Origin: Clostridiales bacterium
GTDB taxonomy: Bacteria; Bacillota; Clostridia; Peptostreptococcales; Anaerovoracaceae
Direction: 5' to 3'
Length of the DNA: 64,000 nt
Assembly (NCBI GenBank): GCA_022766365.1
Contig: JALENW010000033.1
Span: 52,666-116,665 of the forward strand
Shown here in pieces: positions 1 through 64,000 of this stretch. The translations under genes and the position numbers were made by a program. The notes beneath the pieces were generated by a model. That model saw only the letters and a program-made list of their open reading frames with translations, was not told where the DNA came from and did not search any database. Position 1 is the stretch's first letter. Each line of letters starts with the position of its first letter.

Positions 1-110
1 ACAGAAATATACTAAATTATTACATTTCCCTTATTTTTGTTTTTATTATCTCCGGAATAATGCTATGGTAGTAGCAAAACAGATCTTTTGTTTAATAAAC
101 TGTAGAGTCT

Positions 111-169
111 GAGGAAATACCTTCATTTCTTGAGCTCAGTGTTCTTACCTGTGCTGCATAGGTATCCTC
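111..169 (+). other. Possible 5' leader hairpin of the first gene
   Basis: The segments gaggaaatacc (111-121) and ggtatcctc (161-169) can pair over nine bases with a two-base bulge, about 20 bases before the start codon of the next gene. No T run follows, so it is not an obvious terminator. It may simply be chance. The remaining bases of 1-190 show no gene. Confidence 0.2.
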
Positions 170-190
170 GTAAAGAAAGGAGATTGGAAT

Positions 191-529
191 ATGGCAAGGG
201 AATGGCAACAGAGAAGACAGAAAGAGTATGTAATGCCCGATGAGGTTTATTATCAAACTTTGTGGGCCGTCAGAGATCTTCCGCGGATGGAGGATAGGTT
301 GTTGGTAATGGAAGAAAGAGGTGAGTACGGTTCCGTTGAGAATTTATCGTTAAGATCAAGGGTAAACAGTATCAAGCTTGCGCTGGATGAAGTGCCGGAT
401 ATATATCGTGAGCCGATTTTGAAGAATATTAAGTTGAGATATACCGGAAGCGAATTTCCGGATGTAATGTACAAGATTTGGAAGCAGAGGTTTTTATATA
501 ATGTTGCAAGAAATCTGTCTATTATGTAG
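191..529 (+). CDS. Small hypothetical protein, possible sigma-region-4/RinA-like DNA-binding fold
   Basis: This 112-residue charged protein has no signal peptide or membrane segment. The start is ATG behind a clear ribosome site (aaaggag, 11 bases upstream). I do not recognise the family with certainty. Residues 64-83 (LDEVPDIYREPILKNIKLRY) resemble the stretch before the helix-turn-helix in sigma-70 region 4-like and phage RinA/ArpU-type regulators. The C-terminus is rich in Trp, Lys and Arg (YKIWKQRFLYNVARNL). It stands alone, with a terminator about 110 bases downstream and then the tRNA operon. A role in transcription is only a guess. Confidence 0.6.
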   Translation: MAREWQQRRQKEYVMPDEVYYQTLWAVRDLPRMEDRLLVMEERGEYGSVENLSLRSRVNSIKLALDEVPDIYREPILKNIKLRYTGSEFPDVMYKIWKQRFLYNVARNLSIM

Positions 530-638
530 TTGATTAATTGATTGAATTTTAGCTTATACCATATATTTAAAACAGCGAGCTATACATACAATGCTGAGAT
601 ACGATTAAAATGCCGTTGTAAATGATACTTTAAAGAAG

Positions 639-669
639 GACTGCACAGTGATTGGTGCAGTCTTTTTTT
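639..669 (+). terminator. Intrinsic terminator after the first gene
   Basis: An eight-base-pair perfect stem (gactgcac / gtgcagtc, loop of eight) is followed directly by seven T. It ends the 112-residue gene and insulates the tRNA operon. Confidence 0.85.
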
Positions 670-698
670 CTTGAATCTTAACATCATGAAAAAATAAT

Positions 699-727
699 TT
701 GACAGTTTTGGATATTTATGCTATGAT
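699..727 (+). promoter_or_regulatory. Sigma-A-type promoter P1 upstream of the tRNA cluster
   Basis: A consensus -35 TTGACA (699-704) and a -10 TATGAT (722-727) are separated by 17 bases. This is the distal of two promoters in the 530-860 gap, which otherwise holds only the preceding terminator. Confidence 0.6.
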
Positions 728-808
728 TGCCATCGATTCATAAATATTGCAATTGCTTGTAAAGCTTAGACAAGGTAAAATTTATTTTAAGAAAATTAAA
801 AATCCTTC

Positions 809-837
809 TTGACAATTGTCGCTGCAAGCTGTAAAAT
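809..837 (+). promoter_or_regulatory. Sigma-A-type promoter P2 of the tRNA cluster
   Basis: A consensus -35 TTGACA (809-814) and a -10 TAAAAT (832-837) are spaced 17 bases apart. Transcription would begin about 15-20 bases before the first tRNA, as expected for a strong stable-RNA promoter. Confidence 0.75.
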
Positions 838-860
838 ATACAAGCACGTTAAATGTGTGA

Positions 861-936
861 GGGCGCATAGCTCAGCTGGGAGAGCACCTGCCTTACAAGC
901 AGGGGGTCATAGGTTCGAGCCCTATTGCGCCCACCA
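861..936 (+). tRNA. tRNA-Val (anticodon TAC)
   Basis: The cloverleaf closes with a seven-pair acceptor stem (gggcgca / tgcgccc), discriminator A and encoded CCA. The anticodon loop cttacaa gives TAC. First gene of the cluster. Confidence 0.95.
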
Positions 937-947
937 TATATCAGGAT

Positions 948-1024
948 GGCCTGGTAGTTCAGTTGGTTAGAATGCCAGCCTGTCACGCTGGAGGTCGACG
1001 GTTCGAGCCCGTTCCAGGTCGCCA
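948..1024 (+). tRNA. tRNA-Asp (anticodon GTC)
   Basis: Acceptor ggcctgg / ccaggtc contains one G-T pair, with discriminator G and encoded CCA. Loop ctgtcac gives GTC. Confidence 0.95.
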
Positions 1025-1044
1025 TTTTTTAAAGATGTTAATAT

Positions 1045-1119
1045 GCTGGCGTGGCTCAACGGTAGAGCAGCTGATTTGTAATCAGCAGGTTGGGGGTTCG
1101 ATTCCCTCCGCCAGCTCCA
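1045..1119 (+). tRNA. tRNA-Thr (anticodon TGT)
   Basis: Acceptor gctggcg / cgccagc, discriminator T, encoded CCA. Loop tttgtaa gives TGT. Confidence 0.95.
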
Positions 1120-1163
1120 TTACTCCAATATGATTGGAAAGCGACTAAATTTGAAGTTTTCCT

Positions 1164-1248
1164 CGAGGGATTCCCGAGTGGCCAAAGGGGGCGGACTGTA
1201 AATCCGTTAGCTGAGCTTTCGATGGTTCGAATCCATCTCCCTCGACCA
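1164..1248 (+). tRNA. tRNA-Tyr (anticodon GTA), class II with long variable arm
   Basis: Loop ctgtaaa gives GTA and the variable arm (ttagctgagctttcga) is long, as in bacterial tRNA-Tyr. The acceptor is cgaggga / tccctcg, so the first pair is C1-G72 instead of the usual bacterial G1-C72. Discriminator A and CCA are encoded. Confidence 0.92.
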
Positions 1249-1261
1249 ATTTTACAGATTT

Positions 1262-1336
1262 GCGGAAGTGGCTCAGGGGTAGAGCATCGCCTTGCCAAGG
1301 CGAGGGTCGCGAGTTCGAATCTCGTCTTCCGCTCCA
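1262..1336 (+). tRNA. tRNA-Gly (anticodon GCC)
   Basis: Acceptor gcggaag / cttccgc, discriminator T, encoded CCA. Loop ttgccaa gives GCC. Confidence 0.95.
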
Positions 1337-1340
1337 TTGT

Positions 1341-1414
<74 letters not shown>

Positions 1415-1443
1415 TTTTCAAATTTAGTCGATTGTAAAAGTGT

Positions 1444-1520
1444 GGGCTCATAGCTCAGTTGGATAGAGCAACGGCCTTCTAAGCCGTGTGTCTGGGGTTC
1501 GAATCCCTATGGGCTCACCA
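1444..1520 (+). tRNA. tRNA-Arg (anticodon TCT)
   Basis: Acceptor gggctca / tgggctc uses G-T pairs, with discriminator A and encoded CCA. Loop cttctaa gives TCT, reading AGA/AGG. Confidence 0.94.
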
Positions 1521-1537
1521 TTTTTATTGCTTTCTAT

Positions 1538-1612
1538 TGGGGTATAGCCAAGTGGTAAGGCAACGGACTTTGACTCCGTCATTCGTAGGTTCGAGTCCTG
1601 CTACCCCAGCCA
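1538..1612 (+). tRNA. tRNA-Gln (anticodon TTG)
   Basis: Acceptor tggggta / tacccca has the U1-A72 pair typical of tRNA-Gln, discriminator G and encoded CCA. Loop ctttgac gives TTG. Confidence 0.95.
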
Positions 1613-1616
1613 ATGA

Positions 1617-1692
1617 GACCCATTAGCTCAGTCGGCAGAGCACTTGACTTTTAATCAAGGTGTCCGGAGTTCGAATCTCCGATGGGTCACCA
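1617..1692 (+). tRNA. tRNA-Lys (anticodon TTT)
   Basis: Acceptor gacccat / atgggtc, discriminator A, encoded CCA. Loop cttttaa gives TTT. Confidence 0.95.
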
Positions 1693-1750
1693 TTTATTAT
1701 CGCCGACGTTAATGATGGACGACTTGATAAGATTGTAATTTGCCATCTAT

Positions 1751-1839
1751 GGAGAGGTATCGAAGTGGTCATAACGAGGCGGTCTTGAAAACCGTTTGGG
1801 CGCAAGCCCACGTGGGTTCGAATCCCACCCTCTCCGCCA
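1751..1839 (+). tRNA. tRNA-Ser (anticodon TGA)
   Basis: Acceptor ggagagg / cctctcc, discriminator G, encoded CCA. The variable arm is long (gggcgcaagccc) and loop cttgaaa gives TGA. Confidence 0.95.
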
Positions 1840-1954
1840 ATATTTTGAATAATATGCATTCGACGTAAGCAGCCGGCTATGATATTTGAACATAGCAAAT
1901 ATGTTTGCCAAATGAAGGTGGTACTTCGTCGATTGGAAAAAGAAAGTTCAGCTT

Positions 1955-2048
1955 GGAGAAGTACTCAAGAGGCTGAAGAGGACGGTTTGCTAAACCGTTA
2001 GGGTTCGTTATTTGGGCCGCATGGGTTCGAATCCCATCTTCTCCGCCA
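1955..2048 (+). tRNA. tRNA-Ser (anticodon GCT)
   Basis: Acceptor ggagaag / cttctcc, discriminator G, encoded CCA. The variable arm is long and loop ttgctaa gives GCT. It is separated from the previous tRNA by about 115 bases with no visible gene. Confidence 0.95.
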
Positions 2049-2051
2049 TAT

Positions 2052-2127
2052 AGGGGTATAGCTCAGTTGGTAGAGCAGTGGTCTCCAAAACCACGTGCCG
2101 TGGGTTCGAATCCTACTGCCCCTGCCA
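2052..2127 (+). tRNA. tRNA-Trp (anticodon CCA)
   Basis: Acceptor aggggta / tgcccct with A1-U72, discriminator G and encoded CCA, as usual for tRNA-Trp. Loop ctccaaa gives CCA. Confidence 0.95.
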
Positions 2128-2147
2128 ATTTCTTTTCAAGCCTATGT

Positions 2148-2224
2148 CGGGGTGTAGCGCAGTTTGGTAGCGCAACTGGTTTGGGACCAGTGGGCCGCGG
2201 GTTCAAATCCTGCCACCCCGACCA
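2148..2224 (+). tRNA. tRNA-Pro (anticodon TGG)
   Basis: Acceptor cggggtg / caccccg, discriminator A, encoded CCA. Loop tttggga gives TGG. Confidence 0.95.
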
Positions 2225-2240
2225 TTTTTTACGAAAGCGT

Positions 2241-2317
2241 GGGCCATTAGCTCAGTTGGTCAGAGCGTCCGGCTCATAACCGGCAGGTCCTGGGTTCAAG
2301 TCCCCGATGGCCCACCA
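2241..2317 (+). tRNA. tRNA with CAT anticodon (elongator Met or Ile2)
   Basis: Acceptor gggccat / atggccc, discriminator A, encoded CCA. Loop ctcataa gives CAT. It lacks the C1-A72 mismatch of an initiator. From sequence alone I cannot separate elongator tRNA-Met from the lysidine-modified tRNA-Ile2. The gggcc 5' end recalls tRNA-Ile. Confidence 0.85.
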
Positions 2318-2322
2318 CATAC

Positions 2323-2398
2323 GCCCAGATAGCTCAGTAGGTAGAGCAGAGGACTGAAAATCCTCGTGTCCTTGGTTCAATTCCGAGTCTGGGCACCA
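2323..2398 (+). tRNA. tRNA-Phe (anticodon GAA)
   Basis: Acceptor gcccaga / tctgggc, discriminator A, encoded CCA. Loop ctgaaaa gives GAA. Last gene of the cluster, followed at once by a terminator. Confidence 0.95.
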
Positions 2399-2402
2399 CG
2401 AT

Positions 2403-2436
2403 AATCACTAAGGGAATTTACTCCTTAGTGATTTTT
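2403..2436 (+). terminator. Intrinsic terminator of the tRNA operon
   Basis: An eleven-base stem (aatcactaagg / ccttagtgatt) is followed by a T run. It lies five bases after tRNA-Phe. Confidence 0.9.
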
Positions 2437-2616
2437 CATTTTCAACATTCTTTTCAGAATGTAAAAGGCTGATTCGAATATCTTTCGGCTGTTTTCATTA
2501 TGACTACATATCGTCATATTTTTCATGTTGCGACTATATATTGTTGTTTTAGATGCACGATAGGTATGCTTCCATATTTTTGGACGTGATTTTTTTAAAA
2601 TGCACATTCGAAACCA

Positions 2617-2645
2617 TTGAAATAAACATGCTTTTTTAGTAAAAT
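2617..2645 (+). promoter_or_regulatory. Promoter of tdk
   Basis: TTGAAA (2617-2622) and TAAAAT (2640-2645) are spaced 17 bases apart, 25 bases before the tdk start codon. The 2437-2616 stretch shows no gene. Confidence 0.6.
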
Positions 2646-2669
2646 AAAAGTATATATATAGGAGGGAAA

Positions 2670-3254
2670 ATGGCACAGTTATATTTTAGATACAGTACCA
2701 TGAATGCGGGAAAATCCATTGAGCTTATAAAGGTTGCGTATAACTATGAAGAGAGAGGGAAGAGGGTTTTGACACTTGTTCCTTCTGCTGATAACCGATA
2801 TGGGACCGGAGTTATAACTTCTCGAATAGGTATACAGCGACAGGCTACGATGGTTTCTAACGACAGTAATATACTGGAAATCTTCATGAGAGAGAAGGAA
2901 AAAGCTGACATTGACTGTGTTTTGATAGATGAAGGACAGTTTCTAAAGAAACATCACGTACAGGAGCTTGTCGAAATTGTTGACAGCTTTGATGTGCCGG
3001 TACTTGTATACGGATTGAAAAATGACTTTAGAAACGAAATGTTCGAAGGTTCATATTATCTGCTTATTTATGCAGATAAGATTGAAGAAATTAAGACCAT
3101 ATGCTGGTGTGGTAGAAAAGCTACTATGGTTGCCAGAATTGTAGATGGTGAGTTTGTTAAGAAGGGTGAACAGGTTGTCATCGGTGGAAACGATATGTAT
3201 GTTTCTCTGTGTAGGAAGCATTATAATGACGGCAGGTTCAAACCTGATAAATAG
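2670..3254 (+). CDS. tdk: Thymidine kinase, type II
   Basis: This cytosolic enzyme phosphorylates thymidine to dTMP with ATP in pyrimidine salvage. The P-loop MNAGKS (residues 11-16), the Walker B-like IDEGQFL and the lasso-region GLKNDFRNEMFEGS are all present. The C-terminal part has CWCGRKA and SLCRKHY, the zinc-binding cysteines that stabilise the type II fold. At 194 residues it has family length. The ATG follows a good ribosome site (ggaggg). It is transcribed alone from its own promoter. Identification is secure. Confidence 0.95.
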   Translation: MAQLYFRYSTMNAGKSIELIKVAYNYEERGKRVLTLVPSADNRYGTGVITSRIGIQRQATMVSNDSNILEIFMREKEKADIDCVLIDEGQFLKKHHVQELVEIVDSFDVPVLVYGLKNDFRNEMFEGSYYLLIYADKIEEIKTICWCGRKATMVARIVDGEFVKKGEQVVIGGNDMYVSLCRKHYNDGRFKPDK

Positions 3255-3388
3255 TTTTATATATTTTTTATTCATCCTATTCAGATTATTTGGAAATATT
3301 GATGGCTAATTTAAATTGTATACGTAAGTATAGATGAACTACAGATTTTCAAATATTGTGTTTTGGGACTTTCCGGACGGAGGGGAAA

Positions 3389-6382
3389 ATGGGACTTATA
3401 GGGGACAAAAGAAAGTTAACAGTGCTGCTTTTATTATTGGTTTTTGCATCTGTAGCGTTTTTGCTGTATATCGATCCTTCTGCATTTGCTCAGGAGGATA
3501 CTTTGGATGCAAAGGGCAAAATTAATGAACCCGTGGGAGTATATGTAAGGAGTGGTCCATCGGTTTCAACTGCTAAAGTAGGGGCGGCAGTTAATGGTAG
3601 AGCTTTTACGATTTATGAGGAAAAATATACTGAAAACAGCAGCTCGGCTGATACTATATGGTATAAGACGAGTTTGAACGGATATGTGAGAAGTGATTTG
3701 GCTGATATTTCCTACAACGGGAAAAAAGGAATTGTTAATGTTTATCTTAATGCAAGAAGAGGACCATCTACGGCCTTTGGCGTAAGGTTTGTTTATTCGC
3801 CTAATGATGAAGTTAATGTGCTCACAAGGGTTGTAAATGCCAATAATGAATTATGGTATAAGATTAAGCATAGTGATGGCTCCATGGTATATGTCTGCGG
3901 TGAATATATAACTATAAAGGACAGTCATGGGAACGCTTCCGGCGACAGTGATTCTGCCGGAAAGAAGGATAACGGTACAGGATCCGAAGGCAAGCAGACG
4001 GTCAAAGAACTTGAGGAGAATTCTCAAACTCAAACATCGACTACAGGAAAGAATTTTAGCGGCGCGGGAACTGTATTCTCTACAAGGTCAGGATTCGTTG
4101 TAAATGATGATATAGCTGCTTCTATTTACTCTGATGCATCAGAAGAATCAAGTAAAGTTGGAAGCGTAGGTCATAACACTCATTGTCGTTTTGTTGCTGA
4201 ATATTTTACTTCTGAAACCGATAATTCCATGGCGAACAGATGGTACTATGTAAAGGAAAAAGGATTTGTAAACGGACAGTCAATAACTGTTTACAATTAT
4301 ATTTCAGGTACCGGGAAGGCGACCACAAGGATATCCGGCAGAAGTGGAGCCGGTGATAGATTTCCATCAGTAGGGACAATTGAAGCAAACGATGAGATGA
4401 TAGTAGTGGCCAATGCATATGATGCACATGGTAAGCTGTGGCTGAAAGTATATGAGAAAGGCAGATATAAGTATGTCGAAGCTGATTTAGTAAAGGATAT
4501 ATCGAAAGAAGCTGGCGGGGCAGAAGAGGCTAAGAAGGCGGAAGAAGCTCGAAAGGCGGAGGAAGCTAAGAAGGCAGAAGAGGCTCGAAAGGCAGCGAAT
4601 ACAAACCCTTCCGGGTCATATGGCTCAAGTGCCAGTGCATCAGGGGTTGTTAATGAACCACTTGGGGTGTTTATAAGGCGAGCAGCATCCACGAATTCCG
4701 GTAAAGTTGGAGGAGCAGGTAGAGGGTCTCAGCTAGAGATTAACCATGAACAATTCACGTCGTCAACCAGCAACAGTCCCGAAGATATTTGGTTTCAGAC
4801 AAGTCTGGGAGGATATATACGAGCCGATCTGGTGGATGCTTCATATAGAACTTACACAGGTTACACAACGGATTGGCTTAATGTAAGGATCGGAGCCGGA
4901 ACCGGATTCAGGTCTGTTAAGGTTTTAAAACCTGATACACGTATTCAGATTGTTTTAAAGGCATATGATACAAATGGTATGCTCTGGTATAAGATAAAAG
5001 ACGGAAATGATTTATATTATGTATATGCAAACTATGTAGCTGATACATTGAACGGAAATCCGGGAGAAACGTCAAATAGCGGAGGAAGCAATAATGGAAA
5101 TTCCGGTAATGTGATAAGCGGGAGTACATTAACTCCAATGACATCTGCGGAGTTTGAGGCTTCAATGAATGAGCAGGGGTTTCCGGAAAGCTATAAGCCT
5201 GCATTGAGGGAGCTACATGCTCAATATCCTCACTGGCAATTCGCAGCAAGGCATACAGGTCTGGACTGGGAACAGGCATTAAATAGGCAGATTGCAAGCT
5301 CTAATCTAGTGTGGTATTCACAACCTGAAGGATATAAAGATGTAGGTCAGGATTCATATAATTTTGATGGAGGGTATTATTATGCCAAAGATGGGACAAC
5401 TTTCTTTAAGGCATCACCTCAAACGGTTGCATACTATATGGATCCGAGAAATTTCTTGAAACCTGACGGAATATTCATGTTTGAGGATCTCCACTATAAC
5501 GGAAAGTTCCAGACGAATGATGCTGTTAGAGATGTGCTTAATTCTACAAGGTTGCCTGAGGGGACAGAGAGATATTTTGTAGAAGCGGGTGCAAGTTATA
5601 ATGTGAGTCCTGTTTATCTGGCATGCAAGGTAGTGGCAGAAATCGGCGGAAGTACGGGAAATATAGATGGGCATTCGTTCACTTATGGAGGGCGTACATA
5701 TCAAGATGCTTATAATCCGTTCAATATAGGAGCGTCAGATTCGGCATATGGAAATCCTGCTGCTAAAGGATTGGTTTGGGCAATCTCGGGTAATTCATAT
5801 CTTAGACCTTGGAATACATTGGAGAAATCCATAAAGGGCGGGGCTATGTTTATATCAAGTGACTTCATTGCCAATAATCAGCATTCAATGTATTATGAGA
5901 GATTTAATGTGAATAATGGATTAGGTAATGTAGGAACTCATCAGTATATGACAGCTATTTATGGGCCAAGGAATCAAGCATCAAGCCAGTTCGGCAGCTA
6001 TAGCAATCTAGGACTTCTAGACAAGGCATTTTGTTTCGAAATACCTGTATTTGAGAATATGCCATCACGAGCAACTCCGGAACCGCCTACAGGACATAAC
6101 AACGCATTCCTGAAGAATTTATCTGTCAGTGTTGGTGGTCAAAGCATAAGCTTGGATAAAGAATTCCATAGATTTACTAATGATTATGTGATTAATGGAG
6201 TAAGTTCCGGAGCATCATATGCAACCATAAACGCTGTTCCGTATAGAGCTGATGTTTCTATCAGTTATAATGGAGGACCGGGAAACAAGATTTATCTAAA
6301 ATCAGGTGACAATGTTATCAGTATTGAAGTTATTTCACCTTCAGGCAGGGCCGTTCGATATAATGTCACAATCAGGAGATAA
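3389..6382 (+). CDS. Secreted SH3-repeat N-acetylglucosaminidase with cadherin-like tail
   Basis: This is a probable cell-wall hydrolase that cuts the peptidoglycan glycan strand. I place the start at ATG 3389 because ggagggg lies just upstream and a signal peptide (KRKLT then a Leu/Val-rich core, cleavage near AFAQ) begins there; the frame is open back to a TTG at 3356. In order: six bacterial SH3-like repeats in three pairs (about 35-175, 235-370, 420-555), an Ala/Glu/Lys-rich helical linker between the second and third pair, a glucosaminidase-type domain (about 590-890, with YLACKVVAEIGG likely carrying the catalytic Glu), and a C-terminal beta-sandwich of the cadherin-like type (about 905-997). 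It has no LPXTG motif, so attachment probably relies on the SH3 repeats. A divisome or autolysin role is inferred. Confidence 0.88.
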   Translation: MGLIGDKRKLTVLLLLLVFASVAFLLYIDPSAFAQEDTLDAKGKINEPVGVYVRSGPSVSTAKVGAAVNGRAFTIYEEKYTENSSSADTIWYKTSLNGYVRSDLADISYNGKKGIVNVYLNARRGPSTAFGVRFVYSPNDEVNVLTRVVNANNELWYKIKHSDGSMVYVCGEYITIKDSHGNASGDSDSAGKKDNGTGSEGKQTVKELEENSQTQTSTTGKNFSGAGTVFSTRSGFVVNDDIAASIYSDASEESSKVGSVGHNTHCRFVAEYFTSETDNSMANRWYYVKEKGFVNGQSITVYNYISGTGKATTRISGRSGAGDRFPSVGTIEANDEMIVVANAYDAHGKLWLKVYEKGRYKYVEADLVKDISKEAGGAEEAKKAEEARKAEEAKKAEEARKAANTNPSGSYGSSASASGVVNEPLGVFIRRAASTNSGKVGGAGRGSQLEINHEQFTSSTSNSPEDIWFQTSLGGYIRADLVDASYRTYTGYTTDWLNVRIGAGTGFRSVKVLKPDTRIQIVLKAYDTNGMLWYKIKDGNDLYYVYANYVADTLNGNPGETSNSGGSNNGNSGNVISGSTLTPMTSAEFEASMNEQGFPESYKPALRELHAQYPHWQFAARHTGLDWEQALNRQIASSNLVWYSQPEGYKDVGQDSYNFDGGYYYAKDGTTFFKASPQTVAYYMDPRNFLKPDGIFMFEDLHYNGKFQTNDAVRDVLNSTRLPEGTERYFVEAGASYNVSPVYLACKVVAEIGGSTGNIDGHSFTYGGRTYQDAYNPFNIGASDSAYGNPAAKGLVWAISGNSYLRPWNTLEKSIKGGAMFISSDFIANNQHSMYYERFNVNNGLGNVGTHQYMTAIYGPRNQASSQFGSYSNLGLLDKAFCFEIPVFENMPSRATPEPPTGHNNAFLKNLSVSVGGQSISLDKEFHRFTNDYVINGVSSGASYATINAVPYRADVSISYNGGPGNKIYLKSGDNVISIEVISPSGRAVRYNVTIRR
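4520..4591 (+). repeat. Four 18-bp tandem units encoding an AEEA(K/R)KA-type helix
   Basis: Four consecutive 18-base units of the form gc(a/g)ga(a/g)ga(a/g)gct(aag/cga)aag encode a charged single-helix spacer between SH3 pairs. Units 1 and 3 end aagaag and units 2 and 4 end cgaaag, so the array may have grown by duplicating a 36-base pair of units. Copy number could vary between strains. Confidence 0.85.
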
Positions 6383-6498
6383 GAAGGCTTGTATATGTTA
6401 ATCCATTAGCCTTTGAAATAAGTGGTATAGACTAATGGATAATAATCTTATATATAAAAGGTTAGGGATGCTAATCTGAGTTTGATAAATCCAATGTA

Positions 6499-6540
6499 AA
6501 AATAGTGTAATCTCAGAAATGATACTACACTATTTTGCTT
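6499..6540. terminator. Bidirectional terminator between convergent genes
   Basis: An 11-bp perfect stem (aaaatagtgta 6499-6509 / tacactatttt 6526-6536) lies between the wall hydrolase and the convergent radical SAM gene, overlapping the latter's stop codon. A-rich and T-rich flanks allow function on both strands. A second inverted repeat (6401-6409 / 6432-6440, atccattag) lies just after the hydrolase. Confidence 0.7.
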
Positions 6541-7534
6541 TTTTGCATCCCTGCACACTACCTCGCTTTGACAGTTCATGATAAATGCCATTAAGGATAC
6601 TTCTTTTTTTGTAACTCCATTGTGGAGAAATCAGTGTTTTTCTCGGAGCATCTCCTGTCATGCGGTGTATAACGATGTTGTAGGGAATAATTTCCAGGAG
6701 ATCACAGACAAGATTTACATAGTCTTCGAGAGAATCAAAGACGGTATAATTCCTGTGAGTTTTTGCTAACGGGCTGCCTTCTATGATATTTAGAAGATGG
6801 AGTTTAAGCCCCCATATATTCAGATTGCAGACATACTCTACTGATTCTGCCATATTCTCTCTGCTCTCTCCGGGAAGTCCGAGAATCAAATGGGTGACCA
6901 CCTTGATTCCACGACTTTGCAGTCGTTTAACACAATCTTCATACACAGAAAGATCGTAGCAACGGTTTATAAATTTAGCTGTTTGTTCGTGTATAGTTTG
7001 AAGTCCCAATTCAACCCAGAGTAATGTTGAGCGGTTAAGTTCCGCAAGAAGGTCAAGCACATCATCATCTATGCAGTCGGGGCGAGTACCGATAACAATT
7101 CCCTTAATATGCGGATCGGAGAGAGCAGCATAGAACTTTTCCCTCAGTTCCGAAATCGGTGCATATGTGTTCGTATGACTCTGAAAATACGCCAGATAAT
7201 ATGAATTTGGCCATTTTTCCCTGAGAAGAGATATCTGTTCCTGAATACTTTTTGAAATATCTTTTGCGGATAAAGCTGAAGAAGCCATATCTCCGCTTCC
7301 GAACTCTGAACAGAACACACATCCTCCATAACCCTTGGTACCGTCTCTGTTGGGACAGGTGAATCCTCCGTCGATTGAAAGTTTTACAGTTTTTCTACCG
7401 AAATACCTTTTCAGATAATCGCTTAGAGTATTTATAGGAGCTTTTTTTTTACCTTGAAAATTTTCTATGATCAATTTGTTGTCTCCAGTCATATTTAATA
7501 TATCAATGATACCATTTCTAATCTTTATCGCCAA
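6530..7534 (-). CDS. Radical SAM protein, TIGR01212/YhcC family
   Basis: The cluster motif CPNRDGTKGYGGCVFC has the unusual CX8CX2C-type spacing of the YhcC/TIGR01212 family, unlike the classical CX3CX2C. It is preceded by the family signature LSIDGGFTCPN. Conserved ELGLQT and HLILGLPGE follow. Length (334 residues) is normal. The true substrate is not firmly established for this family; a tRNA or small-molecule target is possible. The start is uncertain: TTG at 7534 or ATG at 7492 (MTGDNK) are both possible and neither has a good ribosome site. The gene is divergent from queH-asnA. Confidence 0.85.
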   Translation of the reverse strand: MAIKIRNGIIDILNMTGDNKLIIENFQGKKKAPINTLSDYLKRYFGRKTVKLSIDGGFTCPNRDGTKGYGGCVFCSEFGSGDMASSALSAKDISKSIQEQISLLREKWPNSYYLAYFQSHTNTYAPISELREKFYAALSDPHIKGIVIGTRPDCIDDDVLDLLAELNRSTLLWVELGLQTIHEQTAKFINRCYDLSVYEDCVKRLQSRGIKVVTHLILGLPGESRENMAESVEYVCNLNIWGLKLHLLNIIEGSPLAKTHRNYTVFDSLEDYVNLVCDLLEIIPYNIVIHRMTGDAPRKTLISPQWSYKKRSILNGIYHELSKRGSVQGCKKAK

Positions 7535-7543
7535 GAGCTTTTG

Positions 7544-7552
7544 TGATATAAT
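7544..7552 (+). promoter_or_regulatory. Extended -10 promoter of the queH-asnA/priA operon
   Basis: TGATATAAT is a perfect extended -10 (TGnTATAAT) about 40 bases before the TTG start at 7591. No strong -35 is visible, which is compatible with an extended -10. It overlaps the start region of the divergent radical SAM gene. Confidence 0.5.
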
Positions 7553-7590
7553 ATCTTTGAACTTTTGTGTTTAGAAAAGGGTGATAATGA

Positions 7591-9366
7591 TTGAATAATG
7601 ATGAAAAACACCGTGAAGAGGTAGAACTTGTCAGAGGTGAATTTGCAGCGGAGCCGTTTTATAGAAGTGATGAAGGTAGAGATGATATTTGCTTTTCTTT
7701 TGACAGGGAGAAAGAAGTCTGTAAACCTACTGTTTTGTTGCACTCATGTTGCGGGCCTTGCAGCACATCTGTAATAGACAGATTGGTCTCAGATTACGAT
7801 GTAATTGTATATTTCTTCAACCCTAATATTGATGATACAGATGAGTACCTGAAAAGAAAGAACACTCAAGAGGAATTCATTTTAAGATACAACAAGATTA
7901 ATAATGCGAATGTTCAGTTTATACAGGGTAGCTATGACCCGGATGATTTTTATACATGTGTAGAAGGGTTGGAAGATGAACCTGAGGGTGGTATGAGGTG
8001 CCCTGTCTGCTTTGAACTTAGACTCAGAGCCACCGCTGATAAAGCTTTAGAGATGGGAATTAAGCTTTTCGGCACTACTTTAACAGTCAGTCCTCATAAG
8101 AACTACCGTATTATTTCCGCAATAGGGCAGGAAATTGCCAAGGAAAAGAATCTGGAATTTTTAGATTTAGACTTTAAGAAAAAGGCCGGATTTCAGAAGA
8201 GTATAGAGATGTCGAGAGAATATGAGCTTTACAGGCAGAATTTCTGCGGTTGCAGTTTCGCAAGGGAAATCGCAGATCAAAATAGATCCGGAGCCAATAA
8301 AAATAAATCTGCAAAGGATGAAAAGAAACAAAACCTGAAAGGAAATTTGAGAATGAGAAATAGATTAGTTATTCCTAAAAATTATAATCCGATACTTGAC
8401 CAGATTGAGACTCAGAGGGCTATTAAGAAGATTAAAGATTATTTTCAGCAGGAACTGGCCTATGGTTTGCAGCTCAGGCGTGTTTCGGCTCCACTGTTTG
8501 TTCAGCCGGAAACAGGGTTAAATGATAATCTGAACGGAACAGAGAGAAGGGTTACATTTTCACTTAAGGGAATGGGAGAGGCAGAAGTTGAAATCGTTCA
8601 GTCCCTTGCCAAGTGGAAGAGAATGGCACTTGGCAAGTACCGAATTCCTGTGGGAAAGGGAATCTACACGGATATGAATGCAATCAGAAGAGATGAGGAT
8701 CTTGACAACCTTCACTCTGTGTATGTGGATCAGTGGGATTGGGAAAAGGTAATAACCAAGGAGGACAGGTCTGAAGAATATCTCAGGGAGACGGTCAATA
8801 CCATATACAATTCAATTAAGAACCTCGGTGATTATGTAAATCGCCTTTACAGGAATATCAGGACTACTTTACCGAATGAGATATTTTTCATAACCTCACA
8901 GGAGCTTGAAGATATGTATCCTGATCTGTCTCCGGAGGAACGTGAGAACCAAATAGTCAAACAGCACGGAGCTGTCTTTATCAGAGGCATAGGCGGCAGG
9001 CTAAAATCCGGAGAAAAGCATGACGGAAGATCCCCTGACTATGATGACTGGAACCTTAACGGAGATATTATTTTGTGGAATGATGTTCTGGATATGGCTT
9101 TTGAGATTTCTTCAATGGGTATCAGAGTCGATGAGGTCGCTATGGAAAGACAGCTTGAGGAATCCGGGAACCTGGAAAGGAAGAAATGCTCGTTTCATAA
9201 GGCCGTTTTGGCGGGAGAATTGCCGTATTCAATCGGCGGTGGCATAGGACAGAGCAGATTATGCATGTATTTTCTCAGAAAAGCTCATATAGGAGAGGTT
9301 CAGGCATCTGTGTGGCCTGAGGATATGGTTAGAGAGTGTAGAGAAAACGGTATATTTTTGCTGTAG
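7591..9366 (+). CDS. Fusion of epoxyqueuosine reductase QueH and aspartate-ammonia ligase AsnA
   Basis: A single open frame joins two complete enzymes. Residues 45-230 are QueH (former DUF208): HSCCGPC, MRCPVCFELR and FCGCSFA supply the CC...C...C ligands for the Fe-S and dimetal centre that reduces epoxyqueuosine to queuosine in tRNA. A Lys-rich linker (about 231-254) leads to residues 255-591, a full AsnA, which makes asparagine from aspartate, ammonia and ATP: LHSVYVDQWDWE, PDYDDWNLNGDI, GGGIGQSR. The start is TTG with aaaggg upstream. An internal ATG at 8353 (MRNRLVIPKN) has aaagga ten bases before it, so free AsnA could also be made. QueA and Tgt, the other queuosine enzymes, are at 48-50 kb. 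There is no stop codon at the join. Confidence 0.9.
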   Translation: MNNDEKHREEVELVRGEFAAEPFYRSDEGRDDICFSFDREKEVCKPTVLLHSCCGPCSTSVIDRLVSDYDVIVYFFNPNIDDTDEYLKRKNTQEEFILRYNKINNANVQFIQGSYDPDDFYTCVEGLEDEPEGGMRCPVCFELRLRATADKALEMGIKLFGTTLTVSPHKNYRIISAIGQEIAKEKNLEFLDLDFKKKAGFQKSIEMSREYELYRQNFCGCSFAREIADQNRSGANKNKSAKDEKKQNLKGNLRMRNRLVIPKNYNPILDQIETQRAIKKIKDYFQQELAYGLQLRRVSAPLFVQPETGLNDNLNGTERRVTFSLKGMGEAEVEIVQSLAKWKRMALGKYRIPVGKGIYTDMNAIRRDEDLDNLHSVYVDQWDWEKVITKEDRSEEYLRETVNTIYNSIKNLGDYVNRLYRNIRTTLPNEIFFITSQELEDMYPDLSPEERENQIVKQHGAVFIRGIGGRLKSGEKHDGRSPDYDDWNLNGDIILWNDVLDMAFEISSMGIRVDEVAMERQLEESGNLERKKCSFHKAVLAGELPYSIGGGIGQSRLCMYFLRKAHIGEVQASVWPEDMVRECRENGIFLL

Positions 9367-9384
9367 AAGGGATTTCATTTCAAT

Positions 9385-11304
9385 ATGAAATACTATAATC
9401 TTGTTGTGGATAATAGAAGCAGGATTACGGATATGACTTACACCTATTCGGGTCCTGACGGGATTCCGACAGGTACTATTGTGTCGGTGCCGTTTGGAAA
9501 GGGAAACCGGTTGAAACTTGCTGTTGTCTGCGATGAAATTCAAATACCGGAGATGGATAATGCCGAAGATATAGAAATTAAAGCTATTGACTCAATATTG
9601 ACGGACTTTACGCTGACAAAAGAAGCGGTAGATACGGCTATGTGGATGACATCAAGGTATGGGATAAGGCGAATAGATGCATTGAGACTTTTCTTTCCCC
9701 AGGGTACCAAGGCAAAAAAGAAGCAGCCTAAGGATTTTGTTAAAGAAGTATGCCCTGAGGGCATGAAGATAGAAAAGCTCACAAGGGAACAGGAAGATGT
9801 AATTAATAATCTCTTAAAGTGTATACCCGAGAAAGACACGTATGTAAATGATGTGCATGGGAAAGCAACAGAAATTGTTGCAAAGAAACGGAATACCAAT
9901 GTCTGTTCTGCGGAGCAAGGTAGAACAATAACGAAAGCATATCTCGTTCACGGAGTCACAGGAAGCGGAAAAACCGAGGTATACTTCCAGGTCATATCAA
10001 GAATTCTTGATGCAGGACTTGGAGCTATATACCTTGTACCGGAAATAACCCACATAAATCAGGTCTTAAGAAGACTTGTAAGCAGGTTCGGGCATGACAG
10101 GATTGCTGTTTTTCACAGCAGACTTACTCCTTCTCAGAGATTTTATCAATGGCATAAGATTTCTTCCGGAAAAGCGAAGATTGCTCTAGGTACAAGGAGC
10201 GCAGCATTTGCACCACTTGAGCACATAGGTGTCATCATAATGGACGAGGAGCACGAAAATGCATACAAATCCGATATGAATCCAAAGTATGATACTATTG
10301 ATGTTGCCTACAAAAGAGCATCCTTAAGTAATGCTCTCCTCATTTTGGGCTCAGCTACACCATCTGTTGTTTCATATTACAGAGCAGAAAAGGGGATATA
10401 TAAACTTTTAAAGCTAAAAAAAAGGTTTAACGAGGTGCCGCTTCCGGAAATGGAAGTTGTGGACATGAATACTGAAATGAGACAGGGTAATCTGGGGATA
10501 ATAAGCGGAAGGCTGTACGAAGAAATCAGAAAGAACGTGGAGTCCGGAAAGCAAGCTATATTGTTCGTAAACCGAAGAGATTATACGAAGAAGGTTGAAG
10601 AAACCTGTGACAGACTGTTTTCGGATTTGAATGTTATCAGGCTGGATATGGATATTGCAGGATCAGGAAATATCGGAGATAAGATTCTTGATGAATTTGA
10701 ACTTGGGCTTCATGACATACTCATAGGGACACAGATCATTGCGAAGAGCATAGATTACAAGAATGTCGGTCTGGTGGGAATCATATCGGCAGATACTTCT
10801 ATAAAATCAGGAGACTATAGAGGAGGAGAGCGAACCTTTCAGCTGATTACACAGGTTTCCGGACGAGCCGGAAGGGGAAGAGATCGCGGAAAGGTTATTA
10901 TTCAGACCATGAATCCCGACAGTTTCTATATAAAGTCAGCTGTTGATAATGATTACGAGACTTTTTACAGAAGGGAAATTGCAATTAGAGATGGACTTAT
11001 GTTACCTCCGTTTTCAGATATTGTGGAAATCGCTTTGAGCGGAAAGACTTTTGATGCGTGTATGAGAAAAATGCATGAGTATTTAGACTACATTGGTGGA
11101 ATAAATACACTGAGAAATTTAGATATTCTTTCTCCTAAGGAGGATTTAATATTTAGAGGTGACGGAAAATCAAGGGTTGTTGCAACGTGTAAGTGTCCGA
11201 GAAATCTTAGATCGGTTTTGGTGGCAACCGTGGGCGTTTATGGGAAGAAGCTAGCATATGATAGGGATGGCACCAGCATAATGCTGGATATTAACCCATA
11301 TTGA
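9385..11304 (+). CDS. priA: Primosomal helicase PriA lacking the zinc-binding module
   Basis: PriA restarts stalled replication forks by loading DnaB-type helicase. Seen in order: N-terminal 3'-DNA-binding domain (VSVPFGKGNR), Walker A GVTGSGKTE, DEEH box (MDEEHENAYK), and C-terminal helicase motifs (LIGTQIIAK, TFQLITQVSGRAGRG). At 639 residues it is about 100 shorter than most PriA proteins. After NRRDY (396-400) the chain runs straight into TKKVEETCDRLF, which in relatives lies after about 55-60 residues bearing eight zinc-binding cysteines. That whole segment is missing without a frameshift. Starts 18 bases after queH-asnA. Confidence 0.92.
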   Translation: MKYYNLVVDNRSRITDMTYTYSGPDGIPTGTIVSVPFGKGNRLKLAVVCDEIQIPEMDNAEDIEIKAIDSILTDFTLTKEAVDTAMWMTSRYGIRRIDALRLFFPQGTKAKKKQPKDFVKEVCPEGMKIEKLTREQEDVINNLLKCIPEKDTYVNDVHGKATEIVAKKRNTNVCSAEQGRTITKAYLVHGVTGSGKTEVYFQVISRILDAGLGAIYLVPEITHINQVLRRLVSRFGHDRIAVFHSRLTPSQRFYQWHKISSGKAKIALGTRSAAFAPLEHIGVIIMDEEHENAYKSDMNPKYDTIDVAYKRASLSNALLILGSATPSVVSYYRAEKGIYKLLKLKKRFNEVPLPEMEVVDMNTEMRQGNLGIISGRLYEEIRKNVESGKQAILFVNRRDYTKKVEETCDRLFSDLNVIRLDMDIAGSGNIGDKILDEFELGLHDILIGTQIIAKSIDYKNVGLVGIISADTSIKSGDYRGGERTFQLITQVSGRAGRGRDRGKVIIQTMNPDSFYIKSAVDNDYETFYRREIAIRDGLMLPPFSDIVEIALSGKTFDACMRKMHEYLDYIGGINTLRNLDILSPKEDLIFRGDGKSRVVATCKCPRNLRSVLVATVGVYGKKLAYDRDGTSIMLDINPY

Positions 11305-11347
11305 TAAACTTGTATATTTGTATGATTAAAGTGGAATAGGAGGGTTT

Positions 11348-11878
11348 ATGGCTACAAGAAACATTAGAACTGACGGAGAAGAAATACTTCGCAAGGTATG
11401 CAGACCTGTGGGGGAAGTTACGGACAGGGTAAAAGAAAATCTTGCAGATATGCTCGAAACTATGGAACTGGAAAAGGGGGTAGGTATTGCTGCACCCCAG
11501 GTAGGTATAATGAGGAGAATGTTTGTTGCAAAGCCTGATTTAGACGGCACCCCTTACTATATGATTGACCCAAAGATAATCAGTGAGGAGGGCGAAACCA
11601 TTGATGATGAGGGATGCCTCAGCGTACCCGGATACGTCGGAACAGTTAAAAGACCACAGAAAATTGTAATAGAAGCTACAAACCTTGATGGAGAGAGAAA
11701 GACATATACATTTGAAGACTTTGAAGCGAGAGTGATGTGTCACGAAAATGATCACCTAAACGGAATCCTCTATACGGATATAGCAACAAATATAAGAACT
11801 TTAGAAGAAGCAGCTGAAGAAGCTGCGAAAGCCGAGAAAAACAGTGGAGAACAAAGCTCTGCGGAGGTGAAGTGGTGA
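11348..11878 (+). CDS. def: Peptide deformylase
   Basis: Removes the formyl group from the N-terminal methionine of new proteins. The three motifs are present: GVGIAAPQ, EGCLS (metal-binding Cys) and CHENDH (metal-binding His pair with catalytic Glu). The 176-residue length is normal, with a Glu/Ala-rich tail. ATG follows aggaggg. It overlaps fmt by four bases, pairing deformylation with formylation in one operon. Confidence 0.95.
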   Translation: MATRNIRTDGEEILRKVCRPVGEVTDRVKENLADMLETMELEKGVGIAAPQVGIMRRMFVAKPDLDGTPYYMIDPKIISEEGETIDDEGCLSVPGYVGTVKRPQKIVIEATNLDGERKTYTFEDFEARVMCHENDHLNGILYTDIATNIRTLEEAAEEAAKAEKNSGEQSSAEVKW

Positions 11879-12840
11879 AAATTGTCTTTATGGGCACACC
11901 GGAATTTGCGGCAGTTTCCTTGAGACATCTAATTGAGGAAGGACATCAGGTTGTTCTCGTAGTGACTCAGCCGGACAAGCAGAAGAACAGAGGCAGGAAG
12001 GTGGTTTATTCACCGGTTAAGGAAGTGGCCCTTGAGAACAAAATACCTGTTATCCAGCCGGTTAAGCTTCAAAGTGACCATGCGGCTCTTGAGGCTTTAA
12101 GAAAAGCTCATGATGAGGCGGAGATCGGTGTCGTTGTAGCGTTCGGTCAGATTTTGCCGGAAGAGGTGCTTGAAATGCCAAGGCTTGGCTATATAAATGT
12201 TCATGGTTCTCTTTTGCCTAAACTTAGGGGGGCATCACCGATTCAAACAGCTATTTTGCTCGGTGAGGAGCCGACAGGTGTTACAGTGATGAAGGTGGAG
12301 AAAGGACTTGACTGCGGAGATATGCTCTCTAAAAGTGAAATCTCAGTGGGTGGGAGGACTGCAGGTGAGTTGGAACATGAGATGGCTGATGTGGGCGCTC
12401 GTCTTTTGACAGAAACACTTGAGAAGTTTTACGATATTACACCTCAACCTCAAAATGAAGATGAGGCTACCTACTGCAGCACAATCTCTAAAGAAGATGG
12501 GCATATTGATTTCAGGAAATCTGCCGAGTCAATTGAACGTATGACAAGAGCATATAATCCGTGGCCGGGGACATATGCAAAAATCAAAAATAATCTCTAC
12601 AAATTCTGGAAAATAGAAAGTATAAATGATACAAGAATTTCAAATGTCGGAAACCCTTCTGAAAGCTTTCTGCCGGGAGAAATTGTATTTGTGGGAAAAG
12701 ATATGTTTACTGTGGCCTGTGGAGAAAAAGGTAACGAGAGACTCAATGTACTGGAGATACAGGCTCCGGGGAAAAAACGAATGAAAACCGGTGATTTCTT
12801 GAGAGGTAATAGACTTGAAGTCGGAGAGCTATTCAGATAG
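11875..12840 (+). CDS. fmt: Methionyl-tRNA formyltransferase
   Basis: Formylates initiator Met-tRNA using 10-formyl-tetrahydrofolate. FMGTPEFA at the N-terminus, GVVVAFGQILP, and the catalytic NVHGSLLPKLRGASPIQ loop are diagnostic, followed by the C-terminal OB-fold tRNA-binding part. I choose GTG 11875 (tgGTGA overlap with the def stop) since ggaggtga ends four bases before it; GTG 11872 is the alternative. About 321 residues, normal length. Confidence 0.95.
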   Translation: MKIVFMGTPEFAAVSLRHLIEEGHQVVLVVTQPDKQKNRGRKVVYSPVKEVALENKIPVIQPVKLQSDHAALEALRKAHDEAEIGVVVAFGQILPEEVLEMPRLGYINVHGSLLPKLRGASPIQTAILLGEEPTGVTVMKVEKGLDCGDMLSKSEISVGGRTAGELEHEMADVGARLLTETLEKFYDITPQPQNEDEATYCSTISKEDGHIDFRKSAESIERMTRAYNPWPGTYAKIKNNLYKFWKIESINDTRISNVGNPSESFLPGEIVFVGKDMFTVACGEKGNERLNVLEIQAPGKKRMKTGDFLRGNRLEVGELFR

Positions 12841-12904
12841 CATTATCAGGTATTGATTTGATCTAAACCATAAAATCAAAATGTAGTCAGAAAGGATAAG
12901 CAAT

Positions 12905-13597
12905 ATGTATTTTATTTCTATCATCATATTGGTGGCAGCGTCTATATTTGCAATGTATGCACAGTTCAAAGTTAATAACGCATTTTCAACTTATGAAGAT
13001 GTGCCTTCAAGCAGCGGCATATCCGGTGCTCAAGCTGCAAGAATGATTTTGGACAGAAATGGATTGTCAGATGTGGTAATTAAGGAAATCGGTGGGAGAC
13101 TTTCAGATCATTATGACCCTCGTACACAGGAAATCAGCCTGTCTTCAGATGTGTACAGGGGGACGTCTATAAGTGCAGTCAGCGTTGCCACACACGAGGT
13201 AGGTCATGCAATTCAACATGAACATAATTTTGCTCCACTTATATTTAGAAATGCAATCGTTCCTGTTGTGAATTTGGTTTCAAGGGCTGTATGGCCCCTG
13301 GTGATGATTTCCATATTTCTAATGTATGGAAGGAATTTTCAGATGGGAGATACTCTTCTTACTGTTGCAGCTTTAGCGATGGGAGCGGTTGTTTTGTTCC
13401 ATCTTATTACGTTGCCTGTAGAGTTGGATGCCAGCAGGAGAGCACTCTATCAACTTGAAGCAACCGGGATATTTAGAGATGAGGAGCTGGCAGGAGGTAA
13501 AAGGGTTCTGTCGGCAGCAGCACTGACCTATCTTGCGGCATTGTCTGTTTCTGTTGCGAACCTGATAAGAATACTCGCAATGAGAAGTGATAACTAA
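12905..13597 (+). CDS. Membrane zinc metallopeptidase, YugP family
   Basis: An integral membrane protein with an N-terminal hydrophobic segment (ISIIILVAASIFAMYA), the zinc motif HEVGHAIQHEHN (HExxH) and two or three further hydrophobic segments after it. Matches the YugP-type zinc peptidase family, which in Clostridia commonly lies between fmt and rsmB as here. Physiological substrate unknown. The stop codon TAA shares its last base with the rsmB start. Confidence 0.88.
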   Translation: MYFISIIILVAASIFAMYAQFKVNNAFSTYEDVPSSSGISGAQAARMILDRNGLSDVVIKEIGGRLSDHYDPRTQEISLSSDVYRGTSISAVSVATHEVGHAIQHEHNFAPLIFRNAIVPVVNLVSRAVWPLVMISIFLMYGRNFQMGDTLLTVAALAMGAVVLFHLITLPVELDASRRALYQLEATGIFRDEELAGGKRVLSAAALTYLAALSVSVANLIRILAMRSDN

Positions 13598-14985
13598 TGG
13601 GTTGGAATATGGGACCCGGCAGGGATAGAGTCAAAGCATGGGAGCTTTTTTCACGTGTAGACGAAGAAGGGGCATACAGCAATGTTCTTGTAGCCAAAGG
13701 CAGGGAGCTATATGATAATAAGGAAAAGTCAGAGAGTGAATCAAAGTGCAATGTGACAGACAAGGTCAAGCCGGCCGGTAAAACCGGAGAAGAAGCTAAA
13801 ATAAATTGGGACGTTGTTCAAACTATTGTATTTGGAACTCTGGAGAAGAAATTACTCCTTGACTACTATATCGATAAATTCTTAAAAAAAGATCCTAAAA
13901 AAAAGGGAAAAGAAATTAGGAATATATTGAGGCTTGGAATATATCAACTCATTTTTATGAATACAGGCAGCGACTATGGGATATGTAATGATATGGTCGC
14001 TATCACTAAGATGCATTTTAGAGGATTTGAAGGTCTTGTTAATGGGGTTCTGAGGAATGTAGCCAGGTCAAGATCAGAACTTATTCCTCCTCAGGGTGAT
14101 GATCTTAAGAGCATGAGTATCAGATACTCTATCGGAGAAGATATTATTAATCTTTGGATTCGATCGTACGGACTTGAAAAAACCCGAGAACTGGCTGAAA
14201 ATTCCTGTAGAAGGGCGCCTCTTTTCCTGAGGGTAAATCTAAGGAAGAAGTCGAAGAATGAGGCAGTTAGGAAACTTATATCTGAAGGCGTTTTCTGTCA
14301 TCCGTTGGCAGATGATGTAAGCACGAGAGCCATAGTTGTTGATAAAGGCTATGAGGGTCGTGTGGTTTCAAGCGATAGCTTTAAGGAAGGCGATGTATCT
14401 ATTCAGGACTTAGCTTCCATAGTTGCCATTGATAAGCTTGATATAAGGTCGAATGACAAAGTTTTGGATATGTGCTCAGCACCCGGGGGAAAGGGTGTAT
14501 CCGCAGGTGAATTAGCTTCTTGCAGCAACGTTATTTGTTGGGACCTGTTCGAGAACAAAATAAGCTTGATAGAAAACTACGCCAAGCGGTGTGGTATAGA
14601 GAATTTAAAAGCAGTACATCATTCCGCTCTGGATTTTCAGGAAGAATTTAAGAATGCATTTGATAAAGTGATACTGGATCCACCATGCTCGGGACTTGGT
14701 GTAATGAGACGCAGACCTGAGATCAGGTACAAGTCTGTTGACTGTGCGGATCTTTCCAAACAGCAATTTGTTATGTTAACTTTAGCTGCTCGCTATGTAA
14801 AGCCGGAGGGAAGTGTTTTGTACTCCACGTGTACGGTGAATCCTCAAGAAAATCAGGATATTATCGAAAAATTTCTTGAAGATGAGGCCGGAAAGAATTT
14901 TGAAAAATCATATGAACGTCAAGTTTTCACAGGAGAGTGTGGGGCAGACGGATTTTATATCTGTGTTTTGAAGAGGAGAGTGTAA
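13597..14985 (+). CDS. rsmB: 16S rRNA m5C967 methyltransferase RsmB
   Basis: Methylates cytosine 967 of 16S rRNA with SAM. An N-terminal NusB-like helical domain (about 45-180) precedes a Rossmann methyltransferase with VLDMCSAPGGKG (SAM binding), LDPPCSGLG (motif IV Cys) and YSTCTVNPQEN (catalytic Cys). Length 462 is normal. Start overlaps the previous stop (taATG), so translation is likely coupled. In many Clostridia rlmN follows this gene; here the phosphatase follows directly. Confidence 0.93.
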   Translation: MGWNMGPGRDRVKAWELFSRVDEEGAYSNVLVAKGRELYDNKEKSESESKCNVTDKVKPAGKTGEEAKINWDVVQTIVFGTLEKKLLLDYYIDKFLKKDPKKKGKEIRNILRLGIYQLIFMNTGSDYGICNDMVAITKMHFRGFEGLVNGVLRNVARSRSELIPPQGDDLKSMSIRYSIGEDIINLWIRSYGLEKTRELAENSCRRAPLFLRVNLRKKSKNEAVRKLISEGVFCHPLADDVSTRAIVVDKGYEGRVVSSDSFKEGDVSIQDLASIVAIDKLDIRSNDKVLDMCSAPGGKGVSAGELASCSNVICWDLFENKISLIENYAKRCGIENLKAVHHSALDFQEEFKNAFDKVILDPPCSGLGVMRRRPEIRYKSVDCADLSKQQFVMLTLAARYVKPEGSVLYSTCTVNPQENQDIIEKFLEDEAGKNFEKSYERQVFTGECGADGFYICVLKRRV

Positions 14986-14990
14986 TCTAT

Positions 14991-15737
14991 ATGGATGTGG
15001 GTTTCAAAACTGACAAGGGTATTTCACGATTCAATAATGAAGATGCCTGCTATGTCATGGTTGAGAAAGGGGTTTTCATAATTGCGGACGGTGTCGGTGG
15101 AAGCAGTTCCGGAGAAATTGCCAGCAGGACCGCTACGAGATTTATTTCTCAATATGTTGAAAACAACCCTATAAACCCTGAATGGGGACAGGAAGACATG
15201 CACCTTTATTTCGTCAAGTGCTTAAATAGAGCAAACGAGATGATTCTCGACATGGGTCAGCGATTTGATGAAAACAGCGGAATGGCCACAACCATTGTGG
15301 TAGCATATATAGACGGTCCTTTAATGTATGTGTTTAATCTGGGAGATAGCAGAGCTTACCTTTATAGGCGAAATGAGCTTGTCCAGATAACCGAGGATCA
15401 TACTTATGTAAATCATTTAGTTCAGAGGGGCGAGATAACTGCAGAAGAGGCACTTACTCATCCTGACAGGAATCAGATAACCAAAGCTCTTGGAGCTGAT
15501 GAACATATTTATCCGGATATGTTTCTGGTTACATTAGAGGCGGATGATGTTATCATAATGTGCACAGATGGTCTATATGTAGAAGTGCCGGAAGAGGAAA
15601 TCAAGGGGATTATTGAAAAATTTGAGCCCATGTCAGAGACATGTTCCAAATTGATAGATTTAGCAAATCTTAACGGGGGTAGTGATAATATTACGGTTAT
15701 TTCCCTGAAAATTGATAAGGAGGATATCAATGAGTAA
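14991..15737 (+). CDS. stp: PP2C-type protein phosphatase (Stp/PrpC)
   Basis: A Mn/Mg-dependent Ser/Thr phosphatase that reverses PrkC phosphorylation. Motifs: RFNNEDACY, IADGVGG, GDSRAYLYR, MCTDGLY, GGSDNITVI with metal-binding Asp residues. I start at ATG 14991 (MDVGFKTDKG) behind agaggagag; the frame is open further upstream but that part overlaps rsmB and is not conserved. 248 residues is typical. Overlaps prkC by eight bases. Confidence 0.94.
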   Translation: MDVGFKTDKGISRFNNEDACYVMVEKGVFIIADGVGGSSSGEIASRTATRFISQYVENNPINPEWGQEDMHLYFVKCLNRANEMILDMGQRFDENSGMATTIVVAYIDGPLMYVFNLGDSRAYLYRRNELVQITEDHTYVNHLVQRGEITAEEALTHPDRNQITKALGADEHIYPDMFLVTLEADDVIIMCTDGLYVEVPEEEIKGIIEKFEPMSETCSKLIDLANLNGGSDNITVISLKIDKEDINE

Positions 15738-17526
15738 TAGCAAATTATTAGCCGGACGATATGAATTGATCGAAAAAATCGGTGACGGGGGAATGGCCGT
15801 TGTCTATAAGGCTAAGGATAGATTACTGAATAGATATGTTGCAGTTAAAATTCTGCGTCCTGAGTATACAAGAGATGCCCAGTTCATTGAGAGCTTCAAG
15901 AAGGAATCTCAGGCAGCGGCAGGTCTTCAGCATCCAAATATAGTTAATGTGTACGATGTTGGCAAAGAGGGGAATATTTATTTTATTGTAATGGAGCTCA
16001 TAGACGGCAGACCTCTCTCAGATATAATAGAGGAACATGGTCCGTTGGATTACAAACATGTAATTCAGGTGGGAAAACAGGTAGCAGCTGCATTAAGCCT
16101 TGCCCATAAGAATCATATTATTCACAGGGATGTGAAACCTCACAATATAATGATTACCAAGGATGGTGTAGCTAAGCTTGCGGACTTTGGTATTGCAAAG
16201 GCCATTTCTTCCGCAACTATCGTGAATAAGGAAGATGGCGGTCAAGTGATGGGCTCTGTCCACTATTTCTCACCTGAACAGGCGAGGGGGAAGTATGTAG
16301 ATGAGAAATCGGATGTCTATTCACTTGGTATCGTTCTCTATGAGATGCTCACAGGCAAGGTGCCTTTTGATGGAGATAATCCTGTAGAAATCGCTCTGAT
16401 GCACATAAATGAGGATATCAAACCGCCTTCAACGGTTGTGGATAATGTACCGCCGGCTCTTGAAAAAATAATTTTGAAAGCTACTGATAAGTACCAGAAT
16501 AACAGATATGAGAATGCCGAGGCAATGTATGAGGACCTTAACAACGTGGATTTTCTCTCTAAGAAGGTTGGCGACGAAATTCTGCTGGGTGCTGCCGGAA
16601 GGAAAAATAAACCGGTAAAGATCGATGACGCAAACGAAGAAAAATTAAATGCAATAATTGATGATAAGGGCGGTAAAAAGAGTGGGAAAAAGAAGGGGAA
16701 TTCCTCCGGGAATAGCCCATCAGGTTTCAAGAAAGCTCTTCCCTGGATTTTAGCTTTGATTGTTCTTCTGATTTTGGGAGCAGTAGGTGGATATCTTTTG
16801 ACTTCTAAGATGTCTGATCCGGATAAGGGGAATATTGAAGTTCCGGACTTAAAAGGTATGACCTACGAAGAGGCCTCGGATGAACTTAGTAAAATTAAGT
16901 TGAACATTGAAAAAGGTGACGATGTTTATAGCGCAGATATAGAAAAAGGGAAAATTGTTTCACAGACACCTATTTCTAAGACAAAAGTAAAAGAGGGTAC
17001 AAAGGTTAAAGTAAATATAAGCAAAGGAAAGAAAGCAGGATTGGTTCCTGACCTTATTGGCAAGAAATATAATGAATCAGATATATCGTCTGCAATCGGA
17101 CAGTATGGGTTTGTTCTGGGTAATGTAACATATGAGGAAAGCGATAAATACGATGAGGGGATTATAATAAATCAGACTCCTTCTGCCGGTTCATCTGCAA
17201 AGAGCGGATCCTCTGTGGACATTGTTGTCAGCAAGGGTAAAAATGAAAAGGCAAAGGTACCTACTCTGACAGGTCTGACAGCTGATGATGCTGTTCAAGC
17301 ACTAAATCAGGCAGGGTTTGAAGTAGGAGATATTTCTTATGAAGAGAGCAGTATATATGGGAAAGATTATGTAATGTGGCAACAATACAGTGCGGGAACT
17401 GAGCTTAAGAAGGGCACATCTGTGTCTCTGAAGATAAGTAAGGGTGTTCCTCAGGTACCGGATCAAAATAATCCCAACAGCGATAATAAGCCTGACAATG
17501 GTCATCCAACAACTGATCAGCAGTAA
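15730..17526 (+). CDS. prkC: PASTA-domain Ser/Thr protein kinase PrkC
   Basis: A membrane kinase that senses peptidoglycan fragments. The cytoplasmic kinase domain (about 10-275) has GDGGMAVVY, VAVKIL, HRDVKPHNIM and DFGIA. A Lys/Gly-rich linker leads to one transmembrane helix (about 336-358) and three extracellular PASTA repeats (VPDLKGM, VPDLIGK, VPTLTGL), ending in an Asn/Pro/Asp-rich tail. ATG 15730 follows aaggagg and overlaps the stp stop. About 598 residues. Adjacent stp, rsgA and rpe are the usual partners. Confidence 0.95.
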   Translation: MSNSKLLAGRYELIEKIGDGGMAVVYKAKDRLLNRYVAVKILRPEYTRDAQFIESFKKESQAAAGLQHPNIVNVYDVGKEGNIYFIVMELIDGRPLSDIIEEHGPLDYKHVIQVGKQVAAALSLAHKNHIIHRDVKPHNIMITKDGVAKLADFGIAKAISSATIVNKEDGGQVMGSVHYFSPEQARGKYVDEKSDVYSLGIVLYEMLTGKVPFDGDNPVEIALMHINEDIKPPSTVVDNVPPALEKIILKATDKYQNNRYENAEAMYEDLNNVDFLSKKVGDEILLGAAGRKNKPVKIDDANEEKLNAIIDDKGGKKSGKKKGNSSGNSPSGFKKALPWILALIVLLILGAVGGYLLTSKMSDPDKGNIEVPDLKGMTYEEASDELSKIKLNIEKGDDVYSADIEKGKIVSQTPISKTKVKEGTKVKVNISKGKKAGLVPDLIGKKYNESDISSAIGQYGFVLGNVTYEESDKYDEGIIINQTPSAGSSAKSGSSVDIVVSKGKNEKAKVPTLTGLTADDAVQALNQAGFEVGDISYEESSIYGKDYVMWQQYSAGTELKKGTSVSLKISKGVPQVPDQNNPNSDNKPDNGHPTTDQQ

Positions 17527-17552
17527 TCAGGTAATATTATGAGGGAAATTAT

Positions 17553-18464
17553 ATGAACCGAGTTAAGGGTCGTATCATAAAAGGAATCGGTGGTTTCTAC
17601 TATGTGGAAACACCTGGAGGTGTAGTCACAACCAGGGGTCGAGGAAATTTAAAAAAATCCGGAGATATTCTTCTCGTTGGGGATTATGTAGAGGTTTCTA
17701 TTTTAAATGAAGAGGAAACAGAGGGCGTCGTGGAGAAAGCGCTCCCAAGAGAAAATTCCTTTGTAAGGCCGCCGATCGCCAATGTGGATTTGATGACAAT
17801 TGTGGTCAGTGGTGAGAAGCCCAAAGTTAATGTGCGCCTTTTGGATCGGTTCCTCTGTGTTAGTGAAAGCAAGCTCATACCATCTCTCATATGTGTTAAC
17901 AAAACAGAGTCATCTCGGGGTATGAAAACTTTCGATATGCTGTACGGAATCTATGGGAAGATTTATCCCATGTGTTCTGTAAGCGGAAAAACCGGAAAGG
18001 GATTGGATGATCTGAGAAGAGAAATTTCAGGATCTACGGTTGCGTTTGCCGGACCGTCCGGAGTGGGAAAATCCACAATTTTGAATGCCATTTTGGGTCA
18101 AAACCATATGGAAGTTGGGGAAATAAGCAAGAAAACCAGTAGAGGAAGACATACCACAAGACATGTAGAGCTCATTGAAATCAAAGAATCAAAAGCTGAG
18201 AATGAAAATATATCAAAAACATGGATATTTGATACTCCGGGATTTACTTCCCTTGATTTGCCTGATATGTCGGAAGCAAACCTGAGATATCTTTTCCCTG
18301 AACTGGTGAAATGGGGAAAAGAATGTAGATTTATGGATTGTCAGCATATAGGAGAGCCCGAATGCAGTGTACTTAAGGCTGTAGAAATGGGTAGTATTTC
18401 TCAAAGTAGATATAACTCATACAAAATGTTTTATGAGGAGTTGAGCGAGAGAAAAAAGTTTTGA
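17553..18464 (+). CDS. rsgA: Ribosome small-subunit-dependent GTPase A
   Basis: A circularly permuted GTPase that assists late 30S maturation. An N-terminal OB-fold (about 1-65), then G4 (CVNKTES) before G1 (GPSGVGKST) and G3 (DTPGF), as the permutation demands. The C-terminal zinc module is CRFMDCQHIGEPEC. 303 residues. Known in Bacillus to be a PrkC substrate, which fits its position. Confidence 0.94.
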   Translation: MNRVKGRIIKGIGGFYYVETPGGVVTTRGRGNLKKSGDILLVGDYVEVSILNEEETEGVVEKALPRENSFVRPPIANVDLMTIVVSGEKPKVNVRLLDRFLCVSESKLIPSLICVNKTESSRGMKTFDMLYGIYGKIYPMCSVSGKTGKGLDDLRREISGSTVAFAGPSGVGKSTILNAILGQNHMEVGEISKKTSRGRHTTRHVELIEIKESKAENENISKTWIFDTPGFTSLDLPDMSEANLRYLFPELVKWGKECRFMDCQHIGEPECSVLKAVEMGSISQSRYNSYKMFYEELSERKKF

Positions 18465-18500
18465 CCAATGTGATGATTGACAATAAAAAGGAGGTAAATC

Positions 18501-19166
18501 TTGAGATATTTAGCACCATCGATTCTGGCAGCTGATTTTTCAAAACTTGGCGATGAAGCAGTATGTATCACTAATGCCGGAGCAGATTTTTTGCATATTG
18601 ATGTAATGGACGGACATTTTGTTCCTAACATAAGTTTTGGAGCTGTCGTTATGAAAAGTTTGAATTCCATAGCAACTTCACCATATGATGTTCATCTAAT
18701 GATTGAAAATCCTGACAGGTATATCGATGATTTCATTACAGAAAAGACAGAATTCATTGTGGTACACCAGGAAGCTTGCATACATCTTCACAGAACCGTT
18801 TCGCATATTAAATCTCTTGGGATTAAAGCCGGTGTTTCTATTAATCCTGCAACACCTGTGGAATCTATAACAGAAATATTACCATTTGTGGATCTTGTTC
18901 TGATAATGTCAGTCAATCCCGGTTTCGGAGGACAGAAATTCATTTCTCATACATTGAATAAAGTTCGGAAATTGAGAGTGTTAAGGGAGAATATGGAGCT
19001 GGATTTTTTGATAGAGATGGACGGTGGGATTACTGAATTTAATTTAGAAGATGTGCTTAACGCAGGTGTGGATATGGTGGTAGCCGGTTCAGCTATTTTT
19101 AAGGATAGTTCAGATGCCACTTTAAATCAAGTGAAGAAGTTTAAAGAAATAATGAATAATGAATAG
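18501..19166 (+). CDS. rpe: Ribulose-phosphate 3-epimerase
   Basis: Interconverts ribulose 5-phosphate and xylulose 5-phosphate in the pentose phosphate pathway. TIM-barrel signatures: LAPSILAADF, HIDVMDGHFVPNI, DVHLMIENP, MSVNPGFGGQKF, EMDGGI. The start is TTG with aaggaggta eight bases upstream. 221 residues. Last gene of the long operon, before a terminator. Confidence 0.95.
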   Translation: MRYLAPSILAADFSKLGDEAVCITNAGADFLHIDVMDGHFVPNISFGAVVMKSLNSIATSPYDVHLMIENPDRYIDDFITEKTEFIVVHQEACIHLHRTVSHIKSLGIKAGVSINPATPVESITEILPFVDLVLIMSVNPGFGGQKFISHTLNKVRKLRVLRENMELDFLIEMDGGITEFNLEDVLNAGVDMVVAGSAIFKDSSDATLNQVKKFKEIMNNE

Positions 19167-19197
19167 AATAAATCTGTTTACATATCCTTATATATAA

Positions 19198-19233
19198 CAG
19201 AGCAACCCCGCTAAAGAGTTGCTCTGCTTTATT
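19198..19233 (+). terminator. Intrinsic terminator after rpe
   Basis: A nine-base stem (cagagcaac / gttgctctg) is followed by a T-rich tail. It separates the plus-strand operon from the convergent minus-strand cassette and may also serve that cassette. Confidence 0.8.
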
Positions 19234-19236
19234 TTG

Positions 19237-20478
19237 CTACTTTAATGTGGATAATCTTCTGCACGCTTCCTCAACAGTATCAGCGGGGAAAGCATAACAC
19301 ATTCTGAACCAACCCGGACGATCTGTTCCGAATTGCTTGCCGGGAGAGATGTTAATCATTAAATCGTTATATATCTTTTCCCATAATATATGTTCAGTAT
19401 CAAATTCCTGCTTCTTCATATACTTTGAAAAATCTGCCATTACGAATATTCCTGCTTGTGCTTTCATGATTGGAATATCAATTTTGCCAAGACCATCTTT
19501 GAGAATATCATATGCTGTCTTTAATCTTTCCCTGGAAAGATTTAGTACATCGGGCAATTCTTTAAGTTGTAACAGAGCAGTTAATAATGACTGGGTATGA
19601 CCTGAAACACATGAATAATACATTAATGAGCCAAACCCCTTTATGATATCAGGATTAAATGAGATACATAATCCTGTTCTGAATCCGGATAAAACGAAAT
19701 CCTTCGCAAAGCTGCTTGTTACATGAACTCGATGTCTATATGAATCAGGTACTAATTTCAATGTACTAATGAATTCAGCATTCTTGTCCCATACCGTCTG
19801 TGCATATATTTCATCGGATATAATATCGATATCATGCTCCATCGCAAATGCAATGATGCCTTCAATTTCTTCTTGTTTATAAACAGTTCCTACAGGATTG
19901 TTAGGTGATGAAAAGAGAATTGCCCTAACTCTGATATTCTCCTTTTTACATTTATTCCAAGCCTGTTCAAATGCGTCGATTTCAAGTGTTTGACCGCAAT
20001 TTACCGGGATACAAATTACACCGGCTCTATCATGCACATCATCTACAAAGCTGGAATAGAATGGCGCGGGAATCAAAAACGCATCACCCTCCTCTGCCAG
20101 GAGTGTAGCTAATGTGTTTAACATTACGGTACAACCTGCTCCGGTAGCTACATTGTCTTTTGTAAGCTTAATTGATGAATCATCGTCAAAAATGATTTTC
20201 TGCCAATAATTGGCAATAGCTTCTCTGAATTCGTCACTTCCTTCAAATTTATTGTAATGTATTGTATAACCGGACAACTCCATATTTTCAGCTGCTTTTC
20301 TTAATAAATCGCAAATTTCATCATTTACTAAATGACTTTCTGCAGTACCCATATTGACTAGTCCGTTTGGATTAGAGATAGGATCATACATATTGTAGAA
20401 ATTATCAAAATGTGCTTTTACCAATGGGGGAAGTGTTCTTACCCATTCCCTACCTCTATCAGATAGATATTCCAGCAT
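19237..20478 (-). CDS. PLP-dependent aminotransferase, ACC-synthase-like class I/II
   Basis: A cytosolic fold-type I PLP enzyme. SSPNNPVG, ISDEIYAQ and SSFAKDFVLSGFR carry the Asn, Asp/Tyr and Schiff-base Lys. The N-terminal NPNGLVNMGTAESHL recalls the aminocyclopropane-carboxylate synthase subgroup rather than AspC. 413 residues is normal. ATG follows gaggaaa. It is the last of three minus-strand genes (transporter, SDR, aminotransferase), suggesting uptake of an amino acid and its transamination or elimination plus a redox step. The exact reaction is unknown; ordinary aminotransferase activity is equally possible. Confidence 0.82.
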   Translation of the reverse strand: MLEYLSDRGREWVRTLPPLVKAHFDNFYNMYDPISNPNGLVNMGTAESHLVNDEICDLLRKAAENMELSGYTIHYNKFEGSDEFREAIANYWQKIIFDDDSSIKLTKDNVATGAGCTVMLNTLATLLAEEGDAFLIPAPFYSSFVDDVHDRAGVICIPVNCGQTLEIDAFEQAWNKCKKENIRVRAILFSSPNNPVGTVYKQEEIEGIIAFAMEHDIDIISDEIYAQTVWDKNAEFISTLKLVPDSYRHRVHVTSSFAKDFVLSGFRTGLCISFNPDIIKGFGSLMYYSCVSGHTQSLLTALLQLKELPDVLNLSRERLKTAYDILKDGLGKIDIPIMKAQAGIFVMADFSKYMKKQEFDTEHILWEKIYNDLMINISPGKQFGTDRPGWFRMCYAFPADTVEEACRRLSTLK

Positions 20479-20526
20479 CTTTTCCTCCTCACTTCTAAAT
20501 GGTATATCTTTGAAAACTAAAGAAAA

Positions 20527-21321
20527 TTAATTGTGTTCAAGACCGGCTTCTGTTTGTATTCCCGGACGTACACCTAATCCCATTGTTGCATCAATATTTG
20601 CACCATGCATAACAGTCGAATTTTCTTTCAGCAAATCACAAATTAAAGTTGCTATTTCTTGCGGTTTAATTAATCTACCCTTAGCTTGTGCTTTATCAAA
20701 ACTTTCTCTCTCTTCCTCTGTCATATTTTTTAGAGTACTTTCATAAAACATTGGCGTTTCGATGGCTCCCGGGCTGATGCAAAATACATCAATTAATGTA
20801 TGCGTATTTTCCGCAGCAATTTGTTTTGCAAGATAAGCCACTGCTGATTTACTCATTCCATCGCTCAGGGTAAATTTTGGAAAACATGCTATACCACCTC
20901 CAACAGATGACATAAACACTAATTTACTTTTTTCTTTGCGTTTAAGAAGGTTATCTACGATTTTCTTATATATCCAGAGAGGCCCTAATGCATTAACGGT
21001 AAGCATTGCTTTATCAATATCAGCGTTTAAAGGGGTACCTGTTTCAGCATATTTCTTAACTGTTCCTGAACCTAATGCAGCATTAAATATAACACCGTAC
21101 CAGTCATTTTCAATCAGGAAATCGGCATTTATTATATCTTCAAGCTTCCCTTGATCAAGTTTATAAGCAAAAAGTTTCCCAGGATATTCTTCCATTAATT
21201 CCTCGGCTTTAGCTGCCGATTTTCTATATGTTAAATGCACTTCATATCCTTTTTCCAAAAGTAATTTAACAGTTTCCAATCCAACACCTTGAGTTCCACC
21301 CGTAACCAAAACTTTTTTCAT
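20527..21321 (-). CDS. SDR-family oxidoreductase with altered catalytic Tyr
   Basis: A Rossmann-fold short-chain dehydrogenase-like protein: VTGGTQGVGLE (TGxxxGxG), NAALGSG in place of NNAG, FMSSVGGG with the catalytic Ser, and PGAIETPMF. The YxxxK position reads DGMSK (about residue 150), so the catalytic Tyr is Asp. 264 residues, normal length, ATG with aaggagg. It lies 48 bases before the aminotransferase. Substrate unknown; the missing Tyr suggests a non-standard or lost activity. Confidence 0.82.
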   Translation of the reverse strand: MKKVLVTGGTQGVGLETVKLLLEKGYEVHLTYRKSAAKAEELMEEYPGKLFAYKLDQGKLEDIINADFLIENDWYGVIFNAALGSGTVKKYAETGTPLNADIDKAMLTVNALGPLWIYKKIVDNLLKRKEKSKLVFMSSVGGGIACFPKFTLSDGMSKSAVAYLAKQIAAENTHTLIDVFCISPGAIETPMFYESTLKNMTEEERESFDKAQAKGRLIKPQEIATLICDLLKENSTVMHGANIDATMGLGVRPGIQTEAGLEHN

Positions 21322-21413
21322 TTTGTCCTCCTTAAATTTAAAAACATTTACCTCTAATGATTAAATAGTTTAATCTTTTCGGTACCACTTCAATAAATGA
21401 CAAATTAAAATAA

Positions 21414-22544
21414 TTATTTTATATTCATGCCCGGAAACAAAACATCATTTTCATTGAAATCTTCCGGACGATGATGTCTGATATATTTTGTGTATACCAT
21501 ACCCATAAAAATAATAATTCCTACGTATCCGCAAATTGGATAAAGAATACTGATCATTTTAGAAAATGAAAGTTGTCCACCCCAGATGCTTACTATGGCA
21601 GTTATTGTTGCTGCAATTTTATATTTAATGCCTTTGGAGTTAGAAGAAATACGATTACAAACTATATATAACATCGGAACAGCAGTGGTATAAATGCCTA
21701 AAAGTAATAAAACAGAAAATATTTGACCGAATATAGGATTAATACTTGCTGCGACATATAATGATGGTATTTCCAGGTTATACACGCTATCAATGTTGGC
21801 TAACAGGCCAAAGTTTAAAATCATAACAGCTAGTATAAATGCACCGCCGCCAAAAATTCCGCCTGTAAATGAATCTAACCTATTTTTTGAGGTGGTTTTT
21901 CCAATATCTGTTAAATAGGGGACAATACACGATACAGTATATGCTCCATACATGAATCCTGATAGAGCCCAGTTTGAAAAGTTGGATTTTACAGAAAGAT
22001 TTGAAAGAGTCTTATCTGAAGATGCAATACCTTCCGGATTATTTACTATAGAAACAATACCGATTATTATTGCAATAACGAGAAGTACAGGTGCTATATA
22101 TCCTACAATTTTGAGTAATTTCTCAAGACCAAGCAGTACGGTTCCCAGCGTTGCTATAATCATAATTGCCCGTCCAATATTTCCATCAATATGGTAATAT
22201 TCTTCAAATGTAGATCCTGTTCCGGATATCATTAATGAATATGTCATAAACATAATTATTGGTGTAAAAATTTGTAACATGAATCCGAGATATTTACCCA
22301 AGTAGAAATTATACATATTGTTAGAGTTTTCTAATATCATTTTTCTACCATCTTCTACGATTGTGGAAACAAACCAGATGTATAAAAACATTGAAATCAA
22401 ACCGGCGCCTAAACTTCCCCAAACGCCAAAACTGGTAAAATATTGCATACATTCTTGACCTGATGCAAAGCTTGAACCGATAACAAACCCCATGAATGCA
22501 CCACCAATCCCAATAGTTCTGCTAATACTTAACTTATGTTTCAT
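21414..22544 (-). CDS. YkvI-family membrane transporter
   Basis: 376 residues with about ten to eleven hydrophobic segments. GSSFASGQECMQYF near the N-terminus matches the Na-coupled-transporter-like unwound helix of YkvI proteins (APC/LeuT-like superfamily). The C-terminus is charged and cytoplasmic. ATG follows ggaggtgg. First gene of the cassette with SDR and aminotransferase, so an amino acid or related amine is a plausible but unproven cargo. Confidence 0.8.
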   Translation of the reverse strand: MKHKLSISRTIGIGGAFMGFVIGSSFASGQECMQYFTSFGVWGSLGAGLISMFLYIWFVSTIVEDGRKMILENSNNMYNFYLGKYLGFMLQIFTPIIMFMTYSLMISGTGSTFEEYYHIDGNIGRAIMIIATLGTVLLGLEKLLKIVGYIAPVLLVIAIIIGIVSIVNNPEGIASSDKTLSNLSVKSNFSNWALSGFMYGAYTVSCIVPYLTDIGKTTSKNRLDSFTGGIFGGGAFILAVMILNFGLLANIDSVYNLEIPSLYVAASINPIFGQIFSVLLLLGIYTTAVPMLYIVCNRISSNSKGIKYKIAATITAIVSIWGGQLSFSKMISILYPICGYVGIIIFMGMVYTKYIRHHRPEDFNENDVLFPGMNIK

Positions 22545-22644
22545 TTTCCACCTCCATTTTATTAGACAGGAGTTTTTTCTTTTAAATAAATTTTAATACA
22601 GTATTATTAATTTAATCAATTGATTTATATTGAAAAATTGACAT

Positions 22645-22697
22645 TCAAAAAACCGCTTAATGAATTAAATTGATTCATTTAATTCATTAGGCGGTTT
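22645..22697 (-). terminator. Strong intrinsic terminator of the HTH regulator gene
   Basis: On the minus strand a stem of about 20 pairs (aaccgc then taatgaattaaat and their complement, one internal mismatch) with a six-base loop ends in a run of T. It lies 15 bases after the 22712 gene's stop and ends that transcript before the transporter operon. Confidence 0.85.
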
Positions 22698-22711
22698 CCT
22701 AATAATAGAGC

Positions 22712-24073
22712 TTACAGATATCTTTCCAGCATATCTCCGCTGGCCTCCAACGTAACAGGACCATTTTTGAGATGGTTGAAATACATACCTAAAAGTGCAT
22801 TTATCTTAGAATCTCCGGACATATGCACATGGCTGTTGCCTTGATCATCAGTATTTTCTATATATGTATATCGAGAATCTATAAAGATACTGGGCAACTT
22901 GTTATAAACTGAATTGAAACCCAATGTATCTCTTATAATATAAAGGTGAAAATTTTTATTGGTTTTTATGAGCTGTATAAGGTATTTGATATGTGATTCA
23001 AGGAGTTCATGTGGTATAGTATTATCCACATTTCCAATCTTGACCAACCCGGTTTTTGTATATTCTTTAAGCTTAGAAGACATTAGTATAAGGTCGACAT
23101 CTGATTTAGACGTACTTTTTCGAAAAACTTCACCTAAACGTTTAAGATATTCAGCATATTCATCACTTTTAGATGAGCTTATAAGAAAATGCATGACATC
23201 TTCCGGGAATAGGAGTGGGGGAGCAGTATTAAAAAGTAATTTCTGATGTTGGTCTGAATATGAATCAAGTTGTACATTCGTGAGCTTCATTCGTGTTGGA
23301 TCGACAGGTAGAAATATCTTCTCACTATTTCTATTTATATTCAGTGCAACATCTCTCATTTTTTTAACAAGTGTAGAATCTCTTGAAAATATTGCATAAA
23401 TCTCATTTTCACCTGCCCAAAGTATTTGCATATAAAGAATTTCATTAATAATCAATATTTTAGGACTTTCGCTTAATGTTTTAGATATATTAATTTTGCA
23501 ATTGTCAATGCATCCTGTGGAACTCAGTAAAAAATCACAATATAAACTGTAATTCAAGTGAAGGTCATTATAATTGATTGCTACATCCATTTGAACACTT
23601 TTAAAGTGTGAATCAAACAGTGATAACAGGATGGAGCGATATTGTTCACCCCAAATACTGATTAAATCAAATGTTGAAATGACAGCAAGTCGCTCTATGC
23701 CTATTTTATTAATTTCGGTAATCTGATTTGTAATTAATTCTAAAATTTTATCATAACCGGTTAACAGCTGAAGATTATAGCCCTTATCATTACTGAATTT
23801 TGTCTTATATATATAATCACTTGAATATGCTTCTTTAAGGTTGGAATATACGAGGTCAAAATCAGCGTTGAATTTTCTCATCAGAAAATCGGCAATTTTT
23901 TTATTGATATCGGTAGAATTTTTGCTGGAAGGTAAATTGTTCCCGTTAATCCATTTATTAATATAAGTAACATCATAACCGAGGTGACCGGCCAGCAACT
24001 GCTCTTTTATACCATATTCTAATAAATATTTTTTTAAAGTTTTACCATATCTGTTGTTCATGACGATTACCAT
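22712..24073 (-). CDS. Large protein with N-terminal helix-turn-helix, unknown sensor region
   Basis: 453 residues. The first 75 (YGKTLKKYLLEYGIKEQLLAGHLGYDVTYINKW and on) look like an XRE-type helix-turn-helix (LAGHLGYDVTYINKWING). The remaining 380 residues have no family I recognise, no membrane segment and no catalytic motif. Start uncertain between 24073 (ATG) and the ATG five codons later; neither has a clear ribosome site. Its position suggests it regulates the transporter/SDR/aminotransferase operon, with the C-terminal part sensing a ligand; this is inference. Confidence 0.7.
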   Translation of the reverse strand: MVIVMNNRYGKTLKKYLLEYGIKEQLLAGHLGYDVTYINKWINGNNLPSSKNSTDINKKIADFLMRKFNADFDLVYSNLKEAYSSDYIYKTKFSNDKGYNLQLLTGYDKILELITNQITEINKIGIERLAVISTFDLISIWGEQYRSILLSLFDSHFKSVQMDVAINYNDLHLNYSLYCDFLLSSTGCIDNCKINISKTLSESPKILIINEILYMQILWAGENEIYAIFSRDSTLVKKMRDVALNINRNSEKIFLPVDPTRMKLTNVQLDSYSDQHQKLLFNTAPPLLFPEDVMHFLISSSKSDEYAEYLKRLGEVFRKSTSKSDVDLILMSSKLKEYTKTGLVKIGNVDNTIPHELLESHIKYLIQLIKTNKNFHLYIIRDTLGFNSVYNKLPSIFIDSRYTYIENTDDQGNSHVHMSGDSKINALLGMYFNHLKNGPVTLEASGDMLERYL

Positions 24074-24183
24074 GTTTCAAAGGTTACAACGAAGCTACGC
24101 AGCCATTAAATATAGTGCCAAATTCATAAAATATACTTATTTCACAATTATATTATTTGTCTGTTAAGAAGGATATAACCTCA

Positions 24184-27150
24184 TCAATCACCGCTGCCTT
24201 CAGGGTTCGACGGTTGCTCAGGTTTATCATGGTCATCAACTTCCGGTTTTTCTTCATTTTGCTCAGGAGCAGCCGTTCCAGGTGCCAATGGGTACTTCTT
24301 TGTATCTTTATTATGGATAGGGCAGTATGTCTTTGGAATCTTGTCCTCAGTACCTTTTTCAAAAGTAGTTCTAACAATATGGGTACACCAAGGTGTGGCA
24401 AGCATTCCTGAGTCTTTGCAAATGTTAACAACTATAGATTCCTTCTTATCAAATTCGCTTTTGATCTTATCTTTAGATGACAGTCCTGTTTCAGTACCCT
24501 TAACAAAATAGTTATCACCAATGCTTATAACGTCTGACGGTTGAGAAGGGAAACTGCCATTGTAGGCTTTCTGAATCTGTCTCATAATCTGTCCCCACAA
24601 GACGGAGGCAGCGCGGCTACTTTGTGACAGGGATACTGCCACATCGTTTCCAATCCATAGGGCCGCGGCATATGAAGGAGTAATACCGGCACACCATATA
24701 TCCATGTCATCATTTGTCGTACCTGTTTTAGCCCCCACAGGAACTCCGGGAAGAGCAGCAGGCCCGCCAAAACCACTGGTTACAGAGTACTGGAGAATTT
24801 TGTTCATAATAAAGGCTACATCTTCTCCAAGAACTCTGCTCCCTGCATCGCTCTTGTTCTCCAAAATAACTTTTCCTTTGCGATCCTTTACCTGGGAATA
24901 CGCATGTGTTTTGTGAACAAGACCACCGTTTGCAAAAGCTGAATAAGCATTTGTCAGTTCTAGAGGAGAAATCCCCTTAGCCATTCCGCCAAGAGCTATT
25001 GCAGATGGGTTATTATCATTTATTTCGCCATCTTTAACTATCGTGGTTATTCCGAACTTTTCCAGCATTTGCATACAGTAATCTCCGCCAACCTGGAAAT
25101 AAGTTTTGACAGATGTTGTGTTTCTGGAGAGAGCCAGTGCCGTCTTTAAATCGATAGGCCCCATATAACTTTTATCAAAGTTTTTAGGCCAATCTTTTCC
25201 GTCGATTCTGGTAGGTTCATCAATAATTACCGAACCGGAAGTCAAATAATCCCCCCAGTATTTTGAGCCTTGCTTGTCAATTGAAAGGTCTCTGAAATTG
25301 TGTTTCCGGCCTGATTTTGCTTCGTCGGCACTCTGCTGCAGTGCGGGTGCATAAACCCCAATAGGTTTAATTGCAGAGCCGGGTTGCCTAGGAGATGAAG
25401 CTCTGTTGAAAAGGTCTCTTCCTTCAGTGTTTCTACCACCTACCATGGCTTTGACAGCACCCGTGTTAACATCTACTATTGTCATGGCTGCTTGTGGCTG
25501 GACCACCTGTTGATTTAAGGTATAGGCATTTGCACTGATGGAAATCGTGCCATCATCATTTTTATTAAACCAGTTTTTGCTTTCACGAACAAATTTAGCT
25601 GAAATTGTTGTGTTTCCATCTTTATCTTTTTTCTTTTCCCCTTGAGGAATATTGACAAAACCCCCGGAGATCACATAGAGTTCTCCGCCGGAATTTATAA
25701 ACATACTTTTAAACTCAACACTTATGTCAGCTTTCCCATTGACACTGGTGTCATAGAAGTTAAGCTTCTTGCCGGCAGCGAGGGTGATAGAACCGTCATC
25801 ATTTTCCCAAGCTTCGTCAGAATTCAGTATATAATTACCTGCTTTATCAAAGTAATTTGAATAGTTATAAAGCGCCACATTACCATTCTTATCTATGAAA
25901 TTTCCTTCTGCGTTACGGCTCATATCGATAGGAGAAGGGAAATTATTGTTGTTGGAGAACTCAGTTTCAATTACGCTCTGAGCCTGACTATCCAATGTCG
26001 AATAGATCTTGAGACCGCCATCGTAAATTTTTTCCCTTGCCTGAGATTTGGATAAATTGTATTTTTTTGCAAAATCATTTACCACTTCTTCAATAACATA
26101 ATCGTTAAAATAAGCAGATTTCGAGGATGTAAGAGAAAAATTAGGGTTGATTACATCCTTTAGAGGAACTTTGACTGCTTCTTCATATTCTTTCTGTGAA
26201 ATTTTATTCTGTTCTCTCATGAGTTTAAGACATAGGTGGACACGGTCTAAACCTGCATCATTTAATATATAGGCACCACTTGTTGTCTTGTGTAAAATAT
26301 GGTCATCATCATAAGTCTGGGCATCGCTTAGGTTTACAAATCGAACATAGGCATACTCCGTAGGAGCTTTTGGTAAAGCTGCCAAAGCTGCGGATTCAAC
26401 AAGATTAAGCTCAGACACTCCCTTAGAGAAGTATGCTTGTGAAGCGGCTTCAACACCGTTTGAGTTATTACCGAGATATATGGTATTCAGATATGCCTCA
26501 AGAATTTGCTTCTTTGACATGTTTTTCTCTATGATTACAGTGTAATATGCTTCGATAATCTTTCTTTTGATACTTCTTTCGGACTTTGATTCCTTAAGGA
26601 AAATGTTCCTGGCCAGCTGCTGTGTAATAGTGGAGGTCCCACTGACTCTGCCTGAGGACAGTGAGTCTTTGATGGCTCCCAAAATTCTGACATAATTAAA
26701 TCCGTGATGTTTCCAGAAAGTTTTGTCTTCAATTGATATGAATGCGTCTTTCAGATTCTTAGGAAGATCCTTGTAATTGATATTGGTTCTGTTCTCTGTA
26801 GCATAAATCGAATCTATTTTGTTGCCCTGATCATCATATATTACAGAGCTTTCCGATAAGATACTGTATAAGTTATCAGTATTGATCTTTTCAGCACCGT
26901 GTACCACATATGCGATATATGCAAATGCGATTATGACGGTAATAAGGATGAAAGCTAATACAATTAATAGAATCTTTTTCCACAGCTTCATTTTTTTTGA
27001 ATCCGGCTTTTTCTTATCCTCAGCAACGTAATCATTGTCATGTGATTTTCCGGATTTTGCAGACTCTCTCTTTCGAGCCTGACTATTATCATTTTTAACT
27101 TCTGAGCTTTTCAAAATTTTTCCCTCAGTTTTAACGTCGATTTTACTCAT
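24184..27150 (-). CDS. Class A penicillin-binding protein (PBP1A-type)
   Basis: A bifunctional peptidoglycan synthase. A Lys-rich cytoplasmic tail and one transmembrane helix (about 57-80) precede a GT51 transglycosylase (EDKTFWKHHGFN, GTSTITQQLARN) and a transpeptidase with SAIK (SxxK), SRN and KTGTTNDD. Between them lies an insert with charged repeats. The C-terminus is Pro/Glu-rich. 988 residues is long but within the Gram-positive range. ATG with aggaaac upstream. Confidence 0.93.
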   Translation of the reverse strand: MSKIDVKTEGKILKSSEVKNDNSQARKRESAKSGKSHDNDYVAEDKKKPDSKKMKLWKKILLIVLAFILITVIIAFAYIAYVVHGAEKINTDNLYSILSESSVIYDDQGNKIDSIYATENRTNINYKDLPKNLKDAFISIEDKTFWKHHGFNYVRILGAIKDSLSSGRVSGTSTITQQLARNIFLKESKSERSIKRKIIEAYYTVIIEKNMSKKQILEAYLNTIYLGNNSNGVEAASQAYFSKGVSELNLVESAALAALPKAPTEYAYVRFVNLSDAQTYDDDHILHKTTSGAYILNDAGLDRVHLCLKLMREQNKISQKEYEEAVKVPLKDVINPNFSLTSSKSAYFNDYVIEEVVNDFAKKYNLSKSQAREKIYDGGLKIYSTLDSQAQSVIETEFSNNNNFPSPIDMSRNAEGNFIDKNGNVALYNYSNYFDKAGNYILNSDEAWENDDGSITLAAGKKLNFYDTSVNGKADISVEFKSMFINSGGELYVISGGFVNIPQGEKKKDKDGNTTISAKFVRESKNWFNKNDDGTISISANAYTLNQQVVQPQAAMTIVDVNTGAVKAMVGGRNTEGRDLFNRASSPRQPGSAIKPIGVYAPALQQSADEAKSGRKHNFRDLSIDKQGSKYWGDYLTSGSVIIDEPTRIDGKDWPKNFDKSYMGPIDLKTALALSRNTTSVKTYFQVGGDYCMQMLEKFGITTIVKDGEINDNNPSAIALGGMAKGISPLELTNAYSAFANGGLVHKTHAYSQVKDRKGKVILENKSDAGSRVLGEDVAFIMNKILQYSVTSGFGGPAALPGVPVGAKTGTTNDDMDIWCAGITPSYAAALWIGNDVAVSLSQSSRAASVLWGQIMRQIQKAYNGSFPSQPSDVISIGDNYFVKGTETGLSSKDKIKSEFDKKESIVVNICKDSGMLATPWCTHIVRTTFEKGTEDKIPKTYCPIHNKDTKKYPLAPGTAAPEQNEEKPEVDDHDKPEQPSNPEGSGD

Positions 27151-27185
27151 AATTGTTTCCTTTTTCTAAAAGCAATTTACAGGTC

Positions 27186-27214
27186 ATTATAACATAAAAA
27201 CCAGGTATGGACAA
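27186..27214 (-). promoter_or_regulatory. Promoter of the PBP gene
   Basis: On the minus strand TTGTCC (27209-27214) and a perfect TATAAT (27186-27191) are spaced 17 bases apart, about 40 bases before the PBP start codon. The comEC gene diverges from the same gap. Confidence 0.5.
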
Positions 27215-27270
27215 GAATATGGGAATGAGATAAAATACACTAAAGAGTTAAGTGCAATACTGATATTTTC

Positions 27271-29649
27271 ATGAGAAGACCACTGTTTTTCGTATCACTT
27301 ATGCAGGCTGCTATAGGTATACTTTTTCTGGAGTTCGGTATACAGAGGGCAATTGCACTTTTAATTTTCATATCTTCAATTCCGATAACCATCTTTTCTG
27401 TTTCAAAGAGACACATATCGAAAGCAACCCCTGAGATTTATTCAGAAATATTCAAAATATTTATAGTTTTTATCATGGCTGTCGGCTTGCTTTGCAACGG
27501 CTATTTTGTGATGGAAAAGAACATAAAAGCTGTGGAAAAATTCATGGAGAGATACAATGGTGAGGAAGTAGAACTGGAGTGCATTGTAATATACGCAGAT
27601 AAGACAGATAACGGAAAAATGAAGGTTGTTGCCTATCCATTCATCGGAAACAGTTATAACGGGAAAATATTGCTGAACTGTTACTCGCTGAAAAATGAGA
27701 AAAGTGAAATGGGGAATATAGTGCCGGGTGATCACATAATCGTCAGAGGAAAATTTCAAGTTCCAAGATCAGCTTCAAATCCCAGATGCTTTGATTATCG
27801 CAATTACCTGATGGGAGAAAAGATTTTTCTTACAGGCACCTGTGTTAACCTTGAACGTACGTTTAAAGAATGCGGCTTGGTCTGGAAGATGAGAAGATTT
27901 ACAGAGGATATACGAAGGAACTTTTTTAAAGGCGCCTTTTCTTCAGATCCTGAGGTCGGTGGAGTGATAAGAGGAATAGTTCTCGGTGATAAGGCAGCTT
28001 TAAACGAAGACATATATGATCGGTTCAGACTTTACGGTACGGCACATATTCTGGCTGTTTCCGGGCTTCACATAGGGATTCTTGTAACGGTGTACAGGAG
28101 AATATACCGCAGTTATCCGAACCGAATTTTAATCTGCATTCTTCTGGTCGCTCTGTTTTTTTATGGGCAGATTACAAGATGGAGCCCATCTGTCTTTAGA
28201 GCCGTCTCAATGTCGTTGATATACGTGGGATCACAGTTTTTGAAAAGAGATTTTGATTTGCTCACCGCTCTGGGGATAAGTGGGATAATATCAGTCGGTT
28301 TGAATCCGGGAATATTGCTTTCACTCAGTTTTAAGATGTCATACCTGGCAATTCTGGGAATTGGCATCGTAGGGAGGAGAATAGCCGCCCGGATTGAGAT
28401 ATATTTTCAGAGGAGACTGGCATATATTTGCGGTGAGGAGCCAATCAGGAAGTTGTCAAGTTGGGCCGGTATGTATTTTGGAGTTCAAATAGTTATGACC
28501 CCGTTTATATTGCATGAATTTAACTATTTGACCCCATTTGGAATATTCCTGAACCTGCCCATCGGAATTCTTGCAGGTATTATTGTATCCGTGGGAATTT
28601 TGTTAATGGGCTTGACAGCCTTTGAAATCCAAAATTTCATTCCACAATTTGTAAAACTTATCGAAACAGAACTTTATTATTTGGGAAAAATATTGATTAA
28701 TATTCATGAGTTTAACATTGATAAGCTTTTGAGTAGGAATATAAATATGTGGCTCCAAATGATTTCACCAGGTTTGACATTTATAGTAATGGCCATTTTA
28801 CTAATTCTGCTGGTTTTTTCCGAGAGTTTTTATATCATGTTATCCAGAAAAAGATTACTGAATATCTGTGCAAGCTTGTGTGTCATCGTTATACTCGGTG
28901 GAATAAGCTATTTTGCTGATAAGTCGGATTTTGACCATGCGTCAATAGTAATGGTGGATGTTGGACAGGGAGATTGTATGCATATCAGAAGTCGTAATGG
29001 AGATAACATGGTTTTTGATGGAGGAGGTTCTAAGGATAAAAACATTGGGAAACTAATACTTCTTCCGTATTTTCTTAGAAACAGAGTTGCAAGACTGGAC
29101 ATGGCGTGTGTAACTCACAGAGATACAGACCATGCCAAGGGGCTTTATGATTTACGGAAACTTTACAAAATATCTCGTTTCGTAGATGGTGCTTATGCGG
29201 GTAATTTGGCAACCGGTAATGGGACATCGGTAGATGTAGTGTGGCCGTTTGATGATTCGAAAGGGGTGGCAGGAGATAATAATGAGTTATCTTCGGTGTA
29301 TCGTATAGATGTGGACGGGATTTCGGTTCTGGTAACCGGAGATATTGGAGAGGACACAGAAAGGGAGATAGTCAATAAATATAAAAACAGCGATATTTTA
29401 AAGGCGGATGTCCTGAAAGTTGCGCATCATGGGAGCAGGTATAGCACTACTGATGATTTCCTCAAGGCTGTAGATCCAAAAGTTGCAGTTATAGGTGTAG
29501 GTAAAAATAATTACGGACATCCGGCCGGGTCTGTCATTGATAAACTGGAAAAAAATGATATAATGACATATAGAACAGATTTAGATGGTGCAATTGGAAT
29601 TTGGAAAGAAAACGGCAGTCTGAAAGTATGTACAATGCTAAGAAAGTAA
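27271..29649 (+). CDS. comEC: ComEC/Rec2 DNA-uptake channel
   Basis: Membrane channel for single-stranded DNA in natural transformation. 792 residues: N-terminal hydrophobic segments and an OB-like domain (about 80-170), the Competence domain (ILAVSGLHIGIL and following helices, about 230-510), and a C-terminal metallo-beta-lactamase-like domain (VDVGQGDCM, THRDTDHAKGL, VTGDIG, HHGSR) thought to degrade the non-imported strand. Start is ATG without a strong ribosome site. Frame intact, so the gene may be functional. holA overlaps its end. Confidence 0.93.
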   Translation: MRRPLFFVSLMQAAIGILFLEFGIQRAIALLIFISSIPITIFSVSKRHISKATPEIYSEIFKIFIVFIMAVGLLCNGYFVMEKNIKAVEKFMERYNGEEVELECIVIYADKTDNGKMKVVAYPFIGNSYNGKILLNCYSLKNEKSEMGNIVPGDHIIVRGKFQVPRSASNPRCFDYRNYLMGEKIFLTGTCVNLERTFKECGLVWKMRRFTEDIRRNFFKGAFSSDPEVGGVIRGIVLGDKAALNEDIYDRFRLYGTAHILAVSGLHIGILVTVYRRIYRSYPNRILICILLVALFFYGQITRWSPSVFRAVSMSLIYVGSQFLKRDFDLLTALGISGIISVGLNPGILLSLSFKMSYLAILGIGIVGRRIAARIEIYFQRRLAYICGEEPIRKLSSWAGMYFGVQIVMTPFILHEFNYLTPFGIFLNLPIGILAGIIVSVGILLMGLTAFEIQNFIPQFVKLIETELYYLGKILINIHEFNIDKLLSRNINMWLQMISPGLTFIVMAILLILLVFSESFYIMLSRKRLLNICASLCVIVILGGISYFADKSDFDHASIVMVDVGQGDCMHIRSRNGDNMVFDGGGSKDKNIGKLILLPYFLRNRVARLDMACVTHRDTDHAKGLYDLRKLYKISRFVDGAYAGNLATGNGTSVDVVWPFDDSKGVAGDNNELSSVYRIDVDGISVLVTGDIGEDTEREIVNKYKNSDILKADVLKVAHHGSRYSTTDDFLKAVDPKVAVIGVGKNNYGHPAGSVIDKLEKNDIMTYRTDLDGAIGIWKENGSLKVCTMLRK

Positions 29650-30665
29650 GTGTTTATAACAAGTTTATTAATGATGAAAAGAGTGGTTATAACAACCTGC
29701 TTATATTTGGGGGCAAGGAGCCATATCTGTCAAGATGGGCTACAAACAGAATCATTTCTCGAAATGTGAATCCTCTAACCAAGATGATGGATTTAACAGA
29801 AATGGACGAGATGACTTTTTCTTTTAAGGAACTTGAGCAGTCCATGGAAAGTAGAGCTCTCACAGGTGGGAGAAGAGTTACAGTCGTCAGACTTGAAGAT
29901 GCGTCTTTCCTTAAACCTGAGGAGGACAGAATTGTAAAGCTTTTGCAATCATGTGACGATAGAATCGATGATAACATTCTTGTATTCCACGTGGTTTCGG
30001 AGGTTTTCCCTTCTATACCGGCTAAAATTAAGAAATTATTTACCACTTATGAGTTTGGTAAACTCAATAGAGGAGAACTCTATAAATTTATTCATAATCA
30101 GCTTAAATACAGAAGAGCGAACTTCGATGATTCATCAATATATCATCTTATAGATGTTTCCGGATATCTGATGAAGGATAGCGACTATGATCTATTTAAG
30201 CTTACAGGCGATATAGATAAGATAGTTTCTCTGACGAATGAGGATAACAGTATTTCACTTCGTGAAGCCATAGAGGAAGTTGTACTGGGCTACAGGGAGG
30301 CTTATGTTTTTTCTTTGGTAGATGTTGTATTTGCCAAGGATAAGGGGCGGGCAATCGTGATTCTCAACAATATATTTTCTTCAGATAAGGAAGAGGGATC
30401 AAGAATCACCGGACTGCTGATATCCAGCGTTGAGTTGGCACTTTCCATTTACCAGCTGAAGAGGGAGGGTGTCAGCGCTTCTGAAGCATCTAAGATTTTG
30501 GGCATCAACAAATTCAGAAGCGAGATGCTTTTAAAAAATACAGTACGGATGAAGGAGAAAGACATTAAAGAATTGTTGCTGAATACATATACGATCGATC
30601 AGAATTTAAAAAAGGGAACTTTTGACGAGAGAACATCCCTTGAATACTTTGTTGCAAATTTATGA
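29628..30665 (+). CDS. holA: DNA polymerase III delta subunit HolA
   Basis: Clamp-loader subunit that opens the beta clamp. The N-terminal LLIFGGKEPYL and C-terminal helical region (DQNLKKGTFDERTSLEYFV) match HolA, which commonly follows comEC. I prefer ATG 29628 (345 residues), which overlaps the comEC 3' end; the frame is open back to TTG 29601. Divergent but of family length. Confidence 0.88.
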   Translation: MYNAKKVSVYNKFINDEKSGYNNLLIFGGKEPYLSRWATNRIISRNVNPLTKMMDLTEMDEMTFSFKELEQSMESRALTGGRRVTVVRLEDASFLKPEEDRIVKLLQSCDDRIDDNILVFHVVSEVFPSIPAKIKKLFTTYEFGKLNRGELYKFIHNQLKYRRANFDDSSIYHLIDVSGYLMKDSDYDLFKLTGDIDKIVSLTNEDNSISLREAIEEVVLGYREAYVFSLVDVVFAKDKGRAIVILNNIFSSDKEEGSRITGLLISSVELALSIYQLKREGVSASEASKILGINKFRSEMLLKNTVRMKEKDIKELLLNTYTIDQNLKKGTFDERTSLEYFVANL

Positions 30666-30710
30666 CAGAATGAAGATTTAGCGTGACGAAAGGTTAGGTA
30701 AAGCTACGAA

Positions 30711-31619
30711 ATGAAGAAAAGAAGAATCGCAGAACTCGGACTTATTCTTGTGACTCTTGGATGGGGGGTTTCCTACTATTTGATGGATATATCACTAACA
30801 GAAATGGGACCCTTTACACTTAACGGCTACCGATTTTTGATAGCGTTTTTTGTTGCAGGAATTTTTTCTTTCAGTTATATCAAAGACGTAAATAGAGAAA
30901 CTCTTAAGTACAGCTTTTATCTTGGAACGCTGCTGCTCTTTGTTTACAGCGGAGCAACATTCGGTGTGAAGTATACAACCCTGTCAAACGCCGGCTTTTT
31001 GTGTGCTTTAGCTGTTGTAATCACCCCTTTTGTGGAGACTGTATTCATGAGGAAACCTCTGCCTGCTAAAGTGCAAATTTCAGCAACAGCTTGTCTTATC
31101 GGAATAATGCTCATGACACTTAAGGATAATTTTGCGATAAACATGGAGAATCTTCCGGGAGATCTTTTATGTATTATGTGTGCAGTTTCATACTCTTTTC
31201 ATATATTAGTGACTCAGAAGGCAGTGCAGCAGGATGATGTAAATCCATATCAGTTAGGGGTTTTTCAGCTATTATTCTGTGGAGTATATTGTATGGCTAT
31301 GGGCTTTATAGCAGAAACTCCGGCTATACCAAGCAATATGAAGGTCGGTGGATCTGTTTTGTTCCTTGCTGTTTTCTGCACCGGTGTTGCGTTTATTGTT
31401 CAGGCAGTAGCGCAGAAGTACACAGAGGCTAGCCGGGTGGGAATAATATTTTCATTGGAGCCTGTGTTTGCAGGAATTGTAGCGTATATTTTTGCCGGCG
31501 AGAGGCTAAGTATCAAGGGATATGTAGGAGTTATGATCATGCTTTCGGCTATTTTGTTTCTGGAGAGTAATTTTAGCTTTCTGAAACTTAGGAAAACTGA
31601 TAATAATACAGGTGAATAG
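30711..31619 (+). CDS. EamA/DMT-family transporter
   Basis: 302 residues forming about ten transmembrane helices as two EamA repeats (GWGVSYYLMD..., then LLCIMCAVSYSFHILVTQKAV...). SLEPVFAGIVAYIFAGE is typical of RhaT/EamA exporters. Substrate unknown; amino acid or metabolite export is usual for the family. No operon partner other than holA upstream. Confidence 0.88.
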   Translation: MKKRRIAELGLILVTLGWGVSYYLMDISLTEMGPFTLNGYRFLIAFFVAGIFSFSYIKDVNRETLKYSFYLGTLLLFVYSGATFGVKYTTLSNAGFLCALAVVITPFVETVFMRKPLPAKVQISATACLIGIMLMTLKDNFAINMENLPGDLLCIMCAVSYSFHILVTQKAVQQDDVNPYQLGVFQLLFCGVYCMAMGFIAETPAIPSNMKVGGSVLFLAVFCTGVAFIVQAVAQKYTEASRVGIIFSLEPVFAGIVAYIFAGERLSIKGYVGVMIMLSAILFLESNFSFLKLRKTDNNTGE

Positions 31620-31835
31620 CGTGAGAAAATGAAAAGTATATATATGAATTACAATTGCAGAGGCGAAATCTCATTCAAGAAGAAAGGTGTGACTTGGCCG
31701 CAAGACTGAGTGATTCAGCAGGTCCATGTTAAACGCCTTAGCTAAGTTATTTGAGAAGTTTATATTTATTACAGGATAAACACCAATAATTTTAGAATCA
31801 AAATGAATAATCCAATAATAAAATGCATTATTCCA

Positions 31836-31864
31836 TTGATTTATCTTCGGACAAACTCTATAAT
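31836..31864 (+). promoter_or_regulatory. Promoter of the NuoE/NuoF/fusion operon
   Basis: TTGATT (31836-31841) and TATAAT (31859-31864) are spaced 17 bases apart and lie 55 bases before the first start codon. The rest of the 31620-31918 gap holds no convincing gene; a 26-codon frame at 31629-31709 is too short to call. Confidence 0.65.
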
Positions 31865-31918
31865 TACTTTATAGATAAAATATTGTCAAACTTAATTTTC
31901 TGATAGGAGGACGGTGTA

Positions 31919-32428
31919 ATGAGCAAAAATTGTTGCTGTGGAAACAGCAAGAAGGACCAGTTCCCTGAACTGGCACCAACCATGGAAAAATATGCTAATA
32001 CTCCCGGTAGTCTGATTACCATTTTGCAGAAGGCCCAAGAGATATACGGCTATCTGTCTATTGATGTTATCAATTACATTTCTGACTGCACGGGTATTAA
32101 ACCTGCTAAGATTTATGGGGTAGCTACTTTCTACGCTCAGTTCAGATTGCAGCCGATAGGTAAAAATTTGATAATGCTATGTCAAGGTACAGCATGCCAT
32201 GTAAACGGTTCGGAGATGATAGAAGAATCAGTCTGTGAACACCTTGAAATTCACGACGGAGAGACTACTCCCGACGGAATCTTCACACTGAATAACGTTG
32301 CATGTCTGGGTTGTTGTTCCCTTGCACCTGTAATGATGGTAAGGAGCAGTGAAGGAGACGAAACCTATGGTAATTTGACTAAGGATAAAGTTAAGAAGAT
32401 CTTAGATGAGATTAGAGCTAGAGGTTAG
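31919..32428 (+). CDS. NuoE-like thioredoxin-fold [2Fe-2S] subunit
   Basis: 169 residues of the 24-kDa complex I/HydC type. Helical N-terminus (ILQKAQEIYGYLSIDVINYI), then CQGTACHVNG and NVACLGCC supply the four cysteines of a [2Fe-2S] centre. In bifurcating hydrogenases and formate dehydrogenases this subunit passes electrons near the NuoF-like subunit. An extra Cys-rich N-terminus (CCCGNS) is present. ATG with taggagg. First of three tightly spaced genes (11-bp gaps). Confidence 0.93.
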   Translation: MSKNCCCGNSKKDQFPELAPTMEKYANTPGSLITILQKAQEIYGYLSIDVINYISDCTGIKPAKIYGVATFYAQFRLQPIGKNLIMLCQGTACHVNGSEMIEESVCEHLEIHDGETTPDGIFTLNNVACLGCCSLAPVMMVRSSEGDETYGNLTKDKVKKILDEIRARG

Positions 32429-32439
32429 GAGGATACCAT

Positions 32440-34191
32440 ATGAAAGTTGTTATAGGGCAAGGAAGCTGTGGTATTGCCACCGGAGCTAAGAAAACTGAAG
32501 CTGAATTCAGAAAGCAACTTGCTAATCATGATGTTGATGCTCAACTGGATTTCACAGGCTGTGTAGGTACGTGTTATCTTGAACCTATAGTAGATGTGTA
32601 TGAAGACAACGGCAAGGATTTCACGCGCTACATAATGGTTCAGCCGGAAAAGGTTGAAAAGATTGTTGAAGAACATCTGAAAGGCGGCAAACCTGTAAAG
32701 GAATATGCAATATCCGATGAGGATAAGCAGTTCATAAGCAAACAGAAGAGAGTCGTTCTGAGAAACTGCGGGCTCATAAATCCGGAGAACATCGATGAAT
32801 ATTTGGCTGTGGGTGGCTATGAAGCAACCAAGAAGGTTGTAACCACAATGAGTCAGGAAGAAGTTATAGAAGAAATCAAAGCGTCAGGACTTAGAGGTCG
32901 TGGAGGGGCAGGATTTCCTACATGGTTTAAATGGAATGCTGCCAAGAGTAATCCGGGGACTGAAAAGTATATCGTATGTAATGCTGATGAAGGTGACCCG
33001 GGTGCGTTCATGGATAGATCTGTCTTAGAGGGTGATCCTCATGCAGTTATCGAAGGTATGATCATCGGAGGATATGCTATGGGAGCCTCCGAAGGAATCA
33101 TTTATTGTCGTGCAGAGTATCCGCTTGCGATCAAGAGGCTTGAGCTTGCCATGGAGCAGGCTCGTGAGAGAGGATATCTGGGAGATGATATTTTTGGGTC
33201 AGGCTTTCACTTTGATATGAGGATTAAAGCGGGAGCCGGAGCTTTTGTATGTGGTGAGGAGACGGCTCTCATTGCTTCTCTTGAGGGGGAGAGGGGAATG
33301 CCAAGGCTCAAGCCGCCATTTCCTGCACAGAAAGGTTATTGGCAAAAACCTACCAATATAAACAATGTAGAAACCTTTGCTAACGTTCCATGGATTATTG
33401 TAAATGGAGGTAAGGCCTTCGGATCAATGGGAACGGAAAAATCCAACGGGACTAAGGTATTTGCCCTAGCCGGTAAGATAAAGAAGGGCGGATTGGTGGA
33501 AGTCCCAATGGGACTACCGCTCAAAGACGTAATCTTCGGTATCGGTGGAGGAATTAAGAAAGATAAGAAATTTAAGGCAGTGCAGATGGGTGGTCCATCG
33601 GGAGGTTGCATACCGGATAAACTTATTGACACGCCTGTAACATATGAGGACATCAATAAGACAGGAGCAATAGTTGGTTCCGGAGGTATGATTGTCATGG
33701 ACGAGGATACCTGCATGGTTGATATGGCAAGATACTTCCTCGACTTCACCAGAAAGGAATCATGTGGTAAGTGTAACTACTGTCGCGTAGGAACCAAGAG
33801 AATGCTTGAAATCCTTGAGAGAATTACGCAAGGAAAGGGTAGGGATGGAGATATCGAACTTCTTGAAGAGTTGGCCGTAAAGATTAAAGACGGATCAATG
33901 TGCGGTCTTGGACAGACGGCTCCAAATCCTGTACTTACAACTCTCAAATACTTCAGGAACGAGTATGAAGATCATATTTACAATCATAAGTGCACAGCCG
34001 GTTCATGCAAGGCTTTGATTCACTTTATAATCAGAGATAACTGTACCGGATGTACGGCATGTGCAAGGAAATGTCCTGTTGGAGCAATTTCAGGAGAACT
34101 CAAGGGTCAGCACGTAATCGATCAGGAAAAATGTATAAAGTGTGGTAAGTGTGAAGAAACCTGCAGGTTTGATGCGATTTACAGAGAGTAG
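32440..34191 (+). CDS. NuoF-like NADH-binding flavoprotein with extra ferredoxin domains
   Basis: 583 residues in the HydB/HymB arrangement. An N-terminal thioredoxin-like [2Fe-2S] domain (CGIATG, CVGTC) is followed by the FMN/NADH core (GLRGRGGAGFPTW, CNADEGDPGAFMD, GAGAFVCGEETAL), the SLBB and [4Fe-4S] region (ESCGKCNYCRVGT, MCGLGQTAPNP) and two C-terminal [4Fe-4S] clusters (CTGCTACARKCP, CIKCGKCEETC). It should oxidise or reduce NAD(H) and feed the Fe-S relay. Confidence 0.95.
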   Translation: MKVVIGQGSCGIATGAKKTEAEFRKQLANHDVDAQLDFTGCVGTCYLEPIVDVYEDNGKDFTRYIMVQPEKVEKIVEEHLKGGKPVKEYAISDEDKQFISKQKRVVLRNCGLINPENIDEYLAVGGYEATKKVVTTMSQEEVIEEIKASGLRGRGGAGFPTWFKWNAAKSNPGTEKYIVCNADEGDPGAFMDRSVLEGDPHAVIEGMIIGGYAMGASEGIIYCRAEYPLAIKRLELAMEQARERGYLGDDIFGSGFHFDMRIKAGAGAFVCGEETALIASLEGERGMPRLKPPFPAQKGYWQKPTNINNVETFANVPWIIVNGGKAFGSMGTEKSNGTKVFALAGKIKKGGLVEVPMGLPLKDVIFGIGGGIKKDKKFKAVQMGGPSGGCIPDKLIDTPVTYEDINKTGAIVGSGGMIVMDEDTCMVDMARYFLDFTRKESCGKCNYCRVGTKRMLEILERITQGKGRDGDIELLEELAVKIKDGSMCGLGQTAPNPVLTTLKYFRNEYEDHIYNHKCTAGSCKALIHFIIRDNCTGCTACARKCPVGAISGELKGQHVIDQEKCIKCGKCEETCRFDAIYRE

Positions 34192-34202
34192 GAGGAAGTC
34201 AT

Positions 34203-37200
34203 ATGAAAAAATTTAGATTAAACATAGACGGCAAAGAAGTATTCGGACTTCCCGGTCAGACAATTCTTGAAGTTGCAAGGGAAAACGATATTTTTATTCC
34301 GACTCTTTGCTATGATGAACGAACAGCAATTTACGGTTCCTGCGGTATATGCGTGGTTGAAGTTGAAGGAAATCCAAAACTCCTGAAAGCATGTGCTACA
34401 GAGATCTCTGACAATATGATTATAATGACAAATACTGACAGGGTTTTGGAATCAAGGAAAACGAATCTGGAACTTCTCTTATCAGATCACCAGGGAGATT
34501 GTGTTGCTCCATGTAAGCTGGCATGTCCGGGACATACTGATTGTCAAGGCTATGTCGGTCTTGTTGCAAATGGAGAACATGATAAAGCCAATGAGCTAAT
34601 CAAGGAGAGAATACCTTTACCTGCGTGCATTGGACGTGTATGTCCACATCCTTGTGAAGATGCCTGCAGACGCGGCTTGGTTGATGAACCCATAAGTATT
34701 GCTATGATCAAGCGTTTTGCGGGTGAATACAACTTGGCAGGAGCAGAGGTGTTCATGCCTGAGATTGCTGAAGACACAGGAAAGAGAGTCGCCGTTATCG
34801 GCGGCGGACCTATGGGTCTTTCGGCTGCCTATTTCCTGAGACAGAATGGTCACGATGTGACTATCTTTGAAAGCATGCCTAAGTTGGGCGGTATGTTGAG
34901 GTATGGTATTCCTGAATACAGATTACCAAAAGAAGTCTTGGATATGGAAATCGCCATAATCGAGCATATGGGAGTTGAAATGATTCCTAACACAAAAGTT
35001 GGCAAAGATATTCCTTTTGAAACTATAAGAGAAGATTTCGACGCAGTAATCATGGCAATCGGTGCTTGGAAGTCAACAGGTGTTGGTTGCAAAGGTGAAG
35101 ATGCGGAAGGAGTATGGGGTGGTATTGACTTCCTGAGAAAAGTGGTCAGAAACGAACCTATAAATCTTGGAAAGAAGGTTGCCATAGTAGGTGGAGGAAA
35201 CACCGCCATGGACGCTTGCAGAACCGCAGTGAGACTCGGTGCGGACAAGGTTTATAATGTATACAGAAGAACCAAAGATGAGATGCCTGCTGACATGATT
35301 GAAATCGAAGAGGCGGAAGAAGAAGGCGTAATATTTAAGAATCTTACTAACCCTCTGGAAATCGTAAAAGACGAGAATGGACATGTAAAAGAAATGATTC
35401 TCCAGGTTATGGAATTGGGCGAGCCTGATGCATCAGGAAGGAGAAGACCTATACCTGTGGAGGGCAAAACAGAGACCGTTGAGATTGATAACGTCATTCT
35501 TGCAATCGGACAAGCTGTGGATGCTGACTGTTTTGATCTTGAAAAAACCAGAAAGAAAGGTATCGTATATGATCCGGAAACATTTGCAACTTCCATGGAA
35601 GGTGTATTTGCAGGAGGGGATTGCGGTAACGACAAAATATCTATAGCTATTGAGGCAATTGCAGATGCGAAAAAAGTTGCGGTCATAGTTGACAGATACC
35701 TTGATGGAGAAGATGTTAAATATAAAGCTCCATATTATGTTACCAGAGATGACATTACCGAGAAGAATTTTGAAGACAGAGAAAGATTGTTCAGGGAAAA
35801 GGCCGCTCAACTTTCAGCTGATGAGAGGAAAGATAACTTTACTGAGATAATCTACGGCGGATTGACAGAGGATCAGGCAATTGCAGAGGCAAACAGATGT
35901 CTTCAGTGTGGATGTCATGACTATTTCGAGTGTAAACTCATCGATTACTCAAATCTGTACAATGTTGAACCCGAAAGGTGGGCCGGTGAAAAGAGTCTTG
36001 TAGATTTTGAAGACGAGCATCCATTTATAGTGAGAGATCCTAACAAATGTATCAAATGCGGACTTTGTGTGAGAGTGTGCGACGAAGTCATGGGAAGAGC
36101 CGCTCTGGGACTTGTGCACAGAGGGTTCGACACTGTCGTTAAACCAGCTCTGGAAGGACCTTTGTGTGAATCCGGATGTGACTCTTGCGGACAGTGCGTG
36201 GCACTCTGTCCGACAGGAGCAATTCAGGAGAAGCTATCCATTACTAAGGAAGTTCCTCTGGATAACGAACACGTAACAACTACATGTTCATTCTGTTCCG
36301 TAGGATGTACATTTGACTTAGAGTATCACGGAGACATGTTAATTAAGGCAAATCCTAGAAAAGACGGTGCAGTTAACGAGGGTCTGTGTTGCGGAAAAGG
36401 AAAATGGGGATTTGACGGAGCTGTTCTGGAAGGCAAGATTGTGGATCCCCTTATCAAGGATGGGAAAGAATTCAGACCTGCGGATTACCATGAAGCCTTG
36501 GTTCTTGCCGCAAAGAAGCTCCAGAGCATTAAAGCAAGACATGGAGCAGGTTCTCTGGCTGTTGCAATATCGGACAGGTATACAAATGAGGAAGCCTATG
36601 TAATGAAGAAAATGGCAGGGACCCTTGGGGCGAAAGTCTTTAGCTTTAATAACAGACATAACGGATTGGCAGACGTATATGGCCATGATGCAACTCCGAA
36701 CACCATAAATGAGCTTCTTGCAACAAATATGATAATTACGGTAGGATTTATGAAGTACAAAAATCCTGTAATTTGGAATAAGATCAAACAAGCTCATGAA
36801 GCCGGAGCGAGAGTTGTTGTTTTGGGAACTCCGGAAACAAACAAATTCTTTGATTTTGCTGATGAAATTATAGAGATCGAAGATGATCTGACATCCCTTA
36901 AGGGTATTGCAAAGAGTCTGGTCGACTCCGGGAAAACTGTCGATGTTGATGGATTCGAGGAATTTAAGTCCAGCCTTGAGAATTTGGAAGTTTCCGGGAC
37001 AATCGCAAAAGTTGCACAGGACTATGCTTCAGCAAAGAAGGCGATGATTGTATATCAACAAAATATTTTGTCGGTGGAAGCTGCTACTCTAATCGGTGAT
37101 ATTGCGTTAATCTCCGGACACATCGGTTCTCCAAGAGATGGAATTCTAATGGTGAAGTCAAAGAATAATTCTCAGGGACTTGTGAACATGGGAATAAAGG

Positions 37201-37703
37201 CCGGACCGGAGGCTCTGGAAGGAGTTAAGGGACTCATAATCTTTGGAGAAGAAGCAACTGTTGATTTACCGGGATTAGACTTCCTTATGGTATCTGATAC
37301 ACATATTACCGATACTGCTAAAAAGGCTGACGTATTCATTCCGGGAACAGGATTTGCCAGCACAGATGGTACTTTCACAAATACAGAAAGAAGACTTCTT
37401 CCTGTGGAAGCAGCTATAGATGAAGATGTTGACTTGAGAAACTGGGAAATAGCAGCTGAAATTGCATATGTCTTTGAAGAAGATTATATGTTTGAAGATG
37501 AGATGGATATCTCAAAAGAAATGGACGATCAATTGCCATTATATAAATATGCAGAAATGGGAAAAATCTTTGGGGGTGTTTTGAAACCAATCGATCCGAG
37601 GATTGTAACCGTGAAGGATTCCAGACTCATAGAGGAAATGCCGATTTCGGATGCTCTGATGCAGTCAATCATTGACAGACTTCCGGAAGTAGTGGAGTGC
37701 TAA
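34203..37703 (+). CDS. NuoG-like / NfnB(GltD)-like fusion, FAD and multi-FeS subunit
   Basis: 1166 residues in one frame. (1) 1-70, NuoG [2Fe-2S] (CYDERTAIYGSCGIC). (2) 85-175, DHQGDCVAPCKLACPGHTDC and CIGRVCPHPCEDAC, the Cys clusters of GltD/NfnB. (3) 195-560, FAD and NAD(P) Rossmann domains (VIGGGPMGLSAA, IVGGGNTAMD, AIGQAVD, GVFAGGDC). (4) 585-675, CLQCGC and two ferredoxin clusters (CIKCGLCVRVC, CDSCGQCVALC). (5) 690-1166, the FdhF-like fold with its [4Fe-4S] (CSFCSVGC). The position of the Mo/W-binding Cys/Sec has no Cys (RHNGLADVYG), so it is probably not itself a formate dehydrogenase. Likely electron transfer between NADH, NAD(P)H and ferredoxin. Confidence 0.9.
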   Translation: MKKFRLNIDGKEVFGLPGQTILEVARENDIFIPTLCYDERTAIYGSCGICVVEVEGNPKLLKACATEISDNMIIMTNTDRVLESRKTNLELLLSDHQGDCVAPCKLACPGHTDCQGYVGLVANGEHDKANELIKERIPLPACIGRVCPHPCEDACRRGLVDEPISIAMIKRFAGEYNLAGAEVFMPEIAEDTGKRVAVIGGGPMGLSAAYFLRQNGHDVTIFESMPKLGGMLRYGIPEYRLPKEVLDMEIAIIEHMGVEMIPNTKVGKDIPFETIREDFDAVIMAIGAWKSTGVGCKGEDAEGVWGGIDFLRKVVRNEPINLGKKVAIVGGGNTAMDACRTAVRLGADKVYNVYRRTKDEMPADMIEIEEAEEEGVIFKNLTNPLEIVKDENGHVKEMILQVMELGEPDASGRRRPIPVEGKTETVEIDNVILAIGQAVDADCFDLEKTRKKGIVYDPETFATSMEGVFAGGDCGNDKISIAIEAIADAKKVAVIVDRYLDGEDVKYKAPYYVTRDDITEKNFEDRERLFREKAAQLSADERKDNFTEIIYGGLTEDQAIAEANRCLQCGCHDYFECKLIDYSNLYNVEPERWAGEKSLVDFEDEHPFIVRDPNKCIKCGLCVRVCDEVMGRAALGLVHRGFDTVVKPALEGPLCESGCDSCGQCVALCPTGAIQEKLSITKEVPLDNEHVTTTCSFCSVGCTFDLEYHGDMLIKANPRKDGAVNEGLCCGKGKWGFDGAVLEGKIVDPLIKDGKEFRPADYHEALVLAAKKLQSIKARHGAGSLAVAISDRYTNEEAYVMKKMAGTLGAKVFSFNNRHNGLADVYGHDATPNTINELLATNMIITVGFMKYKNPVIWNKIKQAHEAGARVVVLGTPETNKFFDFADEIIEIEDDLTSLKGIAKSLVDSGKTVDVDGFEEFKSSLENLEVSGTIAKVAQDYASAKKAMIVYQQNILSVEAATLIGDIALISGHIGSPRDGILMVKSKNNSQGLVNMGIKAGPEALEGVKGLIIFGEEATVDLPGLDFLMVSDTHITDTAKKADVFIPGTGFASTDGTFTNTERRLLPVEAAIDEDVDLRNWEIAAEIAYVFEEDYMFEDEMDISKEMDDQLPLYKYAEMGKIFGGVLKPIDPRIVTVKDSRLIEEMPISDALMQSIIDRLPEVVEC

Positions 37704-37724
37704 AAAGGCGGAGTCATTAATACA

Positions 37725-37783
37725 GGGACAAGGTGTGACACAGTCTGAAGATATCGTTCTTTAAGATCTGTACACCTTGTCCC
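37725..37783 (+). terminator. Terminator-like hairpin after the electron-transfer operon
   Basis: A perfect 12-base stem (gggacaaggtgt / acaccttgtccc) encloses about 35 bases that can form a smaller hairpin. The T tail is weak (tattgcttcttttta), so termination is likely but not certain. Confidence 0.55.
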
Positions 37784-37922
37784 TATTGCTTCTTTTTAAC
37801 TTTTGATGGAGTACGATATTAAAATTAGATAATAAGTCTGTTGACATTACATAAACTAACAGTATGTATAAGCAGCATAGATGGCAAAATTTAAGAAGCT
37901 GGTAGTAAGAAAGGATACTTTG

Positions 37923-38828
37923 ATGCTTGATTTCAGGTCACTTACTTTTTTGAGCGTATGCAAGCATATGAATTTTACTAAAGCGGCTATAGAGTTAAGT
38001 TTATCTCAGCCAGCTGTTTCTCAGCATATACGATATTTGGAAGATAAATACAATTGCATTTTATTTATTAGGAATAAGAAAGATATACAACTCACTCCCG
38101 AGGGTAAACTTCTTTTTTCAGCTCTAAAGACTATATCTCAAGATGAGAAAAAAATATATGAACAAATCAGATATTTGTCTGATGATAAAGGAATGCTTAA
38201 AAATTATTCTTTCGGTTTGAGCATGACTATTGGAGAATATGCTATAACACCTGCAATTCTAAAATTGGTTCATGAAAATCCCGAAACAAATTTTCATATT
38301 AAATATCAGAACACGGAAACGCTTTTGAAATGTCTTGATAACGGAATTATAGATTTTGCAGTGGTGGAGGGTTACGTAAATTCTGACTATTATAATGTTA
38401 AAAAAATAAGTTCGGAGGAATACATACCCGTTTGTTCAGGAAAATATAAGTTTAGTAAGCCTGTGGGACAGTTATCCGATCTGCTTGGAGAAAGATTAAT
38501 TCATAGAGAGGTAGGATCAGGCACTTTAGCGATGCTTATCAGTATCCTAGCCATGCAGAATATTTCTATCAACGACTTCGGTCGAACTGTTGAAGTCAAC
38601 AATATGCACATGATTGTTCAGCTGCTAAAATCAAGCTGCGGTATTTCTTTTTTGTACAAATCTGCTGTTGAACCCGAGTTGAAATCAGGAGAGCTTGTTG
38701 AAATTAAACTTAAAGATTTTAAAGTGGTTCATGACTTCAGTTTCATTTGGAACAAGAACAGTATTTTTTCTGATGAATATGAGGGCATCTATAATCGTAT
38801 AAATGATTTCCTAAATGAAATGCAATAG
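37923..38828 (+). CDS. LysR-family transcriptional regulator
   Basis: The N-terminal winged helix (FLSVCKHMNFTKAAIELSLSQPAVSQHIRYLE) is textbook LysR; the rest is the periplasmic-binding-like effector domain. I start at ATG 37923 (MLDFRSLTF) with aaagga upstream; the frame is open to 37881. 301 residues. It is convergent with glutamate dehydrogenase. A LysR gene near nitrogen or redox genes may control them, but no binding site was identified. Confidence 0.9.
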   Translation: MLDFRSLTFLSVCKHMNFTKAAIELSLSQPAVSQHIRYLEDKYNCILFIRNKKDIQLTPEGKLLFSALKTISQDEKKIYEQIRYLSDDKGMLKNYSFGLSMTIGEYAITPAILKLVHENPETNFHIKYQNTETLLKCLDNGIIDFAVVEGYVNSDYYNVKKISSEEYIPVCSGKYKFSKPVGQLSDLLGERLIHREVGSGTLAMLISILAMQNISINDFGRTVEVNNMHMIVQLLKSSCGISFLYKSAVEPELKSGELVEIKLKDFKVVHDFSFIWNKNSIFSDEYEGIYNRINDFLNEMQ

Positions 38829-38850
38829 GATATGGGTTGTTTCCAGAAGA

Positions 38851-38910
38851 AAAACAGCCTGTGGGAAAAGGGAAGGGTTTTCAACTCCTAAGATATACAC
38901 AGGCTGTTTT
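38851..38910. terminator. Bidirectional terminator between lysR and gdh
   Basis: A 13-base perfect stem (aaaacagcctgtg / cacaggctgtttt) with A and T flanks lies between the convergent genes and works in both directions. Confidence 0.85.
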
Positions 38911-38943
38911 ATAGTGAAGTAATTTATGTATTATGCTTGATTT

Positions 38944-40212
38944 TTAAATCCATCCTCTTAATTTCATTGCATCATGGACTTTTTTAACAGAAATTAAATA
39001 TGCTGCTTCTCTGATAGTGATTTTCTTGTCAACAGCTAAATCCCATATTTTATCAAAAGCTTTTTTCATTGATTTTTCCTGCTTTTCAAAGACTTCCGCC
39101 TCTGACCAGCTATAACCTTGAATGTTTTGTACCCATTCAAAATAGGATACAGTGACACCGCCGGCATTTGTTAAAATATCGGGAGTCAGATATATTCCTT
39201 TTTGTTGAAGAACAACATCTGCTGCCGGAGTTGTAGGACCATTGGCTGCTTCGCAAATCATCTTGCAATTAAGAATTTTTGCGATTTCTTCAGTTATGGA
39301 GTTTTCAAGAGCAGCAGGAACAAGTATATCCACATCTGATGACCAGAACTCATCTAAGCTGATTTTTTTACTACCGGGGAAGTTAAGAAGATTTCCGTGA
39401 GAGTTTACATATTTCTCGAGTTGAAAGAAATTAAATCCATCTTCTTTGTAAATTGCATAACTTCCATTTTCAGGTTCCCACTCAGAAATAGCAACGACTT
39501 TTACACCGTTAGCGAACATATTTTTTACAGTGAAGCGTCCTGCATTCCCAAATCCCTGTACTGCGACCCTGGCCTCATTCATTTTGATGCCGATTTTTTC
39601 TGCTGCAAATTTAGCAGTCAAATATATTCCATAACCGGTAGACTCACCTCTGCCAAGAGAACCGCCCCATAGTGGATCTTTTCCTGTGAAGACTCCATAA
39701 GAAGCATTTTCGCCTGTTAACCTAATATATTCATCAAGCATCCAGCTCATAATTTGCCCGTTTGTACCAACATCCGGTGCGGGTACATCTATTTTTTCAC
39801 CTATGAGTTTGTATATGCCGCGAACATAGCCTCTCGCAACCTGCTCAAGTTCATTTGCAGAAAGCTCTCCGGGGTTTACGATGACGCCACCTTTTGCTCC
39901 ACCATAAGGGATATCCATAATCCCACACTTGAAAGTCATCCAAACAGATAAAGCTCTGACTTCGTCATAGTTAACATCCTGATGGAACCTTATGCCTCCT
40001 TTATACGGACCGACTGCATTGTTATGCTGGCTTCTCCAACCCTTGAATATCCTTAAAGTTCCGTCATCCATTTTTACAGGAATGTTTACCTCAAGAACCC
40101 TTTGCGGTTCGCTCAAGTAAGTATATACATTTTCATTGAGACCTAAGGTTTCTACTGCTTGCCTTACTTTCGTCCTGGCACTTTCAAATGGATTTAAATT
40201 TTCATTATGCAT
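38944..40212 (-). CDS. Glutamate dehydrogenase (Glu/Leu/Phe/Val family)
   Basis: Catalyses reversible deamination of glutamate to 2-oxoglutarate. PYKGGIRFH, GIMDIPYGGAKGG (catalytic Lys), PAPDVGTNGQIMSWM and GFGNAGRF (dinucleotide binding) are present. 422 residues is family length. ATG follows ggaggaag. It lies 54 bases downstream of a flavoprotein reductase on the same strand, probably one operon. NAD versus NADP use cannot be told with confidence. Confidence 0.93.
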   Translation of the reverse strand: MHNENLNPFESARTKVRQAVETLGLNENVYTYLSEPQRVLEVNIPVKMDDGTLRIFKGWRSQHNNAVGPYKGGIRFHQDVNYDEVRALSVWMTFKCGIMDIPYGGAKGGVIVNPGELSANELEQVARGYVRGIYKLIGEKIDVPAPDVGTNGQIMSWMLDEYIRLTGENASYGVFTGKDPLWGGSLGRGESTGYGIYLTAKFAAEKIGIKMNEARVAVQGFGNAGRFTVKNMFANGVKVVAISEWEPENGSYAIYKEDGFNFFQLEKYVNSHGNLLNFPGSKKISLDEFWSSDVDILVPAALENSITEEIAKILNCKMICEAANGPTTPAADVVLQQKGIYLTPDILTNAGGVTVSYFEWVQNIQGYSWSEAEVFEKQEKSMKKAFDKIWDLAVDKKITIREAAYLISVKKVHDAMKLRGWI

Positions 40213-40266
40213 TTAAGCTTCCTCCCGTTTTTATATTAATTTAAATATCTTGTTTCGGAGATTCAT

Positions 40267-41163
40267 TTATTTCGATGCAGCAATACCTGCGATAATTCCG
40301 TCACTGACTGCTGTTCCAATTTGTCTTACATTTTTATTTCGAATATCACCTGCTGCGAAAACATTGTAGATTTCCGTTTCCATAGATTCATCCGTTGGGA
40401 TAAAACCGTCCATCATATCAATTTGCTTGTATATTTCTGTATTTGGCACAACACCTGCGTAGACGAATACTCCGGCTCCGGGGGCCTCAAACTTTATGTT
40501 TTCACCGGTCTTTATATTTTGCAATTCCACTGCTTCGATTTTTTCTTCACCATACAATTTTGTCATTCTGGTATTGTAAATCACTTCGATATTATCAGTT
40601 GCAGCAAGTTTGTCCCTAAACTCACATATACAGTTCAGCTCACTTAGTTCATGTATTATAAATACTCTTGAGGCGATGTTTGATAAAAAGATTGCTTCCT
40701 TAACAGCCCCGTCTCCGGCGCCGATTACATATACGTCCTTGCCTTTGTAGTTTTTTCCGTCCTTACTTGCATTAAGTGCAAAATAGTTTTCTAACACATT
40801 TTTTTCACCTTCAACTTCAATAACTCTCGGACGAGTTCCTGTTGCCAGAATAATTTTTTCGGATTTGTATGTATTTTTCTTTGTTTTAACAGTTTTTACA
40901 TCGCCTATCAAATTAACTTCTTCAACATCTTCATATGTAACGTTCAGATTATAGCGCTCCGCCTGATCCACAAGTTTCAAAGCAAAATCCTTGCCCGATT
41001 CGTGATTAAGTGTGCTTAGAAAATGTGTTACTTCCGAAACATCTTTAATCATTCCGCCTATTGCGGTTTTTTCAATTATCAGTACGTTTTTGTTTCTTGT
41101 TGTCGCATATATGCCGGCTGAAAGTCCGGCGGGACCTGCTCCTATAATTATTATGTCGTACAT
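40267..41163 (-). CDS. Thioredoxin-reductase-like flavoprotein without the redox CxxC
   Basis: 298 residues of the TrxB fold: IIIGAGPAGLSAGIYA (FAD), VYVIGAGDGAVKEA (nucleotide), and NVFAAGDIRNKNVRQ (FAD, C-terminal). The expected CATC loop (normally SYCATCDG) reads ALNASKDG, so both redox cysteines are absent. The NADPH-binding HRRDxxR is HELSELN. It is therefore not a thioredoxin reductase in the usual sense; a ferredoxin/flavodoxin- or other acceptor-linked NAD(P)H oxidoreductase is possible. ATG with aaggag. Probably co-transcribed with gdh. Confidence 0.85.
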   Translation of the reverse strand: MYDIIIIGAGPAGLSAGIYATTRNKNVLIIEKTAIGGMIKDVSEVTHFLSTLNHESGKDFALKLVDQAERYNLNVTYEDVEEVNLIGDVKTVKTKKNTYKSEKIILATGTRPRVIEVEGEKNVLENYFALNASKDGKNYKGKDVYVIGAGDGAVKEAIFLSNIASRVFIIHELSELNCICEFRDKLAATDNIEVIYNTRMTKLYGEEKIEAVELQNIKTGENIKFEAPGAGVFVYAGVVPNTEIYKQIDMMDGFIPTDESMETEIYNVFAAGDIRNKNVRQIGTAVSDGIIAGIAASK

Positions 41164-41369
41164 GGCATTCTCCTTATAATGTATTTAATTTTTACTTGAT
41201 TCGATGTATTCAGTTTAACATCAAAAATCAAATAAATGAAATTATAGTTTGTTATAAATATATAAGGATTTATAATGAATGTGAGTTAAACATTATATTC
41301 TATTTTAAATTCTTGATTTTGAGGTATAAAGATACTAAAGATTGTGATATTTAATGGGAGGAAAAGATT

Positions 41370-42785
41370 ATGGCAAAGAAAAAGGGCGATTCAATCAAAG
41401 ATCTTATGTTTCAGCCTAAGAGCGGATGGCTGCAACTCAAGGATAAGGAGATGGACGAAGTATTAAAATATAATGAAGACTACAAGAGTTTCCTTGATAT
41501 AGCAAAAACGGAGAGACTTGCGTCAACAGAAATAATGAGACAGGCTGAAGCTGCAGGTTTTGTTAATATTGAAAAACTTGTAAAAACAGGGCAGAAACTT
41601 AAGGCAGGTACCAAGATTCTTGTAAACAATAAAGATAAATCAATTGGGCTGTTTATTATCGGAAAGAAGCCATTGGAAGAGGGAATGCGTTTGGTTGGAG
41701 CACATATAGACTCACCGAGACTAGACTTTAAACCGAATCCAATATATGAGGATGGTCATATAGCTCTTGGTAAGACTCATTACTACGGAGGGGTAAAGAA
41801 GTATCAGTGGACTACGCTACCGTTGGCGATTCACGGTGTTTTGTATAAGAAGGACGGAGAGAAGGTAACTTTAGCAATTGGAGACAAACCTGAAGATCCT
41901 GTGTTTTGTGTAACAGATCTTCTCATACATCTTTCCAAAGCACAGATGCAGAAGACCATGGCAGAGGGTGTTACCGGAGAGATGATGAACGTTGTCCTAG
42001 GGAACATTCCTGTAAATGATGAAGAGGAAGGAAAGGCTGTTAAGCTGGGTGTTCTTGAACTTCTTAAGGAAAGATACGGTGTTGTGGAAGAAGACTTCCT
42101 GATGGCTGAGATTGAAGTGGTTCCTGCAGGAAATGCAAGAGATTTGGGCCTTGACAGATCGATGGTTCTTGCCTACGGTCAGGATGACAGAGTTTGTGCG
42201 TACGCAACATTGAATGCTATTTTACAGGTGAAAGATCCTGAATATACCGCTTGTGGGTTGTTTATGGATAAGGAAGAAATCGGCTCATATGGGAACACAG
42301 GGATGGATTCGTATTTCCTTGAGAACACTATCCATGAGCTCGTGGCATTGGAAGGTGAGCATTCATCTTTGAAAGTTAGGAGGGCAATGAAGAATTCGAA
42401 AGTTCTTTCTGCCGATGTTACCGCAGCATTTGACCCTGATTTTCCTGATGTTATGGAAAAGCAAAACACATGCTATCTGGGATTTGGTGTCGCAGTTTCA
42501 AAGTACGGCGGCTCAGGCGGAAAGGGCGGATCTAATGATGCCAATGCTGAATTTCTTTCTGAACTGAGGACTGTTTTTGCTGATAATGACGTAGTTTGGC
42601 AGATGGGTGAACTAGGTAAAGTCGATGCAGGAGGAGGTGGAACCATTGCATTCCTGCTGAGCAGATATGGAATGGAGGTTGTCGACTGCGGTACACCTGT
42701 CCTGAATATGCATTCTCCATATGAATTGTCATCAAAGGTCGATAACTATATGACAATGAAGGCGTACAGGGCGTTTATGAAGTGA
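41370..42785 (+). CDS. M18-family aminopeptidase
   Basis: A cytosolic dinuclear zinc aminopeptidase that removes N-terminal acidic and neutral residues. GAHIDSPRLDFKPNP (metal His/Asp), YGQDDRVCAYATL, DKEEIGSYGNTG (catalytic Glu pair) and the C-terminal NMHSPYE (metal His) are present. 471 residues, normal length. ATG with gggaggaaa. It stands alone; 205 bases of AT-rich DNA separate it from the divergent reductase. Confidence 0.92.
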   Translation: MAKKKGDSIKDLMFQPKSGWLQLKDKEMDEVLKYNEDYKSFLDIAKTERLASTEIMRQAEAAGFVNIEKLVKTGQKLKAGTKILVNNKDKSIGLFIIGKKPLEEGMRLVGAHIDSPRLDFKPNPIYEDGHIALGKTHYYGGVKKYQWTTLPLAIHGVLYKKDGEKVTLAIGDKPEDPVFCVTDLLIHLSKAQMQKTMAEGVTGEMMNVVLGNIPVNDEEEGKAVKLGVLELLKERYGVVEEDFLMAEIEVVPAGNARDLGLDRSMVLAYGQDDRVCAYATLNAILQVKDPEYTACGLFMDKEEIGSYGNTGMDSYFLENTIHELVALEGEHSSLKVRRAMKNSKVLSADVTAAFDPDFPDVMEKQNTCYLGFGVAVSKYGGSGGKGGSNDANAEFLSELRTVFADNDVVWQMGELGKVDAGGGGTIAFLLSRYGMEVVDCGTPVLNMHSPYELSSKVDNYMTMKAYRAFMK

Positions 42786-43348
42786 TAATAACAGTAAAAG
42801 ATACTAGTGTTTAAATGAGAATTTAAATACGAGTTTTTCCTAAAAGGGTGCGAACTTACTCATGTAACTGTTAAGTGTTTAGAATTTTGTGATATACACA
42901 TCTGATATTGTATGTGACAGTTAAGGATTATAAAGCAAAAGCGAGGTGAAATTTAATTCAGTAGTGGTAGCTTTATAAGTTTTATCTATGCGGAACACTT
43001 ATGAAGCAGATTGTACGGCAAATGAATGGAGGGAAGGAGCCTTTCAGATTCTGCATTGAAAGAAAAACTGTTTAAAGAAGCGTTTTTTGAGCATGAGAGT
43101 AAATTCTTGCCGGATTGATTTTTTTACTTTGCTGTGCGGTTGTTTGGGTGTAATTTAATATCATGATGATTAGATCATCATTGCAAGAACTATGGAGATG
43201 TGAGTTGAACTGACCTGCTAAAGTCGGGACTTAAAGACCAAAGTAGGTCAGTTCAGCATTTGTTGCTGTGTCGAGTCAGTATATTGAATTCTCATACATA
43301 GAGTTTGAGCAAATAAACATATTAAATTTGTAGAAAAAACCAGAGTTT
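42786..43348. other. 563-bp gap with a nested inverted repeat and no clear gene
   Basis: The gap has no gene I can support. A ribosome-site-like gcgaggtga near 42950 has no usable start after it. A 30-codon frame (43026-43118) lacks a good ribosome site. An 11-bp inverted repeat (tgaactgacct 43206-43216 / aggtcagttca 43245-43255) encloses a small hairpin (aagt-cggg-actt). It has no T tail. It could be a small RNA, a processing site or a degenerate insertion. Confidence 0.4.
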
Positions 43349-44962
43349 CTATTGTTCTATGAGTTCTCTGGCGTTTTCCATTGTGGCTTCTGTGATGCGA
43401 ACTCCGCCAAGGAGTCTTGCAATTTCCTTCACCTTATCTTCTCCTTTAAGTTCTTCTACGAATGTGAACGTTTCAGAGTCATCAGCTTCTTTGTAAATTC
43501 TGTAATTGTGATCACCTTTTGCTGCAATCTGTGGAAGGTGAGTGATAGAGATAACTTGGTGATTTGCACCAAGCTCTTTAAGTTTATTCCCTACAATGCT
43601 GGCTGTCATACCACTGATCCCTGTATCCACCTCATCAAAGATGAGTGTAGAAATATTCTCAAACTCTGCCGTTATAGCTTTGATGGCGAGCATAATTCTA
43701 GAAACTTCACCGCCTGAAGCAACTTTAGCAAGAGGTTTTAGAGGTTCTCCTTTATTTGTAGTTATGAATAATTCGACATCATCCATTCCTTTTGGTGTAG
43801 AAGATTTTAAAGGCTTAATGCTGACTTTTAGATCCGCATCCTTGAAATTGAGCTGTGAAAGTTGCTTTATTACGGATTTAGAAAGATTATCACCTGCAGT
43901 GCGCCTGGCCGAAGTAAGTTGTTTTGCTGCATCGTAAAGAACGGAACGGGATTCTTCCAACTTTCCTTTAAGCATAGCTTTTTCTTCATCGAAATTTTCC
44001 AATTTATCTAACTTATCGTTCAATTCATCTCGATGCCTGAGAATTTCAGGAATCGTATCTCCATATTTTTTCTTTAAGCTGTCAATGAGAGCAAGTCGCT
44101 CCATAGTCTGATCTAATTCGAGTTGAGAAAAACTGTTGGAGTCTAATATGTCTTTCAATGAAGTAATAACCTCAGCTAAATTAATAGAAACAGTATCGAG
44201 GTCATTTGACAGTCGAGAAAGCTCTTCTGTGTAGCCGGAAATATCTCCAATAGCAGAAACTGCACTGCCAACAAGGGAATCCGCTGAATGATCACCTCCG
44301 CTAAGATCCTCATAAGCTGAAGCTAAACCAGTCGTAATTCCTTCGGCGTTCTGAAGAAAACTCATTCGCTCCTCAAGTTCATCATCTTCATTTATTGCAA
44401 GGTTAGCCTGATCAATTTCCTGAATAGCATATGAATAGAAGTCTGCCTTAGCACGATCCTCTTTGATTGAAGCAACTAAGGTATTGTATTCATTCTTTAG
44501 TTTTGTAAACTCGTCATAAGCGTTTATATATTTTCGGTAGGGAACAGAAACATACCTCCCACCGAAGTTATCTAAAAGGTCAATATGTGTCTCAGGATTG
44601 AGAAGGGAGGTGTTATCAAACTGACCGTGAATTTGAGCATGATTTTCTGCCAACGAAACAAGGCGTCCCAAAGGCACGCTATTTCCATTGATTTTACATT
44701 GATTTCTACCGTTTGAGGTGATTTCTCTGATTATGTTGTAATCAATTCCGTCAAAGTTTGCTTCCATCTCAATATAAGCCTTATCGGAGCCATGCCTTAT
44801 AAATGTTGTGTCTGCACGACTGCCAAGGGCAAGGCTTATAGCAGTTGCTACGACAGATTTACCTGATCCGGTTTCACCCGTAATAATGTTAAGACCGGAA
44901 TGAAAGTTAAATTCCGTATTCTTAATTATGGCGAAATCTCGAATTTTGATGGATTTGATCAT
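43349..44962 (-). CDS. recN: DNA repair protein RecN
   Basis: SMC-like ATPase acting early at double-strand breaks. Walker A GETGSGKSV near the N-terminus, a central coiled coil (about 150-360), and C-terminal VASGGEVSRIMLAIK (signature) with LIFDEVDTGISG (Walker B). 537 residues, slightly short for the family. Its ATG overlaps the argR stop by four bases, the usual argR-recN pair. Confidence 0.94.
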   Translation of the reverse strand: MIKSIKIRDFAIIKNTEFNFHSGLNIITGETGSGKSVVATAISLALGSRADTTFIRHGSDKAYIEMEANFDGIDYNIIREITSNGRNQCKINGNSVPLGRLVSLAENHAQIHGQFDNTSLLNPETHIDLLDNFGGRYVSVPYRKYINAYDEFTKLKNEYNTLVASIKEDRAKADFYSYAIQEIDQANLAINEDDELEERMSFLQNAEGITTGLASAYEDLSGGDHSADSLVGSAVSAIGDISGYTEELSRLSNDLDTVSINLAEVITSLKDILDSNSFSQLELDQTMERLALIDSLKKKYGDTIPEILRHRDELNDKLDKLENFDEEKAMLKGKLEESRSVLYDAAKQLTSARRTAGDNLSKSVIKQLSQLNFKDADLKVSIKPLKSSTPKGMDDVELFITTNKGEPLKPLAKVASGGEVSRIMLAIKAITAEFENISTLIFDEVDTGISGMTASIVGNKLKELGANHQVISITHLPQIAAKGDHNYRIYKEADDSETFTFVEELKGEDKVKEIARLLGGVRITEATMENARELIEQ

Positions 44963-45426
44963 ATTGACAAGTTTCGCTTTGTGATGAGATCATCCAAAAT
45001 ACCTAAAATTTCTTTGGTATTACTCTCATCATCAACAATCAGAAGAAGTGTATTGTCTCCGGCAACACTTCCCACAAGGTGAGGGAGACCGATGGAGTCA
45101 ACGGCTTCTCCTGCTGCATGACCACAACCTGAGAGAGTCTTAACAACTATAAGATTGTTTACAGAAACTGTAGATTTGATACTCTCACGGAAAATTTTCT
45201 TGAATCTGTCAGAAATAGGAACGTCATCTGTGACATTAGCAGAGTACTTATAGTGCCCGTTAGATGCGGCTACTTTTATTAATTGCAGATCTTTGATATC
45301 CCTTGATACGGTTGCCTGAGTGACAGGAAAACCGGCATCTTCCAAAAGCTCTACTAACATTTCCTGTGTATCAACATCGTTATTGTTGATAATTTCCAAA
45401 ATTTTATTCTGTCTTGAATAACGCAT
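44959..45426 (-). CDS. argR: Arginine repressor
   Basis: 155 residues. The N-terminal winged helix includes LLEDAGFPVTQATVSRDIKDLQL; the C-terminal hexamer/arginine domain has VAGDNTLLLIVDD. It controls arginine biosynthesis or catabolism. ATG with aaggag. A palindromic AT-rich sequence just upstream may be its own operator. Confidence 0.94.
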   Translation of the reverse strand: MRYSRQNKILEIINNNDVDTQEMLVELLEDAGFPVTQATVSRDIKDLQLIKVAASNGHYKYSANVTDDVPISDRFKKIFRESIKSTVSVNNLIVVKTLSGCGHAAGEAVDSIGLPHLVGSVAGDNTLLLIVDDESNTKEILGILDDLITKRNLSI

Positions 45427-45450
45427 AATTAATCTCCTTATTATTTAAGA

Positions 45451-45468
45451 ATGATTATAATAATTCAT
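45451..45468. promoter_or_regulatory. Possible ARG box upstream of argR
   Basis: atgattataataattcat is an imperfect palindrome resembling the AT-rich ArgR operators of Bacillus and Clostridium, 25-42 bases before the argR start codon. Autoregulation would be consistent, but AT-rich DNA makes chance matches common. Confidence 0.35.
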
Positions 45469-45656
45469 AGATAGTATATCATGCAAAGAATAAAATGTAT
45501 ATGATTTTCAAGAAATTTCTCGAAAAAAATATGAATTTTCTCTCCGAATTTATTTGGTTTTATTCATATGGGGAAATACTGATTGTTAGACAAACACCTG
45601 TTCATATGCTATAATAATTTGATGATTTGTAATAATGATTTAGAAGGATAAATTAA

Positions 45657-46163
45657 ATGAGAATTTTGGGAATAGATCCCGGATACGGGATTATGGGATG
45701 GGCTGTTCTGGATAAGGTAGGCAATAGGTTTATACCTGTGGATTTCGGGTCGATTACGACAGAAGCTGATACGCCCATGGAAGACAGACTGGAATGTATA
45801 TATAATGCCCTTGAATCTATCATACATAGGTATAAACCGGAAGAAGCGTCAATTGAGGAGCTATTCTTCAATAATAACGCAAAGACTGCACTTCTGGTGG
45901 GTGAGGCCAGAGGAGTTGCAATTTTAGCCTGTGTTAAAGGAGGGTTAATAATCAGTGAATATACACCTCTTCAAATTAAGCAAGCTCTGGTAGGGTACGG
46001 AAGAGCAGACAAGAGGCAGATTCAGGATATGGTAAGAAGGATTCTTAATTTAAAAGAAACTCCAAGACCTGATGATACAGCCGATGCCATTGCCGCTGCC
46101 ATATGTCATGGCCACAGCGTGGGCGGACGTAATATTTTATTGCGAGAGAAAAAAGGCATTTAA
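45657..46163 (+). CDS. ruvC: Holliday junction resolvase RuvC
   Basis: Endonuclease that resolves four-way DNA junctions. ILGIDPGYGIMGWAV has the first Asp, SIEELFF the catalytic Glu, and DDTADAIAAAICH the last acidic pair. 168 residues. ATG with agaagga. It begins the ruvCAB set; ruvA follows after 79 bases. Confidence 0.95.
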   Translation: MRILGIDPGYGIMGWAVLDKVGNRFIPVDFGSITTEADTPMEDRLECIYNALESIIHRYKPEEASIEELFFNNNAKTALLVGEARGVAILACVKGGLIISEYTPLQIKQALVGYGRADKRQIQDMVRRILNLKETPRPDDTADAIAAAICHGHSVGGRNILLREKKGI

Positions 46164-46242
46164 AAGCGTAATCACATATAAGTGCCATAGCATATAAAAT
46201 CTAATATGAAAGAATATTTAGAGTTATTTGAGGATTTGAGGA

Positions 46243-46869
46243 ATGATTAAATTTTTAAAGGGCAAATTTCATCCCTACAGTATTGGGAGTGTGATTGTAG
46301 AGACTGTTTCTGGCATAGGGTTTGAGGTTTTCGTACCTTCAAATTCACAGGTATACAGGACCCTTGAAGGTGAAGATGTGAAGCTTCATACAGAGATGGT
46401 TGTAAAGGACGACGGTATGACGCTTTATGGTTTCAGCGACATGGAAAGCCTGGACGTTTTCCGGATGCTGATAACAGTAAATGGGGTGGGACCGAAGGCA
46501 GCTATGTCTATAATGTCAACTCTCAGTATAGGTCAGCTTGTACCGGCAATTGCGGGGGGAGATGCTAAGTCCATCGCAACGTCACCGGGCGTCGGGAAGA
46601 AAACGGCTGAAAGGCTCATTTTGGAACTTAAGGATAAGGTAGGAAAGTATGCAGAGTCTAATGGAATTACAGGAAATGACAGGTCTGTAGAAGGCATGGC
46701 TGCTTCGGCCTCTGATATTCCATCTGATGATGAGTTTATACAGGCTCTTGAGGCACTGATTTCCTTAGGCTATAATCGAAGTGAGGCGATGGGAGCTTTG
46801 GAAAAAGTAAAGGATAATGCATCCACCGCTGAGGAGTATATAAGGAAGGCTTTGGGACAACTTTTCTGA
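46243..46869 (+). CDS. ruvA: Holliday junction DNA helicase subunit RuvA
   Basis: Binds four-way junctions and recruits RuvB. N-terminal OB-fold, then two helix-hairpin-helix motifs (LITVNGVGPKAAMSI, ATSPGVGKKTAERL) and a C-terminal UBA-like domain III after an acidic linker (FIQALEALISLGYNRSEAM). 208 residues, ATG with tttgagga. Confidence 0.95.
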   Translation: MIKFLKGKFHPYSIGSVIVETVSGIGFEVFVPSNSQVYRTLEGEDVKLHTEMVVKDDGMTLYGFSDMESLDVFRMLITVNGVGPKAAMSIMSTLSIGQLVPAIAGGDAKSIATSPGVGKKTAERLILELKDKVGKYAESNGITGNDRSVEGMAASASDIPSDDEFIQALEALISLGYNRSEAMGALEKVKDNASTAEEYIRKALGQLF

Positions 46870-46945
46870 TAAGCAGGCATCGGTTATTCGAAAAGTTTTG
46901 CACTTTATATTCCATGAACTATTTGATTTTTGAATGGAGAGAAAA

Positions 46946-48085
46946 ATGGACGAGAGAATAACCCAAACTCATGCTATGGGTTCGGAGGATAAACAGGACG
47001 TGAGCCTCAGGCCACAGAAACTTGAGGATTTTATCGGACAGAAAAAGGTCAAGGAAAATCTCAAGGTGTTTATTGAGGCGGCTAAGATGAGAGGGGATCA
47101 GCTGGATCACGTTCTTTTTTATGGACCGCCGGGGCTTGGAAAAACAACTCTTGCAGGTATCATAGCCAATGAGTTGGGAGTGGATATTAAAATCACATCA
47201 GGTCCTGCCATAGAACGAGCAGGGGATTTGGCGGCAATTTTGACAAACCTGAACGACAACGATGTTTTGTTCATCGATGAAATTCACAGGTTAAACCGTT
47301 CTGTGGAGGAAGTTCTTTACTCCGCAATGGAAGATTACGCCCTGGATATCATAATTGGAAAGGGCCCGTCCGCAAGATCTATAAGACTGGATATTGCCAA
47401 GTTCACTTTAATTGGGGCGACAACCAGAGCAGGGAGCCTTTCAGCACCCCTCAGAGACAGATTTGGTGTTATCAGCAAGTTTGAAATGTATGAAGAAGAC
47501 GAGCTTGCAGAGATAATTCGCAGATCTGCCAGTATTATGGGGATACACGCTGATCCGAAAGCTCTTTTAAAAATGGCGAGATGTTCAAGGGGAACACCAA
47601 GGGTTGCCAATAGGATGTTAAAGAGGCTGAGGGATTTTGCCCAAGTTTTGGGTGATGGCAACATTACCCTCGAAAGTGCCACCAAGGGTCTTGAAGCACT
47701 AGGTGTCGATCCTGCAGGTCTTGAAACTCTGGACAGGGATATTCTACTGACGATAATCAAGAGGTTCGGAGGCGGTCCTGTTGGAATTGATACGATTTCG
47801 GCGGCAATAGGAGAAGAAAAAGTCACAATTGAAGACGCATACGAGCCGTATCTTATTCAAAAGGGGTTTCTATATCGCACACCTAAGGGAAGAATGGTCT
47901 CACAAGCGGGTTATGAACATATGGGAATAGAGTGGATAGGAAATGACTCTGAAAACAGGAATGAGTCTTATGCTGAGGACAAAAGGTCAACCACAGAGGG
48001 ATATTTTGATGCATATGAAGGTGATCAACCTTCCGATACTGGTGGTGAACAGCTTTCTATAAGAGAAATTATCAAGGGAGAATAG
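46946..48085 (+). CDS. ruvB: Holliday junction helicase motor RuvB
   Basis: AAA+ ATPase driving branch migration. [11 protein letters not shown] (Walker A), [10 protein letters not shown] (Walker B), GATTRAGSL (sensor/arginine finger region) and the C-terminal winged helix are present. ATG 46946 has tggaga five bases upstream and is preferred over ATG 46934. The C-terminus carries an extra acidic tail of about 40 residues beyond the usual end. queA starts on the next base after its stop. Confidence 0.95.
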
Positions 48086-49213
48086 ATGCACATAGAGGAT
48101 TTTAATTATAATTTACCGGAGGAATTAATCGCACAGTACCCGACAAAGGAAAGAGACAGATGCAGACTTATGGTTGTGAATAGGGAGCAGAACACAATAT
48201 CCCATGAGATGTTCTATCAGATTTTGGATCATCTTTATCCCGGAGACTGTATGGTTTTTAATTCCTCTAAGGTTCTGCCTGCAAGGCTGTTCGGTAAAAA
48301 AATCGGAACAGGCGTTCCGGTTGAATTTCTCCTGACAAAGAGAATAGAAGGAAGAACTGGTGAGGGAGATATCTGGGAGACGATGGTGAGACCGGGACGC
48401 AGACTTAAACCAGGAGATGAAGTGGTGTTTGGCAGGTGGTCTGATGGAGGAGATGTTGAATCTGAACGTCACGGCAGTACAAGTGTTAACGATACACAGG
48501 AGACAAAACTAATAGCAGAAATTCTTGAATATGGAGAAGCCGGTACAAGAATAGTACGCTTCAAATACGATGGTATATTTATGGAGATTTTGGATGAAAT
48601 TGGAAGAATGCCGCTGCCACCATACATTGACAGAGATTCTGAAGAATCAGATAAAGAAATGTATCAGACGGTATATGCTGATAAACTTGGTTCAGTTGCC
48701 AGTCCGACAGCAGGACTTCATTTCACGGAAAACCTTTTGAATGAAGCAAAAGCAAAGGGTGTAAAGCTTGAATTTGTTACGTTGCATGTGGGCATAGGAA
48801 CTTTTCGACCGGTTAAAGTTGAAAACATAGAGGAGCATAAGATGCACTTTGAGGAATATAGCATTTCAGAAGAAACCGCAAGATCCATAAACGAAAGCAT
48901 TTTGTCAGGAAATCGTGTGATTTCAGTGGGCACTACTTCTACAAGAACATTGGAAAGTGCCGCTTATCTGGACGAAAAATCCGGGAAATATCTTGTTAGA
49001 GCGGGGAGTTCATCCACGGGCATATTCATATACCCGGGATATGAATTTAAAATTATCAAGGCACTTGTAACCAATTTTCATCTTCCTAAATCCACACTCC
49101 TTATGCTAATATCTGCACTTTACGACAGAGAGAAAATCCTGGAGGCATATCATATTGCTGTGGAAGAAAAATACAGATTTTTTAGTTATGGAGATGCTAT
49201 GCTCATTGAATAA
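48086..49213 (+). CDS. queA: S-adenosylmethionine:tRNA ribosyltransferase-isomerase
   Basis: Transfers and isomerises the ribosyl part of SAM onto preQ1-tRNA to make epoxyqueuosine. [48 protein letters not shown] and [15 protein letters not shown] are hallmark motifs. 375 residues. Its start abuts the ruvB stop. Next step is QueH, encoded at 7.6 kb; the previous is Tgt, the following gene. Confidence 0.95.
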
Positions 49214-49290
49214 TGATGTTGGGTTTTAATTATAATTAGAATGTAATACAAATAAAATTTTAAAAAATCTATACGGATAATTATGAATAG

Positions 49291-51907
<2,617 letters not shown>

Positions 51908-51912
51908 GAAAA

Positions 51913-53955
51913 ATGGCTAAAATACAATCAATAGAACCAAATATAGCCGACCTTGTAAATGGTTGGCTCAAAAGTTATGGCTTAGATTATAAATTGGAAC
52001 AAGAAAGCCTAAATGCAGAAATAGATAAGGCACTGGATGAGTATAAATCAAAAAGTGGCGGAACAGGTGGAAATAGACCGGATGCTAAGCTTTTATTACA
52101 AGATAAGGCTCTTAATTATTATCCAGTACTTATAGAGTATAAAGGTTATAAGGACAAACTAATTAAACTTGATGGTGATAATAGAGTTGATAATAGAACA
52201 AGTAAAAATGAGCCTAATTACAAAAATATCAATAGCTATGCCGTAAATGGAGCAGTGCATTATGCTAATGCCATACTTCATTACACAAGCTACACAGATG
52301 TAATAGCTATCGGTGTTACGGGATATAAAAAGACCAATGGAGAAATAGAACATTCCATAGGCGTTTATTATGTATCTAAGGATAATTTAGGTATTGGTCA
52401 GGAAGTAGGAAAATACACAGACCTTTCATTTTTAGGAAAAGAAAACTTTACTGATTTTATCAAAAAGGTAAATGAGCTTTCTCTATCTAGCGAAGAATTG
52501 GAAGCACTTAAAGATAAAAGAGAAAAAGAGATAAATACAAGCCTTGTAAAGCTAAACAATGATATTTATGCAAACGAAAAAGGTCTTAGCGAAAATGACA
52601 GAGTATATCTTGTATCAGCTTCAATTATGGCAACTCTTGGAATACCAGGAGAAGTAAGCCCTTTAGAAAAATCTGACCTTAAATCATCTACAGAGGACGG
52701 CAACACAGACGGAGAAGTTATAGTCAGAAAAATAGAAGCGTTCTTAAAAAAGAAAAATCTACCAAAAACAAAACAAGACCTAATAGTAAGAACACTCAAA
52801 AATACTCTGCTTTCAGATAACATCAACAAACCTGTAAACGGAGAAAGTCAACTAAAAAGAATATTTTCTAAAATAGTAGATGACTTAGGCATTTACTACA
52901 AAATAGGTTTAACCACAGACTTTACAGGCAAGCTATTTAATGAAATGTATTCTTGGTTAGGCTTTACACAAGATAAGCTGAATGATGTAGTTTTAACACC
53001 GTCATATGTGGCGAATTTTCTAGTAAAACTTGCAAGAGTAGATAAGGATAGTTATGTTTGGGACTTTGCAACGGGTAGTGCGGGGCTATTGGTTGCTGCA
53101 ATGAATGAGATGATTATAGATGCTAAATCAAAAATAACATCTCCATCGGAATTAGAACAAAAACAGTTAAAAATAAAAGCAGAACAGCTTTTAGGCTTAG
53201 AGGTATTATCAAATATTTATATGCTTGCAATCCTTAATATGATACTTATGGGAGATGGCAGTTCAAATATCTTGAACAAAGACTCCCTAACAGATTTTGA
53301 TGGTAAATATGGATTTGGGAAAACAGATGAAAAATTCCCGGCAAGTGCATTTGTGCTTAATCCGCCTTATTCGGCAGAGGGCAATGGAATGATTTTCGTT
53401 GAAAAGGCACTGTCTATGATGAATAAAGGCTATGCGGCTATTATCATTCAAAATTCAGCAGGTAGTGGGAAAGCAAAAGAACTTAATAAGAAAATACTTA
53501 AAAAGAATACCTTGCTTGCAAGTATTAAAATGCCGATAGATTTATTTGTGGGTAAATCAAGTGTACAAACAAATGTATATGTATTTAGAGTAGGAGAAGC
53601 ACATCAAAAAGATGAAGTTGTTAAGTTTATAGACTTTTCAAATGATGGTTATACAAGAACTAACAGGAAAAAGGCAAGTATAAACCTAAGAGATATAGAC
53701 AGAGCCAAAGAAAGGTATCAAGAAGTAGTAGACCTTGTACGCTTTGGCAAAAGCAAGTTAAATATCTTTACAGAAAAAGAATATTATGAGGGGCATATAG
53801 ACCCTAATAATGGAGCGGACTGGAATCAATCGGCACCGATAGATACAAGACCAACATTAGAAGATTTCAAGAAAACTGTGGCTGATTATTTAGCTTGGGA
53901 AGTGTCAAATCTTCTTAAAAATACAGGTAAGGAGAATGAGTCCTCAAAAAAATAA
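51913..53955 (+). CDS. BcgI-like restriction-modification (RM) subunit
   Basis: 680 residues joining a nuclease and a methyltransferase. PDAKLLL (D57) and LIEYKG (E75-x-K77) fit a PD-(D/E)xK nuclease core near the N-terminus. The rest is an HsdM-like N6-adenine methyltransferase: VLTPSYVANFLV, DFATGSAG (about 382-389, SAM) and NPPY (about 482, catalytic). With a separate specificity gene next and no HsdR helicase nearby, this resembles type IIB BcgI, whose A subunit is cleavage plus methylation, rather than type I HsdM. ATG 51913 follows ggaggg. It ends SSKK then TAA directly after a seven-A run. Confidence 0.82.
   Translation: MAKIQSIEPNIADLVNGWLKSYGLDYKLEQESLNAEIDKALDEYKSKSGGTGGNRPDAKLLLQDKALNYYPVLIEYKGYKDKLIKLDGDNRVDNRTSKNEPNYKNINSYAVNGAVHYANAILHYTSYTDVIAIGVTGYKKTNGEIEHSIGVYYVSKDNLGIGQEVGKYTDLSFLGKENFTDFIKKVNELSLSSEELEALKDKREKEINTSLVKLNNDIYANEKGLSENDRVYLVSASIMATLGIPGEVSPLEKSDLKSSTEDGNTDGEVIVRKIEAFLKKKNLPKTKQDLIVRTLKNTLLSDNINKPVNGESQLKRIFSKIVDDLGIYYKIGLTTDFTGKLFNEMYSWLGFTQDKLNDVVLTPSYVANFLVKLARVDKDSYVWDFATGSAGLLVAAMNEMIIDAKSKITSPSELEQKQLKIKAEQLLGLEVLSNIYMLAILNMILMGDGSSNILNKDSLTDFDGKYGFGKTDEKFPASAFVLNPPYSAEGNGMIFVEKALSMMNKGYAAIIIQNSAGSGKAKELNKKILKKNTLLASIKMPIDLFVGKSSVQTNVYVFRVGEAHQKDEVVKFIDFSNDGYTRTNRKKASINLRDIDRAKERYQEVVDLVRFGKSKLNIFTEKEYYEGHIDPNNGADWNQSAPIDTRPTLEDFKKTVADYLAWEVSNLLKNTGKENESSKK
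53929..53955 (+). promoter_or_regulatory. Slippery A-heptamer with upstream SD at the RM/S junction
   Basis: The RM frame ends tcA AAA AAA TAA, a canonical X XXY YYZ heptamer (53946-53952) next to the stop. A -1 shift there enters the open S frame (KKINASLNEKLQN...). An SD-like aaggag (53929-53934) lies 11 bases before the heptamer, the arrangement that stimulates frameshifting in dnaX. The ATG at 53936 leads into a third, short frame. Confidence 0.6.
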
Positions 53956-54014
53956 ATGCCTCACTGAACGAAAAACTCCAAAATGTTCAGTGGGGCGAGT
54001 ATAGAATTGGAGAT

Positions 54015-55082
54015 TTGTTTGAAATTTTAACTACATCAAGTTTTAATACAGATAAATTAGTGGAGGGAGAAGAATATGATTATGTTACTAGAACATCATT
54101 TAATCAGGGTGTTTTGAGAAAAACAGGATATGTAAATCAAGATAATATTAATGAAAAAGGTACTTGGAGTTTGGGTTTGCTACAGATGGACTTTTTTTAC
54201 AGGGAAAATCCATGGTATGCTGGACAATTTGTAAGAAAAATCGTTCCTAAAATAGCAATAGATGGAAACTCAATACTATACTTTACCACTCTATTAAATA
54301 AGCAAAAGCAAAGATTATTGAATGTTTTGGTTAGAGATGTAGATACTACTTTTTCAAATGCGTATATCCAGCTACCAACAAAAAACGGCGAAATAGATTT
54401 TAAATTTATGGACGCTTATATAAGCGAACTCGAAGAGGAGCGGATAAGCGAACTGGCCGCTTACCTAAAGGTAAGCGGCCTGGACAATTATGAATTGTCC
54501 ATCGAGGAGAAAAAAGCACTAGAAACCATGAAATTGATAAAATGGGAAGAAAAAGATGTAACCGGGCAGAATGGAATATTTAATGTGAAAAATACAAAAA
54601 ATATTCTATCCAATGAAATAACACCTAATAGTGGTAATATACCTTATTTGTGTGCTAGTGCTGATAATAATTCTGTATCCAGTTATATAGAACATAAAGA
54701 AGGATTGAAAGACAAAGGTAATTGTATTTTTATTGGTGGCAAAACCTTTGTTATATCTTATCAAGAAAATGATTTTTTCTCTAATGATAGCCATAATTTA
54801 GCTCTATATTTAAAACAGGAAGATGAAGCAGATAAAGTAAATCAATTATTTTTAGCAACTTGTCTTAGAAAAAGCCTAAGTCATAAATATAGTTGGGGAA
54901 ATAGTATTAGTAACAAAAAAATACAAAATGATAAAGTTATGCTTCCGATAAAAGATGGTGTTGTTGATTATAAAGCTATGAGTACTATAATTTCCGCCGT
55001 AAAAAAATTAGTTATAAAAGATGTAGTGCTTTATGCAGATAATAAAATAAATGCTACAAAAAAAGTGATAAGTAAAAATTGA
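54015..55082 (+). CDS. Specificity (S) subunit of the BcgI-like system, start lost or frameshift-dependent
   Basis: A two-TRD recognition subunit: TRD1 (1-145), a conserved spacer (SELEEERISELAAYLKVSGL, about 136-155), then TRD2 (about 175-355). The open frame extends upstream to 53940 and encodes INASLNEKLQNVQWGEYRIGDLFEIL, the usual S-subunit N-terminus. That part has no ATG, GTG or TTG in frame; the first is TTG 54015, inside the conserved segment with no ribosome site. So either a -1 shift makes an RM-S fusion, or one A has been gained in the tract (six A would join ATG 53936 to this frame). Sequencing error is also possible. Confidence 0.78.
   Translation: MFEILTTSSFNTDKLVEGEEYDYVTRTSFNQGVLRKTGYVNQDNINEKGTWSLGLLQMDFFYRENPWYAGQFVRKIVPKIAIDGNSILYFTTLLNKQKQRLLNVLVRDVDTTFSNAYIQLPTKNGEIDFKFMDAYISELEEERISELAAYLKVSGLDNYELSIEEKKALETMKLIKWEEKDVTGQNGIFNVKNTKNILSNEITPNSGNIPYLCASADNNSVSSYIEHKEGLKDKGNCIFIGGKTFVISYQENDFFSNDSHNLALYLKQEDEADKVNQLFLATCLRKSLSHKYSWGNSISNKKIQNDKVMLPIKDGVVDYKAMSTIISAVKKLVIKDVVLYADNKINATKKVISKN
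54455..54501 (+). repeat. Two perfect tandem hairpins inside the S gene spacer
   Basis: ggccgcttacc-taaa-ggtaagcggcc (54455-54480) and, with no gap, tggacaatt-atg-aattgtcca (54481-54501) are perfect inverted repeats of 11 and 9 pairs. They encode the spacer between the two recognition domains and are much richer in G+C than the surrounding DNA. Confidence 0.8.
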
Positions 55083-55101
55083 AAATATGATTTTAGAAAT
55101 T

Positions 55102-55129
55102 AGAGATAGCAGAAATGTTATCTCTTTTT
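55102..55129 (+). terminator. Terminator after the S gene
   Basis: Stem agagata / tatctct with a ten-base loop, followed by five T. It lies 20 bases after the S stop codon. Confidence 0.75.
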
Positions 55130-55158
55130 CATTAAGAACACATTGGTAGAAATTTTTA

Positions 55159-55187
55159 TTTACAAATACTCTTTAATAATCTATAAT
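55159..55187 (+). promoter_or_regulatory. Promoter of the abiE operon
   Basis: TTTACA (55159-55164) and TATAAT (55182-55187) are 17 bases apart, 30 bases before the abiEi start. The -35 lies within a 17-bp sequence repeated after abiEii. Confidence 0.65.
55160..55176 (+). repeat. 17-bp direct repeat flanking abiE, copy 1
   Basis: ttacaaatactctttaa occurs here and, identically, at 56665-56681, so the two copies bracket abiEi and abiEii exactly. Confidence 0.85.
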
Positions 55188-55216
55188 AAAAGCGTAAATG
55201 TAAAGAAGGTGATAGA

Positions 55217-55801
55217 ATGAACGCTTTAGAAAAATACTTTTTAGAAAATAATATTATTACAAATAAACAGGCGGAAGAGATAGGCATCAAAAGGCATATC
55301 TTAGCTTCACTTGTTCAAAAAGGCGAGCTGGAGCGGGTTAAAAATGGCGTCTATAAGAAAAAAGATGCCATAGATGATGATTTTGCCGCTATATCACTTA
55401 ATAATGAACAAGTGGTCTTTTCATTTCATACAGCTTTATATCTTCTTGGATTTAGTGATAGAACACCTAATGTTTTTCATATCAGTGTGCCACAAGGGTA
55501 TAATGCAGGGCATATCAAGCGGAAATTTCCAAATATAAAGGTGCATTATGTAAAAAGAGATTTTTTTCATTTAGGAGTCATTAAGATAAAAACACCCCTT
55601 GGCTCACCTGTAAAATGCTATAACATGGAAAGATGTATCTGTGATATTGTTTCCGAAAGGAAAACCATTGACAAGCAGATATTTACCGATGCCATAACCG
55701 GATACTTTAACAGCAAAGATAAGAACATCAGAAATCTTATTAAATACAGCAGAATTCTCGGCATTGAAGATGAAATCAGAAAATACACGGAGGTACTATA
55801 A
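55217..55801 (+). CDS. abiEi: AbiEi-family antitoxin (type IV toxin-antitoxin)
   Basis: 194 residues. The N-terminal winged helix (NIITNKQAEEIGIKRHILASLVQKGELERVKNGVYKK) is the AbiEi DNA-binding domain; the C-terminal domain (VVFSFHTALYLLGFSDRTP, CDIVSER) is typical of AbiEi antitoxins, which repress the operon and counter AbiEii without direct binding. ATG with gaaggtgat. The toxin gene follows directly (TAA then ATG). Confidence 0.9.
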   Translation: MNALEKYFLENNIITNKQAEEIGIKRHILASLVQKGELERVKNGVYKKKDAIDDDFAAISLNNEQVVFSFHTALYLLGFSDRTPNVFHISVPQGYNAGHIKRKFPNIKVHYVKRDFFHLGVIKIKTPLGSPVKCYNMERCICDIVSERKTIDKQIFTDAITGYFNSKDKNIRNLIKYSRILGIEDEIRKYTEVL

Positions 55802-56641
55802 ATGATAGGTTCGGAAAGTTTGAAAGGTAAAATAAGAAACATTGCGAATTCTAAAAATCTCAGATCGCAGGAAGTTCTGCAAATTTTTTTCTTTGAAAGA
55901 TTCTTGGAAAGACTGTCAAAATCTGAGTATAAATTTAATTTTGTCATCAAAGGCGGACTGCTTATCTCTTCTATGATAGGGATTGATAATCGTACCACGA
56001 TGGATATGGATACCACTATAAAAGGCGTGCCATTGAAAGAAGAAACTATACGAAATATTGTTTCGGAAATCATAAATATAGAGGTGGATGACGGTATAGA
56101 ATTTGAAATAACGGACATAAGCCATATACGAGAAGAAGATGAATACGAGAACTTCAGAGTCCATTTAATAGCTAACTTTGGCAAGATTAAAAACGATATG
56201 AAGATTGACATTACAACAGGGGATGCCATAACGCCAAAGGAAATTGAATACCTATATCCTTGTATGTTTCAGGATGAAAGCCTTAGGGTTTTGGCATATC
56301 CGCTTGAGACGATATTGGCTGAAAAATATGAGAGTGTTATTAAAAGAAATATAACAACAACAAGGATGAGAGATTTTTATGATTTATATAATTTGTACAA
56401 CCTGAGAAAAGAGGATATTAACTTTGACATTCTAAAACAAGCGATTATTTCAACCGCAAACAGAAGAGAAAGTTTGGCTATTATGAAACAGGCAGTAGAG
56501 ATTATTGAGGACATAAAAGAGGACGATTACCTTAAAGAATTATGGGAGGTATATTTAGCAGAAAATCTTTATGTAGGCGATTTGGATTTTTCAGAAACTG
56601 TAAAAGTAGTTGAGCTTATTGCAGAAAAGATTGCTTTATAG
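55802..56641 (+). CDS. abiEii: AbiEii-family nucleotidyltransferase toxin
   Basis: 279 residues of the DNA polymerase beta-like nucleotidyltransferase toxin class. FVIKGGLLISSM and RTTMDMDTT give the GG(x)n-RxTxDxD active site, IDITTGD the third acidic residue, and LAEKYESVIKRN plus RMRDFYDLY the AbiEii/MenT Lys and late motif. Members of this class add nucleotides to tRNA, giving growth arrest and phage abortive infection. Start is one base after the antitoxin stop. Confidence 0.92.
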   Translation: MIGSESLKGKIRNIANSKNLRSQEVLQIFFFERFLERLSKSEYKFNFVIKGGLLISSMIGIDNRTTMDMDTTIKGVPLKEETIRNIVSEIINIEVDDGIEFEITDISHIREEDEYENFRVHLIANFGKIKNDMKIDITTGDAITPKEIEYLYPCMFQDESLRVLAYPLETILAEKYESVIKRNITTTRMRDFYDLYNLYNLRKEDINFDILKQAIISTANRRESLAIMKQAVEIIEDIKEDDYLKELWEVYLAENLYVGDLDFSETVKVVELIAEKIAL

Positions 56642-56664
56642 AGTGTAAAATTATGACTTTCACA

Positions 56665-56681
56665 TTACAAATACTCTTTAA
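56665..56681 (+). repeat. 17-bp direct repeat flanking abiE, copy 2
   Basis: Identical to 55160-55176. It lies 24 bases after the abiEii stop, without a matching -10, so it does not look like a working promoter. Confidence 0.85.
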
Positions 56682-56831
56682 CTTTTATCAAAAAAAAGAG
56701 CTTGAGCTGAAAATAAAAACACTGAAAACCGTGCTTAAAAATCAAAGAATATAAGCACAAAAAGGCGGATTTTTTATCCAATCGGGGTCTTAGGGTCTCC
56801 CTAACAAGTAGCAAGAAATCAAACATGAAAG

Positions 56832-56853
56832 CAGGCAGAGAAGCCTGTTTTTT
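56832..56853 (+). terminator. Intrinsic terminator in the island
   Basis: caggc / gcctg stem with a six-base loop followed by six T. It may end transcripts coming from abiE. Confidence 0.6.
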
Positions 56854-57065
56854 GTTTGTCTTTAAGTAAGAGTTAATACGCTTACTTTACTTGCTACAGC
56901 CGTAGGTGTAAGAGCCAAAATTATCGTTTTTTCGATTTTGGATACACACCTACTGTGCTTGCTACAAAAGTTTAACAGAAGAATTCGCAAAAACTGTGAA
57001 CAGTAGCCTAATTTTTTCACTGTATATTGTGAGGGGCTATTTTATATGTTCATCGGAAAGGAGTG

Positions 57066-57254
57066 ATGGCGTTGGAGAATAATAACTTAAATCAGTTTGC
57101 AGACTTACTTGCAGGCTTAATCGCAAAATATATTGATAAGCTTGATATAGAAGAGATACCACAAGTTTCTGCTATGGAGAAATCCGAAGAAACAAAAGAC
57201 ATAGATGTTATTTCTTCATGTGAAGTGAAACAGGAAGAAAGGACGGAAAAATAA
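57066..57254 (+). CDS. Small acidic protein upstream of a serine recombinase
   Basis: 62 residues, acidic, helix-prone at the start (LNQFADLLAGLIAKYIDKLDIEEIP) and polar after. Ribosome site aaaggag is very close to the ATG; TTG 57072 would be better spaced. I do not recognise a family. Small genes of this kind often precede serine recombinases in clostridial mobile elements. No function can be assigned. Confidence 0.55.
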   Translation: MALENNNLNQFADLLAGLIAKYIDKLDIEEIPQVSAMEKSEETKDIDVISSCEVKQEERTEK

Positions 57255-57368
57255 CCTGTATCAAAAAAGTAAGGGGCTGGAAGTGAAGATTAAGTGCGGT
57301 AAAATTTTAAGTAGTCTAAAAGAAGCGAAGACAAGGCTTACTGGAAATATATTAAGCGAGGTCAAGTT

Positions 57369-58497
57369 ATGTCAAAAGAAAAAATTAAAGCATATATTTA
57401 CACAAGGGTATCTACAGCCATGCAGGTGGACGGATATTCTTTAGAAGCACAAAAGACAAAGATAAAAGCTTTTGCTTTATATAACGAATATGAAATTGCA
57501 GGTGAATATGAAGATGCGGGGAAGTCCGGAAAATCTATTGAGGGCAGATTTGCATTCAATCAGATGATGGAAGATATAAAAAGCGGAAAGGACAGTATTT
57601 CTTATGTGTTAGTTTTTAAGCTTTCACGCTTTGCAAGAAATGCAGCCGATGTACTTTCTACACTTCAAGTTATGCAGGATTTCGGTGTCAACCTTATCTG
57701 TGTAGAAGATGGCATTGACTCGTCAAAAGATGCGGGGAAACTTATGATTTCCGTTCTTTCCGCTGTTGCTGAAATTGAAAGAGAAAACATTCGTGTTCAA
57801 ACAATGGAAGGACGCATTCAAAAAGCAAAAGATGGAAAATGGAACGGAGGTTTTGCTCCATATGGATATAAACTGGAAAATGGAAATTTGATTATAAATG
57901 AGGAAGAAGCGGAAGCCATCAGAATAATTTTTGACCGCTATTTTAATACTACTATGGGTGCTAACGGAATTTCCAAATATCTTGAAAGGCAGGGAATAAA
58001 AAAGATTGCAAGGCATAACGGCAAGAACCCTTATTTTGATCCGTCATACATCAGAAGAATAATAGCTAATCCTGTTTATAATGGAAAAATTGCTTATGGC
58101 AGAAGAAGAACGGAAAAGGTTCATGGTACAAGAAATGATTATCACTTAGTTAATCAGGATGAATACATTTTGGTAAACGGAAAGCAAGATGCAATCATTA
58201 CGGACTCCCTTTGGGAAGCTGCTCAAAACAAACTAAAATCTCAAGCCAAGAAATATGAGCATTCTTACAAGGGGAATGAAGAATATACGCATTTACTGTC
58301 CGGCATTTTAAGATGTCCGATATGTGATGGATCTCTTTATGGAAATCGCTATCGCAAAAAGAAAAAAAGATGGCTCAAGATATAAAGAGAGCTTATATTA
58401 TAACTGTAAACATAGGCGTCATGTAGACGGCAAGCCATGTAATTTCACAAGGCAGATAAATGAAAAAGTATTGGATGAAGCGTGTAATGTGATATGA
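57369..58497 (+). pseudogene. Large serine recombinase, frameshifted and truncated
   Basis: Begins intact: YIYTRVSTAMQVDGYSLEAQ carries the catalytic Ser, FKLSRFARN and ENIRVQTMEGRIQKA complete the resolvase domain, and a Recombinase domain follows (NGGFAPYGYKLENG, ANPVYNGKIAYGR). A zinc-ribbon start (LRCPICDGSLYGN) is reached, then a seven-A run (58362-58368) shifts the frame to a stop at 58385. In the other frame the protein continues (KDGSRYKESLYYNCKHRR...CNFTRQINEKV) to 58497, where an IS cuts it off. The coiled-coil C-terminus is missing. Almost certainly inactive. Confidence 0.88.
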
Positions 58498-59521
58498 CAT
58501 ATGTTACAGAAATAAAGAAAAAAGAGAGGAACTTTGATACAATAGGTTTTACCACAAACTTTCAAGTATCAAAGGAGACCTCTCATGGAGATTATAACTG
58601 AAGAAATGCGTTTTCGCCAGCGTTTATGTGAATATGCAATAAAATATGGTGTAACACGTGCTGCAAGAAGATATCATACAAATAGACAGTTTGTATATCG
58701 TCAGCTAAAAAAATACGATGGAACCGTCAGGAGTCTTGCCCTTAAATCAAGAAGACCACATAGCAGCCCTAATGCTCATACAAAAGAAGAACTAGCATTA
58801 ATACGACGGATGCTAAAGCGTAACGGAGTGTATGGTTTGGCAGAAGTTTACGTTAGATGCAGAGAAAAAGGATATAAAAGAAGTTTTGCAAGTATGTGCA
58901 GACAAATACGTAAAAAAGGGTATAGGAAGCCAACAATCCATCGAAAGAGTTATACTAAATATGAGAAAATGGATGGAAAATATCCAGGCGATAAAGTCCA
59001 AATTGATATAAAGTATGTTCCAGATGAATGTATTCGCTTTCCAAGTTATGGGAATAGATACTATCAAATAACGGGAATAGATGAATACAGCAGGAAACGA
59101 GTACTAAAAATAGTAAAAGAAAAGAGTACATATGAGACCAGCAAATATCTAAAGGAGCTTGAGGGAAAAATGGGATTTCCAATTCGAATGATCCAGGTAG
59201 ACAATGGCTATGAATTTGTAAATGATGATAATCGAACAGACAAAGAAAGTGCATTTGAAAAGGCAGCAAGAGCATTAAACATTGAGTTAAAAAGGACTAG
59301 ACCTTACTCACCATGGCAGAATGGTAAAGTAGAAAGAAGTCATAGGGAAGATGGAAAGATTCTTTATGGGAGGAAAGCCTTCACAAGTGAACGAGAATTG
59401 ATCAGACAAGTAGCAAAGCATGAAGCTAGATATAATAAAACAGCGAAGACTAGTCTTAATTTCAAAAATCCAAACCAAGTTGTATCAGAATACTTCTCAA
59501 AGTGTAACATATGTCTTGACA
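58490..59521 (+). mobile_element. IS481-like insertion sequence
   Basis: About 1.03 kb with imperfect 19-base terminal inverted repeats (left 58490-58508, right 59503-59521) sharing the core gacatatgttaca; 16 of 19 positions match. One transposase gene nearly fills it, its stop codon lying just outside the right repeat. No direct target repeat is visible beside the ends, suggesting a deletion next to the element. Confidence 0.75.
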
Positions 59522-59526
59522 ACTAA
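58585..59526 (+). CDS. DDE transposase, IS481-like
   Basis: 313 residues in one frame. The N-terminal helix-turn-helix (EYAIKYGVTRAARRYHTNRQ) is followed by an rve integrase core with the DDE triad in VQIDIKYVP, IQVDNGYEF and WQNGKVERSHRED. The single-frame layout points to IS481 rather than two-frame IS3. ATG with ggagacc upstream. Frame intact, so the element may still be mobile. Confidence 0.88.
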   Translation: MEIITEEMRFRQRLCEYAIKYGVTRAARRYHTNRQFVYRQLKKYDGTVRSLALKSRRPHSSPNAHTKEELALIRRMLKRNGVYGLAEVYVRCREKGYKRSFASMCRQIRKKGYRKPTIHRKSYTKYEKMDGKYPGDKVQIDIKYVPDECIRFPSYGNRYYQITGIDEYSRKRVLKIVKEKSTYETSKYLKELEGKMGFPIRMIQVDNGYEFVNDDNRTDKESAFEKAARALNIELKRTRPYSPWQNGKVERSHREDGKILYGRKAFTSERELIRQVAKHEARYNKTAKTSLNFKNPNQVVSEYFSKCNICLDN

Positions 59527-59549
59527 GACTGTTATTTCCGGTAGACAGG

Positions 59550-59558
59550 TGATATAAT
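59550..59558 (+). promoter_or_regulatory. Extended -10 promoter of the NUDIX gene
   Basis: TGATATAAT is a perfect extended -10, 43 bases before the start codon. No clear -35 is present at 17 bases. Confidence 0.45.
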
Positions 59559-59601
59559 ATTGTCAAGTAATTTAAATTTTATAACTATGGAGCATACAAT
59601 G

Positions 59602-60141
59602 TCATACATCGAAAAAACAATTTCCACAGAAATGAAATATAATGGAAAGATCCTAAATCTGAGAATTGACACCGTAAAAACAAAAAACGGAGAGTCAACC
59701 CGTGAAATAATCGAACACCCGGGAGGTGCTGTTATTTTGCCCCTCCTTCCAAATAATCATGTGGTTATGATCAAGCAGTTCAGAAAACCTCTTGAAAGGG
59801 ATGTACTTGAATTGCCTGCCGGCAAGATAGATCCCGGCGAATCTCCGGAGGATGCTGCTTTTAGAGAACTCAGGGAAGAAACAGGCTTTTCTGCAAAACA
59901 AATGAAGCTATTAACTAAGATGTACCCTTCTGTCGGCTACTCACAGGAATGTTTATATCTCTTCCTTGCCACAGATCTTGAGCCGGGAGAAACTGACTTT
60001 GATCCAAACGAAGATATTGATACTTTCACTTACCACATGGAAGATCTTGTAGACATGATAATCGAAGGGAAAATTCAAGATTCAAAAAGCCAAGTGGCAA
60101 TTCTAATGACACATGAACTTTTGACCAGAGATAAATTGTAG
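59602..60141 (+). CDS. NUDIX hydrolase, ADP-ribose pyrophosphatase type
   Basis: 179 residues. The NUDIX box GESPEDAAFRELREETGF is complete; VLELPAGKIDPGE before it and PSVGYSQE after it fit the ADP-ribose pyrophosphatase (NudF) group, which splits ADP-ribose into AMP and ribose 5-phosphate. I start at ATG 59602 (MSYIEKT) with ggag upstream; longer starts at 59587 or 59560 are possible. It often neighbours xerD in Firmicutes, as here. Confidence 0.9.
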   Translation, partial: SYIEKTISTEMKYNGKILNLRIDTVKTKNGESTREIIEHPGGAVILPLLPNNHVVMIKQFRKPLERDVLELPAGKIDPGESPEDAAFRELREETGFSAKQMKLLTKMYPSVGYSQECLYLFLATDLEPGETDFDPNEDIDTFTYHMEDLVDMIIEGKIQDSKSQVAILMTHELLTRDKL

Positions 60142-60265
60142 CTTTTTTTAATACTGATTTTACAAAAGCACATTTTTAAAACCTTCTTTTTTTGGCTGTC
60201 TCAACTTAAATGAAATATATTAATGCTATTGAATAATCTATAATTATACAAAGTCCGGAGCTAAA

Positions 60266-61174
60266 ATGAACGAATATATAAATGCATATTTAATTTTTTT
60301 AAGAGATAAGAAAAAATCCTCAGACAATACCGTCGAAGCATACGTCAGAGATTTGACTTCATTTGAAAATTATCTGGATAAACGAGGGCTAAATGACATA
60401 ACCTCTGTCAAACAGGAAGACATAATAGGTTTTCTTATGGATATGAAGAAAGAAAATCTTTCTACAGCCACAATAACCAGACGCCTGGCCTCAACAAGGA
60501 GTTTCTATAAATTTATGCTTGACGAAAATCATGTTATCGTCAATCCTGCAAAAGACATCAAAGCGCCAAAAGTCGTCAGAGGAGAAATAGAATATTTGAC
60601 TATTGATGAGATTGAAAAGCTGCTCTCTCTACCGGACGAAAGCCCGAAAGGCATAAGAGACAAGGCCATCTTTGAAGTCCTCTACGGTACCGGTATCATG
60701 GTTTCTGAACTTGTTGAACTTCGTCTCAAGGACCTTAACTTGAGAATGGGATTTATCACCTGCAACGGCAATCATGGAAAAGCAAGGATAGTTCCACTTG
60801 GAGATTACGCGAAATATGCAATGAAGCGTTACCTTTCCGAGAGTCGTCCTACTTTTATTAAATCAGATGACGGAAATGATGAAGAAGCCGCTCTGTTCGT
60901 TAATTTTATGGGAAACGCCTTTACCAGACAAGGATTGTGGAAGATTCTTAATTCATATGGGGAAAAAGCCGATATATCAAAGAAACTGACCCTTCAAATA
61001 ATCCGTCATTCTTTCGCAGTGCACATGATCGAAAACGGCGCTGATTTAAAGACATTGCAGGAACTTTTGGGGCATGAGGATATTTCGGCCACCCAGGTTT
61101 ATCTGCAATTTCGAAAAAATAAAATCAAAGAAGTATATGACAGAACCCACCCTCGAGCTATCGCAAAAAAATAA
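60266..61174 (+). CDS. xerD: XerD-like tyrosine recombinase with two altered catalytic residues
   Basis: 302 residues with the N-terminal SAM-like DNA-binding domain (SDNTVEAYVRDLTSFENYL) and C-terminal catalytic domain. Present: Lys of HGKARIVPLG, Arg 247 (IIRHSFAVHM), His 270 (LLGHEDIS), Tyr 279 (TQVYLQF). Changed: the first catalytic Arg, normally TGLRVSEL, is Met 145 (TGIMVSEL), and the His of HxxR is Gln 244 (LQIIR). XerC/D resolves chromosome dimers at dif; with Arg I absent, strand cleavage should be severely impaired. ATG with cggagc. The frame is otherwise intact. Confidence 0.88.
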   Translation: MNEYINAYLIFLRDKKKSSDNTVEAYVRDLTSFENYLDKRGLNDITSVKQEDIIGFLMDMKKENLSTATITRRLASTRSFYKFMLDENHVIVNPAKDIKAPKVVRGEIEYLTIDEIEKLLSLPDESPKGIRDKAIFEVLYGTGIMVSELVELRLKDLNLRMGFITCNGNHGKARIVPLGDYAKYAMKRYLSESRPTFIKSDDGNDEEAALFVNFMGNAFTRQGLWKILNSYGEKADISKKLTLQIIRHSFAVHMIENGADLKTLQELLGHEDISATQVYLQFRKNKIKEVYDRTHPRAIAKK

Positions 61175-61357
61175 CTTCATACCTAATGTACTAAATGTCA
61201 TCATCTTTTACAATGTGGAGATTTAATTTCATGATATTAATCTATCTGTCTGCCGTAATTTTCTCATAAACCGACCTGTTATCCGTATGCCGTAATATTT
61301 GTTTAAAAATGACAAGTTACAAAATACTTTAAATACACCTAAAAATTAATAATTAAC

Positions 61358-61386
61358 TTGCATAATCTAATATTCTGAGATATAAT
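61358..61386 (+). promoter_or_regulatory. Promoter in the xerD-yprB gap
   Basis: TTGCAT (61358-61363) and TATAAT (61381-61386) are spaced 17 bases apart. Transcription would start near 61393, giving an unusually long leader of about 150 bases to the next gene. 61175-61357 shows nothing else. Confidence 0.6.
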
Positions 61387-61392
61387 GTCTAT

Positions 61393-61470
61393 GAGGTTAT
61401 CTCCCCTGATAATCTCATCCCAATACCCCTTTTGAACAAAGTAGACTGCTCCCCTGCGGTCTATTTTGTT
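61393..61470 (+). promoter_or_regulatory. Structured leader with terminator-like hairpin
   Basis: The predicted transcript begins with a hairpin (gaggttatc / gataatctc, 61393-61416) and then a second (aaagtagac 61438-61446 / gtctatttt 61459-61467) ending in a T-rich stretch. Both loops contain ctcccctg. This may be an attenuator or a short RNA. Confidence 0.4.
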
Positions 61471-61546
61471 ATCCGGATATAATTGTCACATTCAACTGCC
61501 TTAAAAGCATGAAAAATACAATCTTGATACAGCAAAGAGGTGATCA

Positions 61547-62566
61547 ATGAAAATCATTGAAAAATCAGTAGTTCTAGAAGATTCAACAGTTTCTGTACTA
61601 TCTTCTAAGCTTTTTAATCGTTTCTTTAAAGGAGAAAAAATCGCAGTATTTGATATAGAAACAACGGGCTTATCTCCAAAATACAACAATATAATCCTAG
61701 CCGGATTTGTAATCATAGATACATCGAATTTCTCAGGAAAATTGATACAATATTTCGCAGATAATCCAATTGAAGAAAGAGATGTTTTAGGCAAAGCTAT
61801 AGAAACCCTTAAGGACATTGATTTTGTCATAACTTATAACGGCAAATCATTTGACATGCCTTTCTTGTATGAGCGTTCATCAAGGCTGTCTCTTCCGTAT
61901 GAGCAAATATACAACCTGGATCTTTATCAGTTGGTAAAGAACCACTCTACCCTTAAGGAAACTCTTGGAAGTCTCAGTCAAAAATCCATGGAAAAATTCA
62001 TGGGAATAGCTTCGAATCGTGATGATGAAATTTCAGGTGGAGAGAGTGTAACACTTTATACAAAATATACAAACTCTCTAGAGAAAAATCTACTGACTCA
62101 AATACTTTTGCACAATTCCGACGATGTTTTGCAGCTTACAAGGTTAATCCCACTGATTAAATATTTTGATATGGATATAGCTATAAAAAAACTTGGATTT
62201 CCATTGGGGGAAATCTATGTTACGGGTTTTGAATGCGGAATTTCAAACTTTATCGTAAAGGGTATGCAACGAAGAAATTTAAAGGATTATATATCGTTCC
62301 CATCCGTGGATTTTCTTGGGAAATTTGAATTCTTAAAGGAAGAAGGAACTTGGTATATTGAGTATCCTGTATATACAAGAAAAGAAGGAAAGTATCTTGA
62401 TATATCCACATTTGAGCCTGTCAATAAATTGAGATCGGAAATTAATAATCCATCTTCCTGTGTAAACGGAAAACTGATAATTCAGGAAAATGGAATCGAT
62501 AACCACATGGCACAATATGATTTCGCACTGGCACTGGCAGAAGAAGTAAAAAAAAGAGTCAAATAA
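61547..62566 (+). CDS. YprB-like RNase H-fold exonuclease domain protein
   Basis: 339 residues. VFDIETTGLSP, VITYNGKSFDMPFLYER, LDLYQLVKN and LLHNSDDVLQL supply the DEDD acidic set of the YprB RNase H-like family (3'-5' exonuclease fold). The C-terminal third (about 215-339) has no catalytic motif I know. ATG with aaagaggtgat. Nucleic-acid processing is likely; the target is unknown. Confidence 0.85.
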   Translation: MKIIEKSVVLEDSTVSVLSSKLFNRFFKGEKIAVFDIETTGLSPKYNNIILAGFVIIDTSNFSGKLIQYFADNPIEERDVLGKAIETLKDIDFVITYNGKSFDMPFLYERSSRLSLPYEQIYNLDLYQLVKNHSTLKETLGSLSQKSMEKFMGIASNRDDEISGGESVTLYTKYTNSLEKNLLTQILLHNSDDVLQLTRLIPLIKYFDMDIAIKKLGFPLGEIYVTGFECGISNFIVKGMQRRNLKDYISFPSVDFLGKFEFLKEEGTWYIEYPVYTRKEGKYLDISTFEPVNKLRSEINNPSSCVNGKLIIQENGIDNHMAQYDFALALAEEVKKRVK

Positions 62567-62630
62567 AAGAGAACATAGCCTCTGATTCAACTCTCTATAA
62601 AATCAGCGATATCATCAATTTCAGCAAACG

Positions 62631-63005
62631 CTAAAGAATTTGTTCAACTAAATAATAGGCAAACAAAATAGCTGCCAGTCCCAGTATGACACTGAGTAAA
62701 ACATACAAAAACGCAGTAAAAACATATCCTCTTTCTATAAGGCTGAATGTCTCAAAAGAAAATGTAGAAAATGTGGTAAACCCGCCACAAAGTCCAACTC
62801 TCAGGAGAAGATTAAATCTATGATCTAATATATCATCTTTTAAAAATACCGAAAAAACACCTATGAGAAATGCTCCCATAATATTGATAAAAAGCGTATT
62901 AACAGGAAAAACAGTAGTCTCCTTTATTGGAATAAGACTCACCATGTATCTGATGACTGATCCGAAAAATCCACCGATCCCAACAAATAATATATTGATA
63001 ATCAT
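62631..63005 (-). CDS. crcB: Fluoride exporter CrcB/Fluc
   Basis: 124 residues with four hydrophobic segments. GGFFGSVIRYMVS, NTLFINIMGAFLIG and GGFTTFSTFSFE (Phe-box and Na-binding TFS region) are diagnostic of the dual-topology fluoride channel. It is single, so a homodimer is expected. No fluoride riboswitch is visible upstream, where the rRNA operon terminator lies. Confidence 0.93.
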   Translation of the reverse strand: MIINILFVGIGGFFGSVIRYMVSLIPIKETTVFPVNTLFINIMGAFLIGVFSVFLKDDILDHRFNLLLRVGLCGGFTTFSTFSFETFSLIERGYVFTAFLYVLLSVILGLAAILFAYYLVEQIL

Positions 63006-63033
63006 GTCATAACTCCCTAATGCTTATAAGACA

Positions 63034-63075
63034 AAATAAAAAAACTGAATCCTACCTAAAGAGGTGAAATCAGTT
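63034..63075 (-). terminator. Terminator of the rRNA/tRNA operon
   Basis: On the minus strand a stem starting aactga...tcagtt with an inner acct/aggt pairing runs into a T-rich tail. It lies 13 bases beyond tRNA-Leu. Confidence 0.75.
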
Positions 63076-63088
63076 ATCATACAACCTA

Positions 63089-63171
63089 TGGTGCGCGACA
63101 AGGGACTTGAACCCCTACGGTCTCCCGCTAGAACCTAAATCTAGTGCGTCTGCCAATTCCGCCAGTCGCGC
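63089..63171 (-). tRNA. tRNA-Leu (anticodon TAG)
   Basis: Acceptor gcgcgac / gtcgcgc, discriminator A and encoded CCA. Class II variable arm. Loop tttaggt gives TAG. Confidence 0.94.
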
Positions 63172-63174
63172 ATG

Positions 63175-63249
63175 TGGTGACTCCACCGAGAATCGAACTC
63201 GGGTTACCGCCGTGAAAGGGCGGTGTCTTGACCGCTTGACCATGGAGCC
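63175..63249 (-). tRNA. tRNA-Glu (anticodon TTC)
   Basis: Acceptor ggctcca / tggagtc, discriminator A and encoded CCA. Loop ctttcac gives TTC. It lies between 5S rRNA and tRNA-Leu. Confidence 0.94.
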
Positions 63250-63257
63250 ATATATTT

Positions 63258-63425
63258 AAGAAACCGGCAACGTCCATATAACGAGCAGGCTCAATCCTGC
63301 GAGTTTCACGGTTTCCTTCCCTGCGGCAACGCCGTTCTGATTGTGGGAAACCGTACTTTCCCGGAAAGAAGTGATGTTGACGGTTATTTAAACTCATTTC
63401 TTTTTAAAAGAAACCGGCAACGTCC
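63258..63425 (-). repeat. 18-bp repeat of the 5S 3' end in the 5S-tRNA spacer
   Basis: aagaaaccggcaacgtcc occurs at 63258-63275 and again at 63408-63425, where it is the 3' end of 5S rRNA. A second 5S-like piece (tactttccc, 63354-63362) lies between, next to a 9-bp inverted repeat (acggtttcc 63308-63316 / ggaaaccgt 63346-63354) enclosing cggc-aac-gccg. Confidence 0.75.
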
Positions 63426-63528
63426 TACTTTCCCAGGCAGCTTCCCGCCAAGTATCATCGGCGCTAAGGAGCTTAACTTCTGTGTTCGAGATGGGAACAG
63501 GTGTGTCCTCCCTGCTATTGTCACCGGA
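63412..63528 (-). rRNA. rrf: 5S ribosomal RNA
   Basis: The minus strand reads the bacterial 5S pattern: ccggtgac 5' end, acacctgttcccatctcg, gaagttaagc and a ccgg 3' end complementary to the 5' end. About 117 bases; ends approximate. Confidence 0.93.
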
Positions 63529-63587
63529 TTTATTCGTATTTTGATTTCTACCTTTAAACCTGAATAAATATATCCTACTTACAGTCT

Positions 63588-63642
63588 GTCGAACGCTAAA
63601 GCATTCGACCATCACATTACGTCGAACGCTAAAGCATTCGAC
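63588..63642 (-). repeat. Two 22-bp self-complementary direct repeats between 23S and 5S
   Basis: The same 22-base unit occurs at 63588-63609 and 63621-63642. Each unit is an imperfect palindrome (gtcgaa...ttcgac, with gct/agc inside), so the spacer RNA can form two like hairpins. Confidence 0.8.
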
Positions 63643-63655
63643 AAAGAAAACCATC

Positions 63656-64000
<345 letters not shown>

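Follow-up and report, generated by a model that had tools for sequence, protein, structure and literature searches.

Organization of the RM-S junction

The window, a stretch of 64,000 nucleotides from a Clostridiales bacterium (contig JALENW010000033.1), contains a restriction-modification gene (RM) followed by a specificity reading frame (S) that lies in the -1 frame (Table 1). RM matches N6_Mtase (Pfam, E 7.2e-23) and was classified by PADLOC as a Type IIG REase-MTase (E 3.5e-248), with S as a Type II specificity subunit (E 2e-68). The initial annotation had recognized an S subunit in the -1 frame, and its two Methylase_S stretches (Pfam, E 1.1e-31) agree with this identity. In an alignment of 57 RM proteins, P56, E75 and K77 are invariant and D57 nearly so, a set that we take to be a PD-(D/E)xK-like nuclease pattern, while the NPPY at 483-486 is presumably the N6-adenine methyltransferase motif. 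Searching the PDB by sequence with RM gave no match; by fold, the predicted model of RM (mean pLDDT 85) matched type I M subunits and the RM protein of BsaXI (8w2p_A, E 2.1e-14). Judging from their motifs, the two frames have the domain make-up of a BcgI-like Type IIB system, with nuclease-like and N6-MTase motifs in RM and two TRDs in S. The earlier label ‘BcgI-like’ thus stands for the domains, but not for the way in which S begins, as S has no usual start of its own, unlike the S genes of distant relatives.

Table 1. Coordinates of the genes and signals at the RM-S junction, in window positions.
Feature	Position	Strand	Description
RM gene	51913..53955	+	680 aa; ATG at 51913, TAA at 53953-53955; end TCA AAA AAA TAA
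SD-like AAGGAG, candidate stimulator	53929..53934	+	Ends 11 nt 5' of the heptamer
S (specificity) frame, -1, with two Methylase_S stretches	53940..55082	+	Would be read from 53952 after a slip
Slippery heptamer A AAA AAA, in RM phase	53946..53952	+	Direct reading and comparison of loci
RM stop TAA, abutting the heptamer	53953..53955	+	Direct reading and comparison of loci
Hairpin, predicted frameshift stimulator	53958..53996	+	Folding, covariation and recoding
Predicted -1 frameshift product RM-S	51913..55082	+	1056 aa; inferred

Direct reading of the letters bears out the junction as first described: RM closes at an in-phase run of seven A followed by its stop, AAGGAG precedes the run by 11 bases, and the -1 frame is open from 53940 with no ATG, GTG or TTG upstream of 54015. 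At this position lies a TTG, +69 from the start of the heptamer, which is the earliest of the three codons in the S frame. The outcomes predicted for other tract lengths also agree with the letters, since a tract of eight A would join RM to S and one of six would bring the ATG at 53936 into the S frame. The window does not hold one continuous RM-S frame of the single-chain type, as the TAA and the change to the -1 frame intervene; the junction peptide of the predicted fusion is SSKKINASLNEK. The initial annotation had overlooked the hairpin.

Regarding the surroundings, an AbiEi/AbiEii type IV toxin-antitoxin pair (55217-56641) lies immediately 3' of S, forming a small defence cluster, and a serine recombinase followed by an rve-type integrase ORF (57369-59526) adjoins the defence genes. 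The recombinase and integrase suggest a mobile island, located 3' of a uracil-methyltransferase-like gene (50414-51907).

A slippery heptamer is conserved at the end of RM

For comparison with the window we used the loci recovered by RM searches (the best 80 of 299 genome loci, plus five viral loci). One of these 85, L088, was excluded for its partial match (51%), and the remaining 84, together with the plasmid and phage records L118, L119 and L122 and the window itself, made up a set of 88 loci. An in-phase X_XXY_YYZ heptamer was found at the end of RM in 86 of them, the exceptions being L045, which reads GGAAAAG, and L048, whose contig ends. The heptamer is thus not at the junction by chance. 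The heptamer is GGGAAAR in 81 loci, AAAAAAA in four (the window, L004, L005 and L044) and AAAAAAG in one (L086). The RM stop directly abuts it in 80/86 loci; in the other six (L052, L054, L057, L066, L067 and L086) the stop lies 3-24 nt beyond, and the heptamer is still kept.

In the 81 GGGAAAR loci, the codon that precedes the slip codons occurs in eight forms, which encode seven amino acids, but its last base is always G; the glycine codon within the heptamer is likewise always GGA. Across these RM genes, by comparison, 15% of the third positions are G and 32% of the glycine codons are GGA. On the RM tree (83 rows), the minimum number of changes is 25 for the preceding codon, 12 for the heptamer type and 26 for the next triplet. 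Judged by the organism in each record title, the loci span ten NCBI phyla, with 12 of the 86, including the window, lacking a phylum. In L041 and L055 the S frame breaks 15 and 7 codons past the junction, and these loci are likely decayed or mis-assembled.

The last base of the heptamer tracks the phylum, and may follow the lysine tRNA genes: it is A in 33/34 Bacillota loci, and GGGAAAG was found in 10/12 Pseudomonadota, 12/17 Bacteroidota and 4/4 Campylobacterota. We also looked upstream for an SD-like stretch pairing with the anti-SD, which was present in 29/34 Bacillota, 9/17 Bacteroidota and 8/12 Pseudomonadota loci; the evidence for an SD-like stimulator is weaker because one of five control windows also scored high in Bacillota (21/34). 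In Bacillota this stretch ends about 7-10 nt 5' of the heptamer (74 rows, grouped by record title). Of the two elements whose conservation in homologous loci the initial annotation had proposed to check, the heptamer is kept across the family, and the SD-like stretch is commonest in Bacillota, with the reservation set by the control window.

A predicted hairpin follows the heptamer

RNA folding of the window predicted a hairpin 5 nt past the heptamer, with a 12-bp stem (arms 53958-53969 and 53985-53996) and a 15-nt loop (-20.4 kcal/mol, z -5.55). A stem of 8-16 bp is present in 86/86 loci and starts 4-6 nt past the heptamer in 78, counts that lean high since the search picks the best of many offsets, with covariation and recoding serving as controls. 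In the covariation alignment (83 rows, omitting L053, L055 and L086), 93.8% of the cells are paired, against 36-48% when the arms are slid, and 57 cells carry double changes, against 8.3 after shuffling. Column 41, a leucine wobble base, pairs with column 63 as UA (30 rows), CG (27), UG (19), GC (3), AG (3) or GG (1); C never stands opposite A, and the RM tree requires no fewer than 20 changes in each column. For the strongest pair, correction for the tree left seven well-supported independent contrasts, of which about 4.5 agree and none oppose (p 0.06), and 18 contrasts on all branches.

Recoding S synonymously with each locus's own codons (84 of the 86 loci, 51-nt stretch) weakened the fold from a mean of -19.0 to -6.6 kcal/mol, and in 79/84 loci at most two of 200 recodings folded as well as the natural sequence. 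In L053 and L086 the fold is no better, or just weakly better, than that of the recodings; L053 is the clear exception, but its stem, with a 33-nt loop, exceeds the 51-nt stretch. Five well-filled fourfold sites lie inside the stem, three of them at 0.1-0.4 bits and two at 1.3-1.4, and the three outside with at least 15 rows are at 1.8-1.9. The closest relatives of the window, L004 and L005, have a mismatch inside the stem, with 9 bp before it.

A further comparison is given by L159, the one in-frame RM-S relative examined as DNA, whose RM is 65% identical and which keeps the same amino-acid theme at the joint. The corresponding position carries no heptamer, and two stretches of L159 hardly fold at all (-5.3 and -1.9 kcal/mol). 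The hairpin as a mere by-product of a conserved protein is ruled out by the recoding together with L159, in which the protein theme is kept and the fold is not. About ten nucleotides beyond the corresponding position, at the point where the arm of the family's hairpin ends, L159 carries an in-frame run of nine A (KKK; L159:5020-5046). Slippery runs thus occur without the signal too, and L159 serves better as a control for the hairpin and the stop than for such runs. The length of this run could be unstable.

No Rfam family matched between 51000 and 57500, up to an E-value of 1. We also searched 296 genomes of the same family, 46 of which have an RM-like protein match of some kind, with an RNA model of the junction (R1); under strict filters only the window and G259 were found, in both cases beside RM. 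Weaker matches (L131 at 0.06, and the minus strand of the window and other places at 0.3-0.7) look like chance. R1 matched L159 (E 1e-4, model positions 25-88), which shows that it responds to S coding sequence as well, and it reported no match in L086, L156 and L166, whose stem differs. These last three, together with the E. coli loci L167 and L168 (L166 also being from E. coli), carry a second version of the junction, in which A AAA AAG is followed in the same layout by an unrelated stem (AAACTCCCG/CGGGAGTTT). In E. coli and in phage-like contigs there may be another frameshift cassette, which looks unrelated to the first.

Initiation of S and the stability of the tract

The S frame is closed by a stop no more than 20 nt 5' of the heptamer in 56 of the 86 loci, and 32 of those 56 have no ATG, GTG or TTG before +45; the other loci have a TTG, GTG or ATG upstream or within +45. 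One could argue that ribosomes terminate at the RM stop and restart in the S frame, at an AUG overlapping a UGA or at a non-standard codon, giving a separate S protein. Indeed, 8 of the 83 aligned loci have TGA as the RM stop and, overlapping it, a suitably placed ATG in the S frame, so that S could be re-initiated by ordinary coupling in those eight. The distant relatives L090, L092, L120, L121 and L126 (RM 28-45% identical) also have an ATG in the S frame overlapping the RM stop, L121 and L120 being annotated as ordinary overlapping genes, and hsdM and hsdS of EcoKI are reported to be translationally coupled (PMC3510504). However, the S-frame codon at this place is mostly GUA in the GGGAAAG class (33/83) and mostly AUA in the GGGAAAA and AAAAAAA classes, neither of which is a usual start, and the eight TGA loci still keep the heptamer and a stem of 13-14 bp. 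Such a hairpin is absent from the junctions of the five distant relatives. Moreover, by the usual spacing between an SD and its start codon, the SD-like stretch of the Bacillota loci lies far from a start at the slip site. We consider re-initiation an unlikely source of S in this family, and -1 frameshifting the better account of the junction.

The initial annotation had left three options, namely programmed frameshifting, transcriptional slippage and phase variation, of which the comparison of loci strongly favours the first. Under phase variation, replication slippage on the A tract would toggle the S frame. The seven-A tracts of the window, L004, L005 and L044 would suit such a switch, and the junction of another genome in the family carries six A instead of seven (L089:1499-1504, minus strand), which puts S beyond the reach of a -1 slip. 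The six A are either a real change or an assembly error, and length changes in the poly-A version may therefore occur. Among the 120 listed closest database proteins of 8000 scored, which are 678-687 aa long and end in KK (68), GK (50) or PH (2), none has a tail or fusion length of the six-A or eight-A type.

In E. coli (5426 genomes), 28 genomes match the L119 junction region, 20 of them over at least 80% of the region at 99.9-100% identity and eight on the RM side only. Five of the 20 were examined and have identical junction letters; three of the eight were examined and are identical to each other, carrying the second version. The eight copies are thus constant within each version, and this stands against phase variation, as do the lack of a conserved long tract (81/86 loci being GGGAAAR) and the covarying hairpin, for which we know of no role in replication slippage. 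As a mechanism for the family, phase variation seems very improbable.

Transcriptional slippage would yield a heterogeneous set of mRNAs, in some of which RM and S are joined. Seven A are a possible slip tract for RNA polymerase, and in the poly-A members this process could add to ribosomal slippage. However, the homopolymer is missing from most members, and the phase of the heptamer and the spacing of the hairpin fit ribosomal frameshift signals. Since G GGA AAR is the usual slip site, neither homopolymer phase variation nor slippage of the transcript is likely as a general mechanism, and we give the latter very little chance. That the junction is a sequencing error or a decaying gene pair, as one might think from the 39-contig assembly of the window genome and the many metagenome assemblies among the compared loci, is extremely unlikely, because the same junction in 86/88 loci, in ten named phyla and in complete E. 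coli genomes rules out error as the family mechanism, and both frames are open in the window.

Proposed -1 frameshifting at the RM-S junction

According to these results, the RM-S junction is very probably a conserved -1 frameshift signal, made of an in-phase heptamer abutting the stop, a predicted hairpin 5 nt further on and an SD-like stretch upstream, and likely yields RM-S beside RM. At the level of sequence, two elements of such a signal are present, the conserved in-phase heptamer and a short-spaced, covarying predicted structure downstream. The sequences and their comparison show an in-phase heptamer, the stop that follows it, a predicted hairpin that covaries and an S frame lacking a usual start; we infer that ribosomes slip here with some frequency and that S is produced solely or chiefly as a fusion.

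In the window, a fraction of the ribosomes would re-pair the two lysine tRNAs one base back and go on to make a fusion of about 1056 residues, while those that do not slip would make RM alone. One RM-S and one free RM could then assemble as an (RM)2S enzyme, in which case the supply of S would be governed by how often ribosomes shift frame. RM and RM-S would come from one mRNA in a fixed ratio, giving a composition of 2 RM : 1 S.

Regarding the heptamers themselves, the most efficient ones in E. coli in the presence of a stimulator are reported to be C_CCA_AAG (54%), G_GGA_AAG and A_AAA_AAG, and G_GGA_AAA had earlier been judged inefficient in E. coli, yet is listed among the more efficient ones of insertion elements (PMC4066793). 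G_GGA_AAA is the commonest heptamer among the compared loci, which counts against frameshifting given its reported inefficiency.

Proteins in which RM and S are naturally joined in frame are also relevant here. When long proteins were searched with the S part, 182 matched; among the 120 matches listed, six have at least 1000 aa and 107 have 830-925 aa. One of the six, P0121, aligns along its entire length with the predicted fusion of the window, at 63% identity. Such natural in-frame proteins indicate that a one-chain RM-S is viable in this family. In the model of P0121 (mean pLDDT 78), residues 672-676, at the joint, fall below a pLDDT of 50, and the joint may be flexible. The 39 shorter fusions whose alignments were examined extend through RM and end after roughly one recognition domain. 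Proteins of this apparent make-up (P0122-P0240, one named from Coprococcus) might act as dimers.

Finally, we consider it probable that a horizontally spread RM family reaching across ten phyla makes S only as a fusion by -1 frameshifting, with the ribosome setting 2 RM : 1 S, and that it would be the first restriction system built by recoding. Searches of an open-access library, and of passages in PMC3711429, PMC4066793, PMC5009743, PMC3874165 and PMC4081073, showed among the matches listed no RM system expressed by frameshifting, and novelty is meant within that text.

If this is true, a defence enzyme joins the bacterial genes that need frameshifting. Frameshifting would also explain why annotation starts S too late or calls its first part broken: at five E. 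coli loci, S is begun 68 nt past the RM stop or its first part is labelled ‘missing N-terminus and C-terminus’. Active systems of this kind have probably been overlooked as a result.

Comparison with known systems

The junction shares with the -1 signals of dnaX and the IS3 family the heptamer, a nearby 0-frame stop, a predicted downstream structure, in the window an upstream SD-like stretch, and two predicted products with a common N-terminus (PMC4066793, PMC5600365). It differs from them in belonging to a restriction-modification gene, in having G GGA AAR in most members, and in a frameshift product that would be the longer one, a fusion carrying a whole specificity subunit.

Among restriction enzymes, the Type IIB systems BcgI and BsaXI, of (RM)2S architecture, have the same nuclease-like and N6-MTase RM and an S with two TRD stretches, a likeness that rests on domains and fold and not on the BcgI or BsaXI gene sequences. 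Both are composed of 2 RM : 1 S (PMC4027205; PMC11997821), and BcgI-like enzymes are described as requiring S for cutting and methylation alike (PMC3874165). In contrast, S lacks a usual start here and would be made as RM-S. The single-chain Type IIB enzymes AloI and TstI carry RM and S on one chain, as the in-frame relatives P0121 and P0128 do, whereas free RM would also be made from the junction described here. In single-chain Type IIB enzymes, one catalytic part serves two recognition domains, which has been called unexplained (PMC3874165, PMC4081073); a free RM joining the fusion would be a simple answer to the puzzle of one catalytic part per recognition domain in a one-chain RM-S design. 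The arrangement that we propose, a fusion working with the free subunit, has an engineered counterpart in EcoKI, in which an M-S fusion plus free M gives an active enzyme; that fusion is man-made, and natural EcoKI relies on coupled translation and not on frameshifting (PMC3510504).
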